From: Elusimicrobiales bacterium
GTDB taxonomy: Bacteria; Elusimicrobiota; Elusimicrobia; Elusimicrobiales; UBA9959
DNA length: 64,000 bases
Assembly (NCBI GenBank): GCA_028688015.1
Contig: JAQTZB010000003.1
Coordinates: 1-64,000 of the forward strand
Reading direction: 5' to 3'
This document shows, one piece after another, positions 1 through 64,000 of the stretch. Each line of letters starts with the position of its first letter. The first letter of the stretch is position 1. Below the pieces are notes generated by a model that saw nothing but the letters and a program-made list of their open reading frames with translations, made no database searches and was not told the DNA's origin. A program made the position numbers and the translations under genes.

Positions 1-99
1 ATGGATTACGATCTCGGGTACTTTGACTTTGAGGGAAAAAGATTTGAGCCCATCGGGAATCCCTTTGGGCTCAAAGTGTTACCTATGTATCCGGTATAA
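1..99 (+). CDS. C-terminal fragment of a protein, possibly a transposase
   Basis: An open frame enters from the left window edge and stops at 97-99. The visible tail (about 32 residues, ending LKVLPMYPV) cannot be assigned by itself. The stop lies inside a 25-nt tandem repeat of the type often seen at the ends of IS481/IS3-like insertion sequences, so this may be the end of an IS transposase lying outside the adjacent tRNA-Gly island. The ATG at position 1 is probably internal. The transposase identity is an inference from memory of such ends; confidence is low. Confidence 0.3.
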   Translation: MDYDLGYFDFEGKRFEPIGNPFGLKVLPMYPV

Positions 100-125
100 T
101 GTGTTACCGGTGTGTCCGGTATACA
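76..125. repeat. 25-nt tandem repeat, two copies
   Basis: Unit 1 (76-100) and unit 2 (101-125) both have GTGTTACC, six variable bases, then TCCGGTATA; 20 of 25 positions agree. The repeat starts inside the coding end of the upstream fragment and stops 8 nt before the left att copy. It may be the terminal region of an insertion sequence. Confidence 0.6.
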
Positions 126-133
126 CCATCAGA

Positions 134-182
134 TTTTGGAGCGGGCGATGGGAATCGAACCCACGTCTCAACCTTGGCAAGG
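134..182 (-). repeat. Left att site (attL/R), partial tRNA-Gly copy
   Basis: 49 nt identical to 6533-6581. It covers the CCA end, acceptor 3' strand, T arm, variable region and the 3' half of the anticodon arm of tRNA-Gly. The sequence then diverges, so it is not a functional tRNA gene but the displaced tRNA 3' end left by integration. Confidence 0.93.
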
Positions 183-278
183 CCCCCGAACAACTTAGAA
201 GGTCTTTGATGGTTTTAGTTTCTCATTGGAGAAACCGCATTCCTCCGCCAATTCTGTTTTACCGCTTTTGACCATTTT

Positions 279-308
279 GGACACCCGATGGGCACCAAAA
301 TGGACACC
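279..308 (+). other. GGACACC repeats near left end (candidate integrase arm sites)
   Basis: GGACACC at 279-285, GGGCACC at 290-296 and GGACACC at 302-308 are spaced 11-12 nt, about one helical turn. The same heptamer occurs twice, also 12 nt apart, near the other end (6433-6451). Short direct repeats at both ends of an island are typical of arm-type binding sites of lambda-like integrases; that role is inferred. Confidence 0.45.
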
Positions 309-332
309 ACGACAGAACACTTCCCGACCTTA

Positions 333-1463
333 TTATTTCCACTTCTGCTTTACGGCACAAACCGGGCTACTATCTCTTTTAAAAATCCTAGCTTGCCCAG
401 AACTCAACAACTCCACCGAGATATTTCCAGAACAAATGTCATCTTTTTGCACGCCCAAAGAATCAATAAAACCCGAAATATCCCCACTCTTCCCTGAATT
501 CAACTGCGTCTTAATAAATTTATGCAAACTTTTGCCAGACAGACCTGCTTTTTCACATGAAGGAGCTTTATTAATGCAATACAAGTCCATCCCACTATTA
601 ATTATTCCCTTAATCACATTTTTATGGGGATGATTATAAGTGTTTCTCGGTCCAGCAGAGATAATTGCATATGTAGGATATGTTGGACTTGATGCTGGCT
701 TTGATAGCTTTGGCCACAATTTTCTACTAATCTCATTGCTGCCATGGTGCGGCACACTAACGACATCGGCACATAATGGCTTCCCACCCTTATATATCGA
801 TGAGCCTCCCACCAAGTCTCCTCCGACAAAGAAACAAGCATTCCCGAAGCGAAGCTGAAACACTAGAGTAGTATGGTTCCAATTTATATTATCCCCTCGT
901 TCTGATGGGGATGAAGCCAACTTCTCTAGCACACGAAGAAGCCATTGGAAAAATTCCTGGCATCCCTTATTTTCTGGGAATAAGAACTGAATATTCAAGT
1001 CCCCAAAAATCACTTCACTATTCCACGCAAGCGGGGCTTGTTTTAGCTTCGGTATCCCAAGTTTTTGAATTAAAGATTCAATTTTCGCTAACTCTTTGCG
1101 GACAAAAGTAGCATTAGAAGATGAGTCTGTAAATTTATACTTACCGAATCCGAACGGGACAAGCTGGACTAGTTTCTCTATTGTCCGGCCATTACCTGAG
1201 AAATGTTCCAACACCTTACTCAAGCCGAAATAATGGTCCGCATCTAAGTGCGTGATTATCACAGCACTAAGTGTTGTTACCTTCTTTTCTATTAGGAAAT
1301 CAAGAACAGGTGGCGCGGGATTGACTTTTGAAACACTATGGCAATCTATAAGTATATACTTCGGAACTGCGGCATCAGAAAAACATTCCAGACAAATTGA
1401 ATTCCCCTGTCCAACATTAAAAAAATGGATGAGAACCTTTGCAATGTCCCTTTTACTTGCCAA
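333..1463 (-). CDS. ComEC-like metallo-beta-lactamase-fold protein
   Basis: A 376-aa protein of the ComEC/Rec2 branch of the metallo-beta-lactamase fold. Visible motifs in order are FFNVGQGN (14-21), the metal-binding THLDADHYFG (71-80; H72, D74, D76, H77), VGGD (213-216), VPHHGS (237-242) and SAGPRNTYNHPH (269-280). It lacks the membrane channel of ComEC and has no signal peptide, so it is probably a soluble hydrolase, perhaps acting on nucleic acid or nucleotides. The start is a TTG with GAGGG seven bases upstream, overlapping the preceding gene by 11 nt. It is the last gene of a three-gene cargo operon in the island. The family is clear; the substrate and biological role are not. Confidence 0.82.
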   Translation of the reverse strand: MASKRDIAKVLIHFFNVGQGNSICLECFSDAAVPKYILIDCHSVSKVNPAPPVLDFLIEKKVTTLSAVIITHLDADHYFGLSKVLEHFSGNGRTIEKLVQLVPFGFGKYKFTDSSSNATFVRKELAKIESLIQKLGIPKLKQAPLAWNSEVIFGDLNIQFLFPENKGCQEFFQWLLRVLEKLASSPSERGDNINWNHTTLVFQLRFGNACFFVGGDLVGGSSIYKGGKPLCADVVSVPHHGSNEISRKLWPKLSKPASSPTYPTYAIISAGPRNTYNHPHKNVIKGIINSGMDLYCINKAPSCEKAGLSGKSLHKFIKTQLNSGKSGDISGFIDSLGVQKDDICSGNISVELLSSGQARIFKRDSSPVCAVKQKWK

Positions 1464-1926
1464 GAATATCCCTCAGTTTTTTTATATCCTCATCAATCTT
1501 CACCCGAGGAATAATATTTTCTTTGCTTGAGACAAAAGGAGCAGGGAATCCGACAAGCCGCATTTTTTGCTTGCCATCTTTTTCAATGAGGCTTGCGCGA
1601 TATCTGGCACCTTCGGCAATTGTGGATGGGTCCCCCCACTCCGACATGAGCGACTTCGGGACATTATAAATCTCCTGTCGCCCATTGGACTCAACTATCA
1701 AAAGCTTCACAATGTCAGATTCAAAACCTACGATTTCCCCCTCACCAAACGCAACTTCTTTCTCCCCCCATAGAAGGCTCCCTGAGTCAGAACTCCCGCC
1801 GCCACCCGTAAGATTCACGTCCGGCTTTCTAGTTTGATTCGCAGTTTTTAGATTAAACTGCCCTGCATACATAGTGGAGTCTTCCACCTTCACATATTCC
1901 GGAGGTGTATCTATTGCTATTGCCAT
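1453..1926 (-). CDS. Hypothetical protein, middle gene of island cargo operon
   Basis: 157 aa, not recognised. The N-terminal 50 residues look disordered and include a GGGGSS stretch. Residues 55-120 look like small beta strands (GEGEIVGFESDIVKLLIVE, then a YRASL strand), and the C-terminus is a short charged helix (KIDEDIKKLRDILG). This could be a small adaptor between its partners. The ATG follows GGAG at 8 nt. It overlaps the upstream gene by 10 nt and the downstream MBL gene by 11 nt, so the three products are likely made together. Confidence 0.7.
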   Translation of the reverse strand: MAIAIDTPPEYVKVEDSTMYAGQFNLKTANQTRKPDVNLTGGGGSSDSGSLLWGEKEVAFGEGEIVGFESDIVKLLIVESNGRQEIYNVPKSLMSEWGDPSTIAEGARYRASLIEKDGKQKMRLVGFPAPFVSSKENIIPRVKIDEDIKKLRDILGK

Positions 1927-2627
1927 TTGCCGGTCTCCAAATAATTTACGTGCCTCTTTATAAAATTCACCGCCATATCGTATGTCTCAGTAATATGCTC
2001 TTCTATTTTAAAATCTTTCGCGGGCAAGTCCACCCGGTAAAAATCCAAGTCATACATAAGGCCCGGAATCTGTTGCTCAGCGGATTTAAATTTATGATAG
2101 CGTGCCGCAACATCCTTCGTCGAAACAAAGCTTCCAAAACGCAAGAACCACTTGTTATCCGGGACCGAAACATGCGAATATAGTCCAGCTTCAGAAACAG
2201 GGGGTTCTTTTTTAGAAAAATCAGGAGCAATTGGCAGATATTTATATAGAAGATTTTTATAGAACTCAGCTTTTTTAGGTTCACTTTCTTGCGCTATAAC
2301 ATAATACCTTAGACCTACCCGACCAATTTCCTTAAAATTACTTTGGCTGTAAGCAAAATCCAATATTTCCTTTAACTCTGGAATCCCCCCCATAAAATTA
2401 TACGCGTTCTCTTTGCCATACCAATGCCGCAATGGCTCAAACACATATTCCCTACAAGTCTCCTCATCTATCAATCTCGCAGGATTTAAGGTAAATTTTT
2501 CAAATTTGGAATAAAACTTTTCCACCACAGCCGTATTGGAAAGATTATCCGTGCTTTTATCCGTCCGTAAGGGTTTATACCTTAACTCAAGGATAAAGTG
2601 CTTAACAAAGAATTTATCTATTGCCAT
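1917..2627 (-). CDS. Hypothetical protein, weakly TIGR04255-like
   Basis: 236 aa, first gene of the three-gene cargo operon. No firm assignment. The segments EIGRVGLRYYVIAQE (about 95-110) and MYDLDFYRVDL near the C-terminus, followed by a long helix, resemble the layout of the sporadic TIGR04255 family, whose function is unknown. No signal peptide or membrane segment is visible. The ATG is preceded by AGGA. Transcription must start in the divergent region 2628-2843. The resemblance is a memory-based inference and needs a profile search. Confidence 0.65.
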   Translation of the reverse strand: MAIDKFFVKHFILELRYKPLRTDKSTDNLSNTAVVEKFYSKFEKFTLNPARLIDEETCREYVFEPLRHWYGKENAYNFMGGIPELKEILDFAYSQSNFKEIGRVGLRYYVIAQESEPKKAEFYKNLLYKYLPIAPDFSKKEPPVSEAGLYSHVSVPDNKWFLRFGSFVSTKDVAARYHKFKSAEQQIPGLMYDLDFYRVDLPAKDFKIEEHITETYDMAVNFIKRHVNYLETGKWQ

Positions 2628-2843
2628 TTATGTTTTTTCCTAACCCACTACATTTTATCAAATTCATTAGTCGCTTCCTTGGCCAATTAGCCGCCCGGGC
2701 TGTTATCCGGGGGCGGCCCTTAAGCCGCACCTGGATAGCGGAGCGGGAGGGCGGCGTATTGAGAGCGCGAGCTGACACAACACCTTCCCCACATAGATGG
2801 CTCTGCCTCCTCTCCCCTTGCAGCAATGTAGTAGAATTTTGAG
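2628..2843. promoter_or_regulatory. Divergent intergenic region with GC-rich hairpin
   Basis: 216 nt between the cargo operon (leftward) and the HTH-tailed gene (rightward), so it must hold both promoters. A GC-rich patch stands out from the AT-rich island, with an imperfect hairpin at 2690-2717 (GCCGCCC/GGGCGGC arms plus a CGG/CCG extension). I see no convincing -35/-10 pair for either gene. Confidence 0.45.
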
Positions 2844-3620
2844 ATGGAAATAGGATTTGCTATCGGGAAGACCTCTGGGGGCGAGTTCAACCCCAACTTT
2901 ACTCTCGTTTCTATTGTCCGCACCTATGACGACATACGGAAAGCCGAGCAGACCGGATTAGTCGGGCACACCAGGTCTTTCTTCAATTTCATTCAGGCAC
3001 TCAGCAGGAATCCTGCTTTTACCAAGGAAATCCTCGGCATCAGGAAGGAACTAAAATTACCCACCTCTGGCCTACCCTTCAACAAGTATCTTTCGTTCAA
3101 TGATTTTGTTAGCAAGAACATTAAAAGCAATATTCCCATCATTCAGCGGTTCTTGGGGAAAAACAAGCTTCGCAATTCCTTTGCATACCCCCCCGAACTG
3201 GACAAGTGCCTATACGACATAGTCTTTTACGGCATTGTCTCTCCCTTCTCAGCGGTGCAATCGTCAATTGCTTGGAATCCTTCCATATCCTCCCCCGTGG
3301 AGTGCATCGAACTTAGCATCTTCGCGCCAGTTACCAAGCATGCCCTGCATAAGTTCATAGATAGGAACTGGAAAGATATTTCGTCATCAATGAGACGCTT
3401 AGAGCAAAAGCCAACCGCTGACTTTTCTCAGATTAGCCCCAGGGATTTTGAGATTGTAGACCTTAGAGACCAAAAGAAATTTACTTTCTCTAAGATTGCA
3501 GAAGTTCTCTCAGATAAATACGGCGAAGATGATGTTGATGCCACCATCAACCGAGACTCTGTAAAGACAGCCTACACCCGCACAAAGAAGAAGATTATAG
3601 ATATCTTCAAATCCAAGTAA
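2844..3620 (+). CDS. Hypothetical island protein with C-terminal HTH-like tail
   Basis: 258 aa, unrecognised. The C-terminal 55 residues contain FTFSKIAEVLSDKYGEDD, then SVKTAYTRTKKKI, which reads like a sigma-70 region 4 or similar helix-turn-helix. The N-terminal 200 residues have no familiar motif. It could be a DNA-binding regulator of the divergent cargo operon, but that rests only on position and the tail. The ATG has no strong ribosome-binding site. A long inverted repeat follows the stop codon by 7 nt. Confidence 0.65.
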   Translation: MEIGFAIGKTSGGEFNPNFTLVSIVRTYDDIRKAEQTGLVGHTRSFFNFIQALSRNPAFTKEILGIRKELKLPTSGLPFNKYLSFNDFVSKNIKSNIPIIQRFLGKNKLRNSFAYPPELDKCLYDIVFYGIVSPFSAVQSSIAWNPSISSPVECIELSIFAPVTKHALHKFIDRNWKDISSSMRRLEQKPTADFSQISPRDFEIVDLRDQKKFTFSKIAEVLSDKYGEDDVDATINRDSVKTAYTRTKKKIIDIFKSK

Positions 3621-3627
3621 GCCCCTA

Positions 3628-3675
3628 GCGCACTAGTAACATAGGGTCATAAGAACTTATGTTCCACTAGTGCGC
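3628..3675. repeat. Long inverted repeat after the 2844-3620 gene
   Basis: GCGCACTAGT (3628-3637) pairs perfectly with ACTAGTGCGC (3666-3675). Next to these AACATA pairs with TATGTT, with a two-base CC bulge and a 14-nt loop. No T-run follows, so it does not look like a standard intrinsic terminator. It may be a protein-binding palindrome, a processing hairpin or part of an origin or transfer site. Confidence 0.7.
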
Positions 3676-3859
3676 CCACACATATCCCAACGGCTGCACC
3701 TTAATATACTTTCCTCATGGAGACACATGAGAGAGGATTCAAGGCAACATCCGGGCGCGCCCCGCTCCGTGCCCGCGCGGGCTCAATGCCCCGCGAGGCC
3801 GGGGCGCAGCGCGCCCTACTTGATAATCTTGTTTAACATATTTCAAACGGAGAGGATTT
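3676..3859. other. Gene-free spacer with GC-rich hairpins
   Basis: 184 nt without a credible gene. Around 3750-3820 a GC-rich patch contains short palindromes (GCCCGCGCGGGC and GCCCCGCGAGGCCGGGGC) unlike the surrounding AT-rich island. The last 30 nt are AT-rich and end in a GGAGAGG ribosome-binding site for the next gene. Confidence 0.5.
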
Positions 3860-4252
3860 ATGAAAAGCAAAGAACAACTGATATTACGCATTCAATTAAT
3901 GGGCTGCCAGCTTAATTTTAAGCCCTATTGGGATACCGAATCGCACAGTATTCTTCTTGAGGTTCGAAAACCCGCTCAAATCATAGATGGACAACTCACT
4001 GGCTCGCAAATCGATGTATACGACGATAGGACATTTCGAGCCTGGACACCCCAAACAACAAAAGCGAACCGCTACTCACGTATTCATAGCCTGATAATTC
4101 GAAACCTCGATGGAGAATGCGAGCTATTTGTGCCCGCTGCAAAGGCGGACGAGATACTCCCGCATTTTGGGGCCATAGTAAAGCGCTCCTGTTCTGAGGC
4201 TACTAAGGCTATTTTAAAGCTCTTTGGCGAAAAAAAACGCTCGCAGGAATGA
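3860..4252 (+). CDS. Hypothetical island protein
   Basis: 130 aa, not recognised. It is soluble, without signal or membrane segments, and ends in a lysine/arginine-rich tail. The ATG is preceded by a good GGAGAGG site 7-8 nt upstream. It is followed after 10 nt by the excisionase-like gene and is probably co-transcribed with it. Position next to the HTH and integrase genes suggests a role in maintenance or regulation of the island, but nothing in the protein shows this. Confidence 0.65.
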   Translation: MKSKEQLILRIQLMGCQLNFKPYWDTESHSILLEVRKPAQIIDGQLTGSQIDVYDDRTFRAWTPQTTKANRYSRIHSLIIRNLDGECELFVPAAKADEILPHFGAIVKRSCSEATKAILKLFGEKKRSQE

Positions 4253-4262
4253 GGTTTTAGAC

Positions 4263-4538
4263 ATGTCACCAATCAATCCTATGCCAAACACCCCCGACCA
4301 ACACCAAGCAGCAGAAAATATGCCCCCGCGATTAATTAATGTAAAGCAATTGTCCGCTTATCTATCAATGCCTGTGGCAACGATATACACCTATGTGCAT
4401 ACCAAGAAGATACCCGATTCCTGTATAAAGCGAATCGGGCGGGCGCTAAGGTTCGATGTGGGGCAGGTGAATGTCTGGATTAACGGGATTTCTGCTGCTC
4501 AACCCACCGCTCTAGGGCATAAACAATCTGCTCATTAA
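4263..4538 (+). CDS. Excisionase-like / MerR-type HTH DNA-binding protein
   Basis: 91 aa from the ATG at 4263, chosen because it follows GAGG and avoids overlap with the upstream gene; a longer start at 4224 is possible. The core (LINVKQLSAYLSMPVATIYTYV, then IKRIGRALRFDVGQVNVWI) is a typical winged helix of the excisionase/AlpA-type helix_turn_helix family, with the 'vxxlaxylxvsxxtvyxxv ... rigr.lrf....v..wl' pattern. Such proteins bend DNA at att sites to favour excision, or regulate integrase genes. The 3' end overlaps the opposite-strand RHH gene. Confidence 0.8.
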   Translation: MSPINPMPNTPDQHQAAENMPPRLINVKQLSAYLSMPVATIYTYVHTKKIPDSCIKRIGRALRFDVGQVNVWINGISAAQPTALGHKQSAH

Positions 4539-4641
4539 GGGAGCGGCGCTCTTTTTCAGATATGGCCTTCAGTTCCTCTCTAAGGGTTTTGGGATACCTC
4601 AGGGTAACTGTGACAAGTTCTTTGCTTTTTTCCTTAGCCAT
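4480..4641 (-). CDS. Small ribbon-helix-helix (Arc/CopG-like) protein, 53 aa
   Basis: Translation from the ATG at 4641 to the TAA at 4480 gives a clean 53-aa protein. ELVTVTLRYPKTLREELKAI is a beta strand then helix, followed by ERRSLNEQIVYALERWVEQQ. This is the standard Arc-like RHH fold, which dimerises and binds DNA with its strand. It overlaps the tail of the excisionase gene on the opposite strand and is divergent from the integrase, whose promoter lies in the intervening 102 nt. It probably represses the integrase or itself; it could also be an orphan antitoxin, but no toxin is adjacent. Confidence 0.8.
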   Translation of the reverse strand: MAKEKSKELVTVTLRYPKTLREELKAISEKERRSLNEQIVYALERWVEQQKSR

Positions 4642-4685
4642 ACCTCAATTATATCAAAGACAATCAAACAGCTACCAATGTGGTA

Positions 4686-4714
4686 TTGAAATGGAATCAG
4701 AGTGATGGTATAAT
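4686..4714 (+). promoter_or_regulatory. Sigma70-like promoter of the integrase gene
   Basis: TTGAAA (4686-4691), 17-nt spacer, TATAAT (4709-4714), which is near consensus. The integrase ATG lies 30 nt after the -10 box. The site lies between the divergent RHH gene and the integrase, a natural place for repression. Confidence 0.8.
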
Positions 4715-4743
4715 AATGGTGTCACTTTGAAACCATTCAAACT

Positions 4744-5799
4744 ATGGCAATATTTAAGAAGCAGGACACCTGGTGGATAGATTACTACGCCAATGGCACG
4801 CGTAAGCGAGAAAAGATTGGAACAAGCCACAAACTCGCCCAGGAAGTCTTAGCCAAGCGCAAGGTGGAGATTGCGGAAGGCAAATTCTTTCCAGAGCGGC
4901 AGAAGAAGACTATTTCCTTTTCTGAAATGGCAGACCTTTATTGGGAACTGCATGGGAAGCAAGTTCCAAGCGCGGTCGGCATCTTTTACCATTTAAAGCA
5001 ACTGAAAGCCTTTTTCGCCTCCAAACCCCTTGAACAGATTTCTGTTCCCGATGTTCTCCAATACCTCAACGGCATTAAGGAAAAGTGTTCGGCAGCAACC
5101 GCAAACCGACATCACAATGTTTTAAGGGCAATCTTTAATCGCGCTATTGAGTGGGAAAAGCACGACGGCAGGAATCCTGCCGCAAAAGTTAAGCAGTTCA
5201 GGGTAGAGAATTCTCGAACCAAGTTCCTTGAAAATGAGGATATAACAAGGCTTTTAGCTGTCTGTGATGCTGAAGTTCAGCCAATAGTGATTTTTGCGTT
5301 GCTTACCGGAATGAGACGGGGCGAAATAGTCGGGCTCCGTTGGGAGCATATAGACCTCGCCAATGGGGTTATCCATGTCCTTAAGACCAAATCAGGGGAA
5401 CCACGCGAAATCCCAATAGCGGCTAAGCTACGGGTCTTAATCGAGTCTATACGGAAGGGAGACGGCGGCAGGGTGTTCAATATTTCAACCAGGGCGCTTA
5501 ACCGCCACTTCACTAAGGCCCTATTGTTAGCAGGGATACAAGATTTCCGTTTTCATGACCTGAGGCACACCTTCGCCTCTCACTTCATCATGCGAACAAA
5601 TGACCTTCCCGCTACCCAAAAGCTTTTGGGGCACAAATCCCCCCGCATGACTCAGCGTTACGCCCACCTATCCAAGGGACACTTACAAGTGGAAATGCAA
5701 ATCTTTGATTCGGGGTGGACAGATATATGGACAGAGAATGACGCTACGAAATTAATCCAAAAACACGAACCGACCATTTTGAACAATCACATTATTTGA
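4744..5799 (+). CDS. int: Site-specific tyrosine recombinase (integrase)
   Basis: 351 aa, phage-integrase family. It has an N-terminal AP2-like arm-binding segment (WWIDYYANGTRKREKIG), a SAM-like core-binding domain (about 55-150) and a C-terminal catalytic domain. Visible catalytic residues are the Arg in LLTGMRRGEIVGLRW, HDLRHTFASHF (HxxR), LLGHKSPRMTQRYAHLS (His and nucleophilic Tyr) and a Lys in the KTKSGEPREIPI hairpin. Full length with an intact active site, so probably functional. It is the likely enzyme for insertion into tRNA-Gly. The 3' end overlaps the convergent HEPN-like gene by 48 nt. Confidence 0.95.
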   Translation: MAIFKKQDTWWIDYYANGTRKREKIGTSHKLAQEVLAKRKVEIAEGKFFPERQKKTISFSEMADLYWELHGKQVPSAVGIFYHLKQLKAFFASKPLEQISVPDVLQYLNGIKEKCSAATANRHHNVLRAIFNRAIEWEKHDGRNPAAKVKQFRVENSRTKFLENEDITRLLAVCDAEVQPIVIFALLTGMRRGEIVGLRWEHIDLANGVIHVLKTKSGEPREIPIAAKLRVLIESIRKGDGGRVFNISTRALNRHFTKALLLAGIQDFRFHDLRHTFASHFIMRTNDLPATQKLLGHKSPRMTQRYAHLSKGHLQVEMQIFDSGWTDIWTENDATKLIQKHEPTILNNHII

Positions 5800-6369
5800 G
5801 CACACCCATTTGGGGATTGGTTTTCTGCTTTGGAGATAAAAGTGGGCAAGAATCTGTCCAGCAATTTGAGGATACTCATCCGCATCTGTCCTCAATATTT
5901 CTGCTGCTTTCTCTGAAAAATCCTTTGGCTTTGGGTGAACAATAAAGTGCCGATAATCCCGAAGAAATATTTTAAACTTTGCCCATAGCGGCTCATTTAG
6001 ATACGAAATATTGTCATATCCGTTTATATAACAAAGCGAATCTATATCGTATAACAATCCTTCACCTTTGCTGCCTGTGCGTTTTAATTCCTTCCCTTCA
6101 AACTTAAATTTTTCCAAAAATCGGCTATAAAGCAGTTTTGCAAGCGAAGTCGCATCATTTTTGCTGTTTTTAAATCGAAACAGATTCATTTTCACATAAG
6201 CTTCAACAGCCATATAGCTAAACAATAGAATCTCTGCATTACGACCGAACAAAACCTCAAACCTTCCCTTATCTACTGTTTTATAAAAAGTTCGCATTTC
6301 AAATGCATTTGCCTTGGCAGTTAGCAGATATACTTTCGACAAATGCAGGGGAATTACAGTCGGTTCCAT
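5752..6369 (-). CDS. HEPN-like protein with RX4H motif
   Basis: 205 aa, unnamed. Residues near 140 read LRDYRHFIVHPKPKDF. The RHFIVH segment fits the RX4-6H signature of HEPN domains, which are often RNases in toxin-antitoxin, abortive infection and CRISPR systems. The middle (EILLFSYMAVEAYVKMNLF) would be one of the helices of the bundle. No antitoxin such as a MNT nucleotidyltransferase is adjacent. It overlaps the integrase tail in the convergent direction. The motif is visible; RNase or defence activity is an inference. Confidence 0.6.
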   Translation of the reverse strand: MEPTVIPLHLSKVYLLTAKANAFEMRTFYKTVDKGRFEVLFGRNAEILLFSYMAVEAYVKMNLFRFKNSKNDATSLAKLLYSRFLEKFKFEGKELKRTGSKGEGLLYDIDSLCYINGYDNISYLNEPLWAKFKIFLRDYRHFIVHPKPKDFSEKAAEILRTDADEYPQIAGQILAHFYLQSRKPIPKWVCSNNVIVQNGRFVFLD

Positions 6370-6432
6370 GTTTATTCGTCCTAGTCTATGGCAACTCTAG
6401 ATTCACAAAGAATACTACTTTGACATGCCCTT

Positions 6433-6451
6433 GGACACCTATACGGACACC
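6433..6451 (+). other. GGACACC repeats near right end (candidate integrase arm sites)
   Basis: GGACACC at 6433-6439 and 6445-6451, 12 nt apart and in the same orientation as the trio at 279-308. It lies about 80 nt inside the right att copy. Arm-site function is inferred. Confidence 0.45.
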
Positions 6452-6532
6452 AACGCATGTAATTTCCACAGACCATAGCAAAATAGAAACGGCAGACTTC
6501 TATAGTCTGCCGTCGTAGAAACTTCTTTAAAG

Positions 6533-6581
6533 TTTTGGAGCGGGCGATGGGAATCGAACCCACGTCTCAACCTTGGCAAGG
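6533..6581 (-). repeat. Right att site within tRNA-Gly
   Basis: Perfect 49-nt copy of 134-182, covering the 3' half of the intact tRNA-Gly gene and 3 nt beyond CCA. Integration keeps the tRNA intact on this side. Confidence 0.93.
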
Positions 6582-6609
6582 TCGCGTTCTACCATTGAAC
6601 CACGCCCGC
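6536..6609 (-). tRNA. tRNA-Gly (anticodon GCC)
   Basis: 74 nt with encoded CCA. The acceptor GCGGGCG pairs with CGCCCGC, discriminator U. The D arm contains GGTTCAATGGTAGAAC, the anticodon stem CGACC/GGTTG closes the loop TTGCCAA with anticodon GCC, and the T loop contains GGTTCGATTCC. It is the host attachment site of the island. Confidence 0.96.
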
Positions 6610-6643
6610 TTAATGCCAACTACTACTTGGATATTTTAGCAAA

Positions 6644-6678
6644 AAGGGCGGCATTTTTGGAATACCGCCCTTTTTTAA
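6644..6678 (-). terminator. Rho-independent terminator of the NCS2 permease gene
   Basis: AAGGGCGG and CCGCCCTT arms around a 13-nt loop, with A/T runs on both sides, so it can work for both strands. It directly follows the permease stop codon. Confidence 0.85.
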
Positions 6679-8292
6679 TCAGTAATGCTCCGGCGCGTGG
6701 CCTTCTTTTACTTCCTTGCTGAAGGACAGGCCCAGCAGCAGCGCGGCCAGCGCCAGGTAGCCGATGGTGAACTGGTAAGGCACCTGCCGCACCAGGTCTC
6801 CCAGCTGCCACGGCAGGTACATATTGCCGTCTGGTATCGCCGAGTGGATCATGCCGAAGAAAGTGAATACCGCACACACCGCCACGTAGAACGCGGCCGC
6901 GCGCACCTGCCGGTCTATCAACTTGGCCATGAAGGCGCCCCACAGCATGCCGGTGAGGATGAAGCCGTTGCCCAGCGCCACTATCACCAGCAGCTCGGGC
7001 AGACCCTTGTCCGCGGCCGCCATGTTCTTATTGAAGAGCTCGGTGGGCACCATGCCCGGGTTGGACAGTTTTATCTGCAGCATGCGCGCCACCGTGGGGA
7101 AGTAGGCCATCGCCACCGCAGGCGCGTGCTTGACCGGGCAGGCGTGGAAGGCCTGGCACATGATGTCGAGCGCGACGAAGATGAGTATTGGCGCGATCAC
7201 GGCCGCGGGGATCAGCTCCACCATGAAACCGAGGTAGCCCAGGAAGCCGCCCAGACCGATGAACAGGCCGGTCAGCAGCGTATACCCGGCGCGGGCGCCC
7301 ATGGCTTTGTAGGCGGGCTGGCCTATGTAGGGCGTGCTCTGCGCCACGCCGCCGCAGACGCCGGCCACCAGCGTGGCCACGGCCTCGGTCAGCAGGATAT
7401 CGCGGGTATTGAAGTCGTCGCCGGCCACCCTGGCGCTTTCGGTGACGTTCACCCCGCCTACCACGGTGAGGATGGCGAACGGTATGGCTATCGGCAGGTA
7501 TTTAAGCGCGGCGCCCATGCCCTTCATGAATTCCAGCGTGGGGATGGGCAGGCTGAAATAGAGTTCAAGCCCGGGCAGCGGCTTCGGGATGCCGCCGGCC
7601 AGGCCGTGCGGGGCGAGGATATAATAGAGCACCGTTCCGATGACCACCGCGCCGAACACGCCGGGGAAATTCCTGGGCAGTTTTATGCCGGCCACCAGCG
7701 TATACATGATCAGGCCGAGGGCGATCAGGCCGATGATGGGCATCTTGAAGACCTCTAGCATCGGGATGAAGCCGATGAGCGCGAGGCCTATGCCGGCGAG
7801 GGAGCCCAGCAGGCCCGCCTGAGGGATCTGCTTCTGCAGCCAGCCGCCGATGAAGGAGAAGGCGAACTTGAAGACGCCGATGAGCACCATGGTCGCCATG
7901 CCCAGGTACCAGGTCATCATGCCGGCGTCGTACTCGCTCATGCCGTTGGCCTTGAAGCCGAGAAAGGCCGGGCCGAGCACGGCCAGCGCTATGCCGATGG
8001 AGGACGGCGTGTCGAGACCGAGAGGCATGGCGGTAACCCTGGCGTTGCCGGTCTTCTTGGCCAGGCGGAAGGCCATCCAGGTGTAGATCAGGTCTCCGAA
8101 CAGCACGCCAAAGGCGGTGCCGGGGAACATCCGCTTGTAGACGATCTCGGCCGGGAAGCCGAAAGCGAAGATGAGGATGCCGGCCATGAAGGAGAGCACG
8201 GTCATGTTATCGAACATCAGGCCGAAGAAGCCGTTGACGTCGCCCATGGTGAACCACTCGTATTTGAAAGGCTTATTGTTTGTGTCTGCCAT
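6679..8292 (-). CDS. NCS2/AzgA-type nucleobase permease
   Basis: 537 aa, polytopic inner-membrane protein with about 12-14 hydrophobic segments. The N-terminus (DVNGFFGLMFDNMTVLSFMAG) and the middle (VVGGVNVTESARVAGDDFNTRDIL, then TPYIGQPAYKAMGARAGYTLLTG) match the xanthine/uracil/adenine permease family; the TESAR-A-GD element resembles the substrate-site helix of AzgA-like members. It probably imports a purine or related base by cation symport; the exact base cannot be read. The ATG has a GGGGAGATAAC site. It is transcribed alone, ends in a clear terminator and is separated from the next operon by a REP-like repeat. Confidence 0.85.
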   Translation of the reverse strand: MADTNNKPFKYEWFTMGDVNGFFGLMFDNMTVLSFMAGILIFAFGFPAEIVYKRMFPGTAFGVLFGDLIYTWMAFRLAKKTGNARVTAMPLGLDTPSSIGIALAVLGPAFLGFKANGMSEYDAGMMTWYLGMATMVLIGVFKFAFSFIGGWLQKQIPQAGLLGSLAGIGLALIGFIPMLEVFKMPIIGLIALGLIMYTLVAGIKLPRNFPGVFGAVVIGTVLYYILAPHGLAGGIPKPLPGLELYFSLPIPTLEFMKGMGAALKYLPIAIPFAILTVVGGVNVTESARVAGDDFNTRDILLTEAVATLVAGVCGGVAQSTPYIGQPAYKAMGARAGYTLLTGLFIGLGGFLGYLGFMVELIPAAVIAPILIFVALDIMCQAFHACPVKHAPAVAMAYFPTVARMLQIKLSNPGMVPTELFNKNMAAADKGLPELLVIVALGNGFILTGMLWGAFMAKLIDRQVRAAAFYVAVCAVFTFFGMIHSAIPDGNMYLPWQLGDLVRQVPYQFTIGYLALAALLLGLSFSKEVKEGHAPEHY

Positions 8293-8322
8293 GTTATCTC
8301 CCCTAATCTGATTTTACTTACA

Positions 8323-8351
8323 CTGGATTCCGGTTTTCTCCGGGATGACGG
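8323..8351. repeat. REP-like palindromic repeat, copy 1
   Basis: CTGGATTCCGGTTTTCTCC then GGGATGACGGC forms a small CCGG-stem hairpin. A near-identical copy (about 90 percent) lies at 45916-45943 in another intergenic gap, so it is a dispersed intergenic repeat. Confidence 0.65.
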
Positions 8352-8361
8352 CAACTGACGA

Positions 8362-9312
8362 CTAAAATTTGTAGGCCAGCGCGCCGCCGACTGCGCCGTC
8401 GGCCGACAGGTACGGCGCGAAGCGCACTGCGGAGGGCGTCACCGGCGCGCCGCGCCTGACGGCGGTTCTGCCGCCGCGGGCGATGGCCTTGCCTATGCCG
8501 TAGCCAACGGCCCAGCCCAGCGGGTAGTCGCTGGCCCAGTGCACGCCGTTGTTGACCATCTGGAAGCTCAGCGCGCCCAGCAGGGCGTAGCCCACCGGCT
8601 TCACGAATTTTTTCTCCGGGTAATTCTCGGCGATGACCGTCATGGTCATCACGCAGGTGGCCAGGTGGCCGGAAGGGAAGGCGTCGTAGCGCGTGCGGTG
8701 CGCCTGGAAGTCCTTGAAGGAAGGGAACATGCGCCAGACGCCGCGGTCGGCGGTAGCGGCGCGGGGCGTCTCGCGGCCGGTGACGCGCTTCATCACCTGC
8801 GTGGTGAAGCCGGTGACCAGCAGGCCCTCGGCCAGCTGGTGGCCGGTCTGCGCGGCGCGCCAGTCGTCTTTAAGCCAGCCGGCCGCCTCGAAATAGCCGA
8901 ACAGCCCGAGGTTCACCCAGCCGTCGCCTATAAAGTAGAAAGCGGAACCCAGGTCGCTCGGGCCGCGGAAGATTGAGACGCCGCCGGCCTTCAGATAGGT
9001 CTTGGTCTTGTCCACGCTGGAGATATTGAGGCGCCTTCCAACGCGCCGAGTCTCCTCGTAGATCTCCTGGTCGTATTTTATAAGCAGGACGGTGGACGCG
9101 CCGATGGCCGCGAGCCACGGCAGGTTGTCTTTTTTGAAACTCTCTTTTACGAACAGGCCCCAGTCCGCGGGGCCCGCGCCGATGGTGCGCCACAGGCCGG
9201 GCTTGGCATATTCCAGCGTCGAACCGTCTTTGAGCGTGTAGGTTTTAGTCTGCGCCGCAGCGGGCGCGGTCAGCAGGGAGAGCAGGCAGGCGGAGAGTAC
9301 GGCGTTGCGCAT
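8362..9312 (-). CDS. PAP2-family phosphatase, secreted or membrane-anchored
   Basis: 316 aa from the ATG at 9312, which shares one base with the cysS stop (TGATG). An upstream in-frame extension is only the cysS shadow. It has a signal peptide (MRNAVLSACLLSLLTAPAAA). PAP2 motifs in order: KRVTGRETPR, the FPSGH catalytic His block and GVHWASDYPLG with the second His and Asp. These enzymes remove phosphate from lipids such as phosphatidic acid or undecaprenyl pyrophosphate at the periplasmic face. It is the last gene of the long minus-strand operon. Substrate not determinable. Confidence 0.85.
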   Translation of the reverse strand: MRNAVLSACLLSLLTAPAAAQTKTYTLKDGSTLEYAKPGLWRTIGAGPADWGLFVKESFKKDNLPWLAAIGASTVLLIKYDQEIYEETRRVGRRLNISSVDKTKTYLKAGGVSIFRGPSDLGSAFYFIGDGWVNLGLFGYFEAAGWLKDDWRAAQTGHQLAEGLLVTGFTTQVMKRVTGRETPRAATADRGVWRMFPSFKDFQAHRTRYDAFPSGHLATCVMTMTVIAENYPEKKFVKPVGYALLGALSFQMVNNGVHWASDYPLGWAVGYGIGKAIARGGRTAVRRGAPVTPSAVRFAPYLSADGAVGGALAYKF

Positions 9313-10724
9313 CAGCCCCTGGCCAGTTTCCACTTGGTGCCGCCGGCAGCGTCCTCTATCAGCACGCCTTTGTCGGCCAGCGCGCGGCGCAGCTCGTCGG
9401 ACTTTTTCCAGTCCTTGGCCTTGCGGGCGGCTTCGCGCTCTTTTATCAGCGCGGCCAGCTCGGGGGCCAGCTCGCCGGCCTCGGCCGACTTGAAAAGGTC
9501 CAGTGCGGTCACTTCCTCGGCGGCCAGCGCGAAAGCCAGCCGCTGCGGCGCGGGCAGGGAGGCGTCTTTCAGCGTCTCCCACAGCACGGCCATCGCAGCC
9601 GGCATATTCACGTCGTCGGCGAGCGCCTCGCAGAAATCCCTGAAGTACTTGGCCTCGCGGTCCAGCGAGTGCGGCGCGGTGCCGGCTTCGGCCTTAACTT
9701 TCTGCGCCAGCGCGCGCAGGCCGTCAAGGCCGCGGGCGGCGGCTTCCACGCCTTCCCAGGTGAACTCGAGCTGTTTGCGGTAATGCGTCAGCAGGCAGTA
9801 GTAGCGGTAGGCCAGCGGGTCGTAGCCGCGCTGCGGCAGCGACGAGGTGGTAAGGAAATCGCCGGCGCTCTTGGACATCTTGCCCTCGTCGCCGGTCACC
9901 AGGAAACGGGCGTGCATCCAGTAATTGCAGAAAGTCTTGCCGCTGGCGCCCTCGCTCTGGGCTATTTCGTTGGTGTGATGGATAGCCACGTGGTCCTCGC
10001 CGCCCCAATGTACGTCGATAGTCTCGCCCAGGTGTTTGACGGCCATGGCCGAGCACTCCATGTGCCAGCCGGGAAAGCCCTTGCCCCACGGCGAATCCCA
10101 TTCCATCTGGCGCTGCTCGCCGGGCGCGGCGAACTTCCACACGGCGAAGTCGGCCGGGTGGCGCTTGGCGGCGTTGGCCTCTATGCGCGCGCCGGCCTTC
10201 AGGCCCTCCATGTGAGCCTTGCCCGCCAGCTTGCCGTAATCCGAAAGCTTGGAGATGTCGAAATAGACGCCGTCGCCGGGGATGTTGTAGGTATAGCCCT
10301 TTTTCTCCAGGACCGCGGCCATGTCTATCATCTCCTGCACATAGTCGGTGGCGGGGCAAAGCACGTCGGGCGGCAGGCAGTTCAGGGACTTATAGTCCTT
10401 GAAAAAGGCTTCCGTGTAGAACTTGGCCACTTCCCAGGCGGTCTTGCCCTCGCGTTTGGCGCCCACTTCCATCTTATCCTCGCCGGTGTCGGCGTCGGAG
10501 GTCAGGTGCCCCACGTCGGTAATATTCATCACGCGCTTGACCTTCCAGCCGAAGAACTTCAGCATCCGCACGAAGGCGTCCTCGGTGATGTAGGTGCGCA
10601 GGTTGCCGATATGCGCGTAGTGGTAAACGGTAGGCCCGCAGGTGTAGATGCCCACCTCGCCCTCTTTGAGCGGCTTAAAGAGCTCCTTCTGCCGCGTCAT
10701 CGTGTTGTAGATCCTGAAGTTCAT
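9312..10724 (-). CDS. cysS: Cysteinyl-tRNA synthetase
   Basis: 470 aa, normal length for the class I enzyme that charges tRNA-Cys. The HIGH motif appears as YHYAHIGN after TCGPTVY (Zn ligand Cys), the central zinc site as WHMECSAM and the following His residues, and KMSKS as EGKMSKSAGDF. The C-terminal helical domain is complete. The ATG follows AGGAGCTGTC. It is coupled to the downstream PAP2 gene through a TGATG overlap and lies 8 nt after the lipoprotein gene. Confidence 0.97.
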   Translation of the reverse strand: MNFRIYNTMTRQKELFKPLKEGEVGIYTCGPTVYHYAHIGNLRTYITEDAFVRMLKFFGWKVKRVMNITDVGHLTSDADTGEDKMEVGAKREGKTAWEVAKFYTEAFFKDYKSLNCLPPDVLCPATDYVQEMIDMAAVLEKKGYTYNIPGDGVYFDISKLSDYGKLAGKAHMEGLKAGARIEANAAKRHPADFAVWKFAAPGEQRQMEWDSPWGKGFPGWHMECSAMAVKHLGETIDVHWGGEDHVAIHHTNEIAQSEGASGKTFCNYWMHARFLVTGDEGKMSKSAGDFLTTSSLPQRGYDPLAYRYYCLLTHYRKQLEFTWEGVEAAARGLDGLRALAQKVKAEAGTAPHSLDREAKYFRDFCEALADDVNMPAAMAVLWETLKDASLPAPQRLAFALAAEEVTALDLFKSAEAGELAPELAALIKEREAARKAKDWKKSDELRRALADKGVLIEDAAGGTKWKLARG

Positions 10725-10732
10725 GACAGCTC

Positions 10733-11155
10733 CTACTGTTTGTCGGCCAGAGCCTTCTTAAGCCTGGCTTCCAGGTCGCCGAAGAAAGCGCCGCAGAGCT
10801 CCGGCCCGCGGCGGACGGCGTACTTGTCCTGCATAATGCAGGAGACTTCTATCTCGGAAAAGGGATAGACCGCGCCCTTGGGGGCCAGCGAATAGGTGAA
10901 GCCGATCTCGCTGAACGAGGCCTCGGCGTGCCGCCTGACGGCCGCGTCGTAGGCGGCGGTCAGCAGCGGCTCCAGCGCCGCCTCCAGGTCCGGGTCCGGC
11001 GTCTTCACCAGCTTGAAGGTGCGCTTTTCGAACACGGTGGCCGCGCCGGGGCCGGCGGGGTGCGCCTGGCCGCTTTCTACGGCGGGGCGGCCGCCAGCGC
11101 AGGCGGCCAGCAGCGCGGCCAGCAGCGGCAGCGCCAGCAGGGCCGGGCGCCTCAT
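10733..11155 (-). CDS. Small predicted lipoprotein
   Basis: 140 aa with a lipoprotein signal (hydrophobic stretch then LLAAC lipobox at about residue 19). The mature part has no recognised domain; conserved-looking Cys residues occur at VSCIMQ and PELCGAFF and may form a disulfide. The start overlaps the ispDF stop by 4 nt (ATGA). Its location between ispDF and cysS says little about function. Confidence 0.75.
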   Translation of the reverse strand: MRRPALLALPLLAALLAACAGGRPAVESGQAHPAGPGAATVFEKRTFKLVKTPDPDLEAALEPLLTAAYDAAVRRHAEASFSEIGFTYSLAPKGAVYPFSEIEVSCIMQDKYAVRRGPELCGAFFGDLEARLKKALADKQ

Positions 11156-12345
11156 TTCAGCACGCTCACTATCGCGTAGCAGACCATAGCGTCGCCGTGG
11201 CCCACTTCGCCCAGGCCCTCGCGGCTCTTGGCCTTAACGCTGAGGTCGGACTTGTCCAGTTTCAGGATCTTCGCCAGCGACTCGCGGATGGGTTCGTAAT
11301 GCGGCTTGAGCTTGGGCTCCTCGGCCACTATGGTAACGTCCACGTTGATGATGCGGGCCTTTTTGGCTGACAGGATCTCCAGCGTCTTCTCGGCAATGGC
11401 CTCGCTGGAAATGCCCATGATGGTCAGATCGGTGGGAGGGAAATAGACGCCTATCTCGCCGGCGGCCACGGCCCCCAGCAGCGCGTCGCAGATGGAGTGC
11501 AGCACCACGTCGCCGTCGGAGTGGCCCAGCAGGCCCTTGGTGTGTTCTATCTTCACGCCGCCTATGATCAGCGGGCGGCCCTCCACCAGGCGGTGGATGT
11601 CGTAGCCGAAACCTGCGCGGGCCACGGGGATCTTTATCCGGGTGCTCACCTTGGCCGCTTCTTTTTCGTCTTTCATAAAAGCCTCCGCTATCAGCAAATC
11701 TTCCGGCGTGGTTATCTTGATGTTGCGGTAGGTCGAGGGCACCACCGCCGCCTTCACGCCCAGAGTCTCCAGGATCTGCGACTCGTCGCTGTAATCTTTC
11801 TCGGCGGCCGCGGCCAGCAACCGCGCCAGCACGTCGCGCCGGTAGCACTGCGGCGTCTGCACCGCCAGCAGCGTGGCGCGGTCCGGGGTGCTTTCGAACC
11901 GCTGGCCGCCCGGCGCCAAGGTCTTCACCGTGTCTTTCAGCGGCACGGCCGGCACCGCGGCGCCCGCGCCGGCGGCACCGTCCAGGCAGGCCCGGATCAG
12001 GCCCGCGTCGGCGAAGGGCCTGGCCCCGTCGTGCACGGCCACCAGTTCCGCGCCGGGGCTGACCAGCTTGAAAGCGTTGCGCAGCGAGGCGGTCCGCGTG
12101 GCCCCGGCGGGCGCGGTCTGCACGCCGGCCCTGGCCCACTCGGCGCCGTGCGCCGCCAGGTTTTCGGGGGACAGCGCGAGGATGATTTTAGAGAACAGCC
12201 CGCTCGCGGCGAAGACCTCCACCGTGCGCTCTATCAGCGGCCGGCCGCCCAGCAGGAGGTACTGTTTCTCCCGCCCCATGCGCGAGCCGGAGCCGCCGGC
12301 CAGGATGATGGCCTCAGCTCCGGGGATCTTCTTCTTGTTGGACAC
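11152..12345 (-). CDS. ispDF: Bifunctional IspD/IspF isoprenoid enzyme
   Basis: 397 aa fusion of two MEP-pathway enzymes. Residues 1-230 are IspD (MEP cytidylyltransferase), with the nucleotide-binding IILAGGSGSRMGREKQYLLLGG and VHDGARPF. Residues 240-397 are IspF (2-C-methyl-D-erythritol 2,4-cyclodiphosphate synthase), with the metal site GYDIHRL and GHSDGDVVLHSICDALLGA. The fusion is known in alpha- and epsilonproteobacteria and scattered phyla. The start is a GTG with GGAG 7 nt upstream. The fusion provides the third and fifth steps of isoprenoid precursor synthesis. Confidence 0.96.
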   Translation of the reverse strand: MSNKKKIPGAEAIILAGGSGSRMGREKQYLLLGGRPLIERTVEVFAASGLFSKIILALSPENLAAHGAEWARAGVQTAPAGATRTASLRNAFKLVSPGAELVAVHDGARPFADAGLIRACLDGAAGAGAAVPAVPLKDTVKTLAPGGQRFESTPDRATLLAVQTPQCYRRDVLARLLAAAAEKDYSDESQILETLGVKAAVVPSTYRNIKITTPEDLLIAEAFMKDEKEAAKVSTRIKIPVARAGFGYDIHRLVEGRPLIIGGVKIEHTKGLLGHSDGDVVLHSICDALLGAVAAGEIGVYFPPTDLTIMGISSEAIAEKTLEILSAKKARIINVDVTIVAEEPKLKPHYEPIRESLAKILKLDKSDLSVKAKSREGLGEVGHGDAMVCYAIVSVLK

Positions 12346-12360
12346 TCGGGTACTCCGGTC

Positions 12361-13368
12361 TTAGGGCTGCTTGGGCCCCTGGGCGGCGGCTTTGCCCTTC
12401 ACGCGGGTGAAGATGATGCGCCCCTGCGAGGTCTGCAGGATGGACTGCACCACCGCGTCCACCTTCTTGCCTATGAACTCGCGGCCGTCCTCGATGACGA
12501 TCATAGTGCCGTCGTCGAGGTAGCCCACGCCCTGCTCCTTCTCTTTGCCGTCCTTCATGACGAAGACGCTCATGTCCTCGCCGGGCAGCACTACCGGTTT
12601 GAGGGCTATGGTCAGGTCGTTGACGTTGAGCACGGTGACGTTCTCGAGCGCGGCCAGTTTATTGATGTTGAAGTCTATCGTGATGATGGAGGCGCCCAGC
12701 TCTTTGGCTATGACGACCAGCTTCATCTGGTTGTCGGCGGTCTCCTTGATGTCGCGGTCTATCACGCGGAACGGGATATCGCGCGATTCCTGCAGGCGGG
12801 CCAGGATGTCCAGGCCGCGGCGGCCCTTGGCGCGGGCGATATGGTCGGAGGACTCGGCCAGCGAGTGCAGCTCGGTCACCACGAAGCGCGGCGTGATGAT
12901 GCCGCCGGTGATGAAGTGCGTGTCGCAGATGTCCAGCACGCGGCCGTCCACGATGGCGCTGAGGTCCAGCACCTTCATGTTCTTGCCGCCCTTCTTGCCG
13001 ACCGAGAGGATGTTCTTGTCCAGGTCGTCCAGCTCGGGGATCTTCTTGATGCTGATCATCATGCCCAGCAGCGCCAGCGCGTAGCGCACTATGATGTTAT
13101 AGCGCAGCCACAGGTCGCTGAAGGACTCGTTGCCGATCTGGAAGACAGTGTAGTCCAGCAGCTTCGAGATGATGATGCCGGCCACCGCGCCGATAATGCC
13201 GATTATCAGCGAGAAGAGGCTCACGCTCTCGAAGACGTACTCTATGCCGATTATCACCAGGCCTATCAGCACGCCGAACGCCAGGCCCTTGAGGTCCTTG
13301 GAGACGGTCAGCCAGGTCAGCACCGGCGTTACAATGAGGGCAGCGGCCCTGAAGATCCAAACTATCAT
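12361..13368 (-). CDS. YacL-like membrane PIN/TRAM-domain protein
   Basis: 335 aa. Four N-terminal membrane segments (about 1-100) are followed by a PIN nuclease-like domain beginning KVLDLSAIVDGRVLDICDTHF, with acidic residues also in VTELHSLAE and the TIDFNINKL region, and a C-terminal TRAM domain (GVGYLDDGTMIVIEDGREFIG) expected to bind RNA. The layout matches Bacillus YacL, which commonly lies beside radA and ispD as here. RNase activity is plausible from the PIN residues but unproven. The start ATG follows AGGAG. Confidence 0.9.
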   Translation of the reverse strand: MIVWIFRAAALIVTPVLTWLTVSKDLKGLAFGVLIGLVIIGIEYVFESVSLFSLIIGIIGAVAGIIISKLLDYTVFQIGNESFSDLWLRYNIIVRYALALLGMMISIKKIPELDDLDKNILSVGKKGGKNMKVLDLSAIVDGRVLDICDTHFITGGIITPRFVVTELHSLAESSDHIARAKGRRGLDILARLQESRDIPFRVIDRDIKETADNQMKLVVIAKELGASIITIDFNINKLAALENVTVLNVNDLTIALKPVVLPGEDMSVFVMKDGKEKEQGVGYLDDGTMIVIEDGREFIGKKVDAVVQSILQTSQGRIIFTRVKGKAAAQGPKQP

Positions 13369-13381
13369 GTGTAGCTCCTTG

Positions 13382-14785
13382 TTACTTGCCCGCCTTCGCG
13401 GGGATTAATTTCAGCAGGGCGGCGTACAGCCCGCCCAGGTCGCGCGCTACCTCGAGTTTGAGGGACTTGAAGCGCCCCTCGTCCTTCTTAGGCAGGCGCG
13501 GCACGAAAGCCGTCTTGAAGCCGAGGCGCTCGGCCTCGGCCAGGCGCCGGTCCAGGAAGCCGGGGCTGGCCGCCTGCGCGAGGATGCCTACCTCGCCGAT
13601 GAACACGCAGTCCGGCGGCACCGGGATATCCTTGCAAGAGCTGATCAGCGCCGCGCAGAAAGCCATGTCCAGCGCGGTATCCTTCACCTTGATGCCGCCC
13701 TGCAGCGAAGCGAACACATCCATCTCGTCGAAGCGCAGCCCCACGCTCTTCTCGAGCGCGGCTATCAGCATCTGCGCGCGGTTCAGGTCCAGGCCGGTCA
13801 CGGTGCGGCGCGGGTACGGCAGGTAGGACTTGGTGGCCAGCGCCTGCAGTTCGGCCAGCATGGGCCGCGCGCCCTCGAAGGCCACGGCGAAGGCCCGGCC
13901 TATCAGGGCCTTGTCGCGGTCGGTCTCGCTCATCAGCAGGCCGGCGTCGTCCACCGGCCGCAGCCCCCTGGAGGTCATCTCGAAGATGCCGGTCTCGTCC
14001 ACCGGGCCGAAGCGGTTCTTGTGCGGGCGCAGCACGCGAAAGACGTTGCTCTTCTCCGCGTCGAAATAGAGGACGGTGTCCACGATATGCTCAAGCACCT
14101 TGGGGCCCGCGAGCGAGCCCTCCTTGGTGACGTGGCCGAGCAGGAACAGCGGCGCGCCGGCGGACTTGGCGATCTTGAGCAGCTCGGCCGCGCACTCCCG
14201 GATCTGGCCGACGGAGCCGGGGCTGCCCACGAACTCCGGGTGGTACATGGTCTGGATGGAATCTATGACGAGGAAAGCCGGCTTCAGATTGCGGACTTCC
14301 TCTATGATGCGGGCGAGGTTAGTCTCGCTCATCAGGTAGACATTGTCGGGCCTGGCGCCCAGACGCTCGGCGCGCGAGCCCACCTGGGCCAGCGACTCCT
14401 CTCCGGAGACGTACAGGATCTTGCCCGCCTTGTAAGCGCCGTTGGCCAGGGCCGCGCAGCTTTCCAGCGTCAACGTGCTCTTGCCTATGCCGGGCGGGCC
14501 GGCCAGCAGCACCACCTGGCCCTTCACCAGGCCGCCGCCCAGCGCGCGGTCCAGTTCGGAGATGCCAGTGCGGGCGTGCTCGGCCTTCAGCGCGCGCGCC
14601 TCGGAGAGCTTAACGGGCGCTTCGGAAAAATCGGTCAGGCCGCGCGCGGCGGCGGCGGCCTTAGAGAGGACCTGTTCGGCCTCTTCCACCAGGGTGTTCC
14701 AGCCGCCGCAGCCGGCGCATTGGCCCGCCCACTTGGGGAAGGCCTGGCCGCACTGCTGGCACCGGTAGATGGACTTGAGCTTCAT
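13382..14785 (-). CDS. radA: DNA repair protein RadA
   Basis: 467 aa, normal length. It has an N-terminal C4 zinc finger (YRCQQCG...GQCAGCGGWNT), a RecA-like ATPase with Walker A GPPGIGKST (near 95), the RadA-specific PHKNRFGPVDE (KNRFG) motif and a C-terminal Lon-like domain. RadA promotes branch migration in recombination repair. It begins 1 nt after the mlaD stop and is followed by the PIN/TRAM gene, a widely conserved neighbourhood. Confidence 0.96.
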   Translation of the reverse strand: MKLKSIYRCQQCGQAFPKWAGQCAGCGGWNTLVEEAEQVLSKAAAAARGLTDFSEAPVKLSEARALKAEHARTGISELDRALGGGLVKGQVVLLAGPPGIGKSTLTLESCAALANGAYKAGKILYVSGEESLAQVGSRAERLGARPDNVYLMSETNLARIIEEVRNLKPAFLVIDSIQTMYHPEFVGSPGSVGQIRECAAELLKIAKSAGAPLFLLGHVTKEGSLAGPKVLEHIVDTVLYFDAEKSNVFRVLRPHKNRFGPVDETGIFEMTSRGLRPVDDAGLLMSETDRDKALIGRAFAVAFEGARPMLAELQALATKSYLPYPRRTVTGLDLNRAQMLIAALEKSVGLRFDEMDVFASLQGGIKVKDTALDMAFCAALISSCKDIPVPPDCVFIGEVGILAQAASPGFLDRRLAEAERLGFKTAFVPRLPKKDEGRFKSLKLEVARDLGGLYAALLKLIPAKAGK

Positions 14786-14786
14786 G

Positions 14787-16079
14787 CTATTTCTTCATGG
14801 CCCCCAGCGAGGCGAAGCCGAACAGGTACGCTATGTCCTTGTCCTCGAAGATGAGCCGCGTGGTGAAGTTGACGCGGCTGGCCTCGGCCAGGTCGCTCAC
14901 GCGCGCGCCGGCGGAGATATATTTATTCAGCTTGGCGTCCGCGCCCACGTCGTAGCGGGGCTTATTGAACAGCCGGCCCTTGATGTCGCGGTTGCGGGTA
15001 AACTCGGACCCCTCCACCAGGAAGCTGATGCGGTCCCACTTGGAATTGAGGAACGGCGACCAGCGCGCCCCGAAGCCGCCCGAGCCGCGCAGCACACCCG
15101 CGTACAGGTCGAACTTGCCGACCTCCCAGCCCAGCTGCGCGTCCACGGTGTTCATCACCTCGTAGTCTACGCCGCGGGCCGTGTCCTTGGTGTTGATCAT
15201 GTTGGCCCCGCCCAGGTAGTAGTAGCGCTTCTCGCGGGGGTAGATCTTAATGCCGAAATCGTTCTTGGAGGAATGCGCGGAGGGCTCGTACTTGTAGTCC
15301 CAGCGCAGGTAAGTGCGGAACCCGCCCACGCGGCCCAGGGCCTCTTTCACGGACACGGAGGCGTCGCGGATGTTGCTGACAGCCTCGCTGACGTCGGCCT
15401 TCATCTTCTGGTCGGTCACCAGCGCGCCGGCCACACCCTCGCCGCGGTTGACCTTGTCCACGATGGAATCGGTCTTGTCCAGCATCGCATCGAGCTTGGC
15501 GGTGATGGAATCCAGCCGCTCCACCACCTTCTCGGCGTGCGGCTGGCTGTTGGCCACCAGGTCGTTGACGTTGGCGGTGATCTCGCGCAGGTTGCCCATG
15601 ACTTCGTTGAGGTCGCGGGCCAGGCGGCCCTCGCCGTTTATGTCTTCAACCATCTTCTGCAGGCTGGTCACGGCCTTGGAGAGGGCGCGGTCCAGCGGCA
15701 GCGAATCGTCGCCCGGCACGGTGGTGCCGGCGGGGATGCGCCCGGAGGCGGCGCGGCCCTGGTCGATCTGCATGTACTTGGAGCCGATCATGCTGGTGGC
15801 GCCCACCAGGAAGCGGGCGTCGCGGTAGATCTTGACGCCGTCCTTGATGGCCAGCTCCACGATGACCTTGTCGCCCTTGAGGTAGATCTGCTTGATCTTG
15901 CCGACCTCCACTCCGGAGAGCTTGGCGGTGGCGCGGTCGGGCAGGCCGGCGACATCGCTGAATTCCACGTAGATGGGATAGAACTTCTGGAAGGAATAGT
16001 CTCCAAGCAGGAAAACGGCGGTGGCGAACAGGATCCCGCCTATCAGTACGAAAATCCCGACCTTCATCTCGCTGTTCAT
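14787..16079 (-). CDS. mlaD: MlaD-like MCE protein with C-terminal beta-rich domain
   Basis: 430 aa, much longer than E. coli MlaD (about 180). It has one N-terminal membrane helix (VGIFVLIGGILFATAVFLLG), an MCE domain (about 35-120, with VAGLPDRATAKLSGVEVGKI), a helical stretch (about 150-255, heptad-like) and then about 170 residues of alternating strands (GGFRTYLRWDYKYEP ... KRYYYLGGANM ... FDLYAGVLRGSGGFGARW), barrel-like in texture. It probably carries phospholipids across the periplasm with MlaE/MlaF. A TATA-rich region and AAGGATCAC site precede the ATG, so it may have its own promoter. Confidence 0.88.
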   Translation of the reverse strand: MNSEMKVGIFVLIGGILFATAVFLLGDYSFQKFYPIYVEFSDVAGLPDRATAKLSGVEVGKIKQIYLKGDKVIVELAIKDGVKIYRDARFLVGATSMIGSKYMQIDQGRAASGRIPAGTTVPGDDSLPLDRALSKAVTSLQKMVEDINGEGRLARDLNEVMGNLREITANVNDLVANSQPHAEKVVERLDSITAKLDAMLDKTDSIVDKVNRGEGVAGALVTDQKMKADVSEAVSNIRDASVSVKEALGRVGGFRTYLRWDYKYEPSAHSSKNDFGIKIYPREKRYYYLGGANMINTKDTARGVDYEVMNTVDAQLGWEVGKFDLYAGVLRGSGGFGARWSPFLNSKWDRISFLVEGSEFTRNRDIKGRLFNKPRYDVGADAKLNKYISAGARVSDLAEASRVNFTTRLIFEDKDIAYLFGFASLGAMKK

Positions 16080-16153
16080 GTGATCCTTAGCTGAAGCGTT
16101 AGCCCCTAATGATATCTATATACGATATCCATTATATAAAAAAAGCGAAGGGA

Positions 16154-16169
16154 GGCGGCGTCCGCCGCC
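16154..16169 (-). terminator. Possible weak terminator after mlaF
   Basis: Seven-bp GC hairpin (GGCGGCG tc CGCCGCC) downstream of the mlaF stop. On the minus strand a run of T residues follows, but about 9 nt after the stem rather than at its base, so strength is uncertain. It may only attenuate transcription into mlaD. Confidence 0.4.
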
Positions 16170-16185
16170 GCAAGAGGGAAGTTCT

Positions 16186-16944
16186 TCAGTCGTTCTGGTT
16201 CTGGCGGACGCGGGAGAGGTGGGAGATGCGCATGAACTCGCGCACTTCGGCGTTCGCGGAGAGGCGGAACTTGTCCGGCTCCGAAACCTCCACGAATTCG
16301 CCCTTGGACAGCATGGCCACCCGGCTGGAGATGTCGAGCGCGAGCTTCATGTCGTGCGTGACCACCACGGAGGTGATGCCCAGCTTGGCGCGCATGTCGG
16401 TGATGAGGTCCTTTACCATGCCGGTGGTCACCGGGTCCAGGCCGGTGGTGGGCTCGTCGTAAAGGATGTATTTCGGCTCGGCCGCTATGGAACGCGCCAG
16501 CGACACGCGCTTCTTCATGCCGACGGACAGCTCGGACGGCTTCAGGTTCTCCACGTCCTTCAAACCCACCAGCGCCAGCTTGGCCTTCACGATCTTAGGG
16601 AACTCGCTCTTGGGGATATCGGTCAGGTATTTCAGGCCGAAAGCCACGTTTTCCAGCACGGTCAGCGAGTCGAACAGCGCGCCCTCCTGGAACAGGTAGC
16701 CGAAGCTGCGGCGCACCTTGGCCAGGGTGAACTCGCTGCGGGTGGAGGCGATGTCCTGGCCGTCCACTACGATCTGCCCGCTGTCGGGGCGCAGCAGCCG
16801 GATGAGGCACTTGATGAAGGTGCTCTTGCCGATGCCGGAGGGGCCAATGACGCTGAACAGCTCCCCCTCCTTTATCGTGACGGAAATGTCCTTGAGGACC
16901 CTCTTCTCGCCGAAAGCTTTATTGAGGCCTTTTATCTCTATCAT
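16186..16944 (-). CDS. mlaF: Mla-type ABC transporter ATPase
   Basis: 252 aa ABC ATPase. Walker A is GPSGIGKST (about 34), the Q-loop lies in FGYLFQEGALFD, the signature is ELSVGMKKRVSLARS and Walker B is YILYDEPTTGLDP. The LFQEGALFDSLTV segment is typical of MlaF/Mkl ATPases. It energises retrograde or anterograde phospholipid transport with MlaE. The start overlaps the mlaE stop by 4 nt. Confidence 0.95.
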   Translation of the reverse strand: MIEIKGLNKAFGEKRVLKDISVTIKEGELFSVIGPSGIGKSTFIKCLIRLLRPDSGQIVVDGQDIASTRSEFTLAKVRRSFGYLFQEGALFDSLTVLENVAFGLKYLTDIPKSEFPKIVKAKLALVGLKDVENLKPSELSVGMKKRVSLARSIAAEPKYILYDEPTTGLDPVTTGMVKDLITDMRAKLGITSVVVTHDMKLALDISSRVAMLSKGEFVEVSEPDKFRLSANAEVREFMRISHLSRVRQNQND

Positions 16945-17729
16945 ATGCCCACCGCCACGAGGATGGCGCTGATGAAATAGTCTATGACCATCACCAGCAC
17001 CATGCTGGCCACCACGGCCTCGGTGGTGGCCTTACCCACGCCCTCGGCGCCGCCCCTGGTATTCATGCCCTTGTAGCAGGACACGGTGGCGATCATGAAG
17101 GCGAAGGCGAAGGTCTTCAAAAAGCCGTGCATGAAGTCCCCGATCTCGACGTAGGTGTAGATGTCGTTCATGAACACCGACGTCGGGATCCCCAGCCGCA
17201 CAACGCCCACCAGGGCGCCGCCCAGGATGCCCAGGAAATCCGCCAGCACCGTCAGCAGCGGCAGCATGACCATGAAAGCTATGTAGCGCGGCACCAGCAG
17301 GTAGCGCGTCGGGTTGGTGCCAAGCGTGTAGAGCGCGTCGATCTGCTCGGTCACGGCCATGGTGCCGATCTCGGCGGTCACCACGGCGCCCGCGCGGCCG
17401 GCCACCACGATGGAGGTCAGCACCGGGCCCAGTTCCTTGAGCATCGTGAAGGCCACCATCGTGCCGATATAGAGCGGCTCGTTGAAAAGGTTCTTGGAGG
17501 AATTGCCGGTCTGCAGCGACAGCACCATGCCGGTGAAGAAGCTGGTCAGCGCGGTCACGGTGACCGAATCCACGCCGATGCTAACGCACTGCTTGACCGT
17601 CTCATGGACCTCCAGCCTGGAGCGGAAGAACCAGAAGAACACGGAGCGCAGCATCAGCGCCGCCGCGCCCAGCGCCTGGGTCAGGGCGATGAATTCGCCG
17701 CCGATCTTCTCGGTGAGGCAGTATTTCAT
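16941..17729 (-). CDS. mlaE: MlaE-type ABC transporter permease
   Basis: 262 aa integral membrane protein of the MlaE/YrbE family with 5-6 hydrophobic segments. Typical motifs are FFTGMVLSLQTG, the conserved VAGRAGAVVTAEIGTMAVTEQID and a late GVGKATTEAVV. It forms the inner-membrane channel of the Mla complex. It overlaps alr upstream and mlaF downstream by 4 nt each, so translation is coupled. Confidence 0.95.
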   Translation of the reverse strand: MKYCLTEKIGGEFIALTQALGAAALMLRSVFFWFFRSRLEVHETVKQCVSIGVDSVTVTALTSFFTGMVLSLQTGNSSKNLFNEPLYIGTMVAFTMLKELGPVLTSIVVAGRAGAVVTAEIGTMAVTEQIDALYTLGTNPTRYLLVPRYIAFMVMLPLLTVLADFLGILGGALVGVVRLGIPTSVFMNDIYTYVEIGDFMHGFLKTFAFAFMIATVSCYKGMNTRGGAEGVGKATTEAVVASMVLVMVIDYFISAILVAVGI

Positions 17730-18826
17730 TCGACGAACACCCTCGGCACGCGGGCGGAGATCTGCGTGAAGATCTCGTAATTTATCGTGCCAGCTATCTC
17801 CGCCAGCTCCTCGGCGGTCACCTCTTCGGCGCCCTGGCGGCCCAGCAGCACGGCCTCCGATCCGACGGAGGCCTCCTTAACGGCGGTCACGTCCACCATG
17901 GTCATGTCCATGGTGACGTTGCCCAGCACGCGGCAGCGGCGGCCGCCTATCAGCACGGCGGCCCTGTTGGAGAAGCGGCGGATGTAGCCGTCGCCGTAGC
18001 CGGCGGGAATCGTCGCGATCTTCAGGGCGCGGTCGGCCCGGAAAGATTTGTTGTAGCTGATGAAGGCGCCCTCCCGGATGTTCTTGAGGAAGACGATGCG
18101 GGTCTTCAGCGTCATCGCCGGCTCGAAGCCGGGCAGCCCGCCGTAGGCCGCTATGCCGCAGCGCACCATGTCGAGGCGGCTGACGGGAAAATTCATGGCG
18201 GCGGCGGAGTTGGCCGCATGCAGCGTCAGCCCGCGCGCGCCGCGCAGCTCCAGCTCGGCGGCGGTCTCGCTGAAGATGGCCAGCTGCGCGCCCGTGTAAT
18301 CCGGGTCGCTGTCGGCGCTGGAGAGGTGCGTGTAAACGCCGCCTATCTCCACCTCGCCGTGGGCGCGGAGCTCGTCGTAGATCTTCAGCACGGAGGGCTT
18401 GCGCGCGCCTATGCGCCCCATGCCGGTCTCCAGCTTGATATGACAGACGGCCTTGCGGCCGGCCGCGCGCGCCGCGTCGGCCACCTGCCGCGCCGCGTCC
18501 AGGCTGGCGATGGTCACCATCAGGTCCGCGTTGATGGCCTCCACGAAGCTCTCGAAAGGGTACAGGCTGCCCAGCACCAGCACGGGGCTCTTCAGCCCGG
18601 CCGCGCGCAGCGCCAGGCCTTCCTCCACGCACGATACCCCGAAGCCGTACACCAGGCCCTCGCGCTCGGCCAGGCGCGCCAGCTCAACGGCGCCGTGGCC
18701 GTAGGCGTTGGCCTTGACGACAAAAAGCAGCCGCGCCGGGGCGGCTGCTTTCTTCAGTTTCTGAAGGTTCTTCCTTACGGCGGAGAGCCGTATTTCAGCG
18801 ACTGTCGGGCGCAGGATGGTGGCCAT
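17726..18826 (-). CDS. alr: Alanine racemase
   Basis: 366 aa PLP enzyme giving D-alanine for peptidoglycan. The catalytic Lys lies in VVKANAYGHGA (about 37), and the second catalytic Tyr in ISYNKSF near 255. Length and fold are normal. It lies 18 nt after dnaB and overlaps mlaE by 4 nt, joining the replication and lipid-transport genes in one transcription unit. Confidence 0.95.
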   Translation of the reverse strand: MATILRPTVAEIRLSAVRKNLQKLKKAAAPARLLFVVKANAYGHGAVELARLAEREGLVYGFGVSCVEEGLALRAAGLKSPVLVLGSLYPFESFVEAINADLMVTIASLDAARQVADAARAAGRKAVCHIKLETGMGRIGARKPSVLKIYDELRAHGEVEIGGVYTHLSSADSDPDYTGAQLAIFSETAAELELRGARGLTLHAANSAAAMNFPVSRLDMVRCGIAAYGGLPGFEPAMTLKTRIVFLKNIREGAFISYNKSFRADRALKIATIPAGYGDGYIRRFSNRAAVLIGGRRCRVLGNVTMDMTMVDVTAVKEASVGSEAVLLGRQGAEEVTAEELAEIAGTINYEIFTQISARVPRVFVE

Positions 18827-18844
18827 GAAAGGCTGTGAGCGCTC

Positions 18845-20230
18845 CTAGTAGACCGCCGCGGTCTCGGCCCCCATGGGCTCGGGCGCCTGGGTGGCCAGGT
18901 TCTCGAACTTGGTATATTCGTGAATGAAGGCCATCTCCACGTCCCCGACGGGGCCGTTGCGCTGCTTGGCTATGATCAGCGTGGCCTTGCCCTTGTGGGT
19001 CGGGTCCTCGCGCTTGTAATATTCCTCGCGGTGGATCAGGCCCACCAGGTCGGCGTCCTGCTCGATGGAGCCGGAGTCGCGCAGGTCGGAGAGCTGCGGG
19101 CGGTTGCCTTCGCGGCCTTTGTCCTCGCTGCGGCGGTTGAGCTGCGAGAGCGCCACCACCGGCAGCTCCAGGCTGCGCGCCAGGTCCTTCAGCAGACGGG
19201 AGATCTCGGCCACTTCCTGCTGGCGGCTCTCGGACCGGCCGGCGCCGCGGATGAGCTGCAGGTAGTCTATCACCACGAGGCCCAGCTGCTTATTTTCGTT
19301 CTTAAGCTGCGTCATCAGCTTGCGCGTGCGGTTGCGGATGTCGAGGATGTTGAGCCCCGGCGAGTCGTCGATAAAGAGCGGGGCCTCGGAGACCAGGCCG
19401 GTAAAGCGGGTCAGCTGCGGCCAGATCTCGCGCGACAGCTGGCCCTTGCGCACGCCGCTGAGGTTGGCCCGCGCGGCCGAGCAGATGAGGCGCTGCATGA
19501 TGGAGTAGCGGTTCATTTCCAGCGAGAAGAACGCCGTGGGCACCTTCTTCTCTACGCAGGCGTGGTAGGCCATGTTCAGCGCCAGCGCGGTCTTGCCCAT
19601 GGACGGGCGGGCCGCCAGGATGATCAGGTCCGACTTCTGGAAGCCGCCGGTCATCTCGTCGAGCTTGGCGAAGCCGGTGGGCACGCCGGTGACGGCGGAA
19701 TGCTGGTTGTAGGTCTTCTCTATGCGGGCCAGCGTCTCGCCGGCCAGCGTGGCGGAGGAGGCGAAGCCGTGGTCGGTGTTCTTCTGAGCTACGGAGAGCA
19801 CCTTCTCCTCGGCGAAGTCCATGATCTTGTCCACGCTCTCGGCGCCTTCGAAGGACTTTTCCACGATGTTGGTGGAGATGCGGATGAGTTCGCGCAGCAG
19901 GGCCTTCTCGCGCACGATGTTGGCGTAGGCCTGCGTGTGCGCGGCGGTGGAGACCTTCTCCATCAGCTCGGCCATGTACTTCTGGCCGCCCAGCTCCTCC
20001 AGGCGGTTGGTCTTCTTGAGCTCTTCGGAAAGGGTGACCACGTCCACGGGCAGGCTGCGCTGGCGCAGGTCCAGGATAGCCTCGTAGATCCTGGCGTGGA
20101 TGTCGCTGTAAAAATGTTTGGGTTCCAGGATCTCCAGGATCCCGTCTATGGCTTCCTTCTCGATGAGCATGGCGCCGAGCACGGCCATTTCCGCCTCGGT
20201 GGAATGCGGAGGAACCTTGTTATAACTCAT
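18845..20230 (-). CDS. dnaB: Replicative DNA helicase
   Basis: 461 aa from the ATG at 20230 (MSYNKVPPHS), chosen because GGGGA lies 7 nt upstream; a 12-codon longer form from 20266 lacks this. The N-terminal domain (PHSTEAEMAVLGAML) is followed by the RecA-like core with Walker A ARPSMGKTA, H1a and the C-terminal RLLKDLARSLELPVVALSQLNR block. It is the hexameric helicase that unwinds the replication fork. It follows rplI, a very common order. Confidence 0.97.
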   Translation of the reverse strand: MSYNKVPPHSTEAEMAVLGAMLIEKEAIDGILEILEPKHFYSDIHARIYEAILDLRQRSLPVDVVTLSEELKKTNRLEELGGQKYMAELMEKVSTAAHTQAYANIVREKALLRELIRISTNIVEKSFEGAESVDKIMDFAEEKVLSVAQKNTDHGFASSATLAGETLARIEKTYNQHSAVTGVPTGFAKLDEMTGGFQKSDLIILAARPSMGKTALALNMAYHACVEKKVPTAFFSLEMNRYSIMQRLICSAARANLSGVRKGQLSREIWPQLTRFTGLVSEAPLFIDDSPGLNILDIRNRTRKLMTQLKNENKQLGLVVIDYLQLIRGAGRSESRQQEVAEISRLLKDLARSLELPVVALSQLNRRSEDKGREGNRPQLSDLRDSGSIEQDADLVGLIHREEYYKREDPTHKGKATLIIAKQRNGPVGDVEMAFIHEYTKFENLATQAPEPMGAETAAVY

Positions 20231-20264
20231 ATGCTGTCCCCTGCCCTGTTTGTTTTTTGATAAC

Positions 20265-20305
20265 AAACCCGGGCTCCGGCCATTGGCGGCCTCGGCTCCG
20301 GGCTT
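20265..20305 (-). other. Hairpin between rplI and dnaB
   Basis: On the minus strand AAGCCCGG (20305-20298) pairs with CCGGGTTT (20272-20265) through one G-U pair, with an inner GGCC stem. A short T-rich stretch follows. It may tune read-through from the ribosomal genes into dnaB; only the structure is seen. Confidence 0.4.
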
Positions 20306-20327
20306 GTCAAGGAATGGCTGCTGTAAC

Positions 20328-20777
20328 TTACTTGCTCTGCGCGGAAACGGCCACCTTGATAGTGGCGGCGATGTGCGGCTTCAGAGCGATCTCGACTTCG
20401 AAGGTGCCGACGGCCTTGAGGGAGGCCGGCAGGCGGATCATGTCCTTGTGCACTTCGATGTCGGCGGCGGCCAGGTTCTTGATGATGTCGCTCTTGGCCA
20501 CGGACCCGAACATCACGCCCTCTTCGGAGACAGGGCGCGAGAAGGAAAGGGTGATCGCGGAGAGGCGCTTGGCCAGCTCCTGCAGGCCGGCGTCTTCGGA
20601 AGCGACGCGCTTGGCGCGCTTGTCGGCGGAATTCTTCCAGGCGCTCAGCGAGCCCTCGGTGGCCAGTTCGGCCAGGCCGCGGGGCATCAGGAAGTTGCGG
20701 GCGTAACCGTCTTTCACGGTCTTGATCTCGCCGGAGCGGCCCAGGTTGGAAACGTCTTTTTTGAGTATTACTTTCAT
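20328..20777 (-). CDS. rplI: Ribosomal protein bL9
   Basis: 149 aa, normal length. The N-terminal motif [19 protein letters not shown], then [14 protein letters not shown], is diagnostic; the C-terminal rRNA-binding domain follows a long helix. It has a CGGAG site and sits in the rpsF-ssb-rpsR-rplI-dnaB cluster. Confidence 0.97.
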
Positions 20778-20790
20778 GATTTGCTCCGTA

Positions 20791-21117
20791 TTAGCCGCTG
20801 TAGGGCATGAGGGACAGGTTCCGGTTGATCTTCACCGCGCGCATGATCTGGCGCTGGTGCCTGGCGCACGCGCCGGTGATGCGGCGGGACAGGATCTTGC
20901 CGGTGTCGGTGCAGAACGATTTGACGATCTGGGCCTGCTTGTAGTCCACCAGAGCGATCTTCTCGGCGCAGAGGCGGCACACCTTGCGGCGCGGCGCGAA
21001 CCTGCGGCCGCCGGGGCGGCGGAAGCCGCCGGGACCCTCGCGGTGCGCGGGCGCTCCCTGGGGCCTGGGCGCGGCGGTCTCCGCCGGCTTGGGGGTGGTA
21101 TTTTCGTTATTCTCCAT
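20791..21117 (-). CDS. rpsR: Ribosomal protein bS18, with N-terminal extension
   Basis: 108 aa. The S18 core starts near residue 42 with KVCRLCAEK and continues with [28 protein letters not shown]. The Cys pattern (CxxC, C, C) marks the zinc-binding type. The first 40 residues are a Pro/Gly/Arg-rich extension beyond the usual 70-80 aa length. The ATG follows AGGAGCTAATACT. Confidence 0.95.
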
Positions 21118-21150
21118 AGTATTAGCTCCTACCTGATTTCTAAAATCCTG

Positions 21151-21600
21151 CTAGAACGGCACTTCTTCTATGCCGCCCTCGGCGCCGGGCTTGGCCTCGG
21201 CTTCGGCCGCCTCGTCTGCGGGCGCGGCTTTGGGGGCGCCTTCGCCGGCGGGGCCGTCGAAAGACATGATCTGCACGCGGTTGGCGGTGATCTTCAGCTC
21301 TTTGCGCTTCTGACCGGCCTTGTCGGTGTATTCCGACATGGTGATCCGGCCGTCCACCATCAGCGGGGTGCCCTTGCGCATTTTTTCTTTGCAGCGCTCG
21401 GCGGCCTGGCCCCACACGGTGACGGACACGAAGATGGTGTCGTCCTTCCATTCGCCGGAGGCCTTGTCCTGGAAGCGGCGGTTCACGGCAAGCCCGAGGC
21501 TGGCCACGGCCATCTGCGACTGGGTATAGCGCACCTCGGGATCGCGGGTCAGACGGCCCGCCAGCATCACCGAGTTGATCTCCGGCATCCTTAATTCCAT
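21151..21600 (-). CDS. ssb: Single-stranded DNA-binding protein
   Basis: 149 aa. OB-fold start NSVMLAGRLTRDPEVRYT, core WKDDTIFVSVTVWGQAAERC, then an acidic, flexible C-terminal region. It ends EEVPF, keeping the acidic-tip pattern through which SSB recruits partner proteins (usually DDDIPF). It sits between rpsF and rpsR as in most bacteria. Confidence 0.96.
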   Translation of the reverse strand: MELRMPEINSVMLAGRLTRDPEVRYTQSQMAVASLGLAVNRRFQDKASGEWKDDTIFVSVTVWGQAAERCKEKMRKGTPLMVDGRITMSEYTDKAGQKRKELKITANRVQIMSFDGPAGEGAPKAAPADEAAEAEAKPGAEGGIEEVPF

Positions 21601-21619
21601 AGAAGTAAGAACCTTCGGC

Positions 21620-21931
21620 TTAAGGCTTCTTCACGGCCACGGGCTCTACGGTGGCCTTCATCATCAGGGCGCGCAGCACGGTTTCCTGCAGCTTCAGGCT
21701 GTGGTTGATGACCTTCACGCTTTCAGGGGACGCCTTGACCTTCATATAGACGTAGTAGCCGTCGCGGTTCTTGTTGACGGCGTGGGAGAACTTCTTGCGG
21801 CCCAGCCTGTCCTCGGCAAGGACCTCGCCCTTCTCGTCGGTAAGGATCTTTTTGGCTTTTTCCACGGCTTCCGCGACTTCGGCGTCGGTAAGCTGGGGAT
21901 TGATAATCAGCATTAACTCATAGGTATTCAT
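21620..21931 (-). CDS. rpsF: Ribosomal protein bS6
   Basis: 103 aa. MNTYELMLIINPQLTDAEV and GRKKFSHAVNKNRDGYYVYM are diagnostic of S6. First gene of the rpsF-ssb-rpsR-rplI-dnaB operon. A TATTAT box lies 9 nt before the ATG, so its leader may be extremely short; a stronger promoter further upstream is not obvious. Confidence 0.95.
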   Translation of the reverse strand: MNTYELMLIINPQLTDAEVAEAVEKAKKILTDEKGEVLAEDRLGRKKFSHAVNKNRDGYYVYMKVKASPESVKVINHSLKLQETVLRALMMKATVEPVAVKKP

Positions 21932-21963
21932 AGTAGGTTAATAATACCAAATCCGGGGCGGGT

Positions 21964-22737
21964 TTACAAGACAGGCCGGCAGACCAGCACCTGCCGCGTC
22001 GAACCGGCGTCGAAGGGCTCGCGCTTGAATCCCCCGTACCTGGCGGCGACCCGGAACCCGTTGTAATGCAGCAGCGCCAGCAGCTCTTCCGGAAAAAAAC
22101 ATCGTAAATTTACGCGTTTTTTTACGGTCCGGCCGTCCCGCTCGCGCCTGAAATGCCAGACTATCCGGGAGGTCTGAGCCGCTTTGTCGTAGGAGTATTG
22201 CTCGTTCACCAGCACTTTACCGGGGCCGGAGGGGTCGTTATAATAGGCCACCGGCAGCAGCTCCTCCTGGTCCCGCGTCAGATAGCGCGGGTCCGGGTTG
22301 AAAACGTCCAGCAGGAAGCGCCCGCCGGGGGCCAGGTGGCGCCGGACCGAGGCGAACAGGCCTTCCAGGTCCTGCCGACGGCCCAAATGCTGCATGGAAT
22401 TGAAGGCGATGAAGATCAGTTTGAATTTTCGGGCGAGTCGGAAGTTGCGGGCGTCGCCCCTGATGAAATTTATTTTCTGCCCGGCGGCCGCGGCCTTCTT
22501 CCTGGCCAGCGCCAGCATGGGGGCGGCCAAGTCCAGGCCGGTAATGTCTACGCCGGCCTTGCTGAAAGGAATGGCCAGGCGGCCGGTGCCGCAGGCCAGT
22601 TCCAGCACCGCCCCCCGCGCGCGCCGGGCCTCGGAAAGATAAAATTCCAGGTCGCCGCTTTCGGGATCGTTAAAAGCGTCGTACTGCAGGGCGTCGCCGT
22701 ATATTTCGGAGCCGTCGAAGATTCTTAGTTTCGGCAT
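21964..22737 (-). CDS. Class I SAM-dependent methyltransferase
   Basis: About 257 aa. Motif I VLELACGTGRLAIPFSKAG, then DITGLDLAAPML, a post-motif INFIRGDARNF and IFIAFNSMQHL mark a class I Rossmann methyltransferase. The layout with an N-terminal YDAFNDPESGDLEFYL segment is like small-molecule or envelope-associated methyltransferases; substrate unknown. The ATG at 22737 is preferred over 22743, because a TAAAAT box ends 6 nt before it and would overlap a leader from 22743. It is divergent from the TPR membrane gene. Confidence 0.85.
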   Translation of the reverse strand: MPKLRIFDGSEIYGDALQYDAFNDPESGDLEFYLSEARRARGAVLELACGTGRLAIPFSKAGVDITGLDLAAPMLALARKKAAAAGQKINFIRGDARNFRLARKFKLIFIAFNSMQHLGRRQDLEGLFASVRRHLAPGGRFLLDVFNPDPRYLTRDQEELLPVAYYNDPSGPGKVLVNEQYSYDKAAQTSRIVWHFRRERDGRTVKKRVNLRCFFPEELLALLHYNGFRVAARYGGFKREPFDAGSTRQVLVCRPVL

Positions 22738-22743
22738 CTCCAT

Positions 22744-22749
22744 ATTTTA
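22744..22749 (-). promoter_or_regulatory. -10 box for leaderless methyltransferase mRNA
   Basis: TAAAAT on the minus strand, 6 nt before the ATG at 22737. A transcript would begin at or next to the start codon. No ribosome-binding site is available. Confidence 0.5.
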
Positions 22750-22765
22750 CTTTTTTGCGACTTGC

Positions 22766-22771
22766 TATAAT
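22766..22771 (+). promoter_or_regulatory. -10 box for leaderless TPR-protein mRNA
   Basis: Perfect TATAAT 6 nt before the ATG at 22778. The 28-nt divergent gap leaves no room for an ordinary leader. Confidence 0.7.
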
Positions 22772-22777
22772 TCTCCT

Positions 22778-24493
22778 ATGTTAAAAGACCGTCTGCGGGC
22801 GGCAGGCGCGCCCGCCGGCCTGCTGCTGGCCGCGCTGCTGGCCTTCGGCATCACACTGCGGGTGGGCTTTCTCTGGGACGACCACCGGATGATAGAGCAG
22901 AACCCGCGCCTGGAACTGAGCGCGGGCAACCTGGCCGCCGCCTTCAAGGGCGACCCGTTCGCGCAGGGACTGAACTATTACCGCCCGCTGCAGACGGTCA
23001 GCAACATGGCGGACTTCTCCGCCTGGGGCCTGCGGCCCTTCGGCTACCACCTGACCAACCTGTTCTTTCACGCGGCGGCGGCGGTGCTGTTCTTCTACCT
23101 CGCGCTGGCGCTTGGCCTGGCGAGGCCCGCCGCCTTCTGGGCCGCGGCGCTGCTGGCCGCGCACCCGGCCGCGGTAGAGCAGCTGCTGGTGATAGCCGGC
23201 CGGGCCGAGCTGGCCTCGTCGGCCTGCGTGGCGGCCTCGCTGCTGCTCTTCCTTAAAAGAAGGCCTTTGGCCTCCTTCGTCTTTTTCGCGGCCGCCTGCG
23301 GTTTCAAGGAGAACGGCGTGGTCACCCCGGCGCTGGCCGCGCTCTGCCTGTGGTACCTGAAGCGTGAAAAAAAAGATTACCAGGCGCTGGTCCCGTTCTT
23401 CGCCTTCATCCCGTTCTACCTCGCGGCCCGGCACCTGGCGCTGGGCATGGGCACGCTGTCGCACGGGCTGGCCCCGGTGCTTTCCGGCCTGCTGCTCAAA
23501 GTGCCGGCCAGCGTGCTGGCTTACCTTAAGGAAGCGGCTTTCCCATTCGACATGCACTCGCACCGCCTGCAGCCGGATCTGGAGCTGCTGCGCTGGGCCG
23601 CGCCGGCGGCATTGGGCGCGGCGGGCTTTTATCTCTATCGCAAAGGCAGCAGGCTGGCCCTGTTCTGCGCGGGCTGGTACCTGCTCAACCTGGCGCCCAA
23701 GCTCCCGCTGCTGGCGGCCAACGACCTGATGCTGGACCACTGGGTTTACCTGGCCAACGCCGGGCTGTTCCTGCTGGCGGCCGACAAGCTGGCGGCGGAC
23801 AAGGAACACAAGCCGCTGCTGGCGCTGGCCGCGGCGGTCCTGATCCTCGCCAGCGTGATCAACATCGGCAAGCGCGACACCGACCTGGGCCTCTACGAGC
23901 ACGCCGCGCAGAAGTCCACCTCCAAGCCGCTGCTCTATAACCTGGCGCGCGAATATTACCTGGGCGGGCGCTACCAGAAAAGCCGCCTGCTGCTGGAGCG
24001 CGTTTCCGCCGACGCCCCGGACAACCCGCTCTACCTCGACGGGCTGGCGCTGGCCAGGTCGAAGGACGGCGACCTGACGGGCGCGCTGGCCGCGTCCGAC
24101 CGCGCGCTGGCCCTGAAGCCGGGCGACCCGGAACTGCTCTTCAACCGCTACGGCGTCTGGATGGACGCCGGCAAAAAGAAGGAAGGCGCGGAGACCCTGG
24201 CCGCGCTGCTGCGGGCGCACCCCGCTTTTCCCCCGGCGCTGCTGGCCGAGGCCCGCGCGCTGCTGGCAGCCGGCCGCGAACGGGAAGCAGAAGCCGCCTA
24301 CCGCCGCGCGCTGGCCGCCGGCCCGGCAAACCTCGAGACGCTCAACGACCTGGGCGTCCTGCTGGCCAAGCGCGGCGATTACGCCGGCGCCGAAGAGCTG
24401 TTCCGCCGCGCTTTGCGGCTGGCCCCCGGCGGCAGCGCCGCGCGGAACCTGCTGCACCTGGAAGCCGTAAAAGCGGAAGGCCGGCCCCGCTAG
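22778..24493 (+). CDS. TMTC-like membrane glycosyltransferase with TPR repeats
   Basis: 571 aa. The N-terminal 370 residues hold about ten hydrophobic helices with an early WDDHRMI motif after the first helix, LNYYRPLQT and FGYHLTNLFFH. These are the hallmarks of the GT-C fold TMTC/Pmt-like proteins that transfer sugars from a lipid donor. The C-terminal 190 residues are TPR repeats (about 385-560). It probably glycosylates secreted or membrane proteins; donor and acceptor unknown. The ATG is preceded by a perfect -10 box at 6 nt and no ribosome-binding site. Confidence 0.8.
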   Translation: MLKDRLRAAGAPAGLLLAALLAFGITLRVGFLWDDHRMIEQNPRLELSAGNLAAAFKGDPFAQGLNYYRPLQTVSNMADFSAWGLRPFGYHLTNLFFHAAAAVLFFYLALALGLARPAAFWAAALLAAHPAAVEQLLVIAGRAELASSACVAASLLLFLKRRPLASFVFFAAACGFKENGVVTPALAALCLWYLKREKKDYQALVPFFAFIPFYLAARHLALGMGTLSHGLAPVLSGLLLKVPASVLAYLKEAAFPFDMHSHRLQPDLELLRWAAPAALGAAGFYLYRKGSRLALFCAGWYLLNLAPKLPLLAANDLMLDHWVYLANAGLFLLAADKLAADKEHKPLLALAAAVLILASVINIGKRDTDLGLYEHAAQKSTSKPLLYNLAREYYLGGRYQKSRLLLERVSADAPDNPLYLDGLALARSKDGDLTGALAASDRALALKPGDPELLFNRYGVWMDAGKKKEGAETLAALLRAHPAFPPALLAEARALLAAGREREAEAAYRRALAAGPANLETLNDLGVLLAKRGDYAGAEELFRRALRLAPGGSAARNLLHLEAVKAEGRPR

Positions 24494-24525
24494 GGACCGG
24501 CCTCCGGCAGCCGCCTCCGCGTTCC

Positions 24526-24930
24526 TTAATCTTTTTTAAGTTCCGCCTGCATAGCCTTTACCTCAGCGTACACCGCGCGCTCCCGCTCCGAGAGCGCTTT
24601 CATGACGGCCTTGAATTCCGGCTTGTTCATCACCTTCATCAGGTCGGCGTAGACCACGGCGGCCGCGCCGGCCCGCGCCGCCCGGGCGCGCAGTGAAGCC
24701 TCCAGCGACCGGGCATGCGGTATGTGGCGCTGGCGGAAGCCGGTGCCTTCCTTGAAGATACGGCCCAGTTCCAGCAGGCGCGTGCGCTTCTCTTCGATCA
24801 GCTTCTCGTATAATTCGGCGGGTTTCTGCCCGCCTGGCGCGGAGCCGAAGGCGGCGGCGTCCACCTTGCAGGAGGAAATATCTTCCATTTCGCCGCTGAT
24901 GGCGGCGCGTATCAGTTCTTTAAGCGTCAT
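24526..24930 (-). CDS. Hypothetical helical protein
   Basis: 134 aa, strongly helical and charged, without membrane segments or recognised motifs. It has a sequence EGTGFRQRHIPHARSLEASLRAR in the middle and a C-terminal ERERAVYAEVKAMQAELKKD helix. The start overlaps the stop of the YhcH-like gene by 4 nt, so the two are probably coupled. Function unknown. Confidence 0.65.
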   Translation of the reverse strand: MTLKELIRAAISGEMEDISSCKVDAAAFGSAPGGQKPAELYEKLIEEKRTRLLELGRIFKEGTGFRQRHIPHARSLEASLRARAARAGAAAVVYADLMKVMNKPEFKAVMKALSERERAVYAEVKAMQAELKKD

Positions 24931-25391
24931 AATCCGGCTCCCAGGGAAACCTTTATTACCACTTTCAGCACGGGGCCCGGACCGCCGTCGGCCAGCCGCG
25001 GCGCGTGCGCGTCCTCGGGGTAGAGCACGGCCAGCTCGCCGGGGCCCAGGCGCAGCGGCGTCCAGGCGGCCGCGCTGCCGAAGCAGACGTCCTTGGCCTG
25101 GTCATAGGGTTCGCTGACCCGCACGGCGCCCAGCGGCGCCCAGCCTATCACTTCCGAGCCCGCGGCCAGGTACTGCACGTCGATATAGTCCCGGTGGGCC
25201 TCAAAGCGCGGCTTTGCCGCGAGCGCGGTCTCGTAGCGCTGCACCAGCGCGAAGACGCGGTCCCCTTCGATGTCGTACCTGCCGTCGGGCAGGGCCGCCA
25301 GGTCCGGGCGGCGCAGGAAGGCGAAAGCCTTAGCAAAGCCCTCGGAGCCCGGCGACTGCCGGTCAGCGTTTTCAAGCCGCGTTACGATCAT
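24927..25391 (-). CDS. YhcH/YjgK/YiaL-family sugar metabolism protein
   Basis: 154 aa cupin-like protein. The features ALPDGRYDIEGDRVFALVQRYET, then FEAHRDYIDVQYLAAGSEVIGW and LAVLYPEDAHAPRL, are those of the YhcH/YjgK/YiaL (DUF386, EbgC-like) family. Members sit in sialic acid, gluconate and galactoside operons and are thought to be sugar anomerases or isomerases. Here it lies between a secreted lipase-like gene and a small hypothetical, so the substrate is unclear. Confidence 0.85.
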   Translation of the reverse strand: MIVTRLENADRQSPGSEGFAKAFAFLRRPDLAALPDGRYDIEGDRVFALVQRYETALAAKPRFEAHRDYIDVQYLAAGSEVIGWAPLGAVRVSEPYDQAKDVCFGSAAAWTPLRLGPGELAVLYPEDAHAPRLADGGPGPVLKVVIKVSLGAGL

Positions 25392-25397
25392 AAGGAC

Positions 25398-26429
25398 CTA
25401 GTAGGCCAACTCGGCGGAGATCACGGGCGCGAAGATGGTCTGGTTGTGGTTCTCGCGCAGGGTTTTCAGGTAAACCTTGAAATCGAAGATGTAGGCGAAA
25501 TGCCAGGTCTTGAGGCTCTTCAGGAAGAAGAGGTCGCGCAGGGCCTCGGGGCGCAGCGAGTGGTCCGTCTCGGCGGCCTGCTTAACGCGCCGCTCGAGCG
25601 CGTCCACCAGGCCGTCCTGGCGCAGGTTCCTGTCGGCTGCCTTGATCTCGTTGGAGAAGTAATCGTTCTTGGCCCAGAGGTTCACCCAGTAGGCGGCGTT
25701 GGCCGGCTTGGAGACGTACTGCTGCAGCTGGCCGGAATTGACCTGGTGCTGCACGAAGATGTCCAGCCACCAGCTGCCGGGCACCAGCGGCGAGCCCAGC
25801 GTGACGAACTTGTCGATGCGCACTTCGGGCGCGGAGACGGCCAGGCGGTGCAGCGCGGTATGCGCGAGCACCGTGCCCCAACTGTGCGCCACCAGGTAGA
25901 CCGGGCGGCCCTCGGCCCGGGCCTTGGTAAAGATCTTCTTTATTTCCGCCTCCACCAGCGGCACGGCGGCTTCGCTCTCGTCGGGATCGCGCGACCAGCG
26001 CACCGGCACTATTTCATAGCGCCCGCCGGGCAGCACCTGGGCCAGGCGGGCGTCCAGGTAATCGTCCGGTTGCTTGGCCTGTACCCCGTCGGATTTGTAA
26101 TATTCGGCCGCGGCCAGGTCCGAGTCCACGCTGGCGAGCCGCTCCTCGAAGAGCTGCTGGTCCAGCCGCGAGCCGGGCTTGAAGAACTCCAGGAGCTGCT
26201 TGAAGTAAGCGAGCTCCAGCTTGCCTATGCCCACCTGGGTAAAATCCACGCCGACGATGGAGATAACCACCGGTCTCTTGCCGCCCAGCGCGGTGGCCTC
26301 GGGAGCCGAAACTTCCGGCGCCGGCACGGCCGCGGCCGCGGCGCAGGGCGCCCCGGACTCGAAGCAGGAAGCGGCAACCGACCCGGCGAATGAAACAGTG
26401 AAAAGCAGTGAGGCTATAAAACGCGTCAT
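25398..26429 (-). CDS. Secreted alpha/beta-hydrolase, lipase-like
   Basis: 343 aa with a signal peptide (hydrophobic 5-20, ending ASC-like, possibly a lipobox). The nucleophile elbow VAHSWGTVLAHTAL (GxSxG-like, AHSWG) and later LGSPLVPGSWW are typical of lipases, PGAP1-like esterases and related hydrolases. An early EAEIKKIFTKARAEGRPVYL precedes the elbow. It is the first gene of a small operon with the YhcH-like and hypothetical genes. The start ATG is 6 nt after a TATAAT box, consistent with a leaderless mRNA. Confidence 0.8.
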   Translation of the reverse strand: MTRFIASLLFTVSFAGSVAASCFESGAPCAAAAAVPAPEVSAPEATALGGKRPVVISIVGVDFTQVGIGKLELAYFKQLLEFFKPGSRLDQQLFEERLASVDSDLAAAEYYKSDGVQAKQPDDYLDARLAQVLPGGRYEIVPVRWSRDPDESEAAVPLVEAEIKKIFTKARAEGRPVYLVAHSWGTVLAHTALHRLAVSAPEVRIDKFVTLGSPLVPGSWWLDIFVQHQVNSGQLQQYVSKPANAAYWVNLWAKNDYFSNEIKAADRNLRQDGLVDALERRVKQAAETDHSLRPEALRDLFFLKSLKTWHFAYIFDFKVYLKTLRENHNQTIFAPVISAELAY

Positions 26430-26435
26430 ACCGCT

Positions 26436-26441
26436 ATTATA
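26436..26441 (-). promoter_or_regulatory. -10 box for leaderless lipase-like mRNA
   Basis: Perfect TATAAT on the minus strand, 6 nt before the ATG at 26429. The dispersed AGGGGACGTTC repeat begins 6 nt upstream of it. Confidence 0.7.
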
Positions 26442-26447
26442 CCAATG

Positions 26448-26473
26448 AGGGGACGTTCTGAACTATCGGATTA
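26448..26473. repeat. Single arm of the dispersed AGGGGACGTTC repeat
   Basis: AGGGGACGTTCTGAACTAT then CGGATTA differs at few positions from both arms of the inverted-repeat element at 57290-57389. Only one arm is present here. It lies in the gap between the MurU-like gene stop and the lipase-like promoter. Confidence 0.75.
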
Positions 26474-26478
26474 CCTGA

Positions 26479-27177
26479 TCAACCGCGGGCGCGGGCGCGG
26501 ACGTGTTCAAGGCGCTCCAGGTCGCCGATGTCGCTCCAGAAAGGGGACTTATCCTCGAAGCCTTTTATCTTTTCGCCGGCGGCGGCGAGGCGCAGGTAGG
26601 CGGCGGTTATGGAGAAGACGCCGTTTTCGGTCAGCTTGGGGAAGATCGCGGGCGAGATCACCTGGATGCCGCTGAAGGCTCTCGGGCGCAGGCCGGGGAC
26701 CGAGGTTTCCCCCTCGCGGCCGCGCAGGTTCAGTTCGGCGTCGAACATCAAATGGCGCTTGGAAGGCCGCTCCCGGACGGCCAGCGTGGCCAGCGCGCCC
26801 GAGGCCCGGTGCGCGGCGTACAGCGCGGCCAGGTCCATCTCGGAATACACGTCGGAGTTGCAGGCGAAGAAGGGCCGCCCGTCGCTGAGCAGCGCGGCCG
26901 CCTTCTTGAGGCCGCCGCCGGTCTCCAGCGGGAAGGCTTCCTCGCGGGAGAGCGTTATCCGGAGGCCGAAGTCGCCGTTAGAGCGCAGGAACTCCGCTAT
27001 CTTGTCGTGGAAGTGGTGAGTGTTGACCACGAAGCCGTCGGCCCCGGCGGCGGCCAGGCGCTTGAGCACCAGTTCCAGCAGCGGGACGCCGTTGATGTCG
27101 ACGAGAGCCTTGGGCAGCTCATTGGTGAGCGGGCGCAGGCGGGTGCCCAACCCCGCCGCGAAGACCAGCGCCTTCAC
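26479..27177 (-). CDS. MurU-like sugar-1-phosphate nucleotidyltransferase
   Basis: 232 aa. The N-terminal motif MKALVFAAGLGTRLRPLTNELPKAL is the nucleotide-binding loop of NTP transferases, and FFACNSDVYSEMD carries the metal-binding Asp. Length and context next to an AmgK-like kinase match MurU, the MurNAc-1-phosphate uridylyltransferase of the cell-wall recycling route first described in Pseudomonas putida; a mannose- or glucose-1-P transferase is possible. The start is a GTG overlapping the kinase stop by 4 nt (GTGA). Last gene of the six-gene envelope operon. Confidence 0.82.
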   Translation of the reverse strand: MKALVFAAGLGTRLRPLTNELPKALVDINGVPLLELVLKRLAAAGADGFVVNTHHFHDKIAEFLRSNGDFGLRITLSREEAFPLETGGGLKKAAALLSDGRPFFACNSDVYSEMDLAALYAAHRASGALATLAVRERPSKRHLMFDAELNLRGREGETSVPGLRPRAFSGIQVISPAIFPKLTENGVFSITAAYLRLAAAGEKIKGFEDKSPFWSDIGDLERLEHVRARARG

Positions 27178-28631
27178 TTGGCCGCGCCCCAGTTCTCGCG
27201 GTGCGTCAATTCTACGCGGGCCCCGTATTTCTGCTTCAAATGCGCCGCCAGCGCCTCGGCGCAGTAGACCGAGCGGTGCCGGCCGCCGGTGCAGCCGAAG
27301 GCCACAGACAACGAAGTAAAGTTGCGGGTCTGATAATTCTCCACGCTTTGGCCGGTGATCGAGAACACGCCGGCGAGGAACTTATCAACCTCTGGCTCTT
27401 TTTTCAGGTAGTCGATGACCGGCTTGTCCCGCCCGGTGAGCTGCGCGTACTCGGCGTAGCGGCCGGGGTTGGGCAACGCCCGGCAGTCGAAGATGAAGCC
27501 GCCGCCGTGGCCGCGGTCATCGAGCGGCACGCCGTTCTTGTAGGAGAAGCTCATGATGCGCACGGTCAGCCCCAGCCGGGTCTGGCCGAACTGCCGCAGA
27601 TAGGAGGAGGCCGCGATGCGCTTGAAACAGCCCGTCAGCTCCGGCGTCCTGACCTCCAGCTCGGAGTTGCGCAGCAGCCACTCGAGGTTGCGCACCGCGT
27701 AGGGCACGCTCGCGAGGAAGTGGGTCTTGCGCTCGTAGAAGCCGCGCAGGCCGTAGGCGCCCATGGCCTGCATGATGCGGACATAGACGAAGGCTGGGTA
27801 ATGCCTCATGAACTCCGCTGCCTTCTGGCCGGAGGCTTCCAGGTAATACTTGCACAGTTCCACGCGCGTCTCCGGCGGCAGGTCCGCCTTGCCGTCGTAG
27901 AGCAGCGAGGCCACGTCGTACTGAGCGGCGCCGCGCCGGCCGCCCTGGTAGTCTATGAACCAGGGCTCGCCGTTGCGCAGCATGATGTTGCGGCTCTGGA
28001 AGTCGCGGTAGAGGAAATAGTCGGAGGGGGCTTCCAGCAGGAAATCGGCGAACCTGGCGAAGTCGTCTTCCAGCTTGGCTTCGTTGAACGGGATCTTGGC
28101 CAGCTTGAGGAAGTAGTACTTGAAATAGTTCAAGTCCCACATTATGGACTGCCTGTCGAAGGCGGCGCGCGGGTAGCAGAACTTCAGGTCCAGCCCGGCC
28201 TTTACCTGGGCCTGGAACTTTGGCAGCCAGTCCAGGACTTTCTTGTAAGCGGCCAGCACCGGCGGCGGGATCTCGGCGCCGCGCTCGGCGGAGAGGAACT
28301 CGAACAGCGTGGTGTTGCCGAGGTCCTCCTCCAGGTAGACGCCCTGGGTCTGGTCCTCGCCGTAGATCTCGGGGACCGGCAGCTTCTGCGCGCGGAAATG
28401 CCGGGAGAATTCCAGGAAGGCGCGGTTCTCGAGCTTGTCGGGACCGAAGGCGCCGATGACGCTGCGCCCCCCGCCGTTCAGCCTGAACAGGCGGCGGGCG
28501 GAGCCGTCGGCCTTGAGCGGCTCGAAGCTTTCCGGCTCGGCGCCGAAAGTTTTTTTATAAAGGGCGCGCAGCGGCGCCTCCGGCTGCTGCTTGAGCTCCG
28601 GCGCTTCCTGCGCTTTGTTCTTTAAAGGCAT
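27174..28631 (-). CDS. AmgK-like sugar kinase fused to RapZ C-terminal domain
   Basis: 485 aa. Residues about 25-340 are an aminoglycoside-phosphotransferase-like kinase: YLEEDLGN (99-106), the catalytic RDFQSRN (209-215, normally HxDxxxxN) and IDYQGG (227-231). AmgK phosphorylates MurNAc at C1. Residues about 355-480 are the RapZ C-terminal domain: SFSYKNGVPLDDRG, FDCRALPNPGRY (381-392), then GCTGGRHRSV (446-455). In E. coli this part of RapZ senses glucosamine-6-phosphate and binds the small RNA GlmZ. The RapZ P-loop domain is absent. Together this suggests a kinase whose activity could be gated by an amino-sugar phosphate; that is inference. Confidence 0.88.
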   Translation of the reverse strand: MPLKNKAQEAPELKQQPEAPLRALYKKTFGAEPESFEPLKADGSARRLFRLNGGGRSVIGAFGPDKLENRAFLEFSRHFRAQKLPVPEIYGEDQTQGVYLEEDLGNTTLFEFLSAERGAEIPPPVLAAYKKVLDWLPKFQAQVKAGLDLKFCYPRAAFDRQSIMWDLNYFKYYFLKLAKIPFNEAKLEDDFARFADFLLEAPSDYFLYRDFQSRNIMLRNGEPWFIDYQGGRRGAAQYDVASLLYDGKADLPPETRVELCKYYLEASGQKAAEFMRHYPAFVYVRIMQAMGAYGLRGFYERKTHFLASVPYAVRNLEWLLRNSELEVRTPELTGCFKRIAASSYLRQFGQTRLGLTVRIMSFSYKNGVPLDDRGHGGGFIFDCRALPNPGRYAEYAQLTGRDKPVIDYLKKEPEVDKFLAGVFSITGQSVENYQTRNFTSLSVAFGCTGGRHRSVYCAEALAAHLKQKYGARVELTHRENWGAAK

Positions 28632-28634
28632 GGC

Positions 28635-29474
28635 TTAGATGAGGCACCAGGTCAGCAGCACCGAGACGCCGAGCGTCAGCCCGGCGTCCAGCAGCCCGAC
28701 GGAAGCGTTGCCCTTGAGCACCTCTTCCCTGAAGGTGGCGCCCGGCAGCAGCGCCAGGTCGGCGGCCCAGCGGAAGCCCGCGATGCCGGCAACCCCGACG
28801 GCGTAATAGACCACGGAATCGAGCAGGCTGCGCCCCCAGCCGAGGAACTCGCCGGAGAGCGAGCTCCAGGCTATGAAGCCCAGCCCCAGGGCCACTCCGG
28901 CCGCGCTGACGGCGGCGGCCTCGTTGCGCTTCTCCAGCTCGGCGGCGAGGTTTACTTTGGCCGCCTTGAACCAGAGCTTGACCGCCGCGCCCAGCAGCAG
29001 CTGGCCCAGCAGCCAGAACACCGAGATGGTCATCCCGTCGGCTTCGCCCCACGACGCGCCCAGGATCGTCAGGCCCAGCGCCGCCTCGTGCGCGGCGCGC
29101 AGCAAGCCGGCCCCGGCGGAGCCGTCCTTGATGCGCTGCGACAGCTTCAGGTCCTTCAGATAGGTCTGGTCGGCGGCCCACATTGAGGCGTTGAGCAGCA
29201 GCAGCGCGTAGAGGCCGAAGGCCACGGTCTGGAACGCGCCCTCGAGCGGCGATTCCACGGCCCAGGAGATAGTGCCGCCGAGCGTGAGGATGACCGCGAT
29301 GAAGTAACCCGCGGCGTCCAACGCCGCCGCCGTGTTGCGGGCCTCCAGCAGCTTCCAGTCCAGCCGGCCGCGGGCCGGGTTCACCGTGTACAACAGGCGC
29401 GCCAGCCAGCACAGCAGCAGCGCCAGCAGGCCGTAGCCCAGCGATTTGAGTATGTCGTATGCAGTTTCCATCAT
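28635..29474 (-). CDS. DUF350-like polytopic membrane protein
   Basis: 279 aa from the first of two tandem ATG codons (29474), with AAGGAG 7 nt upstream; the second ATG (29471) is possible. About eight hydrophobic helices arranged as two similar halves (ALDAAGYFIAVILTLGGTI ... and SAAGVALGLGFIAWSSLSG ... VGLLDAGLTLGVSVLLTW), which fits the tandem DUF350 (YjfL) fold. DUF350 proteins often sit with DUF4178, spermidine synthase-like and PspA genes in envelope stress clusters. It overlaps the FemAB-like stop and lies 3 nt before the kinase. Confidence 0.8.
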   Translation of the reverse strand: MMETAYDILKSLGYGLLALLLCWLARLLYTVNPARGRLDWKLLEARNTAAALDAAGYFIAVILTLGGTISWAVESPLEGAFQTVAFGLYALLLLNASMWAADQTYLKDLKLSQRIKDGSAGAGLLRAAHEAALGLTILGASWGEADGMTISVFWLLGQLLLGAAVKLWFKAAKVNLAAELEKRNEAAAVSAAGVALGLGFIAWSSLSGEFLGWGRSLLDSVVYYAVGVAGIAGFRWAADLALLPGATFREEVLKGNASVGLLDAGLTLGVSVLLTWCLI

Positions 29475-30481
29475 CTGACCGCTCCTTCCAGCCGCGAGAC
29501 CAGCGTCCGCGCGAGCTGCGGGTAAAAATAAAGATCGTGCGCCCCGGCGCTGCGCGCCAGGAACCCGCCGAAGCGGGCCTTGAAAGCCGAGAACCTGGCG
29601 TAGGGGTGGTGGGGCTGGTCCGCCGGGGCCACGCCGTACATGTCGTAGAGCCCGCAGCCCAGGTCCCGCGCGTCGCGCATGACCCGCCAGTGCATGGCGT
29701 AGCTGGCCATGGTGTGTTTCAGGAACGGCGAGGTGCCGCCGTAGAGGTAGGTGGCCTTGTTGCCGAAGAACACCGCCACCAGCGCGGCGGCCGGCATCCC
29801 CTTGTAGGTGGCCAGATAAACCCGCGCCATGCCCGACGGGCCCAGCGCGTCCATCAGCCGCGTGAAGAACCCCACCGGCTCGCCCGTGAAACTGTGCCGC
29901 GCGCAGGTAAGGCTGAAAAGTTCGTGGAACTCGCCGGTCAGGGAGTTGTCGGCCGCGGAGACCACCTCCACGCCCTTGCGCCCGGAGAGGCGGACATTGT
30001 AGCGGCCCTTCTGAGTCATGCCGGCCAGCAGGGTATCGTCGGGCCCGGCCAGTGGCACCAGCAGCGTGGGCGTTGGCACCAGGTCCAGCGGCGCCCGCAC
30101 CGGGGCGCCCAGCCAGGGCGGGAGCTCGCCGAGGAAAGGCTCGAAGCGCGCCATCGGGGAATTGGCTTTTTTGGCCAGGGCCGCCAGCCGGCCTTTCAGC
30201 AAGGCGAAGCAGGCCTCCGCCTTGGCCGGGTCCTCCCAGGGCAGCACGGGGCCCTGGGGCAGCGCCAGCGGCGACACGCCGAGCGAGGTCTCTACGCGGT
30301 AGACCATGGCGCCCGCGATAAGCCGGCCGCGCTCGAAGACGCCGAGGCGCTCGACGGCCACGCCCTCCGCTTCTTTGAAATCGCTCCATTCCCGGCTCTG
30401 CATGAAGCCGGAGGCGGCCGAAGCCCTGACCAGGGCGTTCCAGTCGCCGGAGTGTTCGCGGCCAAGGTTTTCGAGTTTCAT
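29471..30481 (-). CDS. FemAB-like aminoacyl/acyl transferase
   Basis: 336 aa from the ATG at 30481, chosen because it overlaps the preceding stop as ATGA. It has a double GNAT-like fold of the FemX/FemAB family: N-terminal SGFMQSREWSDFKEAEG and C-terminal VAVFFGNKATYLYGGTSPFLKH, then CGLYDMYGVAPADQPHHPYARFSAFKARFGG. These enzymes add amino acids from aminoacyl-tRNA to lipid II peptides or to other envelope acceptors. The gene context (polyamine-synthase-like and cell-wall recycling genes) suggests an envelope substrate. No signal peptide. Confidence 0.85.
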   Translation of the reverse strand: MKLENLGREHSGDWNALVRASAASGFMQSREWSDFKEAEGVAVERLGVFERGRLIAGAMVYRVETSLGVSPLALPQGPVLPWEDPAKAEACFALLKGRLAALAKKANSPMARFEPFLGELPPWLGAPVRAPLDLVPTPTLLVPLAGPDDTLLAGMTQKGRYNVRLSGRKGVEVVSAADNSLTGEFHELFSLTCARHSFTGEPVGFFTRLMDALGPSGMARVYLATYKGMPAAALVAVFFGNKATYLYGGTSPFLKHTMASYAMHWRVMRDARDLGCGLYDMYGVAPADQPHHPYARFSAFKARFGGFLARSAGAHDLYFYPQLARTLVSRLEGAVR

Positions 30482-32526
30482 CTCTTGGACCTGGCCTCCA
30501 GCAGGACTTCCAGCGCGGCCTTGCGGGGATCTACCGGGCCAAGCTGCGAGCTGCGCCAGGCCAGCACGGCCGCCACGTAGGCGTCCAGTTCCGGTGTGGC
30601 CGTCTGCAGCGGATAGGTCATGCGGCGTTCGCCCAGGAAGGGGTAGGAAAGTATAGCTCCGTCTTTGCGGAGCAGCGTGATCTCGGCCTCGTCGGCGAGG
30701 TAGAGGCCGGGAGCCAGGCGCTGCCAGCCAGGCTGCACGGCGGGGGCCGGGACAGGGGCCGCGGAACCCGGAGCGGCGCGCAGGCGCTCGGCGGCCTTCA
30801 GCAGCGAGCCGCGTATCCGGCCTATGTTCCCGGCTTCCCTGGCGTTGGCGCGGATCTCGCCGGAGACGGCGGCCGCGGGGGAAGCCCAGGCCAGCCACTT
30901 GTCGTAGGCGGCCAGCGCCTTGTCGGCGGCCTGCACATGCTGCTCTACAGCTCCCAGGGAGTTCTGCACCGAGCCCGGCTCAGGCCAAAACTCGAACAGC
31001 GGCTCCGGCAGCTGCTTGTCCAGCAGGGCGAAGCTGTCCGGGCGGGCATGCAGCAGGTATTTGGTCGGACCCAGGCCGTAAAAGAGCTCTCCCTCGCGGG
31101 ACACGTAGGCGTCGTCGGCGAGGGCGAACCAGAGGCGGTCCTCTTTGACCCCGGCGGGGGCGTCGGGCGCCCGGTAGCGCAGCAGCTCCGCCGGCCGGGG
31201 CTGGCCGGACGGCGGCACCACCAGAAAAATATCGGCGGCCTGGTAGGCCGGGTGGTGGAAGGGCGAGCGCCTGTCCTGCATGAAGAAAGTGATATCCAGG
31301 TCGGCGCCGCTGCCGGAGCCGTGCGAAGAATAGCCCTTGGCGTAGGCGTTGTCCGGGTAAGCCATGTTGGCGAAGACCAGCAACGTCATCAGCACGGCGA
31401 AAATCTGCCAGGCGCGGCCGCTGTCCGGCACGGCGCCCTTCAGCAGCTCGGGCAGTTTTTCGCGCAGCAGCCTCAGGTCGGCCAGCAGGTGCGCCGGCAG
31501 GTCCTGCGCGCAGCCTTCCAGCTCGGTCAGGAAACTTTCCCAGTCCAGCCGCCGCAGGGTCTCCAGCAGCCGCCACTCCCACTCGGGTGAGAGCTGCGGC
31601 CAGCCCAGCGCGCAAACTCCGGGCAGGCCGGCCATCAGCCGCCGGACGGCTGCGGAATCGCCGAAATCGGCCAGAGCGCCGCCCTGGTGCAGCGGCGGCT
31701 CCTGCAGGTTGAGGAGGCAGAGCAGGTCTCCGGGCTTCTTAATAACGCCGCTGAGCGGCAGGCCGCGCTCCAGGCCGGCGGCGCGCAGGCGCAGCGTCTC
31801 GCGGAAAGTCTCGGCGTTCAGCCAGGAGGCCCCGCGGCCGAAGCGCAGCGCGGAGAGCTCCTCGTCGCGGACGGGCCGGCCGGAGGCCAGGAACATGCCC
31901 CAGTCGCCGTAGCCGTGGGCGCTGAAGGAAGGGATGGACACGCGCAGCGGGCGCGGGTAGAGCCGCGCAGCGGCCAGCGTGCGGTAGACGGACCAGAAAG
32001 CTGCCGGGTGGCGGTCCGGCGAGACCGCGTTCAGCGCGAATACGCCGCCGGCGGCCAGCCGCGAGCGCACGGCGGAGAAGAACGAGCGCGTGAACAGCGA
32101 GCAGCCGGCCAGGTCCTCGGGGAAAGTGAAATCGGCCAGCGCGAAGTCGTAGGCGGGGCCCTTGTAGGCCAGGTGGCGCCGGGCGTCGCGCGTATAAACC
32201 TTAGCGCGCGGATCAGCCAGGGAGCCGCCGTTATAGGGCGCGAATTCCGTACGCCCCAGCTCCAGCACGCCGGGGTCGTAGTCCACCAGGTCGGCGCTTT
32301 TCACGCGGCTGCCGGCCAGCAGGCGCTTGAGAGCCAGGCCGTCGCCGCCGCCCAGCACCAGCGCGTGCAGCGGCCGCTTGAAACGGGCCGCGGCCAGGGC
32401 CAGGGCAGGCAGGGCCAGCGCCTCGTGGTACAGGGCCTCGTCGCGGCTGTCGAACTGCAGGCTGCCGTCTATGTAGAAAGCGTGCCCGCCGGGCACTTCG
32501 CGCAATTCCAGCTTATGCCTGTTCAT
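30478..32526 (-). CDS. Spermidine synthase-like protein with C-terminal membrane and unknown domains
   Basis: 682 aa. Residues 1-240 are an aminopropyltransferase-like fold: the N-terminal beta domain includes FYIDGSLQFDSRDEALYHE, motif I is ALVLGGGDGLALKRLL, SAM-site ADLVDYDPGVLELG, and ALADFTFPED replaces the usual DxxDP catalytic loop. A helical middle precedes one hydrophobic helix (IFAVLMTLLVFANMAY, about 390). The last 280 residues are unrecognised. Aminopropyl transfer to an unusual acceptor is possible; no S-adenosylmethionine decarboxylase (speD) is nearby to make the usual donor. Start overlaps the DUF4178-like gene by 14 nt. Confidence 0.8.
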   Translation of the reverse strand: MNRHKLELREVPGGHAFYIDGSLQFDSRDEALYHEALALPALALAAARFKRPLHALVLGGGDGLALKRLLAGSRVKSADLVDYDPGVLELGRTEFAPYNGGSLADPRAKVYTRDARRHLAYKGPAYDFALADFTFPEDLAGCSLFTRSFFSAVRSRLAAGGVFALNAVSPDRHPAAFWSVYRTLAAARLYPRPLRVSIPSFSAHGYGDWGMFLASGRPVRDEELSALRFGRGASWLNAETFRETLRLRAAGLERGLPLSGVIKKPGDLLCLLNLQEPPLHQGGALADFGDSAAVRRLMAGLPGVCALGWPQLSPEWEWRLLETLRRLDWESFLTELEGCAQDLPAHLLADLRLLREKLPELLKGAVPDSGRAWQIFAVLMTLLVFANMAYPDNAYAKGYSSHGSGSGADLDITFFMQDRRSPFHHPAYQAADIFLVVPPSGQPRPAELLRYRAPDAPAGVKEDRLWFALADDAYVSREGELFYGLGPTKYLLHARPDSFALLDKQLPEPLFEFWPEPGSVQNSLGAVEQHVQAADKALAAYDKWLAWASPAAAVSGEIRANAREAGNIGRIRGSLLKAAERLRAAPGSAAPVPAPAVQPGWQRLAPGLYLADEAEITLLRKDGAILSYPFLGERRMTYPLQTATPELDAYVAAVLAWRSSQLGPVDPRKAALEVLLEARSKR

Positions 32527-33574
32527 CGGAGCCCCCCAGGAAGAAATAGCCCGCGAAGAGGACGACGGCCGGCAGCAGCGGCAGCGCGCAGGCGGCCAGC
32601 AGCCCTCCGGGGTTGTGCGGCCGGGGCGCGAACTGTATGTAGTGGGCGAAGCTGATTATGAACAGCGCCAGCAGCGCGGCCAGCCCGGCGGTCCAGGGCT
32701 TGTCCGAGCGGCGAGTACCGCCCATCAGCCGTGAGCCCAGTTCGGCGGCGGCGGCGCCCACGGCAAGGCCGTAGCCGGCGTACTGCCAGTAGGAGAGGCC
32801 CAGCCCGAGTGTCTTAAGCAGCGCGATCCCGGCCCCGATCCCGACTGCGAGCCCGGCCGCCAGCATGCCCGGGTAAGTCCCGGCGGCGTAGGCCAGGAAC
32901 GCCAGCAGGGCCGGCAGCATCAGCGCCACCAGGTACTCTGCGCCGGTGTCGAAGGCGCCCATCATACCGCCCACTATGGGCAGGAAGAACAGGCAGGAGA
33001 AACCGGCGATGACGAGCGACCCGAGCGCCTCGCCCTTGGGCAGCCCCCTGCGGGCCTTGGGCGGGATGCGGACGAAATCGGCGGGGCGCACCACCTGCCC
33101 GTCGTAGGCCTCGTAATAATCGGCGTCGGAACACTGCCAGACCTCTATGGCCAGGTTGCGCTTGCGGGTGGCGTCGTAGTAGTCCCAGGTCAGCTTGTTG
33201 ACGGTCTCTCCCTCGTCGGATTCGGCGCTGCCCTCGGTCTCGCCCTCGAGCGAGAAATCCACGCCGTCGAACTTTACCTTGGCCGGCGCCGCCTGCATGG
33301 AGTCTTTTTCGCGGAAATTTTTCCAGCCGCCGCCCTCCTGGCGCTGGACGCGGCCGATGCCGGTCTGCCGGGTGCAGACCCAGGCCACTTCGGTAGTGCC
33401 GCCCTTTTTCTCGGTGGACATCACCAGGTAGCGCGTGTCGCCGCCCCCCTCCAGTTCCCACTGCACTTCCTGGTAATCGGCGGATTCCCGATACAGGGTG
33501 CGCTCGGTTATTTCCCAATCGACAGAGCCCCAGCGCACCCAGTCGCCGGCTCTCATTTCCTGGAGGTTCGTCAT
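32513..33574 (-). CDS. DUF4178-like protein with membrane C-terminus
   Basis: 353 aa from the ATG at 33574, chosen because a TAGAAT box ends 7 nt before it. The N-terminal 170 residues (MRAGDWVRWGSVDWEITERT, then YYDATRKRNLAIEVWQC) match the pattern of DUF4178, a domain of unknown function found beside DUF350 and spermidine synthase-like genes. The C-terminal 170 residues have about five hydrophobic helices. It is the first gene of the six-gene envelope operon and has a good promoter (TTGCGC-17-TAGAAT). Confidence 0.8.
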   Translation of the reverse strand: MTNLQEMRAGDWVRWGSVDWEITERTLYRESADYQEVQWELEGGGDTRYLVMSTEKKGGTTEVAWVCTRQTGIGRVQRQEGGGWKNFREKDSMQAAPAKVKFDGVDFSLEGETEGSAESDEGETVNKLTWDYYDATRKRNLAIEVWQCSDADYYEAYDGQVVRPADFVRIPPKARRGLPKGEALGSLVIAGFSCLFFLPIVGGMMGAFDTGAEYLVALMLPALLAFLAYAAGTYPGMLAAGLAVGIGAGIALLKTLGLGLSYWQYAGYGLAVGAAAAELGSRLMGGTRRSDKPWTAGLAALLALFIISFAHYIQFAPRPHNPGGLLAACALPLLPAVVLFAGYFFLGGSDEQA

Positions 33575-33581
33575 CGGTTTT

Positions 33582-33610
33582 ATTCTAGAAATTACCGCCC
33601 GCGCGCGCAA
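33582..33610 (-). promoter_or_regulatory. Promoter of the six-gene envelope operon, leaderless
   Basis: On the minus strand TTGCGC (33610-33605), 17-nt spacer and TAGAAT (33587-33582), with only 7 nt to the ATG at 33574. No ribosome-binding site is seen. Confidence 0.65.
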
Positions 33611-33617
33611 TATAAAT

Positions 33618-33645
33618 AAAGAACCCCGGCGGGCCGGGGTTCTTT
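33618..33645 (-). terminator. Intrinsic terminator after the secreted-protein array
   Basis: 13-bp arms AAAGAACCCCGGC and GCCGGGGTTCTTT, GC core with A/T flanks. It closes the minus-strand operon 33662-39216 and separates it from the next promoter. Confidence 0.85.
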
Positions 33646-33661
33646 AGAGGGCTGCGGGGCC

Positions 33662-34228
33662 TCAGCGCAGCAGGGGCCTGAAGGAGGCCACGGCGGCCTC
33701 GTAAGCGGTGCGGTTGGCCCTGGCCACGTCGGCGGGGGCGGAATAGCGGAGCACGAAGAAGCCCTTCTTGACCGGGACCACGTAGAACTTTTCATAGATG
33801 AAGACCTTCTTGGCCTTCAGCGTCCTGGGCGGGAAATACTCAAAGGTCTTGCGCTCGAAAACCTTGGCGTAATAGTTGCCGGCGCGGCCATCGGCCACCT
33901 TGCCGTAGACCTTGCCGTCGAGGTTGGCCCCCAGCGGCGGCTTGGAATGCTGCCTTATATATTTTTCGTACGTGGGGTGCTGCAGGTTGCCTGGGGCGTA
34001 GTAGCTGACCGAGATGCGCACCGGGAACTCCCCGCCCTGCGGCGCTATGAAGTCGGCGCCGTAAACCTTCTTCTCCTGGTCGGACAGGCCGTAAGGCTCG
34101 CCCTCCCGCCGCCAACCCGCCGGCATGTTCACGGTGAAGCAGTCCCTCACGGCGTAAACCTGAGGCCCGGCGGCGGCGCAGGGGCACGGGGCCGCCAGGA
34201 GCAGGAGCAGTGATATTTTTTTCAGCAT
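33662..34228 (-). CDS. Small secreted PsbP/DUF1795-like protein S3
   Basis: 188 aa with a signal peptide (LLLLLAAPCPCAAAG). It opens with FTVNMPAGWRREGEPYGLS, continues with EEKKVYGADFIAP and ISVSYYAPGNLQH, and ends YEAVVASF-type, near-identical in layout to S1 (36771-37343) and S2 (34257-34844). The start 'F-x-P-x-GW' and end 'SF' resemble the PsbP/DUF1795 fold of small periplasmic proteins. It is the last gene of the tandem array. The ATG follows GGAGG. Function unknown; it may bind or inhibit its large partners. Confidence 0.75.
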   Translation of the reverse strand: MLKKISLLLLLAAPCPCAAAGPQVYAVRDCFTVNMPAGWRREGEPYGLSDQEKKVYGADFIAPQGGEFPVRISVSYYAPGNLQHPTYEKYIRQHSKPPLGANLDGKVYGKVADGRAGNYYAKVFERKTFEYFPPRTLKAKKVFIYEKFYVVPVKKGFFVLRYSAPADVARANRTAYEAAVASFRPLLR

Positions 34229-34256
34229 CGGGCAAAACCTCCGGCTGCGGGCCGGC

Positions 34257-34844
34257 TCACTTCAGCAGCGGCCTGAAAGAGGCGAGAAAGGCCTCGAAGA
34301 CCGGCAGGTGGTCGGCGTACTTGCCGGCGGGGGCGGAATAGCGCAGCGCGTAATAGCCCTTCTTCAGCGGGATCACGGCGAACCCTTCCCAGACCTCGGT
34401 CCCGCCGCCCAAGCTGCGGTCGGCCCCGCGCTCGTGCGTGATATTCACGAAGATCCTGGCCTTGCGACCGCCCACTTTATCGTCCTTCGCCTTTGGGGGC
34501 GCCGGCACGGCCGCGGGCGCCGCGCCTTCGGGGAGGGAATGCACCCTCATGTATTTCTCGGGGGTCTTGTCCACCAGGTTGTCGGGCGCGTAATAATGGG
34601 CCGAGATGCGCGCGCCGGCGTCCGGTCCGGCCAGTTCCACGCCGTAGACCTTCTTCTCGGCGGGACTCAGGCCATAGCCGCCGGCCGGCACCACGGTCCA
34701 GCCTTCGGGCAGGGCGGCCTCGAAATACTTACCCTCCCGGTGCACCTTGCGGTCGCCGGGGGCGGGCGTATTTCCTGCGCAGGCCGCTGAAACCGTCATG
34801 AGACAGAACATAGCATAAATAAGGATATTCCTGCGCGTCATCAC
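34257..34844 (-). CDS. Small lipoprotein S2, PsbP/DUF1795-like
   Basis: 195 aa paralog of S1 and S3. The signal ends in a lipobox-like VSAAC, so it is probably anchored to a membrane. It keeps the FEAALPEGWTVV start, YGLSPAEKKVYGVELAGP and ISAHYYAPDNLVDKTPEKYM, but the middle is diverged and has an extra Ala/Pro/Lys-rich linker. The start overlaps the stop of the large paralog L2 by 4 nt (ATGA), tying the two together. Confidence 0.75.
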   Translation of the reverse strand: MMTRRNILIYAMFCLMTVSAACAGNTPAPGDRKVHREGKYFEAALPEGWTVVPAGGYGLSPAEKKVYGVELAGPDAGARISAHYYAPDNLVDKTPEKYMRVHSLPEGAAPAAVPAPPKAKDDKVGGRKARIFVNITHERGADRSLGGGTEVWEGFAVIPLKKGYYALRYSAPAGKYADHLPVFEAFLASFRPLLK

Positions 34845-36754
34845 TCGCCTCCCGGTTCCGGCAGCAGCGAGGTCTTGAGCGTGCCCAGGACCTTGCCCTC
34901 CGGGTCTATATCGCCGCGCCAGTCCAGCAGTTTCAACTCGTCCGTTTTGGATTTGGCCAGGGTGTCCTTGTACCAGCCGAACCGCGTCTTGAGGGCCTCC
35001 CGGCCCTCCCGCAGTTCCTGCAGCTCCGCGGGCGTCATGACGGCGTCTTTCTGCTGGGCCTTCTGGGCGAGCGTGTTGACGCGCTGCGCCGTGTAAGCGG
35101 CGGCGTTGATCTGCCTGGCGGCCTCGCCGCGCATGGAGTCTATGCCGGTATAGCTGTTGCCGTGGTACTGTTTGCGCAACCCGTCCACGCCGTCTTCCAG
35201 GTAGCGCTCGGCATCGGCCCGGTCTATCTTGTCAAGCTTCTGCAGGTAGCCGGGGCCCAGCTTCTGGGTCTTCTCGGCCACGAAGGCGCCATTCATACCG
35301 AAGGCCTCCGCCTCCATCTCCATCTGGTAGGGCGAGAACTTATCCACCTTGCCGGTGGCGGGATCAGTCCAGCGCAGGAAGTTGAAGCCGCGCTGAGTGT
35401 TCCAGACGTCCTGGCGCTGGTGAGTGGTCTCATGCACGAAAGTGGGCGCCACGTAGGCCGCCAGGTCGCCCATCGCTTTCTCGTCCTTGAGCAGGTCCTC
35501 CGGGGTGATCTTTCGGTCAGCGCAGAACTTGTCCACCATCGAAGTGTTGATGCGGGTGACCTTGTCGTCGCTGCTGTACCAGCCCAGGGCGTTCTCGGTG
35601 TCGCCGGTGCCCTTCTCGAACTTAAGGTTCAGCGCGTTGCCGCCGGCCTTGGTCAGCTTCGGGTCCTCGAAAAAAGTCACCAGCTCGTCGCCGGCCTTGG
35701 TGCCGCGCATTTCGTTGGCGAGGGCGCCGGTGAATTTACCGTCCTTGACCTCGCCCATCCGGGGCCCCAGCTGCGCCGCCTGCGCGTCGGTGATAGGGAC
35801 GGGCGTGAACGCGCCCGCCTTGCCGCCCAGGCCCACGCCGTCGGCGCCGCCGGCTTCCTTGGCGTTGTCGAAGGTGCGGGCCAGGAAAGTGTCGGCCCTG
35901 CCGCCGGCCGCGGCGCCATTGAGGCGGTTGGCGGCGTCCAGCACGTCCTTGCCTTTCTTGTCGGCCGCGCTGGGGCCGGCCGGCGGGGCCTTGGCCGCCA
36001 CGCCGAGCCCTTCCAGGAACTTGTCCAGCTTGGCGATGCGCGCCTTGTCGCCGAAAGGTTCGAGGTCCTCTTTCAGGACCTGCACCAGCGGCCCGTATTC
36101 CTTGGCCGCGTCCTTGGCCTTGGCGGCCACGGCCGCGGTTTTCAGCAGGTCGTCGGCCGCGTCGCGCGCCCAGAAATAAAGGGTCTTGTAGCGGTCCGGC
36201 TTGCTGTTATCGCGGTCGGCGGGGATCAGGGCGTCCCAGGAAGCTTCGCTCTGGGTCTTGAGGCCCGTGGTCCGGATCTGCCCCAGGGCGTCCCAGCTGC
36301 GGATGCCTTTCTTAAAGGCGGCCTCGCGGCCCTGGAGATACTTGGCGACCCACGGGGTGACGGACTCCGGCTTGGGACCCAGGTTCATCTGCCGCAGCAC
36401 GCTGCGCTCCGTCAGCACGCGCGTCAGGCCGCTGGCCATCGGCATACCTTCGTATTTGACTATGATGTCGCGCAGGTCGGCCAGCGCGTTATTGCGCGCC
36501 ACCGCCTGCACGGCCAGGGTCGGGAAGTCCTGGGAAGCCTTTTCCATAAGTTCGCCGCCGCCCTCGGTAAACTGGTCGTTACACTCGTCGGCCTTGGCGG
36601 GCGAGAGGAGGTTCTTGGCCGGGTCGACGTTGTTGATACAGTCCAGCACCATCTGCGCGTCGGCCTCGGTGAGTTCCCTCGCGCCGGCGGTGAAGGGCGC
36701 GGCGGCGTAGAACGCCAGCAGCGCCGACAGCAGTAGCTTAAGTTTGGGTTTCAT
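34841..36754 (-). CDS. Large secreted HExxH protein L2 (putative metalloprotease)
   Basis: 637 aa from the ATG at 36754 (GGAG 8 nt upstream). It has a signal peptide (LLLSALLAFYAAAPFTAGA). The N-terminal half is helical and similar to L1. The C-terminal half contains APTFVHETTHQRQ (HETTH, an HExxH zinc motif) and about 35 residues later YQMEMEAEAFGMN, where a Glu could be the third zinc ligand as in gluzincins. Short Cys pairs near the N-terminus (LDCINNVDP, ADECNDQF) are shared with L1. Protease activity is inferred from the motif; no known family is recognised. Confidence 0.75.
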   Translation of the reverse strand: MKPKLKLLLSALLAFYAAAPFTAGARELTEADAQMVLDCINNVDPAKNLLSPAKADECNDQFTEGGGELMEKASQDFPTLAVQAVARNNALADLRDIIVKYEGMPMASGLTRVLTERSVLRQMNLGPKPESVTPWVAKYLQGREAAFKKGIRSWDALGQIRTTGLKTQSEASWDALIPADRDNSKPDRYKTLYFWARDAADDLLKTAAVAAKAKDAAKEYGPLVQVLKEDLEPFGDKARIAKLDKFLEGLGVAAKAPPAGPSAADKKGKDVLDAANRLNGAAAGGRADTFLARTFDNAKEAGGADGVGLGGKAGAFTPVPITDAQAAQLGPRMGEVKDGKFTGALANEMRGTKAGDELVTFFEDPKLTKAGGNALNLKFEKGTGDTENALGWYSSDDKVTRINTSMVDKFCADRKITPEDLLKDEKAMGDLAAYVAPTFVHETTHQRQDVWNTQRGFNFLRWTDPATGKVDKFSPYQMEMEAEAFGMNGAFVAEKTQKLGPGYLQKLDKIDRADAERYLEDGVDGLRKQYHGNSYTGIDSMRGEAARQINAAAYTAQRVNTLAQKAQQKDAVMTPAELQELREGREALKTRFGWYKDTLAKSKTDELKLLDWRGDIDPEGKVLGTLKTSLLPEPGGE

Positions 36755-36770
36755 AATATTCTCCGGGGAA

Positions 36771-37343
36771 CTACCGCTTGAGCGGCTTGAAAGACGCCAC
36801 CACTGCCTCATACTTCTTCAGGTTGGCCTTGGCCAGGTCCATCGGCGCGTAGTAATGCAGCACATAGAAGCCGTTCTTCACCGGCACCACGTGGAACTTC
36901 TCGTAGATGTGTATCTTCTTCGGGTGCAGCGCGTCCTTGGGCTGATACTCGAAAGTCTTGCGCTCGAACACCTTGGCGTAATAGTTGCCGGCCTTGCCGG
37001 CCTTCACAGGGCCGTAAACCTTCCCGTCCAGGTTGACGCCTATGGCCGGCGCCGCGTGCAGTTTTATGAACTTTTCCGGCGTCGCGTGCAGCAGGTTGCC
37101 GGGGGCGTAGTAATGCGCCCCCACCAGGACCGCCAGGCCGTCAGCCGCCGGGCCGAAGAACTCGGCCCCGAACACTTTCTTCTCCGCGTCGGAGAGGCCC
37201 AGGCCGGGCTCCTTCTTGGTCCACCCGTCGGGCACGGTCAGGGTGAAATATTCGCCCTCGGCGTAGAACTGCCCGGCCGGCGCCACGCCGGCGGCGGGGG
37301 CCGCGGTTAGGCACAGCGCGGCGGCCAACAATAAGTGGCTCAT
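36771..37343 (-). CDS. Small secreted PsbP/DUF1795-like protein S1
   Basis: 190 aa, signal peptide (MSHLLLAAALCLTAAPAAG). It has the same core as S2/S3: YFTLTVPDGWTKKEPGLGLS, EKKVFGAEFFGP, GAHYYAPGNLLHATPEKFI and a C-terminal YEAVVASFKPL. It lies 10 nt after L1 and 16 nt before L2, so it is co-translated with them. The GW near the start and the antiparallel-strand texture support a PsbP-like fold; role unknown. Confidence 0.75.
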   Translation of the reverse strand: MSHLLLAAALCLTAAPAAGVAPAGQFYAEGEYFTLTVPDGWTKKEPGLGLSDAEKKVFGAEFFGPAADGLAVLVGAHYYAPGNLLHATPEKFIKLHAAPAIGVNLDGKVYGPVKAGKAGNYYAKVFERKTFEYQPKDALHPKKIHIYEKFHVVPVKNGFYVLHYYAPMDLAKANLKKYEAVVASFKPLKR

Positions 37344-37353
37344 ACTTCTCCCT

Positions 37354-39216
37354 TTACAGGCTGGGCACGGCCAGCCCCGAAGCGGCGGTGCCGTACTTCT
37401 TCCTGAAAGCCAGCGCCTCTGCGTCGTTGGCGGCGTTCTCCTGGTAGATCTGCGTGTACCACTTGAAACGCGTATCCATCAGCGCGCGGTAGTCGCGCAG
37501 GTTCTGCTGCTCGGCGCGGGTCATGCCCTTGGGGTTCGTGCGCGCCTTGGTCTCCAGCGCCTGCAGCTGGGCGGCGTAGGTCTGGGCCGACTTGAACTCG
37601 CGCGCCGCGCCGCCCTCGAAGCTGTCGATGCGCGGGTACAGCGGGGCCTTCAGCGCGTCCAGGGCCTCGACGCCGCCCGCCATGTACTTCTCGGCGTTGT
37701 CGGCGTGCATCGGGTTAAAACTCTTCCAGCAGGTCGGGCCGCCGTGCTTGGAGCAGTACTCGATCATGTGCTGCGAAGACTGCGTATTGGAGAGGTTCTC
37801 CTTGGCGCGGGTGTAAGGGTCCGTGCTGTTGCCGCTGGGGAACTTGGTCATGTCTATGCCGGAGGCTATAGCGCGGGCCGTCTGGTTCTGGTGCTCGGAC
37901 TCGTGCACCATGACGGGCGAAACGTAGAGCGCGAAGTCCTTCATCGCGGCCTTGTCCTTCATCATCTGCGGCACCGTCATACCGCGCTTGGCCGCGAACT
38001 CCTCGGCGACCTCGCTGCCGATCCGCAGTTCCTTGGACGAGGCGTCCCAGTAACCAAAAGAGCCGTCCTGCCGGTTGAAGGCGAAATTAAGCTTGTTAGT
38101 GCCCGCCTTTGCGTATTTGGGGTCCTGATAGAAGGCGAGGGAGCGCTTCCCGGCCTCGGTCTCGCCCATCACGTCGGCCAGGTAGCCGGCCGGCTTGCCC
38201 TTCTCCATGCGCATCATGGATTCGCCCAGCGCTTTTTCCTCGTCGGCCGTCATCTTGACCGGCGCTACGGGCTTGACCGCCGTCCCCGTGGCCGTCCCGG
38301 TCTTGGTGCCGGAACCCGTGGCGGCGGGCTTGACCGCGGCCATAGCGCCCGCGCCGAAAGCGCCGGTGCCGTCGAAAGTCTGGTTCAGGTACTCGCCGCG
38401 CCCGTCTGGATTTATAGCGGACAGTTTGCCGCTGGCGGCGGCCAGGTCCTTGCCTTTTTTATCGGCCGTGCTGGGCTTGGGAGCTTCCTCTTTGACGCCG
38501 GCGGCGGTTGTGATGGCCTGCAGCTTGCCCAGCGAGGCGCTGTCACCCACGATCTCCAGGTCCTCGCGCAGGATGCCGGCCAGCGCGCCGATGTTGAGCT
38601 TGGCGGCGGCGCCGGGCACTTTGGAGGCGGCCTCGAGGCGGACCGTCTCGGCCTTGGCCCACTTGGCCAGCTCGCGGTAGCGGTCCAGGATATTCTGGGA
38701 ATTCCAGCCGCCTTTGTTCTTGCTGTAGGGCGCCGCGGAGAGGGAAGCGGTGCGGATTTCCCCGAGCGCATCCCAGGTGCGCACCGTCTTCTTGAACACC
38801 CCGTCCCGGGCGGAGGCGTACTTACCCACCCACTCGAAGGCCAGTTCGGGCCTGGGCCCCAGCTGCAGGTCGCAGAGGGCGCAGTCGGATTTTTCCAGCA
38901 CGCGGGTAAGGGCCAGGGCGCCGTCGGCGCTCTCCTGGCGCACCACTATCTCCTTGAGGTCCAGCAGCGCGTTGTTGTAGCCGATCATGTCGGCGGCGCC
39001 GGCCGGATTGTCCTGCGAGTATTTCTGGAGCAGGCTGGGCGCGCCCGAGTTAAGGCCCTTCACGCACTTGTCGGCGGTTTCAGGCGAGAGCAGTTTCTTG
39101 GCGGGATCTATGTTGGCGGCGCATTCGGTAACAAGCGCCTGTTCGGGCGCGCTGAGCGCCGCCAGGGCCGGGTACGCCGGCAGCGAGACTATTAAGGCTA
39201 GTAAAAGTTTTGTCAT
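37354..39216 (-). CDS. Large secreted HExxH protein L1 (putative metalloprotease)
   Basis: 620 aa with a signal peptide (LLLALIVSLPAYPALA). Paralog of L2 along most of its length: CAANIDPAKKLLSPETADKC, SWDALGEIRT-like segment, STADKKGKDLAAASGKL linker. SPVMVHESEHQNQ gives HESEH, an HExxH zinc motif. L1 has additional Cys residues (SDCALCDLQ; EYCSKHGGPTCW) and a Thr/Gly-rich linker near 300-330. The clear downstream Glu seen in L2 is not obvious. First gene of the array, with a good promoter at 39253-39281. Confidence 0.75.
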   Translation of the reverse strand: MTKLLLALIVSLPAYPALAALSAPEQALVTECAANIDPAKKLLSPETADKCVKGLNSGAPSLLQKYSQDNPAGAADMIGYNNALLDLKEIVVRQESADGALALTRVLEKSDCALCDLQLGPRPELAFEWVGKYASARDGVFKKTVRTWDALGEIRTASLSAAPYSKNKGGWNSQNILDRYRELAKWAKAETVRLEAASKVPGAAAKLNIGALAGILREDLEIVGDSASLGKLQAITTAAGVKEEAPKPSTADKKGKDLAAASGKLSAINPDGRGEYLNQTFDGTGAFGAGAMAAVKPAATGSGTKTGTATGTAVKPVAPVKMTADEEKALGESMMRMEKGKPAGYLADVMGETEAGKRSLAFYQDPKYAKAGTNKLNFAFNRQDGSFGYWDASSKELRIGSEVAEEFAAKRGMTVPQMMKDKAAMKDFALYVSPVMVHESEHQNQTARAIASGIDMTKFPSGNSTDPYTRAKENLSNTQSSQHMIEYCSKHGGPTCWKSFNPMHADNAEKYMAGGVEALDALKAPLYPRIDSFEGGAAREFKSAQTYAAQLQALETKARTNPKGMTRAEQQNLRDYRALMDTRFKWYTQIYQENAANDAEALAFRKKYGTAASGLAVPSL

Positions 39217-39252
39217 ATAGATACCCTCTCAATTAATACGAGCGCTACTAAA

Positions 39253-39281
39253 AGTGTAATAAGACGGTTGATTATTGTCAA
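39253..39281 (-). promoter_or_regulatory. Sigma70-like promoter of the secreted-protein array
   Basis: TTGACA (39281-39276), 17-nt spacer and TACACT (39258-39253) on the minus strand. Unlike the leaderless genes there is a leader of about 30 nt with GAGAGGG before the L1 ATG. Confidence 0.8.
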
Positions 39282-39340
39282 GGGCCCGGAGGGCCGGGGA
39301 GACTGCCCCGAATGCCCTTGAGTCCTGGCCAGGGCCGCGG

Positions 39341-40582
39341 TTAGTCCGCGGGCCCCAGGGTATTGATGGCGGCGCCCATCAGGTCGAAGAACTTCTTCTC
39401 GTCGAGGGTGTCCGCCTCGTCGTTCCAGGAGGCGGACAGGCAGTACCATTCGGACTTCCTGTTCTTCAGCAGCCAGGTCGCCGAGATCACACCCGGCTCC
39501 GAACCGCCCTTGAATCCGGCGTAGAGAAAGGCCCCCTCCTGGACGCCGCCGGTATTCAGCGCCATCAGTTCCAGGGCCGTCGCGCCGCCCTCTCTTTCCA
39601 AATACTGCATGAGACCGCAGAGGTCGGCCGGGGAGGCGAACCACTCCACCTTGTCCAAACCGAAGGGACTGCGGGTGAACTTTTCAATTTCCAGCGGCTG
39701 CCTGGCCAGGCTGTCGAGGAAGGAGTATTTCTCCGCGGCGGGCAGGTTCAGGTACTTGAGCGCGGTCCCGGTGCCGGACTTGAGCTTGACCATTTCCGTG
39801 GTTTTCAGGAAGGGTTTAAGCCTTGAGGGATCGGAATGGCCGAGCGCGGCCAGGGCCCCCTCTATCTTCCGCCGCCCGAGGCGGTCTATCAGCAGGTCCG
39901 CGGCCGTGTTGTCGCTCTCCGAGATCATCAGCGCTGCCAGCGTATGGGCGGTCAGGGGAGAATCCTCCGGCCAGTCCTGCAGGCGGCCGGACGGCATGGA
40001 GCGGTCCCCGTCGCGGAGATAAAAAACCTTGTCCCAGGGAGTTTTCAAACGCGCCATGGCCGCCAGCACGTAAAGTTTGAAGGCAGAACCGACCGCGAAG
40101 TAGTCGGCGGCGGCCAGCTCCTCCAGGTTCTCGGGGGTTTCCCCCAGCCGCCGCACCAGCAGGCCCTTGCGGCCGGGCAGCGCCGCAAAGGTGTCGCGCA
40201 AGCCGCGCAGCGTAACGTCCCTCCTATACGCGTGCCGGAAGAACAGGCGGATTATCTTCCCGGTCTCCGGATCCGCGGAGACCGCCAGCGGCACCCGCCA
40301 GCCGCCTGTCGTGTCGAAATAATAGTGGCCGGAATAGGCGGACGAGCTGACAAGCACCGTTCTTTCCACGGCCCCGTGCTCTTTATACAGCCCCGAGAAG
40401 ATCCCGGACAGCTTAGACAGGGAAACCTGCCGGAAAAAGCTCCCGTCGAACAGTTTCTCCAGGCCGCCGGGCTCCGCGGCCACCTGCCGGGCCGCACTCT
40501 CCGCGGCCCGGTCCGCTACGCCCGCCGTTGCCGGCACTGAGAAGAGCAGGACGGGCAGAACGAGCCCGGGTAAAATTTTCAT
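39341..40582 (-). CDS. Secreted class A beta-lactamase-like serine hydrolase
   Basis: 413 aa from the ATG at 40582 (a TTG 5 codons upstream is less likely, because a TATAAT box lies between). Signal peptide (LPGLVLPVLLFSVPATAG). Motifs of the penicillin-binding/beta-lactamase fold: GSAFKLYVLAAM (SxxK), MISESDNTAADLL (SDN) and YAGFKGGSEPGV (KGG in place of KTG). An extra 130-residue N-terminal part is unassigned. It may act on peptidoglycan or esters rather than confer resistance. Divergent from the crotonase gene. Confidence 0.82.
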   Translation of the reverse strand: MKILPGLVLPVLLFSVPATAGVADRAAESAARQVAAEPGGLEKLFDGSFFRQVSLSKLSGIFSGLYKEHGAVERTVLVSSSAYSGHYYFDTTGGWRVPLAVSADPETGKIIRLFFRHAYRRDVTLRGLRDTFAALPGRKGLLVRRLGETPENLEELAAADYFAVGSAFKLYVLAAMARLKTPWDKVFYLRDGDRSMPSGRLQDWPEDSPLTAHTLAALMISESDNTAADLLIDRLGRRKIEGALAALGHSDPSRLKPFLKTTEMVKLKSGTGTALKYLNLPAAEKYSFLDSLARQPLEIEKFTRSPFGLDKVEWFASPADLCGLMQYLEREGGATALELMALNTGGVQEGAFLYAGFKGGSEPGVISATWLLKNRKSEWYCLSASWNDEADTLDEKKFFDLMGAAINTLGPAD

Positions 40583-40588
40583 TTTAAA

Positions 40589-40594
40589 ATTATA
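40589..40594 (-). promoter_or_regulatory. -10 box for leaderless serine-hydrolase mRNA
   Basis: Perfect TATAAT on the minus strand ending 6 nt before the ATG at 40582. No ribosome-binding site between them. Confidence 0.65.
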
Positions 40595-40632
40595 CAATTA
40601 GTCCTGCGGCAATTCCGCGCGGAGGAAACAAC

Positions 40633-41415
40633 ATGGACCAGCTCATACTCAGGGAGATCAAAGACGGCATAGGCGTGCTGACGCTCAACAACCCCGCGCG
40701 CCGCAACGCGCTGAGCCTGGAGCTCTGCAAGCAGCTGGTCCTGGCACTCGACGAGATGAAGAAGAAGAAGGTGCCGGTCATAGTGCTGCGCGCCGAGAAG
40801 AACGCCCGCGTCTGGTCGGCCGGCCACGACATCACCCAGCTGCCCAAGGTCCACAACGACCCGCTGGCCTACGACAGTCCGATGGAAGTGGCCTTCCGCG
40901 CCATCCAGTGCTATCCCGGTCCCGTCATAGCGCTTATCCAGGGCAGCGTCTGGGGCGGAGCCACCGACCTGGCCGTCACCTGCGACCTGGCCATCGGCGA
41001 TGAGACAGCCACATTCGCCATCACGCCGGTCAAGATGGGCCTGCCCTACAACGCCTCGGGCATCATGCACTTCATCAACCGCGTGGGCAGCAACATCGCC
41101 AAGGAGATGTTCTTCACCGCCGAGCCGGTCAAGGCCGACCGCGCCTACCACTTCGGCATCCTCAACCACCTGGTCAGTTCGCGGGAGGTGGAGGAGTTCA
41201 CCTTCGAACTCGCCCGCACCATTGCCGGCAACTCGCCGCTGGCCGTCTCGGTGGTCAAAGAGCAGTTCCGCATCCTCTCCGAGGCCCACCCCATCAGCCC
41301 GGAGTCGTTCGAGCGCATCCAGGCGCTGCGCCGCAAGGTCTACAACAGCGGCGACTACGAGGAGGGCATCAAGGCCTTCATGGAGAAGCGCAAGCCGGAG
41401 TTCAAGGGCAGGTAA
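40633..41415 (+). CDS. scpB: Methylmalonyl-CoA decarboxylase-like crotonase
   Basis: 260 aa crotonase. It matches E. coli ScpB (YgfG) closely in pattern: VWSAGHDITQLP, the oxyanion region IQGSVWGGATDLAVTCDLAIG, then ITPVKMGLPYNASGIMHF, VKADRAYHFGILNHLV, FERIQALRRKVYNSGDYEEG and a KRKPEFKG tail. ScpB decarboxylates methylmalonyl-CoA to propionyl-CoA. The other members of the E. coli Sbm cycle (mutase, CoA transferase) are not in this window. The ATG follows a strong GGAGGAAACAAC site. Ends in a bidirectional terminator. Confidence 0.88.
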   Translation: MDQLILREIKDGIGVLTLNNPARRNALSLELCKQLVLALDEMKKKKVPVIVLRAEKNARVWSAGHDITQLPKVHNDPLAYDSPMEVAFRAIQCYPGPVIALIQGSVWGGATDLAVTCDLAIGDETATFAITPVKMGLPYNASGIMHFINRVGSNIAKEMFFTAEPVKADRAYHFGILNHLVSSREVEEFTFELARTIAGNSPLAVSVVKEQFRILSEAHPISPESFERIQALRRKVYNSGDYEEGIKAFMEKRKPEFKGR

Positions 41416-41428
41416 GCGCGGCCGCGAA

Positions 41429-41466
41429 TAAAAAAGCCGCCGGTTTTGAGCCGGCGGCTTTTTTAT
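41429..41466. terminator. Bidirectional intrinsic terminator between scpB and guaB
   Basis: AAAAAAGCCGCCGG, TTTTGAG loop, CCGGCGGCTTTTTT. It serves the convergent scpB and guaB genes. Confidence 0.93.
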
Positions 41467-41479
41467 TTCCCGCTTTGCG

Positions 41480-42937
41480 CTAGTCGTTGCTCTTGTAGTT
41501 GGGGGTTTCCTTGGTGACCTTCACGTCGTGCACGTGGCTTTCTTTCAGCCCGGCATTGGAGATCCGCACGAAGCGCGCGCGCCGCCTGAGCTCTGCGAGG
41601 TTCTTGCAACCGCAGTAGCCCAGCCCCGCGCGCAGGCCGCCGGTGAGCTGGTGGATAATAGCCGACACCGTGCCTTTGTACGGCACCTGGCCCTCTATGC
41701 CCTCGGGCACCAGCTTGTCTTTTTCCACGCCGGCCTGGCCGTAGCGGTCCTTGGAGCCGGCCTCCATGGCGCCGACGGAGCCCATGCCGCGATAGGCCTT
41801 GTAGGAGCGGCCCTGGTAAAGGATGATGTCTCCGGGGGCTTCCTCGGTGCCTGCGAGCAGCGTGCCCAGCATCACGGCACTGGCACCCGCGGCCATGGCC
41901 TTAGTGATGTCGCCAGAGAACTTGATGCCGCCGTCGGCTATGACGGGGGTCTTGCTGCGCGCCGCGGCCTTCACGGCGGCGCTCACCGCGGTGAGCTGCG
42001 GCACGCCCACGCCGGAGATAACGCGCGTGGTGCAGATGGACCCGGGGCCTATGCCCACTTTTATAGCGTCGGCGCCGGCCTTGATCAGGTCCAGCGCGCC
42101 CTGGTAGGTGGCCACGTTGCCGGCTATCACCTCGCAGCCGTAGCGGCGCTTCACTTCCTTCAGGGTCCGCAGGACATTGGCGGAATGGCCGTGAGCCGAA
42201 TCCAGTGAAATGATGTCGGCGCCGGCCTTCACCAGCTCGCCCGCGCGTTCCACGGCGTCGGGGCCCGCGCCTATGGCCGCGCCCACGCGCAGCCGGCCGC
42301 TCAGGTCCTTGCAGGCGTCGGGATACTGCTTGGTATTGAGGATGTCGCGCACCGTGATCAGGCCCTTCAGTTCGCCGTTGCGGCCAACGAGCGGCAGCTT
42401 CTCGATGCGGTGCTCCTGCAGGATCTTCTCGGCCTGCGCCGGAGTGGTGCCGGGGCGGGCCGTGATGAGCTTGGTGGTCATCGCGGAGGAAACTTTCCTG
42501 TCGAGGTCCTTGAGGAAGCGCACGTCGCGGTTGGTCAGCAGGCCCACTAATTTACCGCGGGCGATCACCGCCACGCTGGAGACGCCGTGCTTGGCCATCA
42601 GGGCCAGCGCGTCGCGCAGTTTCTCGTCGGGGCCCACGGTCAGCGGCGCGGAGATGACGCCGCTCTCATGCTTCTTTACCTTAGCCACTTCCAGCGCCTG
42701 CTGATGCGCCGGCATGGCCCGGTGGATGATGCCGAGGCCGCCCTCGCGGGCCATGGCTATGGCCAGGCCGGCTTCGGTCACGGTGTCCATCGCCGCGGAG
42801 ATGAGCGGAACGCGCAGCTTTATAGTTTTAGTGAGGTCGGTCCCGAGGTCGGTCTGTTTGGGCATCACCGAGGACTTGGCCGGCAGCAGCAGCACATCGT
42901 CGAACGTCAGCCCTAACTCTATTTTGTCCTGAAGCAT
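41480..42937 (-). CDS. guaB: IMP dehydrogenase
   Basis: 485 aa. TIM-barrel IMPDH with two CBS domains inserted (about 95-210). The catalytic loop [20 protein letters not shown] has the thioimidate Cys, and [15 protein letters not shown] carries the flap. It converts IMP to XMP, the committed step to GMP. It follows guaA by 47 nt, in the same direction and clearly one operon. Confidence 0.97.
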
Positions 42938-42963
42938 CTTCTCTCCTTAATCCCTCTCCGAAT

Positions 42964-42973
42964 CCCCCCCCCC
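42964..42973. repeat. Ten-base C tract between guaA and guaB
   Basis: A run of ten C residues (G10 in the mRNA sense) in the 47-nt gap between the guaA stop and guaB start. Such runs are slippage-prone; located upstream of the guaB ribosome-binding region it could change spacing only. Confidence 0.8.
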
Positions 42974-42984
42974 GGTCCTCGTCC

Positions 42985-44517
42985 TCACTCCCACTCTATG
43001 GTGGCCGGCGGCTTGGAGGTGACGTCGTAGACCACGCGGTTCACGCCGCGCACCTCGCTGACTATGCGGGACGAAATTTTCTGCAGCAGGTCGTGCGGCA
43101 GGCGGCTCCAGTCTGCCGTCATGCCATCCACGGAGCTGACGCAGCGCACGGCGATGGTGTATTCGTAGGAGCGCTCGTCGCCCATCACGCCCACGGAGCG
43201 CACCGGCAGCAGCACGCAGAAGGCCTGCCAGATCTTGGAATACCAGCCGGCTTTCTGGATCTCCTCGCGCATCACGCGGTCGGCCTCGCGCAGGATCTTG
43301 AGCCTGTCGGGAGTGACATCGCCCAGCACGCGGATGGCCAGGCCGGGGCCCGGGAAGGGGTGAAGCATCAGCACGCTCTCCGGGATCTTCAGCGAGCGGC
43401 CCAGTTCGCGCACCTCGTCCTTGAAGAAATAGCGCAGGGGCTCTATCAGGCCCAACTTCATCTTGGCCGGCAGGCCGCCCACATTGTGGTGGCTCTTGAT
43501 CACGGCGGAAGGCCCCTTCACGGAAACGGACTCTATCACGTCGGGGTACAGCGTACCCTGCAGCAGGTGGGCCGCGCCTTTCACTTTTTTAGCTTCCCGG
43601 TCGAACACCTCTATGAAGGTATGGCCTATGATCTTGCGCTTCTTCTCGGGAGAGGTCACGCCCTTGAGGCGGCCGAGGAACAGCGCGGACGCGTCCACGA
43701 TCTTGAGGCTGTAGCCGAACTTCTTCTTGAAAACTTCCGTCATGCGCTCGCGGTCGCCGTGGCGCAGCACGCCGGTGTCGACGAAGATGCAGTTGAGTTT
43801 ATTGCCGATGGCTTTGTGCGCCAGCACGGCGGCCACCGAGGAATCCACGCCGCCGGAGAGGCCGCAAATGACGGCCTTGCCGGCCGCCTGCTTCTTGATC
43901 TCCGCGATGCTGTCCTTCAGGAAGGAGGCGGGAGTCCAGCGCTCTTTATAGCCGCAGACTCCGCGGGCGAAATTCTCTATCATCTTCGCGCCGTGTTCGG
44001 TGTGGTGCACCTCGGGGTGGAACTGCAGCGCGTAGAGGTTCAGCGCCGGGTTCTCCATGGCGGAGATGTCGGAGCCGTCGGCGCGGGCGGTAACATGGAA
44101 GCCGGGCGGAACTTTCTTTACCTCGTCGCCATGGCTCATCCAGACATTGACCGTGCCGCTGATGCCTTTAAAGAGGCGCGAGCCTTTGAGGATCTTCAGC
44201 TTGCTGAAGCCGTATTCGCGCTTGGTCGCCTTGGAGACGCCGCCGCCGTATTCGCGGGCCAGGAGCTGCATGCCGTAGCAGACGCCCAGCACGGGCACGC
44301 CCAGATTGAAGACGGCAGGGTCGGGCTTGGGGGCGGCCTTGTCGTAGACGCTCGACGGCCCGCCGGAGAGGATGATGCCCCGCGGCGACCGCGCGAGGAT
44401 GTCCTCTATGGGCGCGCTGAAGGGCAGTATTTCGCAATAAACCCGCAGGCTGCGAAGCCTGCGGGCGATAAGCTGGGTGTACTGGCTGCCGAAGTCCAGG
44501 ATAAGGATCTGATCCAT
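42985..44517 (-). CDS. guaA: GMP synthase (glutamine-hydrolysing)
   Basis: 510 aa. N-terminal class I glutamine amidotransferase: GVCYGMQLLA with catalytic Cys and LQFHPEVHHTE with His/Glu. Then the ATP pyrophosphatase P-loop GLSGGVDSSVAA (about 222) and the C-terminal dimerisation domain (ending TSKPPATIEWE). It makes GMP from XMP. ATG follows GAGGTGAATAACTG. A TAGAAT box at about 44565 would give a normal leader. Confidence 0.97.
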   Translation of the reverse strand: MDQILILDFGSQYTQLIARRLRSLRVYCEILPFSAPIEDILARSPRGIILSGGPSSVYDKAAPKPDPAVFNLGVPVLGVCYGMQLLAREYGGGVSKATKREYGFSKLKILKGSRLFKGISGTVNVWMSHGDEVKKVPPGFHVTARADGSDISAMENPALNLYALQFHPEVHHTEHGAKMIENFARGVCGYKERWTPASFLKDSIAEIKKQAAGKAVICGLSGGVDSSVAAVLAHKAIGNKLNCIFVDTGVLRHGDRERMTEVFKKKFGYSLKIVDASALFLGRLKGVTSPEKKRKIIGHTFIEVFDREAKKVKGAAHLLQGTLYPDVIESVSVKGPSAVIKSHHNVGGLPAKMKLGLIEPLRYFFKDEVRELGRSLKIPESVLMLHPFPGPGLAIRVLGDVTPDRLKILREADRVMREEIQKAGWYSKIWQAFCVLLPVRSVGVMGDERSYEYTIAVRCVSSVDGMTADWSRLPHDLLQKISSRIVSEVRGVNRVVYDVTSKPPATIEWE

Positions 44518-44627
44518 CAGTTATTCACCTCAAGACCCGCCAGAAGAAATGTAGGACTACCTTGAAATTCTAACAAATTAAGAGCCCCAGCGCCTTTTCC
44601 GACGGAACCGGGCATCACTCTGTTTTG

Positions 44628-45659
44628 TTATCCCCGGGCGAACTTTCGGACGAATTCTTTGCAGAAGCGGTCGAGGCTGGCTTTTTGGAGGATGGTCTTG
44701 CGGGCGGCGGCGGCCAGTTTTTTCTGTTTCGCCGGGGTGAGCGCAAGAATGCGGTTGAGGCCACGGGCTAAATTGAGCGGGGTGAGGGAATTGTAGAAGA
44801 AGCCGTTAACACCGTCCTTTATAACGCGCTCCATATACGGGGTTTTCTTGGTCAGCACCGGCCGGCCGAGGGCCATGGCCAGGAAAGCTATGGAATTGCC
44901 GGCCGCCTCGTTGATGTGGCCGTCCTTCACCGGTATCACCACCGCGCGCGCCCCGGCGGCCGCGGCCTTCAGGTTGTGCAAATTCTTCGCCAGCGGCAAA
45001 AACTGCGCGCCGCGCGGCAATTTAGCGGGCTTGGCGTCGCTGAAGATCTTCAGCCCCAGGCCGGTATTCTTAACCCCTGCGGCCAGCGCGTCGAACTCCC
45101 TCCCGGCCGAACCGGCCGAGAAAACATAAGCCCCCGCCGGGCCCGGCAACGGCTTATAATATCCGCAATCGGTGGCGTAGCCGCGGCGCAGCAACCGCTC
45201 CCCCTCCAGCCCCATCGCCCCCCAGAGTTCCCAATCGTCGAACTCCAGCATATAGCCCGCCGTCAGCCCGGCCAGCGCCTTATAGCGCCGAGCCAGGTCC
45301 GCCGTAAAGTTATGCCCCGGCATCGGTATCAGATGATTGGCTATGTAAATCTTTTTAGCGGCATGTGCCTCGCGCGCCAGCCACAGGAAAGCCGGCGCGC
45401 AGCGCGCCCGTTTGGGGAAATCCAGCAGCACCAGCAGGTCGTACTTGCCCGCCGTTTCACGTTTCAGCGCCGCCAGCCCGGAGTATTTGAGCCGCCGGCC
45501 GCCGGGAGGCGTCTGCGCCCCGATAAATTTATAATCAAAATCGAAGTCGTGGACGATGTCGAGCGACACCTTCCTCCCCGCCAGCGCGCGGATAAAAGCC
45601 CGCTCAAAATGCAGGTTCTCCGGGCACTCCGCGAAATTCGCCAGCAGTATCTTCTTCAC
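44628..45659 (-). CDS. Glycosyltransferase, GT-B-like
   Basis: 343 aa. It begins KKILLANFAECPENLHFERAF and has a C-terminal half typical of GT4-like donors: AYVFSAGSAGREFDAL, ARAVVIPVKDGHINEAAGNS and AMALGRPVLTKKTPYMERVIKDGVNGFFYN, with the usual EAxGx... Glu-containing pattern. Sugar and acceptor unknown; probably an envelope glycan. The start is GTG at 45659, with a TAGAAT box 7 nt upstream and no ribosome-binding site. Confidence 0.78.
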   Translation of the reverse strand: MKKILLANFAECPENLHFERAFIRALAGRKVSLDIVHDFDFDYKFIGAQTPPGGRRLKYSGLAALKRETAGKYDLLVLLDFPKRARCAPAFLWLAREAHAAKKIYIANHLIPMPGHNFTADLARRYKALAGLTAGYMLEFDDWELWGAMGLEGERLLRRGYATDCGYYKPLPGPAGAYVFSAGSAGREFDALAAGVKNTGLGLKIFSDAKPAKLPRGAQFLPLAKNLHNLKAAAAGARAVVIPVKDGHINEAAGNSIAFLAMALGRPVLTKKTPYMERVIKDGVNGFFYNSLTPLNLARGLNRILALTPAKQKKLAAAARKTILQKASLDRFCKEFVRKFARG

Positions 45660-45666
45660 AGTTTAG

Positions 45667-45672
45667 ATTCTA
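45667..45672 (-). promoter_or_regulatory. -10 box for leaderless glycosyltransferase mRNA (GTG start)
   Basis: TAGAAT on the minus strand, 7 nt before the GTG at 45659. Confidence 0.6.
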
Positions 45673-45695
45673 GTTAATAATCACAGCGGCAGGAA

Positions 45696-45888
45696 GGCCC
45701 GGGAGGGTGCGCCGTGAGCGATTTTAGGCCGCAGGGCCAAGGTCCGTAGCGGACCGCCTATCATTAAGGCGGCGGCGAAGAATGTTTGAGCGAGGCACTG
45801 TGTGCCGAGCGAGTTCTTCGCCGGCGGAGGACAGCAGGCCCTCTTCGGCCGCGGCCGCTTATGAGCGAGCGGCGTGCCCTCCCGGGCC
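45696..45888. repeat. Highly structured gene-free region with nested hairpins
   Basis: The outer stem GGCCCGGGAGGGTGCGCC (45696-45713) pairs along 18 bp with GGCGTGCCCTCCCGGGCC (45871-45888), with two G-U pairs. Inside are GGTCC/GGACC (45741-45755), GGCGAAGAA/TTCTTCGCC (45774-45822) and, in its loop, GGCAC/GTGCC flanked by two GAGCGA copies. The whole forms a cloverleaf-like fold about 190 nt long. No credible protein gene is present. It could be a mobile-element remnant, a large repeat or a non-coding RNA. Confidence 0.6.
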
Positions 45889-45915
45889 GACTCCTCATGA
45901 GCTACCGGAAGCTCT

Positions 45916-45943
45916 CTGGATCCCGGCTTTCGCCGGGATGACA
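45916..45943. repeat. REP-like palindromic repeat, copy 2
   Basis: CTGGATCCCGGCTTTCGCC then GGGATGAC; same element as 8323-8351, with a slightly longer CCCGGC/GCCGGG stem. Intergenic, just before the terminator of the protease gene. Confidence 0.7.
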
Positions 45944-45948
45944 GAGAT

Positions 45949-45983
45949 AAAAAAATACCCCGGCGGGGGCCGGGGTATTTTTT
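45949..45983. terminator. Bidirectional intrinsic terminator
   Basis: AAATACCCCGGC and GCCGGGGTATTT arms with A and T runs outside. It ends the clostripain-like gene on the minus strand. Confidence 0.9.
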
Positions 45984-45998
45984 CATTACTGTAGCTGC

Positions 45999-47360
45999 TT
46001 ACTTCGCGCCGTAGAGGAAGGTCACGAAGTCGTGCCACTTGGTCGCCTTGTCGAAGGCGAAGTTGGTATAGGGCGCCTCGAAGATGCCCTCCAGCTTCTC
46101 CTGCGGTATGCGCGTCTCCGCGGGCGGCAGGTACACCGAAACGCCGTGGCTCTCGGCCATCTCGTGGTTGGCGCGGTTCTTGCCGGTGGCCTTGTTATAG
46201 ATCACCAGTTCCTTGTCGATGTACTCCTGCAGCGCGGCCGCCTTGGCCTTCAGGTCGGCGGCCTTGGCGTGCGGCTTCAGGCCGTCGGCGACCAGCTTGG
46301 AGTACTGCCAAACGTCGCCGTAGAACGAGATGGTCATCGCCGGGTCCGACCCCGCGCCCACCGCGTCGTAGCGGATCACGCCGTTGCGCGCCGCCTTCAG
46401 CGCGTCCACGTCATTGACCTCTTTGGCCAGCGCGGCGAACTCGGCCATCTTGGTCCCGAGACCCGCAACTTTGTTAGCGCGCATCGCCGAGAGCTGCACG
46501 TTCTTGTTGCCCTTCTCATAGAACAGTTTGAAGGCTTCCACCATCAGCGCGCCGGTCTCTTCGGTGCTCATCGCCGGCTTCTTGGCGATGGCGCCGAGGA
46601 ACAGGTCGTACGGGTAGCCCAGGCCGGGCACCGTCTCTTCCGAGCCCACGATAACCTGCGCCTGGTCCTTAACTTCGTAGGCCACCTCGGCCATGTTCAT
46701 CAGGCAGGCGTCGAAGGCCAGGATGTCCACCTTGCCGGCCTCCTGCAGGATCTTGCCGATCTGCGCCGTGCGGATGTAGTTGCCGGTCTCGTCATCGAAG
46801 GAGATGCCCTTGCTCTCCATGCGCGGGTCCATCCAGCCCGTGCCGTGGTTCCAGATGATGAGCATGTAGCGCTTGGCCGGGAAGCGCTGTTTGGACCACT
46901 TCACGAAGTCCACCGCGCGCTTGTAGTCGCCCATGTCCACGACCTTGTCCTCCTGCAGGACGGTCGAGGTGATCTTGTTCTCGTTCTTGTCCTTCTTGAT
47001 CAGCATGCGGCGCGCGCCGGTCCAGTCGCCGTCCAGGTCGGTGTCGCCGCCGGCCTGGCCCTTCATGCGGCCCTGCTCCACGACGATGTTGAGATCCTTG
47101 GTGGACCCGACCTTCTCCATCATGTTGACGTTGTAAAGGCCGGCCAGTTCCAGGTCGTTCTTGCCGTTGATAAAGACCATGACGGTCCATTCCTTGACGG
47201 CCGCCGGGGCGTCGCCGCCTCTGGCCGCGGCTACCTGCGCCGGCGCGGAAGCGGCCGGGGCGGTGCGGGCGGTGCGGCTGTCCAGGTTCAGCGCGGTGTC
47301 CGCCGCGAAGACCGGGGTCAGCAGCCCGAAGACCGCGAGTATCGCTAACGATTTTTTCAT
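45999..47360 (-). CDS. Secreted clostripain-family (C11) cysteine protease
   Basis: 453 aa with a signal peptide (SLAILAVFGLLTPVFA). KEWTVMVFINGKNDLE opens the C11 domain. The catalytic His is in MLIIWNHGTGW and the catalytic Cys in ILAFDACLMNMAEVAYEV, both in the expected order. C11 proteases cleave after Arg or Lys and are often exported. A Thr/Ala/Pro-rich spacer follows the signal peptide. Single gene with its own promoter (47389-47416) and terminator. Confidence 0.9.
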   Translation of the reverse strand: MKKSLAILAVFGLLTPVFAADTALNLDSRTARTAPAASAPAQVAAARGGDAPAAVKEWTVMVFINGKNDLELAGLYNVNMMEKVGSTKDLNIVVEQGRMKGQAGGDTDLDGDWTGARRMLIKKDKNENKITSTVLQEDKVVDMGDYKRAVDFVKWSKQRFPAKRYMLIIWNHGTGWMDPRMESKGISFDDETGNYIRTAQIGKILQEAGKVDILAFDACLMNMAEVAYEVKDQAQVIVGSEETVPGLGYPYDLFLGAIAKKPAMSTEETGALMVEAFKLFYEKGNKNVQLSAMRANKVAGLGTKMAEFAALAKEVNDVDALKAARNGVIRYDAVGAGSDPAMTISFYGDVWQYSKLVADGLKPHAKAADLKAKAAALQEYIDKELVIYNKATGKNRANHEMAESHGVSVYLPPAETRIPQEKLEGIFEAPYTNFAFDKATKWHDFVTFLYGAK

Positions 47361-47388
47361 AAATCCTCCGTGAAGTACTTACGCCAAT

Positions 47389-47416
47389 AGTATAGCAGAA
47401 GGCTTTGACCTGTCAA
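47389..47416 (-). promoter_or_regulatory. Sigma70-like promoter of the C11 protease
   Basis: TTGACA (47416-47411), 16-nt spacer, TATACT (47394-47389) on the minus strand. The -35 lies inside a small palindrome (TGACC tgtcaag GGTCA) that could be an operator. Confidence 0.8.
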
Positions 47417-47543
47417 GGGTCAGGGGGGCGGGCAAGGCCCAGACCGGGCCTGGGCCCAAAAACGCCGCCCCTCTGGGCCCTGCGCCCGATGCGCCCCCGC
47501 GCTTTTTCTGGCAGAATGTAGATATCCAAAGCAGGAGGTTCTA

Positions 47544-48497
47544 ATGAACAAAGCCTTGATAACCATCCTTCTCTCCGTTTCCTCCCTCCCGGCCTTCGCC
47601 GGGGAAAGCCAGGTCCTCAGCCAGGCCGGCCTCAGCCTCCCGGCGATAGAAGTGCCCGCGCCGCAGGCCCCCAAAGCCAATCAGTGGATGACGCTGCGCA
47701 AGATCACCGTTAACACCGCGCAGCCCGACATGAACGACACCCTCGTCGGCCTGGTGGAGCGCGGCCAGAATATAGACAAGGTGGTCGAGGAACTCAACGC
47801 CAATGGCTTCAAGGCCAGCGCCCTCCAGGACAACCAGGGCGGCTACATGGTATTCGTGGACGTCAAAGGCCTCGACGCCGCCGACTACGCCGTCGGCCTC
47901 GCCCGCTACTACTACATCACCGAGGTGAAGGTAGGCCAGCGGGTGCACAACCAGCTCTTCGGCCTTAATAACAAGTCCACCTACGCGGTAAAGCAGGGCA
48001 CCATCAAGGGCGGCATGAACAACAGCCCCGTGGACGTAAAGTTGGACAAACTGGCCTGGACCATCACCGGCGGCCTGAACCACTCCCCGGTGGACGTGAA
48101 GATCAACCACGACGAAAAGGCCATCACCGGCGGCGCGAACCTGAGCCCGGTGGACCTGAAGTTCGACTGGAGCACCGAGGAAGTGACCGTCTACGGCGGA
48201 GCCAACCACAGCCCCGTGAAATACACTGTCAACTGGAAGAAGGGCCTTCTCGAAGGTTACGCTTCCAACTCCCCCGTCAGGCTGGAGTTCAGCATGGGCG
48301 AGGGCTACGTCGACCAGACCATCGTGAACGTGACCGGTTACGCCGGCCACGCGCCGGTGGGCCTGATCTACAACAAAGTCAACGGCCACATCGGCGGCTA
48401 CATGAACCACAGCGTGGTGGACGTGAACCTGGTCAACTGCGACCTCTACGACTTCCTGCAGTATTTCTTCCTCTTCATGAAGAACCCCGCGCTGTAA
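47544..48497 (+). CDS. Secreted protein with seven NxSPVD-type repeats
   Basis: 317 aa; signal peptide (MNKALITILLSVSSLPAFAG). Residues 20-150 form an unrecognised domain. Residues about 154-297 hold seven repeats of roughly 20-24 residues. Each has a 'GG-x-N-x-SPVD-(V/L)-K' core: MNNSPVDVK, LNHSPVDVK, ANLSPVDLK, ANHSPVKYT, ASNSPVRLE, AGHAPVGLI and MNHSVVDVN. Repeats decay towards the C-terminus. The regular strand-turn pattern suggests a beta-sheet stack or solenoid. No known family is recognised. Strong AGGAGG ribosome-binding site. Followed by a terminator. Confidence 0.85.
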   Translation: MNKALITILLSVSSLPAFAGESQVLSQAGLSLPAIEVPAPQAPKANQWMTLRKITVNTAQPDMNDTLVGLVERGQNIDKVVEELNANGFKASALQDNQGGYMVFVDVKGLDAADYAVGLARYYYITEVKVGQRVHNQLFGLNNKSTYAVKQGTIKGGMNNSPVDVKLDKLAWTITGGLNHSPVDVKINHDEKAITGGANLSPVDLKFDWSTEEVTVYGGANHSPVKYTVNWKKGLLEGYASNSPVRLEFSMGEGYVDQTIVNVTGYAGHAPVGLIYNKVNGHIGGYMNHSVVDVNLVNCDLYDFLQYFFLFMKNPAL

Positions 48498-48515
48498 AGC
48501 GGACTCGAAAACGAA

Positions 48516-48548
48516 GAACCCTCCCCTGTCCGGGAGGGTTCTTTGCTT
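48516..48548 (+). terminator. Intrinsic terminator after the repeat protein
   Basis: GAACCCTCCC and GGGAGGGTTC arms followed by TTTGCTTT. Confidence 0.85.
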
Positions 48549-48606
48549 TCAACCGCTTGAGAGCCAGGTTCCCTGTTTTTCGCGTTTTAAGGCGGGCGTT
48601 TTAATA

Positions 48607-48612
48607 TATAAT
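48607..48612 (+). promoter_or_regulatory. -10 box for near-leaderless barrel-protein mRNA
   Basis: TATAAT 8 nt before the ATG at 48621; no ribosome-binding site in the gap. Confidence 0.6.
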
Positions 48613-48620
48613 ATAACCGA

Positions 48621-49502
48621 ATGAAGCGCTTCCTTCTCACCGCCGCCCTTGCCGTCCTTACCGCCGCCCCTGCCCTGGCGGCCGCCCAGTCCCGCGCGGC
48701 CTGGTGGATGGAAAACGATTATTCTTTCGGCTCCAACGGGCTGCGGAAGGATTCATTCACCCTGTACCGCAAGCCCTCGTCCGCCTTCACCACCGGCCTG
48801 AACCTCTCTTTTTACAAGGACACCGGCGCCTACGGCGAAAGCGTTTATTCGCTGCGCCTGCCGCTGATGTACTCCCGGGGCGGCTACTTCGTCTCTTTCA
48901 AGCCCTTCCTCTACCCCGTTTCCGCCTACACCCGCTCCGGCGCCTACGGCGGCAAGCTGTATTTCCTGACCTCGGTCGGGGAAGAGCAGGACGAGACCTA
49001 CACGCACCTGATCCTTTCCGGCGCCTGGGCGCAGCAGAAGGCTTTTCTCAGCGGGGCCGGCGCGGCCGAGCGCAAAACTTTCTCGCAGGCGGCCGCCGAA
49101 GCGCAGGTGGAGAAGTCCTTCTACAACCAGTTCTTCTTCCTGGCCTCGGCCGCCGGCTTCAGCAACCCGGGTGGAGCCGTCTCCAACGCCACCCTCGTAA
49201 AGCCGGTTTTAGACCAGGCCGACCTGGCCTACCTGGGTACCTTCCGCCCCCTGACCGCTCTGCCCGAGTGGGCCCTGAGCGCCCAGATAGCGCGCAACAT
49301 GCAGCCGGATTACGACAGCCATATTTACGCGGGATATAGTAAAATATCCTTCAGGCGGGCGCAGAAGGCAGGTTCGTTCATAACGGGCCTCAAGCTGAAC
49401 CTCAACGAAAAAAGCACCCTGGACCTGGCCTACAACGCCTTCAAGGCGGAGGGCGCCGCCTGGAAGAGCTACTACAGACTCTTGCTGCAGCTGTTTTTTT
49501 AG
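48621..49502 (+). CDS. Probable outer-membrane beta-barrel protein
   Basis: 293 aa with a signal peptide (LLTAALAVLTAAPALAAA). The mature part is built of alternating aromatic/polar strands (SFTLYRKPSSAFTTGLNLSFYKD, YSLRLPLMYSRGGYFVSF, YYRLLLQLFF) and ends in Phe, a usual signal for BAM-dependent barrel insertion. No family recognised. It ends 9 nt before the histidine kinase gene, so the two may be co-transcribed. Confidence 0.75.
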   Translation: MKRFLLTAALAVLTAAPALAAAQSRAAWWMENDYSFGSNGLRKDSFTLYRKPSSAFTTGLNLSFYKDTGAYGESVYSLRLPLMYSRGGYFVSFKPFLYPVSAYTRSGAYGGKLYFLTSVGEEQDETYTHLILSGAWAQQKAFLSGAGAAERKTFSQAAAEAQVEKSFYNQFFFLASAAGFSNPGGAVSNATLVKPVLDQADLAYLGTFRPLTALPEWALSAQIARNMQPDYDSHIYAGYSKISFRRAQKAGSFITGLKLNLNEKSTLDLAYNAFKAEGAAWKSYYRLLLQLFF

Positions 49503-49511
49503 GGACCTAGG

Positions 49512-51074
49512 ATGATATTACAATCGCAGGAAAGCCTGGAAATGCTGGTGATGGTGAGCCGGCTGCTTTCCTCCAAACTAGATATCTCCGAACTGCTGAC
49601 CACCATCATGCGGCTGGCTTCGCGCGTGGTGGGGGCGGAGCGCGCCTCGCTGTACCTGCTCGACGAGAAGGCGCAGGAACTTTATTTCGATGTGGCCCTC
49701 GGTCTGCCCGAGGAAGTGCAGAAGATGCGCTTCAAGTTGGGCGAGGGCATAGCCGGCACCTGCGCCAAGGAAGGGCGCTCCATCATAATTTCCGACGCGG
49801 CCAACGACCCGCGCCATTCCAAGAAAGCTGATTCCAAGAGCGGCTTCGTCACGCGCTCGCTGCTGACCTGCCCCATGATCATCAAGGGCAAGGTCATCGG
49901 CGTGGTGCAGGCCGTCAACCGCATCGAGGGCACCTTCGAGGAAGTGGATAAGAACAATTTTGAGGCGTTCGCCAGCCAGGCCGCGATAGCCATAGAAAAC
50001 TCGCGCCTGTTCTCCTCCGTGAAGGAAGAGAAGCGCAAGATGGAGATAGTCTTCAAGCGCGTGAAGGAAGGCGCGATCCTCACCGACCTTAACGGTGAGA
50101 TCATCCTCATCAACAGCGCCGCGAAGACCTACCTCGAGCACGACAAATACAGGTTCACCAATATCAGCGGCGCCTTCACGGATTTCGAGGTGAAGCCCGG
50201 CATCACCCAGGTCTCCGCCTGCGACGACGCCGCCTGCCGCTTCGAACTGTTCCGGGCCAAACCCAAGAAGTTCTACATGGACGGCTCGGCGATAAAGCTT
50301 TTCAAGGAAGACCGCGACGGCAACCAGGTCCCCGAGGGCAAGCTGTGGATCCTCACCGACGTGACCGCGCAGCGGCTGGAAGAACTCATGGCGCGCAGCT
50401 TCCTGTCGCTGATCTCGCACAAGTTCAAGACCCCGCTGGCTTCCATCAACGGCTTCGCGCAGATCCTCAAGGACGAAGCGGGCAAGACGCAGCTGCCCGA
50501 CATCGTCAAGCGCTCCTCGGAGACCATCCACGCCCAGGGCCAGAAACTCAACGGCCTGGTGGAAAGCCTGCTGAATTTCGTAACGATAGACGACCTCGGG
50601 GCGGCCGAACTGGAAAAGATAGAGTTCGACGCGGCCGAGTTCCTTTCAGAGGTGGCCGAAGCCGCCAAGCTCTGGCAGAAGGAACCGCAGCAGGTCACCA
50701 TCAAGGTCGTGGCGACCGAGCCGGTCATGGTAAAGGCCGACCGCAAGCTGCTGGCCACCGCCATCAAAGCCATGGTGGACAACGCTGTTAAGTTCAACCA
50801 GGCCAAAGACAAGCTGGTCATCCTTTCGGCGCAGGCCCGCGACGGCTACGCGCTTATCTCCGTGGGCGACAACGGCCCCGGCATTCCCGGCGAAGAGCTG
50901 GAGAACATCTTCCACAAGTTCTACCAGGTGGAATCCTCTTTCACTGGCCAGGTAGAGGGCTGGGGCCTCGGCCTGGCGCTGGTCAAGAAGATAGCCGAAG
51001 CCCACAACGGCAAGGTCTTCGCCCGCTCGCAGCTGCAGAAGGGCTCCGCCTTCACCATCGCCCTCCCGAGCTGA
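49512..51074 (+). CDS. GAF-domain sensor histidine kinase
   Basis: 520 aa, no membrane segments. An N-terminal GAF domain (about 10-165) is followed by a PAS-like or linker region (180-290), then the HisKA with FLSLISHKFKTPLASI (His303), and HATPase with MVDNAVKFNQ (N box), VGDNGPGIPGEEL (G1) and GWGLGLALVKKI (G2). It is a soluble two-component kinase with no response regulator gene adjacent. The ATG follows a weak GGG-rich site; it lies 9 nt after the barrel gene. Confidence 0.92.
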   Translation: MILQSQESLEMLVMVSRLLSSKLDISELLTTIMRLASRVVGAERASLYLLDEKAQELYFDVALGLPEEVQKMRFKLGEGIAGTCAKEGRSIIISDAANDPRHSKKADSKSGFVTRSLLTCPMIIKGKVIGVVQAVNRIEGTFEEVDKNNFEAFASQAAIAIENSRLFSSVKEEKRKMEIVFKRVKEGAILTDLNGEIILINSAAKTYLEHDKYRFTNISGAFTDFEVKPGITQVSACDDAACRFELFRAKPKKFYMDGSAIKLFKEDRDGNQVPEGKLWILTDVTAQRLEELMARSFLSLISHKFKTPLASINGFAQILKDEAGKTQLPDIVKRSSETIHAQGQKLNGLVESLLNFVTIDDLGAAELEKIEFDAAEFLSEVAEAAKLWQKEPQQVTIKVVATEPVMVKADRKLLATAIKAMVDNAVKFNQAKDKLVILSAQARDGYALISVGDNGPGIPGEELENIFHKFYQVESSFTGQVEGWGLGLALVKKIAEAHNGKVFARSQLQKGSAFTIALPS

Positions 51075-51090
51075 CGCTCCCCCCTCCTCA

Positions 51091-51122
51091 AAAATACCCG
51101 CCACCCGGCGGGTATTTTTTTA
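51091..51122 (+). terminator. Intrinsic terminator after the histidine kinase
   Basis: AAAATACCCGCC and GGCGGGTATTTT arms, loop ACCC, then T residues. Confidence 0.9.
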
Positions 51123-51360
51123 TCCCCCCTGAGGCCGAGGGTGATCTGCATAACAGAGCTGGGAGGGTCGCTCGTGGTTTGGCGGCCTACCGCGAGGGGT
51201 AGGAACGCAAAACGCGCTCGCGCACACCGTGCGCTCGCTCCGCATTCGCCCTCGGCGCTACGCAAGCCTCCTCCTCATGAGGGTTTTGCTAACCCTACCC
51301 CCTGCGGTCTCCGCTGGTTGCTCGCTTGGGATAGTATACTGACAAGTATACGGAGGGGAC

Positions 51361-51478
51361 GGCAGGGGAGGGGTTCCGTGCGACTTTGGGGAAGGGGGCC
51401 CCGCCCTTAATTTCCCAAGGGCGGGGGGAACCGCGCAACGGTTCCCCTCTGCCCAGGAGCACGGGGCCCCTCCCCTGC
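51361..51478. other. Compact multi-hairpin region, candidate structured RNA
   Basis: The outer stem GGCAGGGGAGGGG-TT-CCGTG (51361-51380) pairs with CACGG-GG-CCCCTCCCCTGC (51460-51478) apart from a two-base mismatch. Inside are two perfect hairpins: CCCCGCCCTT/AAGGGCGGGG (51399-51426) and GGGGAACCG/CGGTTCCCC (51425-51447), which slightly overlap, so they may be alternative structures. It lies in a 500-nt gap (51075-51573) with no gene-like coding frame. A palindrome GTATAC tgacaa GTATAC precedes it near 51335-51355. Whether it is transcribed is unknown. Confidence 0.5.
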
Positions 51479-51526
51479 TGGCCCCGACTGGGCTTCTCGC
51501 GGCCCCTCCCTTCACTGTAAAACAAA

Positions 51527-51554
51527 GCCCCCCGCTCTTGTGGGAGCGGGGGGC
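51527..51554 (-). terminator. Intrinsic terminator of the proline-rich protein gene
   Basis: GCCCCCCGCTC and GGAGCGGGGGGC arms. On the minus strand it is followed by TTTGTTTT. Confidence 0.9.
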
Positions 51555-51573
51555 CGGGTGACAGTTGGACTGA

Positions 51574-52671
51574 TTACTTCGTTATCTTGTCGGTGCTGCC
51601 CTTGTTGATGTAATCCTGCGTGGAGATGGAGCCCACGCGCTTGAAGCCCCACTTCACGAAGAACTTCTTCGGGCCGCGCATATCGCTGCTGGTGTCCACG
51701 AAGTCGGCGGTCTTCTGCAGGTCGCCCTCCACGAAGGCCAGCTCGTAGCCGTTATTGACGTCGAAGGTGAATTCCTTCTCGCCCTGGCTGCTGTTGAAGA
51801 ACAGGAAGCCGTCCTTGACCAGTTCCACCTTGATGACGACCTTCTCGCCGGTATAGTAGCTGGCCCAGCGGTCGGAGACGTTCAGCACGAACTTGCCGTC
51901 GCGGAAGGCCCAGCCGGCGGCCGAGAGGCCGGAAGCGTCGGGCGCCGTGGGCACGCGGTAGTTCGGGGTCAGGTTGAAGGTCAGGTCGTAGAGGCCCTGA
52001 CGGTCCACGCTGTAGCTGTAGGGCGAGGTCCGGGTCTCGAAGTCGACGCGGTTGGCTTCCATGCAGACCTCGAAGCGCTCGCTCTCCCAGGGGAACAGCT
52101 GGCGGGCGGCGATGTTCAGCTGCGCGGTGGCACGGAAGGTCTGGCCTATGCGCTCATGGCAGTGGTAAACGCCCTGCTGGCCGTGCTGTGTGCCGGGGTA
52201 GGAATAATTCCCGTGCGGGCCGTAGCTGTTGTCATTGAAACCGGGCTGGCCGGGATTATAATCCTTGGGGTGGCCGGGCTGGCCGGGATGATCCGGCTTG
52301 GGCGGATGATTCGGCTGGCCAGGCTGCTCCGGCTTGGGCGGCTTGGGGCCGTTCGGCGGCTGAACCGGGGGCGGGGGCGGAGGAGGCGGCGGGTTCGGGA
52401 TGAACCGGCATTCCTCGATATATTCGGTGCTGCTCAGGAATTCCCGGCCGGAGGCCTGCGCGAAACCGCTGGAAGCGAAAGAGAAACCCTTGCACTCCCT
52501 GCTGTAGCGCACGCGGTTGGGACCATAATAAGGATATGGGCCCTTAATATCGGTGTTCTTGGCCTGTTCGATGACGCTCTTCACGTCAATGCCCTGGTTA
52601 AAGTCTACTTCGGCGCCGGCGTTGGCGGTAAAGCCAAGGCAGGCAAGTGCCACTATGAGCTTGTTATTCAT
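51574..52671 (-). CDS. Secreted protein with proline-rich linker
   Basis: 365 aa with a signal peptide (LIVALACLGFTANAGA). The first 90 residues hold two Cys (RECKGF, EECRFIP). A long Pro/Gly/Asn-rich linker (about 93-150, with PPPPPPPPV and repeated PGQPxHP units) is followed by a 210-residue beta-rich domain (FDLTF-like strands, ASYYTGEKVVIKVELV, NSSQGEKEFTFDVN). No family recognised. The linker suggests a surface or matrix-spanning protein. Good GGAGG site; single gene with a terminator. Confidence 0.75.
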   Translation of the reverse strand: MNNKLIVALACLGFTANAGAEVDFNQGIDVKSVIEQAKNTDIKGPYPYYGPNRVRYSRECKGFSFASSGFAQASGREFLSSTEYIEECRFIPNPPPPPPPPPVQPPNGPKPPKPEQPGQPNHPPKPDHPGQPGHPKDYNPGQPGFNDNSYGPHGNYSYPGTQHGQQGVYHCHERIGQTFRATAQLNIAARQLFPWESERFEVCMEANRVDFETRTSPYSYSVDRQGLYDLTFNLTPNYRVPTAPDASGLSAAGWAFRDGKFVLNVSDRWASYYTGEKVVIKVELVKDGFLFFNSSQGEKEFTFDVNNGYELAFVEGDLQKTADFVDTSSDMRGPKKFFVKWGFKRVGSISTQDYINKGSTDKITK

Positions 52672-52811
52672 TCAGTCACAACCTCCGTTACTGGATAAAC
52701 ATCCCTGACACTTAAAGTCTATTATAAAGATATACCTATAATAAGAGGCCAAAGCACCACTTCTCCGCGGCTATTGGACCTACGCTATTTTAGGCACTTA
52801 AGCCCGCAAAA

Positions 52812-52843
52812 AAAGAGCCCCGGGGGTTAGCCCGGGGCTCTTT
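52812..52843 (-). terminator. Intrinsic terminator of thrC operon
   Basis: 13-bp arms AAAGAGCCCCGGG and CCCGGGGCTCTTT with a six-base loop, followed by T residues on the minus strand. Confidence 0.93.
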
Positions 52844-52860
52844 GCGTCCTGCCGTGCGGC

Positions 52861-54099
52861 CTACACCAGCTTATTGTCGGCGACCAGTTTTTTTAGTTCA
52901 CCCAGGTCGGGGCTGATGATATAAGGCTTGCCCACCGATTTCATAGCGCTCTGGATGTCCTTGAGGCCGTTGCCGGTGATCAGCAGCACCACGGATTCGT
53001 TCTTTTTGACCTTCCCCTCTTTGACGGCCTTCAGCAAGCCGGCGTAGGTGGCGGCCGCGGCGGGCTCGGCGAACACGTTGGAGCCGCGGGCTATGCGGGG
53101 GATGGCGGCCAGGATCTCGGCGTCCGTCACGGAGACGGCGAAGCCCTCGGAATCCTTTATCGCCATCACCGCCGCCATGCCGTCGCGCGGCAGGCTGACC
53201 GAGATGCTGTCGGCCACGGTCTTGCCGCTGACCGGCTGTACTTCCGTGCCGGACTCGAAGGCGCGCTTGATGGAATCGGAATGCTCGGCCTGTACGGCCA
53301 CCAGCTGCGGCAGGCGCTCGATGATGCCCAGGCGGTGGAATTCCACGAAGCCCTTCCAGATGCCGCTGATGATATTGCCGTCGCCGACCGGCACGAAGAC
53401 CTTGTCGGGTGTCTCCCAGTTCATCTGCTCGCAGATCTCGAAAGCGCAGGTCTTCTTGCCCTCGCGGGTAAAGGGGTTAATGCCGGTACTGCGATTATAC
53501 CAGCCATACTCGGCCGAGGCCTTCAGGCACAGCTCGAAAGCGTCGTCGTAGGTACCCTTCACCATGATGACCGTGGAGCCGTAGACCAGCAGCTGCGCCA
53601 CCTTGGCCGCGGGCGCCGTCTCGGGCACGAAGATCATGGTCTTCATGTCCAGGCTGCCGGTCAGGCAGGCCAGGGAGGAGGCGGCGTTGCCGGTGGAGGC
53701 CGTAGTTATGACCTTTTCCTCCAGCTCCAGCGCGCGGGCGGTCACCACGGCGCTGGCCCTGTCCTTGAAAGAGGCGCTCGGGTTGCGGCCATCGTCCTTT
53801 ATGTAAAGGTTGTTAACCCCCGCTTCGTCGCCGAGTTTCTCGGCCTTGTAGAGCGGCGTCCAGCCCACCTGCACCGGCGGCACGTTCTTTATGCTGGCCA
53901 CCGGCAGGATATCGAGGTAGCGCCAGATGCTGCGCTCGGGGTTATCCTTGAGCACGTCGTAGTTCAGGCGCTTCTTTATCAGGTTGTAGTCGTAAAGCAC
54001 CTGCAGGTTTCCGCCGCACGCCGTGCAGTTATACTTGCTGTCCGCCAGCTTGTGGTCCTTGCCGCAGCGAATGCACTGTAAGGTTTTTATTTTTTTCAT
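52861..54099 (-). CDS. thrC: Threonine synthase
   Basis: 412 aa PLP enzyme. An N-terminal zinc ribbon-like segment (LQCIRCGKDH...YNCTACGG, four Cys) precedes the PLP fold, with the Schiff-base Lys in NPSASFKDRAS (about 113) and the phosphate-binding TASTGNAASSLA. It makes threonine from phosphohomoserine. The Cys4 ribbon is typical of the archaeal and Bacillus-like class. Its ATG shares one base with the upstream stop (TAATG). Confidence 0.93.
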   Translation of the reverse strand: MKKIKTLQCIRCGKDHKLADSKYNCTACGGNLQVLYDYNLIKKRLNYDVLKDNPERSIWRYLDILPVASIKNVPPVQVGWTPLYKAEKLGDEAGVNNLYIKDDGRNPSASFKDRASAVVTARALELEEKVITTASTGNAASSLACLTGSLDMKTMIFVPETAPAAKVAQLLVYGSTVIMVKGTYDDAFELCLKASAEYGWYNRSTGINPFTREGKKTCAFEICEQMNWETPDKVFVPVGDGNIISGIWKGFVEFHRLGIIERLPQLVAVQAEHSDSIKRAFESGTEVQPVSGKTVADSISVSLPRDGMAAVMAIKDSEGFAVSVTDAEILAAIPRIARGSNVFAEPAAAATYAGLLKAVKEGKVKKNESVVLLITGNGLKDIQSAMKSVGKPYIISPDLGELKKLVADNKLV

Positions 54100-54554
54100 T
54101 AGTTTTTCAAAGCCTCTTCAAAACGAACGCGCACCGTCCCGAAATCCGGTTTCTCCAGCTGGAGCAGCATTGGTATGCAGGCCTGGTGCTTGTTGCCGGT
54201 GTAGACGGGCATGGAGGGATAGTTGGAGACAATAAGCCGCCTTGCGGCGTCCCCTTCCACGGTCACCTCTGTCAGGGACCGGTTCTGCACGCACCATTCC
54301 ACGTATTTTCCGGCCGGTGCGCCCTCGGCGGCCGCCTGCGCGTAGTTTATCCGGTCCGCCCGCGCCTGTTCCAGCAGAGGACGCAATTGTACACCTTTGT
54401 CCCTGGCTATGCGGAACCCGTCCAAGGCCGGGCCAAGCCAAAACGACAGCAGATAGGCCCCGCAAAGCGCGCCCAGCGGATAAAGCACGAACAGCCTCAG
54501 CCGCCTGAAATCCACCAGCCGGTCCCGGCCGGTTTTCCCGTTTTCGCCGCTCAT
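54099..54554 (-). CDS. Small single-pass membrane protein
   Basis: 151 aa from the ATG at 54554, one base after the carbamate kinase stop; a longer start inside that gene (54605) is unlikely. One membrane helix near the N-terminus (LFVLYPLGALCGAYLLSFWLG) is followed by a periplasmic part with Cys residues (EWCVQNRS, HQACIPM) that may form a disulfide. Function unknown. Lies between carbamate kinase and thrC with tight spacing. Confidence 0.7.
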   Translation of the reverse strand: MSGENGKTGRDRLVDFRRLRLFVLYPLGALCGAYLLSFWLGPALDGFRIARDKGVQLRPLLEQARADRINYAQAAAEGAPAGKYVEWCVQNRSLTEVTVEGDAARRLIVSNYPSMPVYTGNKHQACIPMLLQLEKPDFGTVRVRFEEALKN

Positions 54555-54555
54555 T

Positions 54556-55656
54556 TTAGCCGGGGATAACCGTGGTACCGGCCTTGCCCGCCAGGGTTTC
54601 TTCAAACAACTCGGTCTTGGCGATATAGGCCACGGAGCCGCCGTTCTTGATGAACTCTATGACGGCCTTGATCTTGGGACCCATGGAGCCGGGCGGGAAC
54701 GGGGCCGGCTTCTGGTTATATATGGCCTCGAGTTCCGAGACCTTGATAACGCGAAGGGCCTTCTCGTCTGGCTTCTGGTAGTTCAGCTTGGCGCCGTCCT
54801 CGCCGGTGAAGATGGTCAGGCTGACCTCCACCTCTTCGCCGCGAGCCTTGGCGCGCTTCATCAGCATGCAGCCCAGCAGCGCGCTCGCGAGGTCCTTGTC
54901 GATGACGGCCTCCACGCCGGTGTACATCTTCAGCGGCTTCTCGCCCTTGTGCGGCTTGCTGAACTTCACGCCGAAATTGGTGGTATAGGTCTCCACGCCG
55001 TCCTTCACCTCGGCCGGCACTTCGCGCACCGGTATGCCGCCGCCGCCCACGGTGATCGGCACTATGCCCTTCTCCAGCATGGCCTCGATGGCGTCTATCT
55101 CCACGATGTCGATAGGGGCCGGGGAAGGCACCACGCGGCGCCAGATCTCGTTGCCGGAAGCGTCCTTCTTGTACATCTTCATCTGCCAGCCCTCGGCCAT
55201 GCGCTGCTTCGCCTCGTCGGCGGTGTAGGACTGGCCTATGTACTTGGAGGGGTTCTTGAAATCCGGGTCGTCCTTGTTGACCACGACCTGCGTGATGACG
55301 CCGGCCACGATATTGTCGATGCCGCGGATATTGAGCACGTTGTTGAGCTGGGCCATCATGTAGGACATGGCGCCCTGCGTGTCGGCCACGCAGACGTCGA
55401 GCGGCAGCGGGAACATGGTGGGGCGGCACATCTCGGCGCGCTGGATGATGTTGCCCACCTGCGGGCCGTTGCCGTGCGTGATCACGTACTTGTCCTCGGG
55501 GTGCGCCTTGAAGATGTCGGCCACCAGCTGCGCGGTGTCGGCCGTGCGCTGCCACTGCATGGCGATGTCGGGGTTGATGGTCTTGCCGTCCTTGTCCTTG
55601 AGGCCCACCGGGGCGACCTCGTTGCCGCCGAAAGCGAAGATCCTGATCTTTTTCAT
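54556..55656 (-). CDS. arcC: Carbamate kinase
   Basis: 366 aa amino acid kinase fold, longer than the usual 310. FAFGGNEVAP (substrate loop), YVITHGNGPQVGN, AGVITQVVVN, VPITVGGGGIPV and PFPPGSMGPKIKAVIEFI are the signature blocks of carbamate kinase. Extra residues lie in the 160-190 and 215-240 regions. It makes ATP from carbamoyl phosphate, or the reverse. No arginine deiminase or ornithine carbamoyltransferase is present nearby, so the pathway cannot be told. Overlaps the preceding lipoprotein gene by 4 nt. Confidence 0.92.
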   Translation of the reverse strand: MKKIRIFAFGGNEVAPVGLKDKDGKTINPDIAMQWQRTADTAQLVADIFKAHPEDKYVITHGNGPQVGNIIQRAEMCRPTMFPLPLDVCVADTQGAMSYMMAQLNNVLNIRGIDNIVAGVITQVVVNKDDPDFKNPSKYIGQSYTADEAKQRMAEGWQMKMYKKDASGNEIWRRVVPSPAPIDIVEIDAIEAMLEKGIVPITVGGGGIPVREVPAEVKDGVETYTTNFGVKFSKPHKGEKPLKMYTGVEAVIDKDLASALLGCMLMKRAKARGEEVEVSLTIFTGEDGAKLNYQKPDEKALRVIKVSELEAIYNQKPAPFPPGSMGPKIKAVIEFIKNGGSVAYIAKTELFEETLAGKAGTTVIPG

Positions 55657-56342
55657 TGTAGCGTCTCCTGTTTAAGCTGTGTCTTGGGAACCGAACTGAC
55701 AAATTCGAAGGCCGCCCGCCTCACGGCGCCGGTAAATTTCGCCAGCTCCCCGCCGTCCTCATCGAGGCTGGCGAGCAGGCGCAGGGTCAACTCCAGCTGC
55801 ACCCCGCCTGCCGCCGGCCTGTTGACGATATTCCTGGGCGAAGTGCCGGGCAGGCGCGCGCAGGGGGTTTCGGCGGCGAAGCCGGCTTCTTCCAGCCGGC
55901 GGGTAACCAGCGCGGCGGCCTTCTTGTTCGAGCCGCCGACGCAGACCCACGCGCCGCGGTCGGCCTGCGCGTGAAAAGAGATCCCCAGCACCGCGGAGGT
56001 GGCCAGCCGCACTGCGTCCGGGTCGTCGAAGCGGGTAGCCGTGACGTGCAGCTTGCCGCTCTCCCGGCCCAGCCAGCCGTTGAAGATGTAGAGGTTCAGG
56101 TCGCCGGAGGCCGTGCGGCGGGCCAGCCGCGAAGTGGCGCGCTCTATGTCGCCGCCGTGGATGGCGAACACCGCCACGGCCGAGCCGCGGTCGTAAACCT
56201 CGCGCGAATAGTCCAGTCCCTCGGTGTGCGCGGCCCGCAGGGCGGCCAGGCCGGGATAGGCGTCGCCGCCGCGGCGGTAGGCCGCTTCTCCGGCGCAGGC
56301 CGAGAGCAGCAGAAGGGGGAACAATAGCAGGAGGCGGTTCAT
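55653..56342 (-). CDS. Poly-gamma-glutamate hydrolase-like lipoprotein
   Basis: 229 aa from the ATG at 56342 (the upstream in-frame extension is a shadow). Lipoprotein signal LLLFPLLLLSAC. The blocks FAIHGGDIERATSRLA, NLYIFNGWLG, KLHVTATRFDD, SFHAQADRGAWVCVGG, then PRNIVNRPAAGGVQLEL match the phage-type poly-gamma-glutamate hydrolase family (PF05908), a zinc peptidase-like group. His and Glu ligands appear to be kept. It may cut gamma-glutamyl polymers or peptidoglycan-like amides. First gene of the thrC operon. Confidence 0.82.
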   Translation of the reverse strand: MNRLLLLFPLLLLSACAGEAAYRRGGDAYPGLAALRAAHTEGLDYSREVYDRGSAVAVFAIHGGDIERATSRLARRTASGDLNLYIFNGWLGRESGKLHVTATRFDDPDAVRLATSAVLGISFHAQADRGAWVCVGGSNKKAAALVTRRLEEAGFAAETPCARLPGTSPRNIVNRPAAGGVQLELTLRLLASLDEDGGELAKFTGAVRRAAFEFVSSVPKTQLKQETLQ

Positions 56343-56389
56343 CGGGTCCCGGAAGGCCGGGTTAAATATAATATAAAAAATGCGGGCAG

Positions 56390-57268
56390 CTAAGGCAGGG
56401 GCCGGAGCTCTCCCGCCCCGAAGCGGCGCAGGTAGGGGCGCATCAGCCCCACGCAGCCCTCCCGGCCGGCGCAGCCGCGGCAGGGCGCCGGGTAAGCCCG
56501 GTCCTCTGGCGGCAGGCTCACGCGGGCAAGCCGGCGCAGCTCCGGCCGCAGCAGGCACAGCGGGAAATGGTAGAGCGCGGCCGCGCGAAAGCCGGCCAGG
56601 TAAGCCGCGCAGCGATTGACGGCGGCGGCGGTGGCCGACAGCTTCACGGCCAGCTTCGCCTCATTGCGCGCGCCCCGGCCCTCCGCCTCGTAATGCATGA
56701 CCACCAGGCGGCAGCCGGGCAGCTCCCGCCTCAGCAGGCCGAGCGTGGCGCCGAGGCGGCGGTAGTTGAGTTTGTGAAGGATAACCCGGATTTCCAGCGC
56801 TGGAGCCCCGGGCAAGGCGCTCAGGTTTTTCAGGCCGCGCATGGTCTGTCGGAAAGCGCCTTTCACTCCGGCCACCTGGTCGTGGGAAGCGGCGTCAGGG
56901 CCGTGGATGGAAACCCCCAGCGTGAAGGGCGGGCGGGCGGCGGCGGCGAAGGCGGCCGCGAAAGCTGGGTCGGAGAAACGGCGCCCATTGGAAAGCAGGA
57001 GCAGTTCCTCCCCTTTCAGCCGCCTGCGGAAATAGGCGACGGCTTTCAGGAACTCGGGGTTCAGCGTGGGCTCGCCGCCGGTCAGGTTCCAGGCCCCCGC
57101 GGTGCGCGCGTTCTTCCTATAAGCCGCGGCGCCGCGCAGGTGGCGCTCCAGCCGCGCGGCCTGCTTCAGGAGGGCGTAATCTTTAGTGGTGTTCAGGCAG
57201 AAGGCGGCCGTGTTGGCGCACATCACGCACTTGTTGTCGCACTTGTTCCAAACGGGTATATCGGGCAC
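56390..57268 (-). CDS. Radical SAM protein with SPASM-like C-terminus
   Basis: 292 aa. C10, C14 and C17 (WNKCDNKCVMC) form the 4Fe-4S site, followed by WNLTGGEPTLNPEFL and a TIM-barrel pattern. The C-terminus has further Cys (FPLCLLR; PCRGCAGREGCVG), fitting a SPASM or twitch-type auxiliary cluster. Such enzymes modify peptides or act on cofactors; substrate unknown. The start is a GTG with a TAGAAT box 6 nt before it. The promoter region overlaps the inverted-repeat element 57290-57389. Confidence 0.85.
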   Translation of the reverse strand: MPDIPVWNKCDNKCVMCANTAAFCLNTTKDYALLKQAARLERHLRGAAAYRKNARTAGAWNLTGGEPTLNPEFLKAVAYFRRRLKGEELLLLSNGRRFSDPAFAAAFAAAARPPFTLGVSIHGPDAASHDQVAGVKGAFRQTMRGLKNLSALPGAPALEIRVILHKLNYRRLGATLGLLRRELPGCRLVVMHYEAEGRGARNEAKLAVKLSATAAAVNRCAAYLAGFRAAALYHFPLCLLRPELRRLARVSLPPEDRAYPAPCRGCAGREGCVGLMRPYLRRFGAGELRPLP

Positions 57269-57274
57269 GCGTTA

Positions 57275-57280
57275 ATTCTA
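57275..57280 (-). promoter_or_regulatory. -10 box for leaderless radical SAM mRNA (GTG start)
   Basis: TAGAAT on the minus strand, 6 nt before the GTG at 57268. The left arm of the inverted-repeat element begins 9 nt upstream. Confidence 0.6.
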
Positions 57281-57289
57281 GCAAAGAGA

Positions 57290-57389
57290 AGGGGACGTTC
57301 TTAACTATCAGATTATTTCAGTCCGGCAACCCGGCGCAGGGCCGGCCGGAGATCAGTTTGGAATAGTCCAATAGTTAAGAACGTCCCCT
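57290..57389. repeat. MITE-like element with perfect 19-bp inverted repeats
   Basis: AGGGGACGTTCTTAACTAT (57290-57308) and its exact complement (57371-57389) enclose 62 nt with a GGCCGGCC core. The element fills the divergent gap between the radical SAM and GT-C genes. A single diverged arm occurs at 26448-26473. No gene inside. Size and layout fit a non-autonomous miniature element, possibly mobilised by a REP-associated or other transposase elsewhere. Confidence 0.75.
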
Positions 57390-57405
57390 GACGGTGCAAA
57401 ATCGC

Positions 57406-57411
57406 TATAAT
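57406..57411 (+). promoter_or_regulatory. -10 box of the envelope-glycan cluster
   Basis: TATAAT 16 nt after the right arm of the element and 26 nt before the ATG at 57438. A short leader follows without a clear ribosome-binding site. Confidence 0.5.
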
Positions 57412-57437
57412 TAGACGACGGGCGGCGGCCAGACTCA

Positions 57438-58613
57438 ATGCTCATTGTCGAACCCTTTAAAAAATATTTTTCCGGGCCAGGAAGCGGCGGCCGGGCGGCA
57501 CTGCTGGTATTGGCGCTGCTGGGGCTGGCCGCGCGGGCCGGCTATATCTACTGGACCCGGGACGCGGCCCCGCACCCGGACCTCGGCTCTTTCCTGCCCT
57601 CGTCCCTGCCCTTCACTCACCCTTTCGACACCTCGCCGCGAGAGCCGCTCTTCGTCTGGTGGCTGTGGCTGGCGGGCAAGCTGGGTGCCGGCTCCGCGGC
57701 AGGCATCCGGCTGGCCGGCAGCCTCTGGTTCCTCCCCTCGTTCTTCCTTTTCTTCGCCCTGGCCTCCCGCTTCCTGGGCACCGGGCGCGCCTGGGCCGCG
57801 GCAGTCCTGTACGCCTTCCTGCCGGCTCAGGTGCAGTCCGACTCCCTGGGCCTGCGGAATCTGCAGGAGACCTTCGCCCTGCTGCTGCTGCTCAACGCCT
57901 TGCACGCCCCGGGGGGACCTAAAGCCTGGCGGATGAGTGCCGCCGCGCTGGCGCTGCTGGCGCTGACCCGGGTAAACTATGTCCTGTCCGGTTTCCTGCT
58001 GCTGGCCGCCGCCGCCTGGCGCGCCCGCAACCTGCGCCCGCTGCTGGCCCTGCTGCCAGCGCTGCTGCTGCTGGCCCCCCACCTGCAGAATAACCGGGCC
58101 CGGCACGGAGACCCGCTGTATTCGGTCAGCCTGCACACGCGCTATATCTCCAACATGGAGAATCTCGGCCGGCCAGGCTTTCCCGCCACCGTGGAGGAAT
58201 GGCAGAAGGATCCTTACGCGCAACGCCTGACCGCGAGGCAGTGGCTCTTCGAGAACCACACTCCCTACGAGCTCGCGCGCGATTCCGCCAAAGGGCTGCT
58301 GAGCGGCCTCTGGGATTTCTACTGGAAAGTCTATTTCTCGCTGGGCCTGCCGGGGCGGGCCGCCGTCGGGCTGCTGGGCCTCTATCTGCTGGGCGCCGCG
58401 CTGGCCCTGCTGACGCCCGCCCTTCGGCTGCTGCCGCTCTGGCTGCTGCTGCTGACCCTGCCCTACGCCTTCACCTCCCACGTCTTCTGGGCCGGCCGCT
58501 TCTTCACTCCTTTCGCGCCGCTGGCGCTGCTCCTGGCCGTACTGGGCGGCGCCCGGGCCTGGGATACACTGCGGGGGCTGCTGCCCCGCCCCCGTCCCGC
58601 CCCAAAGTTGTAG
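57438..58613 (+). CDS. GT-C-like integral membrane glycosyltransferase
   Basis: 391 aa with about ten hydrophobic helices. The first loop after helix 1 has WTRDAAPHPDLGSF and a later FVWWLWLAG, in the place where GT-C enzymes (ArnT, PMT-2, dolichyl-type) carry an acidic motif. It ends with a short cytoplasmic Pro/Arg tail. It probably transfers a sugar from a polyprenyl phosphate donor in the periplasm. First gene of a five-gene plus-strand cluster. Confidence 0.7.
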   Translation: MLIVEPFKKYFSGPGSGGRAALLVLALLGLAARAGYIYWTRDAAPHPDLGSFLPSSLPFTHPFDTSPREPLFVWWLWLAGKLGAGSAAGIRLAGSLWFLPSFFLFFALASRFLGTGRAWAAAVLYAFLPAQVQSDSLGLRNLQETFALLLLLNALHAPGGPKAWRMSAAALALLALTRVNYVLSGFLLLAAAAWRARNLRPLLALLPALLLLAPHLQNNRARHGDPLYSVSLHTRYISNMENLGRPGFPATVEEWQKDPYAQRLTARQWLFENHTPYELARDSAKGLLSGLWDFYWKVYFSLGLPGRAAVGLLGLYLLGAALALLTPALRLLPLWLLLLTLPYAFTSHVFWAGRFFTPFAPLALLLAVLGGARAWDTLRGLLPRPRPAPKL

Positions 58614-58625
58614 AATATACCCGCG

Positions 58626-59948
58626 ATGGAAATGAAAACCGACGTGCTGGTGCTCGGCGGCGGGCTCACCGGGCTGGCCGCGGCCGAAGCCCTGAAAGAC
58701 TCCGGCCTGCGCACGCTCGTCCTGGAAAAAGCGGCGGAGCCCGGCGGTCTGTCGCGCACGGCCCGCGCCGGGGAGTTCCTGTTCGACCTGGGCGGCCACC
58801 GCCTGTACTTTTCCAAGCCCGAAGTCCGCGCCTACACCGAGCGGCTGCTGAAAGGCCGGACGCTGCTGCGCCCCAGGCGCTCCAGCGCCATCTACACCGG
58901 CGGGCGGCTGCTTAATTATCCTCCCACTTTCCTCAACGGCATCCTTTACGCCGCGCCCGTGCTTTTTTCCAAGGGCCGCAAGGCTTCGGGCGCCAGGCCG
59001 CCCGCCACCCTGAAGGACTGGCTGGACGGCCGGCTGGGGCCGCGCATCCACGACCGCTATTTCCGCGACTACACCAGGAAGGTCTGGGGGCGCGGCACGG
59101 ACGAACTCTCCCCCCTCTGGGCCGAGCGCCGCATCGGCGGCGGCTTCAGCGTCAAAACCCTGCTGCTGGAACTGTTCGGCGGCAAACTATCCTCCAAGGA
59201 GAACGCCGCGCGCTTCCTCTACCCGGAGCGCGGCATCGGCGAACTGCCGGCCGCGCTGCTGGAAAGCGCGGGGCCGCGCACGGAACTGCTGACCGGTGCC
59301 GAGCCGCTGGAGCTCAAGTTCAAAGACGGCAGGCCCGCGGCGCTGGTTTTCGGCCAGGGCGGCGGGAAGAAGACAGTTCACTTTAAATTCATAATCTCCA
59401 CCATCCCCCTGACGGCGCTGGCCGGGCTTATCCCCGGTTTCCCGCCGGGACTCGCCGCAGGGATCAAATACCGCTCGCTGGTGGTGCTGTTCGCCGCGCT
59501 GCGCCGCAAGAAGGCGCTCCCTCACCACTGGGTCTATTTTCCAGATTGGGACGCAGAATTTTCCCGCCTCTGCGAGCTGGCCAACTGGAGCCCCCTGATG
59601 GCCCCCGGCGGCTGGCTGCCGGTCACCTTCGAATTTTTTTGCGACGAGGGGGACGCCTGCTGGCGGCTGACGGAGCGCGAACTGCTCGCCCGCGCGCTGG
59701 GCTCGCCGGCCTTCCGCCGGCTGGCCGGGGACTTAGAGGCGGGCCCGGCCGCCGTGGAGCGCCTGGCCCACGCCTACCCGCTGCTCTACGCCGGGTCCGA
59801 AGGACCGCTGGCGGCGGTAAAGAAAGAACTGGCGGCGCTGCCCAACCTCCTGGCCTGCGGCCGCACCGGCGCGCACGCCTACCTGGACACCGAGGAATGC
59901 CTGCTGGACGCCTGGGCCGCCGCCGACAAAATTAAAAAAGCTTTGTGA
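58626..59948 (+). CDS. FAD-dependent oxidoreductase / amine oxidase-like
   Basis: 440 aa. N-terminal dinucleotide fold DVLVLGGGLTGLAAAEAL, then VLEKAAEPGGLSRT and FDLGGHRLYF, as in protoporphyrinogen oxidase-like and UDP-galactopyranose mutase-like proteins. The C-terminal block LLACGRTGAHAYLDTEECLLDAW is the second FAD contact. Members of this group often sit in polysaccharide loci, where they may act on sugar nucleotides or lipid intermediates. The last codons overlap the next gene (GTGA). A TAGAAT box 9 nt before the ATG may be an internal promoter. Confidence 0.85.
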   Translation: MEMKTDVLVLGGGLTGLAAAEALKDSGLRTLVLEKAAEPGGLSRTARAGEFLFDLGGHRLYFSKPEVRAYTERLLKGRTLLRPRRSSAIYTGGRLLNYPPTFLNGILYAAPVLFSKGRKASGARPPATLKDWLDGRLGPRIHDRYFRDYTRKVWGRGTDELSPLWAERRIGGGFSVKTLLLELFGGKLSSKENAARFLYPERGIGELPAALLESAGPRTELLTGAEPLELKFKDGRPAALVFGQGGGKKTVHFKFIISTIPLTALAGLIPGFPPGLAAGIKYRSLVVLFAALRRKKALPHHWVYFPDWDAEFSRLCELANWSPLMAPGGWLPVTFEFFCDEGDACWRLTERELLARALGSPAFRRLAGDLEAGPAAVERLAHAYPLLYAGSEGPLAAVKKELAALPNLLACGRTGAHAYLDTEECLLDAWAAADKIKKAL

Positions 59949-61384
59949 GGATCTTATTCGTCCATAACGGCTACGAGAGCCTGGGCATCGAATACCTCTC
60001 GGCCGCGCTTAAGCGGGCCGGGCATGAAACGGCGCTTGTAATAGACCCCTGCCTCTTCGACGAGGCCGGCTTCTGGCGCTCGCCAGCCCTGGCCTCACTG
60101 TTCAGCTTCCGCGGCGGCGTGCTGCGCAAAGCGGAGGCCTTCAAGCCTGACCTGCTGGCGTTCTCGGTCTTCACCGATACCTGGCCCTGGGCGCTGGCCC
60201 TGGCCCGCGAACTCAAAGCGCGCACCGGCGCCAAAACCGTCTTCGGCGGCATCCATCCTTCCAGCGTCCCCGACGCGGTGCTCGCCGAAGAGGCCGCGGA
60301 CTTCGTCTGCCTCGGCGAGGGCGACCTGGCGCTGCCGGCGCTGGCCGCGCACCTGGTAGGGGACGCGCCGCTGCCGGCCGGGATCTGGGTCAAGAAAGAC
60401 GGGGCTGTGATCAAAGGCCCGCCGCCCGCCCCGCCGGCGGACCTCGACATGCTTCCCCTCCCGGATAAAGCACTCTTTCCCGCCGCCGCGCCGGTCTTCT
60501 CCGGCGGCTACCTGGTCTCCTCGTCCCGCGGCTGCCCGCACAGCTGCGCCTACTGCTGCAACAGCGTCTACCGCGAGCTCTACCGCGCCTCTGGCGTACC
60601 CTGCCTGCGCCGCCGCGGCGCCGAAAGCGTGTTAAAAGAGCTGGAGGGCCTGAAAGCCGCGCCCGGCTTCGTGCACTTCACCGACGAGGTCTTCAACTCC
60701 GACTACGCCTGGCTGGAGCGCTTCCTGCCGGCGTACAGGGAGCGGGTGGGCCTCCCCTTCTCCTGCTTCGTTTTTCCCGACGCCCGCCTGGCCGGGCTCG
60801 CGCCGGCGCTGGCCGCGGCCGGCTGCTTCAAGGTACAGCTCGGCGTGCAGCGCTTCGACGAGCGAAAGAGGGCCGAACTGCTGGGGCGCCGCGCGCTTAA
60901 CGCCGACATAGCGGCGGCGATCAAAGCCCTGAGGGCGGCCGGCGTCTACGTCACTTGCGACAATATCCTGGACCTGCCCGACGAGAGCGAGGCCGAGCTG
61001 GCCGGGCTGGCCGCGTTCTACGCGGAGCACACCCCGGATCACAACGAGGTCTTTTTCCTGCGGCTCTACCCCGGCACACCGCTGGCCGAGCGCTGCGCCG
61101 GCCTGACCGACGCGCCCGGCGGCCTGATGCGCCCCTCCGGGCACTCGCCGCTGGCGCCCGGCAGGCAGCGCGCCTGGTTCTCGCTGCTGACCCTGCTGCC
61201 GCGCCTGCCCGCGCCGCTGCGCCTCTGGGCAGCCGCTCGCCCCGGGCTGTTCGGCTTAGCCGGCGGCCTCGGCCTGCGGGCGCTGGCCCGCCTGCTCAGC
61301 CGGCCGCGCCGGGACTTCCACACCGGGCGTTTCCTGCGGCTGTACGCGCATTTCATCTTTGCTAAACTGAAAGGCCATGGCTGA
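59945..61384 (+). CDS. B12-binding radical SAM protein
   Basis: 479 aa. The N-terminal 160 residues are a cobalamin-binding Rossmann domain (ILFVHNGYESLGIEYLSAAL, TVFGGIHPSSVPDA, CLGEGDLALP). Then SRGCPHSCAYC has the three iron-sulfur Cys (197, 201, 204). The family includes methylases and ring-forming enzymes in envelope and secondary metabolism; here it is flanked by oxidoreductase and epimerase genes. Start GTG overlaps the FAD gene stop. Substrate unknown. Confidence 0.9.
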   Translation: MRILFVHNGYESLGIEYLSAALKRAGHETALVIDPCLFDEAGFWRSPALASLFSFRGGVLRKAEAFKPDLLAFSVFTDTWPWALALARELKARTGAKTVFGGIHPSSVPDAVLAEEAADFVCLGEGDLALPALAAHLVGDAPLPAGIWVKKDGAVIKGPPPAPPADLDMLPLPDKALFPAAAPVFSGGYLVSSSRGCPHSCAYCCNSVYRELYRASGVPCLRRRGAESVLKELEGLKAAPGFVHFTDEVFNSDYAWLERFLPAYRERVGLPFSCFVFPDARLAGLAPALAAAGCFKVQLGVQRFDERKRAELLGRRALNADIAAAIKALRAAGVYVTCDNILDLPDESEAELAGLAAFYAEHTPDHNEVFFLRLYPGTPLAERCAGLTDAPGGLMRPSGHSPLAPGRQRAWFSLLTLLPRLPAPLRLWAAARPGLFGLAGGLGLRALARLLSRPRRDFHTGRFLRLYAHFIFAKLKGHG

Positions 61385-62360
61385 ACTTCAACTCGTGACC
61401 GGGGCGGCGGGCTTCCTGGGCCGGGCGCTGGTTAAGCGCCTGACCGCCGCCGGCCTGCCCGTGCGCTGCGTGATCAGGCCCGGCGCCGACGCCTCGCGGC
61501 TGGCGCTGCCCGGCGTGGAGCTCTTCCGCGGCGACCTGCTGGACCCCGCCTCCGAGGCGGCGCTCTCCGGCACTGACCGCGTCTGGCACCTGGCCGCGCT
61601 GGTGCGCCCTACGGGGTTGGTTGTCGGCCGCCGGGCCCTGCTGGCCCGCTTCAAGGCCGTCAACGAGGACCTGCCCCCGCGCCTGGCGGCCGCGGCCGCG
61701 CGCGCCGGGGTGAAGCGCTTCATACATTTCAGCAGCATCGCCGCGCTGGGGCCGGGCGAGGACCTGCGCGACGACGCGCCGCCGGCGCCGCTGACTTACT
61801 ATGGCAAGTCCAAGCTGGCAGGAGAGCGCCTTTTCAGGGCGGCGGCCGCGCGCGCGGGCCTGAGCCACCTGGTGCTCCGCCCCTGCATGGTCTACGGCCC
61901 GGGGGCGAAGTCCTGGGAGCCGCTGTTCGACGCCGCGGCCAGGCGCAAGGTGCTGGTGCCCGGCGCCGCGGCCAACACCTTCTCCATCTGTTACGTGGAA
62001 AATTTCCTTCACGCCGCGCTGCTGGCTGCGGCCGAGGCCCCTTCCGGCGCCGCCCTGAACGTGAGCGAAGGCTCCATCTCCATGCGCGACCTGCTGCTCA
62101 CCCTGGCCGCGGCCCTGGGTCGCCGGCCGCGCCTGATCAGCCTGCCCATCCCGGCGCTGCAGACCGTTTCCGCCGCGCTCGACGCCGCGCTCGGCCTGGC
62201 CGGGCTCTACCTGCCCGGGGTGATGGGCGCCGACCCGGCCCGCTTCAGGGAGGCCTGCTCTTCCTGGTCACACAGATGCGAGGGCCTGAGGGCGCTGGGC
62301 TGGAAGCCGGCCGTCTCCACAGCCGACGGCCTGGCCGCTTCCATCGGGGAGAAACTGTGA
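61377..62360 (+). CDS. NAD-dependent epimerase/dehydratase (extended SDR)
   Basis: 327 aa. GxxGxxG-type loop TGAAGFLGRALVKRL at the N-terminus, catalytic Ser in FIHFSSIAALG and YYGKSKLAGER (YxxxK). A membrane-tending C-terminus (LPIPALQTVSAALDAALGLAGLYLPG) recalls the sterol/hopanoid or polyprenol-linked SDRs as well as sugar epimerases. Either a sugar nucleotide or a lipid-linked sugar is a possible substrate. Overlaps its upstream neighbour by 8 nt. Confidence 0.85.
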   Translation: MAELQLVTGAAGFLGRALVKRLTAAGLPVRCVIRPGADASRLALPGVELFRGDLLDPASEAALSGTDRVWHLAALVRPTGLVVGRRALLARFKAVNEDLPPRLAAAAARAGVKRFIHFSSIAALGPGEDLRDDAPPAPLTYYGKSKLAGERLFRAAAARAGLSHLVLRPCMVYGPGAKSWEPLFDAAARRKVLVPGAAANTFSICYVENFLHAALLAAAEAPSGAALNVSEGSISMRDLLLTLAAALGRRPRLISLPIPALQTVSAALDAALGLAGLYLPGVMGADPARFREACSSWSHRCEGLRALGWKPAVSTADGLAASIGEKL

Positions 62361-63400
62361 TCCGCCTGGAGCCGCTGGCACCCACGGAAACCCCTCCGCC
62401 CGGCGGCGCCTATTCCTGCTCCCCGGCCTGGGCAAACCTCTGCCGCGGGCTGTACAGCTACGACCTGCGCGAGTACCGGCTGGTCCGCGGAGCCGAAATC
62501 CTGGGCGGCTTCAGTTGCGCTGTGGTCCGTTCCTCCCTGTTCGGCACCCGCCTGATCTCCCTGCCTTTCTCCGATGAACCTGGCCTGTGGCTGCGCCCCG
62601 GCGCTGCTGTGTCCGCCCAGGAGCTCGCCGCCCTCCGGGGCGCCGTCGCCGGAGTGCTGGACGGGCTGGCGGCCGAAACCGCCGCCGACTACGCCGAGCT
62701 GCGCGGCGCGGACGCGCTGTTCCCCCAGGAGGAGCCCGGCTTCGTCAGCGCCGCCCCCTACCTGCGCCTGGTCCTCGATACCTCCCGCCCCTACGAAGAC
62801 CTGCGTAAAAATTTTCACAGCAACCTTATCAAGAACCTGCGCAAGGCCGGCAAGAGCGTGGCGGTGCAGGAAAGCCGGGACCCGGCGGCCTTCGCGGCCG
62901 TCTATCCCATTTACCTGCGCCAGCTGCGCCGCTTCGGCTCGCCGCCGCTGCCGGCGGCGCATTTCGAAGCCCTGCTGCGCGCCGGCATGGGCCGGCTCTA
63001 TACCGCCTCCGTAGGGGGCAGGCCGGCGGCCTTCCTGTTCGCGCTGGTCTGGGACAAGACCTTCTACGCCGACGTGAACGCCGGCCTTCCTGAATACGAG
63101 ACCTGGTTTCCCAAGATCCGGCTTTTCGACGAGACGATCCGCCTGGCCTGCCGCGAGGGCCTGCGCGCCTACGACTTCATGCGCACCCGGGCCGGCTCCG
63201 GCGTCCACGAGCATAAGAAAAAATGGGGCGGATCAGAGCTGCCCATAAAGTATTACTACCGGGTGTATAAAAAGGGCAAGGAACTGCGGCTGGACCCGGA
63301 GCAGGCGCGCTTCGCCCTGCCCCGCCTGCTGCTGCGGCGCGCGCCGCTGGCGCTGCTGAAAGCCGTAGGCCCTCTTCTCCGCCGGCACGCCGGCAAATAG
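62357..63400 (+). CDS. Second FemAB-like transferase
   Basis: 347 aa from the GTG at 62357, which overlaps the epimerase stop (GTGA). Double GNAT-like fold: LRKNFHSNLIKNLRKAGKSV, YPIYLRQLRRFGSPPLPAAHF, AFLFALVWDKTFYADVNAGL and YDFMRTRAGSGVHEHKKKWGG. This is the layout of FemAB-like proteins associated with exosortase/PEP-CTERM and exopolysaccharide loci. It may attach an amino acid or acyl group to the product of this cluster. Distinct in sequence from the copy at 29471-30481. Confidence 0.85.
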   Translation: MIRLEPLAPTETPPPGGAYSCSPAWANLCRGLYSYDLREYRLVRGAEILGGFSCAVVRSSLFGTRLISLPFSDEPGLWLRPGAAVSAQELAALRGAVAGVLDGLAAETAADYAELRGADALFPQEEPGFVSAAPYLRLVLDTSRPYEDLRKNFHSNLIKNLRKAGKSVAVQESRDPAAFAAVYPIYLRQLRRFGSPPLPAAHFEALLRAGMGRLYTASVGGRPAAFLFALVWDKTFYADVNAGLPEYETWFPKIRLFDETIRLACREGLRAYDFMRTRAGSGVHEHKKKWGGSELPIKYYYRVYKKGKELRLDPEQARFALPRLLLRRAPLALLKAVGPLLRRHAGK

Positions 63401-63433
63401 CCGGCCCGGGCGCGGGCGTCCGCTAATTTTTGT

Positions 63434-63439
63434 TAAGAT
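63434..63439 (+). promoter_or_regulatory. -10 box for leaderless mRNA of the last gene
   Basis: TAAGAT 7 nt before the ATG at 63447; TTTAAT just after it is closer still and unlikely as the box. Confidence 0.45.
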
Positions 63440-63446
63440 TTAATCT

Positions 63447-64000
63447 ATGAAAGAGAAAGTTTTACTCGTTGCGGGAGCCTTGCTGGTCGCGGGCGCTTTA
63501 TTCCTGTTCAATTCCAAACCCGGCTGGCTGTCCCTCTCGTCCGTGCAGGGCGCCGGCCCCGTCAGCATGGTTTACCCTTACGAAGGTTCCCTGTTCCCGG
63601 CTGACATGCGCTCCCCGGAATTCCGCTGGAGGGGAACCCAGCCCGAGAACGGAGAATGGAACCTTAAGATATCTTTCAGCGCTTCCACGCGCACCTTCTC
63701 GGCGGTCTGCCGCGACACCGCCTGGGCCCCGACCGAAGCGGAGTGGGCGGAGATCCGCCGCCTGGCCGCAGGCAAGCCCGCCGTCTTCGAAGTTGCCCCG
63801 AAGGGCGGCGAGGCCGCAAACACCGCCCGCGTCTCCTTCAGCGTGTCCGCGGACCCCGCCGGAGCGCCCCTGTTCTACCGCGCCGTGCCTTCCGGCATGG
63901 CCTTTCCCGCCGAGAGCGAATACCGGCGCATCAAGTGGCGGCTGGCCTGGCTGTCCTCTTATGAGCCGCCCGCCACGGTGATGAGCGACCAGGACACCTG
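63447..64000 (+). CDS. Secreted protein of the TolB-like/CxxCH type, truncated by window edge
   Basis: Continuous reading frame of 184 codons from the ATG at 63447 to the edge. A membrane anchor or signal (LLVAGALLVAGALFLF) is followed by MVYPYEGSLFPADMRSPEFRW, then PLFYRAVPSGMAF, then YRRIKWRLAWLSSYEPPATVM. This series of blocks precedes a CxxCH heme motif in a family of PD40/TolB-like extracytoplasmic proteins; here the sequence ends at ...DQDT-C, exactly where that Cys would begin. The assignment is from memory of the family and needs the missing part. Confidence 0.6.
   Translation, partial: MKEKVLLVAGALLVAGALFLFNSKPGWLSLSSVQGAGPVSMVYPYEGSLFPADMRSPEFRWRGTQPENGEWNLKISFSASTRTFSAVCRDTAWAPTEAEWAEIRRLAAGKPAVFEVAPKGGEAANTARVSFSVSADPAGAPLFYRAVPSGMAFPAESEYRRIKWRLAWLSSYEPPATVMSDQDT

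Follow-up and report, generated by a model that had tools for sequence, protein, structure and literature searches.

Tandem pairs of apparently exported HExxH proteins and predicted PsbP-fold partners in Elusimicrobiota, with a related form behind a clostripain-family gene

The locus described here lies within a 64,000-nucleotide stretch of the genome of an Elusimicrobiales bacterium (GenBank assembly GCA_028688015.1; hereafter the window) and comprises five open reading frames on the minus strand in the order L1-S1-L2-S2-S3, spanning positions 33662 to 39216 (Table 1). L1 and L2 align over 611 columns with 34% identity (E 4e-95), and S2 and S3 share 39% and 56% identity, respectively, with S1; the tandem array of paralogs described in an earlier note on this DNA is thus confirmed by reading frames and identities alike. 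The genes are closely packed, with 10 nt between L1 and S1, 16 nt between S1 and L2, 28 nt between S2 and S3, and an overlap of the L2 stop with the S2 start in the sequence TGATG (a longer L2 reading frame, starting at 36811, is also possible). The five genes lie between a single promoter-like site and a strong terminator, also as earlier proposed, and the set is apparently co-transcribed. Between positions 32000 and 41000 promoter-like sites number 4, where chance would give 0.9. Terminator-like sites number 10, where 8.7 would be expected, a count so close to chance that the terminator is accepted for the length of its stem and not for the count.

Table 1. Coordinates of the genes and sequence features of the array within the window.
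Feature	Position	Strand	Description	Basis
L1	37354..39216	-	620 aa; apparently exported HExxH protein; motif intact	
S1	36771..37343	-	190 aa; predicted PsbP-fold partner	structure model and fold search
L2	34841..36754	-	637 aa (ATG form); apparently exported HExxH protein	structure model
S2	34257..34841	-	predicted PsbP-fold partner; start overlaps L2 stop	homology
S3	33662..34228	-	second S after L2	homology to S1
HESEH motif of L1	37891..37905	-		motif search
Candidate third zinc ligand of L1	37798..37800	-	Glu of RAKENLS	alignment column; position hand-counted from translation
HETTH motif of L2	35420..35434	-	H441, E442, H445	motif search and alignment
Candidate third zinc ligand of L2	35312..35314	-	E481	alignment
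Candidate catalytic Tyr of L2	35150..35152	-	Tyr535	conservation in intact versus degenerate L
Sigma-70-like promoter	39253..39281	-	TTGACA-17-TACACT	sequence pattern
Intrinsic terminator	33617..33646	-	13-pair stem and T tail	sequence pattern

The window has two copies of a motif-intact pair, L1 with S1 and L2 with S2 and S3; the L-S-S order recurs at four related loci (L135, L142, L143 and L144). The N-termini of the array proteins, judged by eye from the translations, resemble signal peptides, which suggests that both L and S are exported. Comparison with the nearest relative, G025, gives dN/dS values of 0.19 for L1, 0.13 for S1, 0.24 for L2, 0.18 for S2 and 0.06 for S3, pointing to purifying selection on all five genes.

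Both L1 and L2 carry an intact HExxHxxQ motif followed by a distal Glu and a Tyr, and so have, at the level of sequence, the HExxH plus downstream Glu ligand required of a gluzincin. The HExxH pattern alone is common (across the genome its codon pattern is matched 161 times per strand, and the reversed control gives 99 and 97) and is meaningful in L1 and L2 because it is conserved among relatives: all four motif residues are kept in 70 of 110 aligned L proteins, 66 of which also keep Q448. This metallopeptidase-like site fits the earlier description of L1 and L2 as HExxH proteins, and through it L may bind zinc and act in proteolysis. L is widespread, is mostly 570-660 aa long and has conserved columns along its whole length; the structure model of L2 shows a large helical N-terminal part. 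Neither L1 nor L2 matches any Pfam or NCBIfam family above cut-off, in keeping with the earlier remark that no described family has this layout; there was likewise no match under E 0.001 in Foldseek with the whole L2 model, none in a sequence search of the PDB with the L profile, and none with L2 in tblastn against plasmids. A broad alignment contained no conserved stretch with which to look for related loci; a closer one supplied two motifs, both from the C11-linked branch described below, so relatives of L may also exist in other phyla.

We predict a PsbP/Mog1 fold for S. A fold search with the S1 model recovers a PsbP-type fold, and Pfam matches to 37 S relatives include PsbP in nine (best E 2.4e-4) and PsbP_2 in two (best 4.6e-5), these being E-values and not gathering scores; the resemblance of the small partners to PsbP noted earlier therefore holds for the family, with no Pfam PsbP match in S1-S3 themselves. 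A sequence search of the PDB with the S profile produced five matches, with E-values of 0.05-0.27, and a PsbP chain was among them; the structural matches include EagT6, a chaperone, and two immunity proteins of PsbP fold, Tsi3 and TplEi. Identity to PsbP, LpqN, Tsi3, EagT6 and DcrB is about 7-15%, and unlike all of these, S is encoded together with an HExxH protein.

The two families travel together. Among relatives, S lies directly downstream of L in 97 of the 104 L genes with enough surrounding sequence, and distances between L proteins mirror those between their S partners (r 0.845, a value reached in none of 1000 within-genome swaps). Both are present in all 59 genomes labelled as belonging to the window genome's family, and across 340 genomes S-profile matches occur in 121 and L matches in 86. 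The L-S pair is therefore widespread in related uncultured Elusimicrobiota bacteria, where L and S are linked and co-inherited, as the two-part system suggested by the earlier note would have it. S may bind L physically, and could inhibit, fold or tether it.

Outside the window, the pair has another widespread form, in which L and S follow a gene of the C11 clostripain family (35 of 37 loci) or, in one genome, C11 is fused to L. To judge from its sequence, the gene before L is a clear C11 member: two such genes directly before L (loci L155 and L187) score 127 and 145 bits with Pfam PF03415, above cut-off, and among 55 C11 profile matches, three of them not next to L, the His pattern NHGxG is found in 53 and the Cys pattern D[AST]CxM in 54. 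A third C11 gene that was checked, in L185, is not adjacent to L. The pairs in the window have no C11 gene in front of them, although they might conceivably still be linked to a C11 enzyme. A serine beta-lactamase-like gene upstream of L1 was considered as a C11 counterpart and rejected: in BLAST it matched none of ten C11 proteins.

In the C11-linked form the motif of L is often degenerate. The earlier note had staked its proposal on conservation of HExxH in homologs, and this was borne out only for the majority described above: the other 40 of the 110 L proteins are altered; of these, 37 lie behind a C11 peptidase gene (counting the one fusion) and three could not be scored, whereas the motif is kept in all 53 scored L genes without an upstream C11. 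The loss is selective. The first His is missing in 39 of the 40 while the other three motif residues are kept in 31, and the Tyr, present in 69 of 70 intact proteins, is kept in only 10 of 39 degenerate ones; structural residues are retained, and the degenerate copies are kept under constraint together with their S. The loss of Tyr535 along with the first His, structural residues being retained, is as expected for catalytic residues. Only two changes occur on the tree, so we do not put forward the association between C11 and motif loss as a statistical one. With the first His and the Tyr so often lost, L-S in the C11 form probably accompanies the cysteine peptidase with little or no catalysis of its own.

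We therefore favor, with a probability of roughly 0.55, a reading in which L represents an undescribed, gluzincin-like family and works as an exported zinc metallopeptidase, S is a dedicated exported PsbP/Mog1-fold partner that binds it, and L-S in the C11 form has become a probable weakly or non-catalytic companion. In L2, roughly residues 30-250 would form a helical N-terminal part and roughly residues 320-530 the HExxHxxQ...E domain with its candidate catalytic Tyr, the two being joined by a flexible linker (about 255-320); S, made from the next cistron, would bind L, perhaps via the long N-terminal part, and might help it to fold, hold it inactive or place it. Related L proteins in the C11 form would then have changed from metallopeptidases into partners, probably without catalytic activity, of a cysteine peptidase. 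It is tempting to go further and imagine a three-part exported protease complex of C11 peptidase, zincin-like L and PsbP-fold S. A caspase-like peptidase would in that case have captured an ancestral active pair whose metallopeptidase, its active site damaged or lost, came to serve as a scaffold or regulator, while active copies such as those in the window went on duplicating alongside. This we regard as tentative and somewhat doubtful, the more so as 31 of the 40 degenerate proteins lack nothing of the motif but the first His.

Other explanations deserve consideration. If L and S formed a structural envelope complex, non-catalytic in every member, the alteration of the motif in 40 proteins with the remainder kept and the large helical N-terminal part would be readily understood, but no scored copy without C11 has lost any of the four residues, and the joint loss of Tyr535 and the first His is what a catalytic site would show, making this reading unlikely. 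We also think it rather unlikely that the pair is a toxin with its immunity protein or adaptor, L being an exported antibacterial peptidase and the tandem copies an arsenal. The L-then-S order, the small adjoining partner, the paralog expansion and the presence of Tsi3, TplEi and EagT6 among the structural matches of S would all suit such a system, and excerpts of PMC3482391 describe zincin-type toxin domains in polymorphic toxins and propose PsbP/MOG1-like genes beside T6SS toxin genes as adaptors. Against this stand the occurrence of L and S throughout the window genome's family, the low dN/dS, the lack in L1 and L2 of any delivery domain that scores above cut-off, and the retention of degenerate L copies under constraint with their S.

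That L is instead an HExxH oxygenase that depends on alpha-ketoglutarate and has peptides as its substrates seems highly improbable, as the NCBIfam mod_HExxH model (TIGR04267) matches nothing in 61 genomes, the window's included, and is absent from the matches of 30 L members. L also appears to leave the cytosol, where ketoglutarate and Fe(II) are normally found, and C11 and PsbP-fold neighbors do not suggest RiPP tailoring. The chance that S is functionally unrelated to L and shares only its promoter appears slimmer still: S-profile matches do occur without L, S being present in more genomes than L, but the tight linkage and the within-genome specificity of the L-S distances argue against it.

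The C11-linked form of the L-S pair, in which L is often degenerate, is new here. A literature search found no description of an L-S or C11-L-S module; queries combining clostripain with PsbP or with Elusimicrobi returned only PMC3482391, which, in the excerpts available, does not describe the module. Excerpts of PMC11169675 describe C11 peptidases, fragipain and DpnB, that activate exported proteins, and the gene before L resembles these as a C11 member, but those excerpts mention no operon with an HExxH or PsbP-fold protein, both of which the C11 form has, while the window pairs are without C11. The L-S pair marks out a peptidase-like family that is unnamed, apparently exported and accompanied almost obligately by a PsbP-fold protein, and the two forms provide a natural series from a motif-intact metallopeptidase to a degenerate copy beside a clostripain-type peptidase, a testable case of how proteases gain partners and of what PsbP folds do outside photosynthesis.

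The nearest class for L is presumably that of the gluzincins and minigluzincins, zinc peptidases such as selecase, from which L differs in its length, its helical N-terminal part, its apparent export and its nearly constant association with S; its fold-score similarity to them is only marginal. When 30 L members were compared with Pfam, the matches with E-values of up to 0.1 named no model for the PVC metallopeptidases, the model name for that family being DUF4157. L2 and most relatives nonetheless share the HExxHxxQ-E signature of the PVC metallopeptidase of polymorphic toxins, as given in excerpts of PMC3482391, from which they differ in that no toxin domain is recognized in L1 or L2 and L has a dedicated PsbP-fold partner. 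Weak matches to DUF4344, a putative metallopeptidase, are found in seven of the 30 (best E 0.0047) and none is listed for L1 or L2; that in L102 covers residues 332-402, HExxH included, at 17.2 bits against a cut-off of 29.6. The same 30 proteins also yielded single matches to DUF3969, of unknown function (E 3.9e-5), and to GBP_C (E 0.0036).

The five genes L1-S1-L2-S2-S3 claimed in the earlier note are present as close-packed open reading frames on the minus strand, and the single promoter and terminator proposed for them correspond to a single promoter-like site upstream of L1 and, beyond S3, to a strong terminator. The paralogy also holds: the large proteins L1 and L2 share 34% identity (E 4e-95), and the small proteins S1, S2 and S3, whose PsbP fold is predicted, are mutually related by sequence. 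Comparison with the nearest relative (genome G025) indicates purifying selection on all five genes. Neither L1 nor L2 matches a Pfam or NCBIfam family above cut-off, library matches of 30 L relatives are weak or single, and searches of open-licence PMC papers, with passages of PMC11495043 and PMC3482391, showed no description of the L-S module. We take L to be a new family of zincin type, apparently exported, whose PsbP-fold partner is almost obligate.

The linkage of L and S recurs in other genomes, as the earlier note's pairing would have it. In a single-sequence search, a same-strand S lies no more than 2.5 kb away at 89 of 98 L places, and 94 of 109 S places have L upstream; at least five of the unlinked L or S places lie at contig ends. 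Within fetched regions, S lies downstream of 97 of the 104 L for which the sequence extends 700 nt or more past the gene (L063, L073, L129, L068 and L108 being left out as duplicates or fragments), and the seven L without it are in loci L113, L079, L223, L222 (two), L224 and L225, the last two of which are short forms. The order L-S-S, like L2-S2-S3, is seen again in L135, L142, L143 and L144. Of 150 relatives' genomes, 56 have L and 59 have S, with 55 common to both; profile searches of 340 genomes of the phylum place L in 86 and S in 121, and both in all 59 genomes labelled as the window's family (f1) among the matches listed. The genome carrying the window (3.34 Mb, 58 contigs) has five L and six S genes by single-sequence searches, in the window and three further places, with S adjoining every L found; S-profile matches there number seven.

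L and S are also co-inherited. Across 84 L-S pairs, outgroup loci L208-L227 being left out, L-L and S-S protein distances correlate with r 0.845; when S is swapped within each of the 24 genomes that have several pairs, the mean is 0.20 and the maximum 0.56, so 0 of 1000 shuffles reach 0.845. The two genes overlap by exactly 4 nt in 33 of the 84 pairs. In the two short forms, HExxH lies near residue 126; because these lack both the long N-terminal part and S, they suggest, from two loci and with five long L also lacking S, that S deals with that part of L. Ten further genomes in the genus give partial matches that resemble the short forms, in frames of 423-450 aa. By eye, some S proteins (L157, L158, L163) have a lipobox-like LSGC or LCGC ending the signal peptide, and these may be lipoproteins.

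Features located in the window, its contig and related loci
Feature	Location	Strand	Description
Serine beta-lactamase-like gene	window 39341-40597	-	directly upstream of L1; Pfam Beta-lactamase2, E 2.9e-14
DUF4178 protein gene	window 32513-33610	-	downstream of array
C11 clostripain-family gene	window 45999-47360	-	453 aa; profile E 2.9e-121
C11-L-S operon	C41 (window's contig) ~202.3-206.1 kb		L motif YEAAH
C11-L fusion	L123 2209-5787	+	one protein, 1192 aa
C11-L-S-L-S	L128 1071-7773	+	second L degenerate (first and second His changed)
Short-form L	L224 2959-4230	-	422-423 aa; HELVH...E; no S
Short-form L	L225 3519-4787	+	422-423 aa; HELVH...E; no S

Conservation of HExxH in homologs, on which the earlier note had staked its reading, stood only in part: His-Glu-His and the distal Glu (H441, E442, H445 and E481 in L2) are intact in 70 of 110 L rows but altered in 40. 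All 53 rows scored without an upstream C11 gene are intact, and 15 of these belong to other families in the class. Among the degenerate rows, which are mostly one clade, so that row counts are not independent events, the first His alone is changed in 31 (to Tyr, Arg or Glu), two residues are lost in three, three in two and all four in four; Glu442 persists in 34, His445 in 32 and Glu481 in 34. The candidate catalytic Tyr535, which played no part in defining the classes, is present in 69 of 70 intact rows versus 10 of 39 degenerate ones, where it is mostly replaced by Phe or Cys. That the degenerate rows keep W135, W173, R188, L291, F295 and G355 (40/40), D296 (39/40), A55 (35/40) and Q448 (34/40) while mostly losing the first His and Tyr535 shows that these two residues are selectively released. 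The degenerate L looks like a protein with a decaying or altered active site, and it may still bind metal, since most rows still carry three of the four motif residues. Such copies are still under purifying selection (dN/dS 0.05-0.23, three pairs). One tree group (L110, L115, L116, L120, L122 and L123) has lost three or four of the four residues, the distal Glu in all six.

In 35 of the 37 loci of C11 form, one conserved gene of 422-516 aa (309 aa where cut) directly precedes L; in the other two the contig starts less than 470 nt from L. The two such genes tested are Peptidase C11 (clostripain family) by Pfam, at 127 and 145 bits, and a profile of the group finds 55 proteins, of which 54 carry the Cys pattern and 53 the one around His. 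The C11 gene ends between 134 nt inside and 12 nt before the listed L start (51 tree rows), and in one locus the two are fused. At the L match of a second genome, G040, lies an open frame of 1177 aa, close in length to the fusion. Both G025 and the window's genome have a C11-L-S operon; the neighbouring ORFs of the C11 gene inside the window include no L or S. C11 precedes 37 degenerate rows, with three undetermined and none without, and 15 intact rows, with two undetermined and 53 without; L123 and the second L of L128 were scored by hand, as 'with' and 'undetermined' respectively. On an L tree built by a quick method from the 110 rows with motif columns omitted, C11 presence needs one change (branch support only 68) and degeneracy two, and because there are only two such changes, the tie between C11 and motif loss is a pattern, not a statistic.

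The most likely reading is that L is exported and would cut proteins using zinc, that S would bind it, and that in the C11 operon both would serve the cysteine peptidase. A C11 enzyme that acts on exported proteins, DpnB, activates two-component toxins (PMC11169675), and PsbP/MOG1-like proteins beside exported toxins have been proposed as adaptors in T6SS (PMC3482391); both parallels are analogies. The HExxHxxQ-E signature given for the PVC metallopeptidase (PMC3482391) equals that of L. A homologue of the beta-lactamase-like gene is also found upstream of L in eight other loci, and a spermidine-synthase-like gene, assigned by eye, follows the DUF4178 gene.
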